Shown: one piece after another, positions 1-9,337 of the stretch
Layout: the number at the start of each line of letters is the position of its first letter
Position numbering within the stretch: position 1 is the stretch's first letter
NCBI GenBank assembly: GCA_030639985.1
Contig: DAOWKG010000290.1
Location: forward strand, 1-9,337
From: Desulfuromonadaceae bacterium
Lineage (GTDB): Bacteria; Desulfobacterota; Desulfuromonadia; Desulfuromonadales; Geopsychrobacteraceae
Reading direction: 5' to 3'
Length of the DNA stretch: 9,337 bases
Notes under the pieces: generated by a model
Seen by the model: only the letters and a program-made list of their open reading frames with translations
What the model was told of the DNA's origin: nothing
The model's database searches: none
Made by a program: the position numbers and the translations under genes

Positions 1-927
1 ATTGTCACGACCAGAATCCCTGATCGCTTGCAGCTTGAGGATCTGGTCGGCAGTTACCCGTGCCCCTTCCCGAACTACCATTTCCCCTTTTTTAACCTGA
101 AACAAAACTGGTGCAACCTGTTCACTGGCACTGACTTGCCGCCGATCGGTCTCGATTTGATTAAACACCAGGCTGGGCTGCAGTTGCTGTTGCACCAGTT
201 TCAACAAGATCTGTTGTTGCGGCAGGGTTATTCCGGCAACCTGCTGCAACTTGTTGCCAACCAATGTCAATGCGTCATTCAAACTGATCGTTTCCGCAAA
301 CAAACGCAGGGCAAGCTCATTCCCTTCCAGATTGTCAACAACAACAATTCCGCTATCTCGATCAGTTTTAAATTTTTGTAGATTAGCAACTATTGGCAGC
401 TCAAAAGTCGGTTGCAGCAAGTCTGCAGTTAATACCACAACATTCTGATTGGCTGAGAGTTCAAGCAATGGCTCTACTTCGTCGGGCGTTAGCGAGATTC
501 CCAGCTCAAACTCAAGCCGCAGCAATAATTCTTCGGCAGCCAGCTTTTCGGTATCATTTTGCGGGGCAGTCAACTGCCGCATACTTTGACGCACCAGTTC
601 CGTCGTCCGAACCCCGGCAGTCGTGTCAAAACCATAAATTACGGGAGAATTATCTGCCGCCTCAATACGCTTCGCTTCGGTAAGGGGAACATCTTCAATC
701 AACAAATCACGGGGTGATTTGATATCCCGGGTAGCAATATCCCCGGGGATATAGTAGTTGGGAATCAACCCCCCTTTGGGGACAATGATCAGGGTCAACA
801 ACAACACAACTACCACCAGCAGCCAACCTTCGAAACGATTTTGCCGCTGATTGCGCAACCCCTGTAAACCACCAGCAAAAAAACTGGCTCGACCCAATTG
901 TGATTTACTCTTTTCTTCTTTAGTCAT
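1..927 (-). CDS. pgpH: PgpH/YqfF-type 7TM-HD cyclic-dinucleotide phosphodiesterase, N-terminal part (runs off left edge)
   Basis: Reading the minus strand from ATG at 927-925 gives 309 codons without a stop, still open at position 1. The product starts with a basic cytoplasmic leader (MTKEEKSKSQ), one hydrophobic helix at about residues 35-50 (WLLVVVVLLLTLIIVP), then a long extracytoplasmic region with PGDIATRDIKSPRDLLIED near residues 61-79 and VKKGEMVVREGARVTADQI near the edge. These are the landmarks of the 7TMR-HDED extracellular domain of PgpH/YqfF proteins. The family continues with seven membrane helices and a cytoplasmic HD domain that hydrolyses c-di-AMP to pApA; those parts lie outside the window, so activity is inferred. 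A good Shine-Dalgarno, GAGGA (plus-strand tcctc, 932-936), sits 4 nt before the start. It follows phoH by 32 nt, so cotranscription is expected; in related genomes ybeY often comes next. Confidence 0.86.
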   Translation of the reverse strand, partial: MTKEEKSKSQLGRASFFAGGLQGLRNQRQNRFEGWLLVVVVLLLTLIIVPKGGLIPNYYIPGDIATRDIKSPRDLLIEDVPLTEAKRIEAADNSPVIYGFDTTAGVRTTELVRQSMRQLTAPQNDTEKLAAEELLLRLEFELGISLTPDEVEPLLELSANQNVVVLTADLLQPTFELPIVANLQKFKTDRDSGIVVVDNLEGNELALRLFAETISLNDALTLVGNKLQQVAGITLPQQQILLKLVQQQLQPSLVFNQIETDRRQVSASEQVAPVLFQVKKGEMVVREGARVTADQILKLQAIRDSGRDN

Positions 928-937
928 TAAGTCCTCA

Positions 938-955
938 ATACCATCAAAATGGTAT
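938..955 (-). repeat. Inverted repeat between phoH and pgpH
   Basis: Two perfect 7-nt arms (ATACCAT / ATGGTAT) are separated by a 4-nt loop in the 32-nt gap between the phoH stop and the pgpH start. On the mRNA the hairpin ends 2 nt before the pgpH Shine-Dalgarno GAGGA (932-936). There is no U-tract after it, so it is not a convincing terminator. It could modulate pgpH translation or mRNA processing; this is inference. Confidence 0.5.
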
Positions 956-959
956 AAAC

Positions 960-1916
960 TTACTGTTTATCTGCGTCCTGATAAGCTCTGACAATGGCCT
1001 GAACAATGGGATGACGCACCACATCAACATCGCTGAAGTGGGTGAAAGAAATCCCCGCAACCCCGTCTAAAACATCGATCGCATTCAACAACCCAGACTG
1101 TTTATCTCTAGGCAAATCAACCTGGGTAATATCACCAGTAATAACTGCCCGGCTACCAAAACCAAGGCGAGTCAAAAACATTTTCATCTGTTCCGCAGTG
1201 GTATTTTGTGCTTCATCGAGAATGACAAAGGCATCATTCAGGGTTCGACCCCGCATAAATGCAAGGGGTGCTACCTCAACCACACCGGTATCGAGTAATG
1301 ATTGCCCTTTTTCAAGGTCAACCATGTCATAAAGAGCATCATAAAGCGGCCGCAGATAAGGATTAACTTTTTCAGCCAGATCACCGGGCAGAAACCCAAG
1401 CTTTTCGCCCGCTTCAACGGCCGGGCGCACTAACATAATCCGGCTGACTTCCTTACGCATTAATGCTGCTACCCCCATCGCCATAGCTAAATAGGTCTTA
1501 CCGGTTCCAGCGGGGCCAACTCCAAAGACAACATGATTTTCACGGATATTATCGATATAATTCTTTTGCGCCAGACTTTTTGGTGCAATCAACTTATTTC
1601 GAGCAGAAATAAAAACTGTGTCACAAAAGATATCTCGCAGAGAAGTGGTTGAATCGGAGGAGAGAATACGAATGGCATAATCGATATCGGCAAAATAAAG
1701 GGGCATATCCTCCCGCAGTAACAGGACAAGCTCCTCCAATAGACGATAACCGACATGGACCTGAGCAGGCTCACCAGAAAGATGGATTACGGTTCCCTGG
1801 CTGCCAAGGCGGATGCCGAGTTTTTTTTCTATCAGTTTAAGATGTTTATTCTGCTGACCGAACAGTTGAGCGGCCAAGACCGCATCACCAACATCAAAAT
1901 GTTTGTTGGAGTTCAT
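960..1916 (-). CDS. phoH: PhoH family ATPase (PhoH-like/YbeZ type, 318 aa)
   Basis: A complete cytoplasmic P-loop ATPase of usual length for the family (about 320 aa, without a PIN domain). Visible landmarks: an N-terminal RNA-binding-like segment (residues 1-100), Walker A GPAGTGKT (134-141), the family block VRPAVEAGEKLGFLPGDL (163-180), Walker B VILDEAQ (231-237), ITGDITQVDLP (259-269) and the sensor-like FSDVDVVRHPIV (294-305). Family members hydrolyse ATP and are linked to RNA metabolism, working with the rRNA endonuclease YbeY (YbeZ/PhoL in Enterobacteria). ATG at 1916 is the only plausible start: an in-frame TAA lies 8 codons upstream with no ATG/GTG/TTG between. No clear Shine-Dalgarno precedes it, which is unusual beside its neighbours. 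It is the first gene of a minus-strand unit with pgpH and is divergent from the HEAT gene. Confidence 0.95.
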   Translation of the reverse strand: MNSNKHFDVGDAVLAAQLFGQQNKHLKLIEKKLGIRLGSQGTVIHLSGEPAQVHVGYRLLEELVLLLREDMPLYFADIDYAIRILSSDSTTSLRDIFCDTVFISARNKLIAPKSLAQKNYIDNIRENHVVFGVGPAGTGKTYLAMAMGVAALMRKEVSRIMLVRPAVEAGEKLGFLPGDLAEKVNPYLRPLYDALYDMVDLEKGQSLLDTGVVEVAPLAFMRGRTLNDAFVILDEAQNTTAEQMKMFLTRLGFGSRAVITGDITQVDLPRDKQSGLLNAIDVLDGVAGISFTHFSDVDVVRHPIVQAIVRAYQDADKQ

Positions 1917-1993
1917 ACGCAGATATTCGTTGAAATGTTATTTTTTTCACGGCTCAGAAGTTAGCACCAATGCCAAACAAATGCAACAAATTG

Positions 1994-2003
1994 CCCTTAA
2001 GGG
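1994..2003. repeat. 10-bp palindrome CCCTTAAGGG in the divergent promoter region
   Basis: A perfect 10-bp palindrome lies 78 bp upstream of the phoH start and about 39 bp upstream of the -10 of the HEAT gene. It could be a small operator for either divergent unit. A palindrome this short can also occur by chance, so the functional reading is speculative. Confidence 0.3.
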
Positions 2004-2041
2004 TTAATATCGTTTATCATCCACAATGAATGGTCTTAACC

Positions 2042-2050
2042 TGCTATACT
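2042..2050 (+). promoter_or_regulatory. Extended -10 promoter for the HEAT / HD-GYP operon
   Basis: TGCTATACT combines the TGN extension (2042-2044) with a near-consensus -10 hexamer TATACT (2045-2050). No good -35 hexamer is found 16-18 bp upstream, which is typical where an extended -10 compensates. The expected transcription start is near 2057, giving a short leader of about 35 nt before the GTG start at 2092. That leader contains the palindrome TTATCGATAA (2064-2073). Confidence 0.5.
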
Positions 2051-2091
2051 CAGCGCAAAATTATTATCGATAAAAATATTCTGGGGCAACT

Positions 2092-4272
2092 GTGGAACAT
2101 CAAGCAACCGACATTTTGGCTGACAGGCAGGACAAATCACTGCTGACAATATTTCTTCAGGAGCTGAATATAACCCGGCGCATGCTGTCACTTTACCCAT
2201 CCGACCATCCACAAATTACTACCAGTGTCGCAAGAACGCTCACCATTCTCAAAGAACTGTTTCAATCTAATCCGGTTATAACCCTTGGCATTGCCCCCGA
2301 TGCTATCTATTTTGAACAACTCTGGCTCGACAAAACCGATCCCGCCAACCGGGAGTTTGCGGGGTATTTTTCTGCCCTTGGAATTGCTTCAATCAGTTTT
2401 CAGAGCGGTCTTAATGACGCTGAGCTGATCCGTTTCAACCAGCTGCTGCGCTCTGACCGGAACGCCATTGAATCGTTTGGTGGTTTTGATAAATTGCTGG
2501 AACAGCAACAGATAATCCATATTTCGGTAATTCCGATTGACTACGATGCATTTCAAACAACGCAAAATAGTAGTGGTGAGCAAACTGTTCCCGGGGAGCA
2601 TCTATGGGAAGACTTTCTCCATGGTCTCCACCATGGCATTCTCGACTTTGGGGATTCGGACTCCGCCTATGATCTCGATTCTGTCGCTGCTATTTTCAAT
2701 CAGAAACTGGTTGGAAATCAAGCCGAACGGGAACAATCATCCCAGTCTATTGCACAATTCATCGGCCACTGCCTACAGACAGAAGACAACCGTCAGCCCC
2801 CCCACAGAATAGACCCAAAGCTCGCCACACTGCTGGAGCACTTATCTCCAGAGGCACAACAGGAATTTATCCAAAGCACCTTCTATGCCCTTGATCGCCA
2901 TCGTCATGCCGCTCCAGACTTATTGCAAAGAATCCCGCCACACTTGCTCCAGAACACCATCGCCGGAAAAAACCGCCGGGATCTAAACCTGTCTTCACGC
3001 CTGTTCGGGCTGATAAATAACCTGGCAAATACTTCTCAACCAGCGCAGCACCACAATATCAACATTAAAACGGCCCCCCTTTCTGAAGAGATGGTTCGTG
3101 CCCGCCTGGATGTACTGTTCAGCGAAGAACGTCCCGAGCTTTATCTGCCCGACAACTACCAAACTGCACTACATGGCCTCCTTAGTGATGACGTTACCGG
3201 CACAATACCCGAGGACGAAAAACAAAAACTAAAGGAGCAGATCGAAACGCAATCGATTGAACACAACTGTACCGCCATTATTTTTGAATTATTAAACGAA
3301 AAAATCGACTCCGAACAGGAAACTACGATTCAACAAAATCTCCTTGAGCTCTCGCGCTTTTTTCTCGACATCGGTGATTTCAGCAATTTGCGTAAAATCT
3401 ACCGTAACTGGGGACAATATCTTTACCGTGCCAATGCCACCATTTCAGTTTTTGATGAAAAGTTATTGGCTAGCCACGGTCAAATTTCTTTCTTGACCGA
3501 AGTCCTAGATGCGACCGAATTATGGGAAGAGGAAAAGCACCAAGAAATTGCGGCATATATTATCGAGGTTGGCGAACCTTACAGCGATTTGGTGATTGAA
3601 CGACTCGGGCTGGCACCCACTTGGTCGGAAAGAAAATACTGGATGCAAATCCTCGAAGGGATCGGTGGCAATGCCAAACAGATGATTGTGGCAGCACTCG
3701 ACGATGAACGCTGGTATCTGGTGCGCAACCTCTTGATCATTCTGGGCAAAGATATTGATCACCAAAGTATGAAAATCGTCCAAAAGCTTACTAACCATCC
3801 CCATCCCAAAGTCCGTACTGAAGCGATCCGCTGCCTATTTTTCTGCAATCCGGCGACAGCAAACCGAAAGCTGCTACAAGAACTTCAAAGTGATGATCCT
3901 GAGGTGCTATTGGCGGCACTGGAGATAGCCGATCGAAGTCAGAATCTGGAAGTTTTAGAACTCCTCCACCGCGACCTCAATAGCGAACCGGCCAATGCCA
4001 CAGAGCTAGAGATAAAACAGCACATCATTCAGACGTTAAGCCGAATCGGAAATCGTGACAGTTTGCCAATATTGCGGCGGATTTTACAAAAACAGGGGTT
4101 GCGGACCTCTAAGCGGCGCAAACAGCTACAAATTGACACCATTCACCATCTGGCTCTTTTCCCAGACCCGGCCGCGGAGAAACTGCTGAACGAGCTAACT
4201 ACCGGGAAGCATAAACAATTGGCCTTAATGGCACTAGAGCTGCGAAAGAAACATCTGCGGGGGGACAAATGA
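2092..4272 (+). CDS. HEAT-repeat protein with an N-terminal domain shared with its HD-GYP neighbour (726 aa)
   Basis: No specific function is recognised. The start is GTG at 2092, with a G-rich ribosome site (GGGG, 2083-2086) 5 nt upstream; the next in-frame ATG is codon 31 and would cut into the first helix. Three regions are visible. Residues ~15-150 form an alpha/beta domain that matches residues ~7-134 of the downstream HD-GYP protein, with corresponding blocks SLYPSDHPQI, VITLGIAPDAIYF, LGIASISFQSGLNDAEL and IIHISVIPID. Residues ~160-510 are a largely helical, charged region of unknown type. Residues ~515-720 are HEAT-like helical repeats (DDERWYLVRNLLIILG, HPKVRTEAIRCL, DDPEVLLAALEIADRS, IIQTLSRIGNRDSLPILRRIL). 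HEAT solenoids mediate protein contacts. There is no signal peptide or membrane segment, so it should be cytoplasmic. The stop overlaps the next start (ATGA), implying translational coupling and probably a shared complex or regulatory role with the HD-GYP enzyme. Confidence 0.88.
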   Translation: MEHQATDILADRQDKSLLTIFLQELNITRRMLSLYPSDHPQITTSVARTLTILKELFQSNPVITLGIAPDAIYFEQLWLDKTDPANREFAGYFSALGIASISFQSGLNDAELIRFNQLLRSDRNAIESFGGFDKLLEQQQIIHISVIPIDYDAFQTTQNSSGEQTVPGEHLWEDFLHGLHHGILDFGDSDSAYDLDSVAAIFNQKLVGNQAEREQSSQSIAQFIGHCLQTEDNRQPPHRIDPKLATLLEHLSPEAQQEFIQSTFYALDRHRHAAPDLLQRIPPHLLQNTIAGKNRRDLNLSSRLFGLINNLANTSQPAQHHNINIKTAPLSEEMVRARLDVLFSEERPELYLPDNYQTALHGLLSDDVTGTIPEDEKQKLKEQIETQSIEHNCTAIIFELLNEKIDSEQETTIQQNLLELSRFFLDIGDFSNLRKIYRNWGQYLYRANATISVFDEKLLASHGQISFLTEVLDATELWEEEKHQEIAAYIIEVGEPYSDLVIERLGLAPTWSERKYWMQILEGIGGNAKQMIVAALDDERWYLVRNLLIILGKDIDHQSMKIVQKLTNHPHPKVRTEAIRCLFFCNPATANRKLLQELQSDDPEVLLAALEIADRSQNLEVLELLHRDLNSEPANATELEIKQHIIQTLSRIGNRDSLPILRRILQKQGLRTSKRRKQLQIDTIHHLALFPDPAAEKLLNELTTGKHKQLALMALELRKKHLRGDK

Positions 4273-5423
4273 CAGTTAGCCAGCATGATAACCTGCAAAA
4301 ATTGATCAAATTACTGACAACTGCCGCCGCCAATGCCTCGCTTTACCACTCTGAGCACCGGCAAGTTATCCGTTTATGTCGTCAGGCTCTGAATGAACTC
4401 CAGCTGTTATTCAATACCCACAGTGACGTCACCCTGAAGGTCATTGAAGGACAACTCATTTTTGACAATAAACCAGTAGTTGAAAATCTGTCGGTAAATC
4501 GGCTGCTGGAATCGTTAAATCGAAACGGTATCAGCTTCCTCAAAATTGCCACGGACGTCTATGCTGAAGAGTTGCTGGGACTCATCAACATTCTCAGTAA
4601 AAATCCCGACAAGCAGATTGCGGTTAAAGATAGTGAAAATATCCATTTTGGCCAGGTTGAGATTCGCTTTACCAGATCCGACCAGCACCAGCTTGCCAGT
4701 TGGGATTTTACCGAAATTGCCACGCATGAAGCCGATCGTTTTATGGATATTTATCAAACCGTGCGCAGCAAACAGAAGCTGGAAATGACCGGCATCAATG
4801 AAATTGTTAACGGTTTCGTCAATGCTTTTAATTGCCAGAGTGATGCATTCATGGCAATTGCACCGCTACGCGCAATGGATGAATACACCTATACCCACTC
4901 AACCAATATCTGTATGCTCAATCTGGCACAGGCAAAGGCTCTGGGGATTGCAGGGCAACTTCTTAACGATATTGGCATTGCCGCCATGTTGCACGATATC
5001 GGTAAAATGTTTATTTCTCCGGACATCCTCAGTAAATCGGAGCAACTAGACGACGCCGAGTGGCAAATAATGCAGCAACACCCCCGTCTGGGGGCAGAGT
5101 ATCTCCTCAACACCCCTGGAGTTCCACGCTTGGCTGTCGTTACCGCTTTTGAACATCATATGCGTTACGACAACAGTGGCTATCCGCAAGCTGCAAACAG
5201 CTGGCAACAACACATCTGCTCACATATGACTGCAATTTCAGATACTTATGATGCAATGCGGACCAACCGTGCCTATGAAGAATCGCTCGATACCGATCAA
5301 ATTCTTGCGATCATGCTCGAACTTGCTGGCAATAAACTGCATCCCCGGCTAACGTATAATTTTTTGCAAATTATCAGTGAACGGGATAAAGATACCGAAC
5401 CCAGCAACTATACAACCCTATAA
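4269..5423 (+). CDS. HD-GYP cyclic-dinucleotide phosphodiesterase (384 aa)
   Basis: A cytoplasmic protein with two parts. Residues ~7-134 are an N-terminal domain related to that of the upstream HEAT protein (SLYHSEHRQV, DVTLKVIEGQLIFDNKP, NGISFLKIATDVYAEELLGL, NIHFGQVEIRF). Residues ~175-370 are an HD-GYP domain with the expected metal-binding residues: DEYTYTHS (H210), HDIGK (H242, D243, K246), QHPRLG (H271), EHHMRYDNSGYP (H296, H297, GYP 304-306) and SDTYDAM (D325). HD-GYP enzymes hydrolyse c-di-GMP, and some hydrolyse 3',3'-cGAMP; substrate cannot be told from sequence. The GYP loop differs from the usual HHE..DGSGYP (E to M, G to N), but the putative metal ligands are intact, so activity is likely. 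The start ATG overlaps the HEAT stop by 4 nt and is preceded by six G residues (4259-4264) as ribosome site. It ends in TAA, 61 nt before ettA. Confidence 0.95.
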   Translation: MTVSQHDNLQKLIKLLTTAAANASLYHSEHRQVIRLCRQALNELQLLFNTHSDVTLKVIEGQLIFDNKPVVENLSVNRLLESLNRNGISFLKIATDVYAEELLGLINILSKNPDKQIAVKDSENIHFGQVEIRFTRSDQHQLASWDFTEIATHEADRFMDIYQTVRSKQKLEMTGINEIVNGFVNAFNCQSDAFMAIAPLRAMDEYTYTHSTNICMLNLAQAKALGIAGQLLNDIGIAAMLHDIGKMFISPDILSKSEQLDDAEWQIMQQHPRLGAEYLLNTPGVPRLAVVTAFEHHMRYDNSGYPQAANSWQQHICSHMTAISDTYDAMRTNRAYEESLDTDQILAIMLELAGNKLHPRLTYNFLQIISERDKDTEPSNYTTL

Positions 5424-5484
5424 ATCAGGAATGATTTTTTAATCGGCAATCAATAAAAATTAACACAGCAAGGATTTTATCAGC

Positions 5485-7161
5485 ATGAGCGAAGACACTA
5501 AAAAAATCATCTATTCGATGATGCGAGTCGGCAAAAGTTACAACAAGCAACCAATCATTAAAGACATCTCTCTCTCCTATTATTATGGTGCCAAAATCGG
5601 GGTGCTCGGTTTAAACGGTTCGGGAAAATCGACGTTGCTACGCATCATGGCAGGAGTTGATAAAGAATTTAACGGCGAAGCGGTATTATCGGATGGCTAC
5701 AGTGTTGGCTACCTCGAGCAAGAGCCGCAACTTGATGACAGTAAAACCGTGCGGGAAACGGTCAAAGAAGGGGTACAGGAGATTGTCGACCTGTTGGCGG
5801 AGTTTGAAGAGATCAACAATGCCTTCGCCGATCCCGACTGCGATATGGACAAACTACTGGTGCGTCAGGCAGAAGTTCAGGATAAACTCGATGCTGCCGA
5901 TGCCTGGGAACTCGATTCCAGACTGGAGTTAGCCGAAGAAGCGTTACGTTGCCCGCCACCGGAAACATTGGTCAAAGTTTTGTCGGGAGGGGAAAAACGG
6001 CGGGTGGCACTATGTCGACTACTGTTGCAAAAACCCGATATTCTTCTCCTTGATGAACCAACCAACCACCTCGATGCCGAAACCGTCGCCTGGCTGGAAC
6101 AACATCTACAACGCTATCCCGGCACCGTTATCGCTGTCACTCACGACCGCTATTTTCTCGATAATGTTGCCGGTTGGATTCTCGAACTCGACCGGGGTCA
6201 CGGAATCCCCTGGAAGGGCAACTATTCAAGTTGGCTGGAGCAAAAACAAGAACGGCTCCGTAAAGAAGAAAAATCGGAGAGCAAGCGACAACAAACGCTC
6301 CAACGTGAACTCGAATGGATTCGGATGTCACCCAAGGGGAGACGCACCAAGGCACAAGCCCGGATCAATTCCTACGAAGATCTGCTTGGTAACGCCGCCC
6401 TCGAAAAAGAAAAAACCCTCGAACTCTACATTCCACCGGGTCCACGCCTTGGTGGAATAGTTGTTGAAGCGACCGAGGTGAGCAAAGGCTTTGAAGAACG
6501 GCTCCTGATTGACAATCTCAGTTTCAATCTTCCGGCCGGTGGTATTGTCGGGGTGATTGGCCCCAATGGTGCCGGCAAGTCGACCCTGTTTAATATGATT
6601 ACTGCTCAAGAGCAACCAGATAGCGGCAGCTTCAAGGTTGGCGATACCGTGCAGCTTGGATATGTCGATCAGAACCGGACCCTGGATGGCGATAAAACCA
6701 TTTGGGAAGAAGTGACCGGCGGTCAGGATATGCTCCAGATCGGCGGGCAATCGGTAAATTCACGTGCCTATGTAGCCCGTTTCAACTTTTCCGGCAGTGA
6801 TCAGCAAAAAAAAGTCGGGGTGCTTTCAGGTGGGGAACGAAACCGGGTCCATTTAGCAAAAATGTTGCGTGAAGAAGCCAATGTATTACTACTGGATGAA
6901 CCGACCAATGATCTTGACGTCAATACCTTACGGGCACTTGAAGAAGGGCTGGAAAACTTTGGTGGTTGCGCGGTAATAATCAGTCACGACCGCTGGTTCC
7001 TGGATCGCATTGCCACCCATATTCTCGCCTTTGAAGGAGATTCACAGGTCGTATGGTTTGCCGGCAACTATTCAGATTATGAAGCAGATCGCAAACGGCG
7101 ACTCGGCAAAGCCGCCGACCAACCACACCGGATCAGATACCGCTCATTGACACGGCAGTAG
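5485..7161 (+). CDS. ettA: Energy-dependent translational throttle protein EttA (ABC-F ATPase, 558 aa)
   Basis: A soluble ABC-F protein with two ATPase domains and no membrane segments; the length fits EttA (about 555 aa). Domain 1 has Walker [10 protein letters not shown] (42-50), signature LSGGE (166-170), Walker B ILLLDEP (186-192, catalytic E191) and switch H220. Domain 2 has GPNGAGKST (359-367), LSGGE (447-451), VLLLDEP (467-473, E472) and H501. An arm-like insertion (about 95-140, with DAADAWELD) and the inter-domain linker with [22 protein letters not shown] split around residues 277-298 are the EttA hallmarks. The linker reaches the P-site tRNA. EttA binds the ribosomal E site and gates the first peptide bond according to ATP/ADP. 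The start ATG has AAGGA (5470-5474) 10 nt upstream. It lies 61 nt after the HD-GYP gene with no strong terminator between, so it may be partly cotranscribed; it is followed by a strong terminator. Confidence 0.97.
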
Positions 7162-7215
7162 GGATAAATCATCATTTTACTTTTGAACCGTCCGTTACCG
7201 GATGGCATTAAATGG

Positions 7216-7257
7216 AATAAAACAGCCGGGCAAACTACAGCCCGGCTGTTTTATTTT
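7216..7257 (+). terminator. Strong intrinsic terminator of ettA
   Basis: A perfect 16-bp stem has arms at 7216-7231 (AATAAAACAGCCGGGC) and 7240-7255 (GCCCGGCTGTTTTATT) with an 8-nt loop. The core is GC-rich and the 3' side is T-rich (GTTTTATTTT). The A-rich 5' flank means it could also stop transcription from the other strand. It lies 55 nt after the ettA stop and separates ettA from the chemoreceptor. A smaller 7-bp hairpin with one G-T pair (7188-7194 with 7199-7205) lies just upstream. Confidence 0.92.
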
Positions 7258-7313
7258 AAGACTAAGTCATTAGAGTAATTGACACCTTATTCCCCCAAAT
7301 ATTACGTAAGATT

Positions 7314-7342
7314 TTAACATTAGATTACCGCCATAGTAGACT
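7314..7342 (+). promoter_or_regulatory. Candidate sigma70-type promoter for the chemoreceptor
   Basis: TTAACA (7314-7319, 5 of 6 matches to TTGACA) and TAGACT (7337-7342, 4 of 6 matches to TATAAT) are separated by exactly 17 bp. The predicted start near 7349 gives a leader of about 60 nt to the ATG at 7408. The tandem repeat at 7347-7372 would then span the start site. A TTGACA at 7279-7284 has no good partner. No sigma54 or sigma28 promoter was seen here. Confidence 0.42.
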
Positions 7343-7346
7343 TAAG

Positions 7347-7372
7347 ACGTGCGGCCAAAACGTGCGGCCAAA
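7347..7372 (+). repeat. Perfect tandem duplication of a 13-mer (ACGTGCGGCCAAA x2)
   Basis: Two identical, directly abutting 13-bp copies (7347-7359 and 7360-7372) lie 35 nt upstream of the chemoreceptor start and just downstream of the candidate -10. The position suits an operator or an untranslated-leader element; a slippage duplication is equally possible. The GC-rich core stands out from the AT-rich flanks. Confidence 0.6.
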
Positions 7373-7395
7373 AATCAACACATGTCTTGGTGTAT

Positions 7396-7400
7396 GGAGG
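7396..7400 (+). promoter_or_regulatory. Ribosome binding site of the chemoreceptor
   Basis: A consensus GGAGG lies 7 nt before ATG 7408. It fixes the start, and shows that the initiation signals of this otherwise interrupted gene are intact. Confidence 0.85.
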
Positions 7401-7407
7401 TTAACTC

Positions 7408-8967
7408 ATGTTCAACAATCTAAAAATCGGCACTAAAATGTTGCTGCTTTCGGGAACTATCCTTACTTTATTGTTAGCCCTCCTTCTGTGGGGTATGCAT
7501 GGTCTAACTACTACCGTAGACAACGGCATCGAGGTTTCTAGCGGCAGCAAACTCCGTAGTCAGCTGATTCACTTGGAAAACAAGCATCTGAAATGGGCAC
7601 ACAAAGTCAGAGATTTCGTTGATGACCCAACCATTACCGAGCTAAAAGTCAATCTGGACCATAAAACTTGTGCGCTTGGCACCTGGTATAATAGTGATGC
7701 TCGTCGAGATGCCGAAAAACTAATACCTGCAATTAAAGCAGAGCTACAAGCCCTCGCAGAGCCTCATCGCCTGATGCACGAATCTGGGAGCCATATTAAA
7801 GAAGCCAAAAGTAGGTCTAACGGCAGCAATGATGAACGCAGGAGTATTTACAAAAAAGAAACTGCTCCAAATTTGATCATAGTTGGCAAACTCTTAGCGA
7901 AAATATCGAAGATATCCGAGCAACAAATTATGTCCGACAGCGAAATGATAGCTGCCGCCAGCAACACCAAAAAGGGGATGCTCGGTCTCGGAGCCATTGC
8001 ATTACTGTGCGGCGCAATATTGGCTATTTTCATCACCCGCTCGATAACTGCACCGATGAAAAAAACAGTTGTAATGATAGAAGATCTTGAGAGTGGACAC
8101 CTCCACACCCGCCTGCAAATGGATCGTAAAGATGAAATTGGCCAACTGGCTGAAACCATGGATCGCCTCGCAGACTCACTCCAAAATGAAATTGTTGCTT
8201 CCCTGCAAAAACTTGCCAACGGTGATCTTACTTTCGAGATACAGCCACGCGACGAGCAAGATCTGGTTCGTGGCAGCTTGAAAAAACTGGGCGAAGACCT
8301 TAACCAGATCATGTTGCAGATTCAAACTGCCAGCGAGCAAATTGCTTCCGGCAGTTCACAAGTCAGTACATCATCTCAAAGCCTCTCTGATGGAACAGCA
8401 CAGTCGGCGGCTTCGGTCGAAGAGATTAGCAGCTCAATAAATGAAATCAGTAGTCGTACCGAAACCAGTACCGACTATGCCCAGCAAGCTAATCAGCTAT
8501 CAAGAAGTGCCAGTGACTCGGCAAATGCTGGCAGTGAAAGAATGTCAGAAATGATCAACGCCATGGGCGAAATTAACGCTGCCTGGCAGGATATTAACAA
8601 GATCATCAAAGTCATTGATGAGATAGCCTTCCAAACCAACCTTTTGGCTCTTAATGCGGCCGTAGAAGCTGCCCGCGCCGGCCAACATGGCAAAGGTTTT
8701 GCCGTGGTTGCCGAAGAAGTACGCAATCTGGCGGCTCGAAGTGCCAAAGCCGCCTCTGAAACAGCAGAGCTGATTGAAGGCTCAATCGAAAAAGCATGTA
8801 ATGGCACCAAGATAGCCGAACGTACCTCTGAAGCACTGGGAGGAATTGTCGATTCAATTGGAAAAGTTGCGGAGTTGATTGGAGATATTGCCACCTCAAG
8901 CAATGAACAATCGCAGGGTATTTCCCAAATTAACATTGGCATGCAGCAGATTGATCAGGTGATTTAA
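7408..8967 (+). CDS. Methyl-accepting chemotaxis protein with periplasmic CZB domain, cut short by an in-frame TAA (519 aa)
   Basis: An inner-membrane chemoreceptor. Order: TM1 (about 11-29); periplasmic domain (30-188) containing a CZB zinc-binding motif with candidate ligands H60 (KHLKW), C88 ([11 protein letters not shown]), H120 and H124 (EPHRLMH); TM2 (about 189-210); HAMP (about 211-258, [11 protein letters not shown]); a second HAMP-like unit (about 262-301, [10 protein letters not shown]); then the coiled-coil signalling domain, with the CheA/CheW-binding tip at 405-442 ([35 protein letters not shown]). The His-x3-His spacing and the Cys between are as in known CZB domains, which bind zinc and have been linked to zinc or hypochlorite sensing. 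TAA at 8965-8967 falls inside the descending helix, before the EESAA-type methylation segment. The 519-aa product therefore has the tip but lacks the second adaptation region and everything after it. It may fold and signal poorly or be locked. The frame continues downstream (see the pseudogene entry). Confidence 0.93.
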
Positions 8968-9192
8968 CAAAACACTGCTACGGCCGAAGAGAGTGCCGCA
9001 ACCAGCGAAGAACTATCAAGTCAGGCGGCAGGACTTAAGCATCAACTCAGTCGCTTTAAACTCAAAGGTGGGCACAATCAGAGTTACCCTCCAACACCGG
9101 CAAGCCAACTTTCTCTGCTACCGTAAGCGAATTCCAGCGGCTGGGGAACCGTTGCAGCCACGCCGACACAGCAACAACCAAGTGATGGGCAA

Positions 9193-9337
9193 ATGTTCCA
9201 GTGGAATAATAAATACAATACTGGGGTGAAATTAATGGATCAGCAACACCAACGCCGGTTTGATCTGATCAATCAACTGTTCCAATGTATGAAGGATGGC
9301 GGAGATCGAATGATGGTTGGCGAAATCATTGATGAGC
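9193..9337 (+). CDS. Hemerythrin domain, N-terminal part (runs off right edge); C-terminal module of the interrupted receptor or a separate small protein
   Basis: From ATG 9193 the frame reads MFQWNNKYNTGVKLMDQQH and then RRFDLINQLF. This is the N-terminal arm and first helix of bacterial hemerythrins: W4, the Y-x-x-G-V pattern, and D-x-Q-H whose His (H19, codon 9247-9249) is the first di-iron ligand. The remaining ligands lie beyond the window. Hemerythrins bind O2, and sometimes NO, at a non-heme di-iron centre. It is in the same frame as the chemoreceptor and preceded by a linker-like stretch, so it was probably its cytoplasmic sensing tail. ATG 9193 has only a weak upstream G-rich stretch (GATGGG, 9184-9189), so independent translation is possible but not well supported. 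The start given is the first ATG after the second TAA, not an established one. Confidence 0.75.
   Translation, partial: MFQWNNKYNTGVKLMDQQHQRRFDLINQLFQCMKDGGDRMMVGEIIDE

Follow-up and report, generated by a model that had tools for sequence, protein, structure and literature searches.

The window, the whole 9,337-nucleotide stretch of DNA that was analysed, carries a chemoreceptor gene whose reading frame is interrupted by two in-frame TAA codons. It makes up an entire contig (C271, 9337 bases) of a Desulfuromusa-like draft genome (G000; 2,061,131 bases in 345 contigs, 90.15% complete) and ends inside a hemerythrin (Hr) domain. The receptor gene and the features around it are arranged as follows.

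5485..7161, plus strand: ABC-F gene, EttA by NCBIfam, upstream of the receptor gene
7237..7259, plus strand: terminator-like hairpin with a T-rich tail in the intergenic region from ettA to the receptor gene, by pattern match alone
7408..8967, plus strand: 5' part of the broken gene, 519 amino acids to the first TAA, with CZB, HAMP and MCP signalling profiles
8965..8967, plus strand: first in-frame TAA, where 6/6 orthologues have Gln (CAA/CAG) in the codon alignment
8968..9123, plus strand: MCP C-terminal tail and linker, 52 residues past the first stop in an unchanged frame, by alignment
9124..9126, plus strand: second in-frame TAA, in the linker, where 5/6 orthologues have Gln (CAA/CAG) and one has His (CAT)
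9127..9337, plus strand: remainder of the linker and residues 1-48 of the Hr domain (from Met 9193), by alignment, cut at the contig end

A single frame from the ATG at 7408 crosses the TAA codons at 8965-8967 and 9124-9126 into the Hr N-terminus, reading MFNN...IDQVI, stop, QNTATAEESAATSEELSSQAAGLKHQLSRFKLKGGHNQSYPPTPASQLSLLP, stop, ANSSGW...MFQWNNKYNTGVKLMDQQHQRRFDLINQLFQCMKDGGDRMMVGEIIDE. The same frame is kept to the window end, so the original prediction of a frame running from the MCP start through two stops into a hemerythrin N-terminus without an indel is confirmed up to that point. Pfam profiles matched to the 7408-8964 product are PF13682 at residues 60-130, PF00672 at 208-259 (6.1e-15) and PF00015 at 363-518 (3e-50), and the product thus contains the HAMP and MCP signalling domains of a DcrH-like receptor. 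The CZB zinc-binding profile (residues 60-130, window 7585-7797) sits N-terminal to HAMP, an unusual placement for that family. The tail beyond the first stop contains TATAEESAAT (residues 523-532), which we take, by an assumed rule for such motifs, to be the second methylation-type motif. The first ligand His of the Hr domain (MDQQH) is retained in the window; a Pfam search of the post-stop pieces, which are short, returned no Hr hit. Two adjacent changes, L626R and V627F in alignment columns, follow the first iron-ligand His at columns invariant in six relatives, and two compensating one-base indels are an equally possible origin for them (window 9251-9270). About 35 bases 5' of the receptor start, ACGTGCGGCCAAA occurs twice in tandem as a 13-bp direct repeat (window 7347-7372).

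Intact relatives and predicted parent function

Close relatives of the interrupted gene are whole. Six close orthologues (L036-L041), all from MAGs assigned to Desulfuromusa (4), Desulfuromonadaceae (1) and Deltaproteobacteria (1), are 71-76% identical over residues 1-519, and each is one unbroken frame with a full terminal Hr domain. All six align codon by codon across both stops into the Hr domain, and none has a stop at either TAA position. A family search of 44 genomes with a 724-aa relative as query aligned the locus on C271 over query residues 1-641 with both TAA codons inside, the one case of two TAA codons among the matches listed, and found an unbroken, near-complete fusion in at least eight other family genomes (G002, G004, G005, G008, G011, G012, G049, G056); the TAA listed for G005 is that gene's own terminal stop. 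Because the orthologues align codon by codon through both stops, and in view of the family search, the continuous frame across them is not a matter of chance. The same evidence bears out the proposal that the locus is a broken DcrH-like MCP-Hr sensor. The Desulfuromusa-type fusions annotated as bacteriohemerythrin (720-731 aa; P0002-P0007, P0009, P0010 and L036-L041) are direct orthologues at 71-78% identity with Hr terminal; these fusions are whole, whereas the G000 copy is broken and would lie between ettA and ispG.

The architecture of the intact relatives resembles that of DcrH from Desulfovibrio vulgaris. This prototype starts with a periplasmic part, continues with HAMP and then MCP, and ends in the Hr domain; it binds O2 tightly, and the Hr ligand pattern is H-HxxxE-HxxxH-HxxxxD (PMC9388753). 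The intact relatives agree with DcrH in part order (N-terminal part, HAMP, MCP, C-terminal Hr) and in ligand pattern. Unlike DcrH, the G000 gene has an N-terminal region that matches the CZB profile, and its frame holds two stops and, further on, a frameshift. Since the intact relatives match the part order of DcrH, they probably sense O2 or redox state and feed CheA. In the parent protein, the cytoplasmic Hr domain would respond at its di-iron site to a change in O2 or redox state and so, via the MCP bundle, modulate CheA, as proposed for DcrH.

The probable missing end of the gene

What is likely the end of the gene lies on a second contig of the same assembly. A search with the last 86 residues of a relative placed the missing part at the extreme end of contig C136, where it occupies two overlapping frames.

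G000:C136 7376-7176, minus strand: Hr remainder, by sequence search, carrying a +1 frameshift

Read from the contig end, C136 begins with NNYPPLEAHQQIHKNFVDKVVSYADKLKNGG... and continues, one frame over, with GERMPPSEIFNFLKDWLISHIEKEDRDGYGKYLRNR and a stop; the +1 frameshift falls at a stretch of five G, some 90 bases in from the contig end. Counted against L036, the gap between C271 and C136 is about 18 codons, or roughly 50 bases. The original prediction had proposed extending the sequence to the end of the Hr domain and checking the remaining iron ligands. On C136, HQQIH and HIEKED are present, the latter past the frameshift, the HxxxE position falls inside the contig gap, and the first His lies in the window. 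The C-terminal Hr domain of this gene does not share an open frame with the receptor part, being separated from it by two TAA codons and, on C136, a frameshift, and its ancestry as a DcrH-like fusion is read from the alignment.

Synteny supports placing the two contigs side by side. Beyond the remnant, C136 carries ispG (NCBIfam), and its DNA matches the DNA adjoining ettA in G002 at 78% over 1127 bp; among the ettA loci compared, only that of G002 matched this part of C136. G002 has ettA beside ispG; in G000 the two genes sit on separate contigs, and a part of the receptor adjoins each of them. From this we infer that C271 and C136 are probably neighbours. Between the receptor remnant and ispG lies an inverted repeat, TTAAGGGGACATGTCC ... 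GTGTCCCCTTAA (minus strand; L263, G000:C136, 7100-7135), with the look of a palindromic element. The pattern of two stops without an indel arises because C271 ends before the frameshifted Hr remainder, and the puzzle dissolves once the gene is followed onto the other contig.

Selection, assembly quality and competing explanations

Codons past the stops look to be under purifying selection. We used a codon model with 61 states and F3x4 frequencies, in which the window branch had its own omega and all other branches shared a second. For the 122 post-stop codons omega is 0.069 on the window branch versus 0.111 elsewhere, with an upper 95% bound of about 0.145 (profile, by interpolation), and an omega of 1 is rejected (2dlnL 43.6). 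At columns where the other six sequences are invariant, unique changes number 2/32 and 3/28 past the stops and 33/326 in the MCP part, where the relatives have 4 to 25. The MCP part shows a mild rise on the window branch (omega 0.130 versus 0.073, 2dlnL 7.6); among the seven branches tested for this part, tcs42 also reaches 0.126, and on two others omega is lowered, with test values that are larger. For other G000 genes the same branch gives small, unclear rises (2dlnL 0.10 for ettA, 2.09 for HD-GYP, 0.44 for MCP-a and 2.30 for cheA). The purifying post-stop omega therefore argues for a recent break, in line with the very recent inactivation suggested earlier. We infer that constraint on the gene has been lacking over less than roughly one tenth of its branch, an approximate figure given that branch lengths are near saturation. 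An omega of 0.069 means either that the break is too recent to see or that there has been no relaxation.

Other lesions in the assembly are few. A nonsense scan was confined to DNA that 685 coding ORFs of relatives covered with at least 55% identity, a scan with all relative ORFs having been swamped by antisense shadow ORFs, and rows with weak flanks were filtered out. It listed 22 positions, of which we placed 20 ahead of gene starts on visual inspection (three re-inspected); the two receptor TAA codons are the only interior nonsense accepted in 66,458 bases of 71 G000 contigs. A frameshift scan at looser thresholds, with C136 added (72 contigs, 66,654 bases), found only the frameshift on C136. 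Coding-potential scans of 435,873 bases of G000, whose candidates were judged by eye and were mostly ordinary neighbouring genes in one frame, so that weaker cases can be missed, yielded two further single in-frame stops. One is in alaS (named by NCBIfam; L171, G000:C276, minus strand, about 6019-6021), where TAA stands in place of the Lys present in 11/11 same-genus relatives found. This is the only alaS copy found in G000, and both sides of the TAA are otherwise open and conserved. As alaS is essential, the stop is hardly a real loss and probably reflects an error in the consensus or a minority variant. The other is in an L-glutamate gamma-semialdehyde dehydrogenase gene (TIGR01236; L151, G000:C14, 655-657, plus strand), which has TGA against TGG (Trp) in 10/10 relative loci from nine genomes. 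The same scans of parts of G008 (316 kb) and G001 (419 kb) left no in-frame-stop candidate. The original prediction had proposed looking for in-frame TAA inside other conserved genes; alaS provides one, and the dehydrogenase codon is TGA instead.

These observations are best explained by a recent pseudogene of a DcrH-like, predicted O2- or redox-sensing chemoreceptor, disabled by two TAA codons and, on the likely continuation, a +1 frameshift, a case of ordinary fresh gene death to which we give a probability of roughly 0.78. If the assembly is right, the gene carries more than one disabling lesion while its relatives are whole. The lesions cluster in this one gene, with no other accepted interior stop or frameshift in about 66.5 kb of homology-covered DNA. 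Against the pseudogene count the post-stop omega, which is not raised, so that decay itself is not visible there, and the stops in alaS and the dehydrogenase gene, by which the assembly holds some stops that are hardly real losses. Of the two marks of a plain pseudogene named at the outset, the frameshift in the Hr remainder was found and relaxed selection was not seen.

The main rival, unlikely yet to be reckoned with, is that assembly or sequencing errors at weak contig ends have created the lesions and the living gene is whole. It keeps its share because none of the three lesions is more than about 370 bases away from the contig ends flanking the gap, where assembly is weakest; in addition, the frameshift sits in a G run, and alaS, of which one copy was found, carries a stop at a Lys column elsewhere in the genome. 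Random error producing two nonsense codons would, however, have brought many more missense changes, and past the stops only 5 unique changes occur at 60 invariant columns and omega stays at 0.069. Elsewhere, scanning about 436 kb turned up two nonsense codons, although some may have escaped the scan, and two in one 2-kb gene are unlikely to be due to chance. The alaS and dehydrogenase stops are nevertheless a warning that the consensus of this MAG may hold errors.

Considerably less probable is a stable shortened receptor, in which the 519-aa MCP works without an Hr domain and whatever follows it is a relic. The match to the Pfam signalling domain extends as far as position 171 of 172, and homologues without Hr exist: P0008 (588 aa), P0015 (587 aa) and a G018 copy (581 aa) share with the truncated G000 product the form of a receptor lacking this domain. 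These three keep the MCP tail and end in the linker (P0008 and P0015 at a stop or contig end), whereas the first stop in the window falls earlier, inside the tail. The second methylation-type motif, present in all four relatives checked, is retained in P0008 and P0015 and lost here. Residue 545 of the reference is passed by 117 of the best 120 of 7998 homologues, the exceptions being the window protein, P0029 and P0044, so these best-listed homologues keep the tail lost at the first stop. In P0012 a frame change was noted by eye in the linker. Since the first stop removes the tail with its second methylation-type motif, the 519-aa product, if made, would likely adapt poorly; lacking both the last part of the signalling coiled coil and one methylation-type motif, it would probably be no normal receptor.

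Regulated readthrough, recoding of TAA, or a split into a receptor and a free hemerythrin are very improbable. The post-stop codons still look selected and other conserved G000 genes have in-frame stops, but the stops stand for Gln, Gln and Lys (TAA) and Trp (TGA), not for a single residue. TAA is the commonest terminator, ending 71/161 long ORFs on 51 sampled G000 contigs, which agrees with the earlier view of TAA as a normal stop that makes recoding unlikely; this and the differing residues rule out genome-wide recoding. Of 24 tRNA genes examined with ARAGORN, which are not the full set and include two Gln genes, both ttg, none has a stop-reading anticodon, and the proposed check for a TAA suppressor thus came back negative for this set. 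Should C136 be the continuation, both a product of double readthrough and a free Hr domain begun at the ATG at 9193 lose their last part, with its HxxxxD ligand pair, to the frameshift. That start was considered and rejected: 4/6 relatives have Met in its column, visual inspection revealed no clear ribosome site, and the frameshift lies in the remainder. With this frameshift, and with no stops in six relatives, neither the regulated readthrough nor the deliberate splitting raised by the original prediction finds support. A systematic C-to-T artefact, also raised there, would fit both receptor stops and the dehydrogenase TGA; the change from Lys to TAA in alaS does not fit and speaks against damage purely of this kind. 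It is equally far-fetched that this Desulfuromusa-like lineage tolerates in-frame stops by leaky termination, with alaS and the dehydrogenase made by readthrough.

Gene order and hemerythrins in the genus

The position of the G000 receptor gene is unlike that in most relatives examined. No MCP gene follows ettA in 10/13 same-genus relatives, with 1.5 kb downstream available, and the contigs of the remaining three end too soon. The fusion adjoins cheA in 5/6 same-genus regions examined that carry a full orthologue (G004, G005, G008, G011, G012). G001, G004, G008, G011 and G012 share the order miaA (divergent), a 455-aa-type gene, MCP-a, MCP-Hr and cheA, except that in G012 the contig breaks off inside cheA and in G001 the receptor starts with a different N-terminal part; in G005, MCP-Hr precedes cheA with no match to MCP-a. 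In G000, miaA lies directly before cheA (C284) and MCP-a is on another contig (C78) in other surroundings. The receptor gene would have left the che cluster before, or while, breaking. The G002 orthologue is whole like the other fusions, yet lies away from che genes like the G000 copy, on a contig of 9.6 kb that matches none of miaA, the 455-aa gene and cheA (L098, G002:C406). This counts against a move special to G000, and it seems that the receptor gene either moved repeatedly or did so earlier than G000.

Hr domains appear to be missing from the G000 assembly, which keeps other chemotaxis and motility genes. G000 has five PF00015 places and retains flhA and cheW matches. Queries with the receptor gave 8 matches in G000 versus 8-32 in the eight same-genus genomes with Hr, and by these counts a shrinkage of the receptor set is not clearly shown. 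A Pfam search for Hr gave no match in G000 and 2-5 matches in each of those eight genomes, which are the only ones with any among the 14 of the genus; G003 has Hr without flhA, and G000 flhA without Hr. In five same-genus genomes (1.4-2.1 Mb, 63-88% complete) neither flhA nor Hr nor a close receptor gave a match, pointing either to a reduced non-motile branch or to sequence that is missing. As no Hr domain was scored in the assembly, the G000 lineage has likely lost its hemerythrins.

In the library of papers searched, none joins Desulfuromusa with hemerythrin and chemotaxis. For two Desulfuromonas strains, 34 and 27 pseudogenes are reported as predicted, alongside rearrangements and MCP genes that are dispersed (PMC8235581), so that decay and scattering of such genes are already described in the wider group. 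If real, the broken receptor of G000 would be one step in the loss of oxygen-sensing chemotaxis in the genus.
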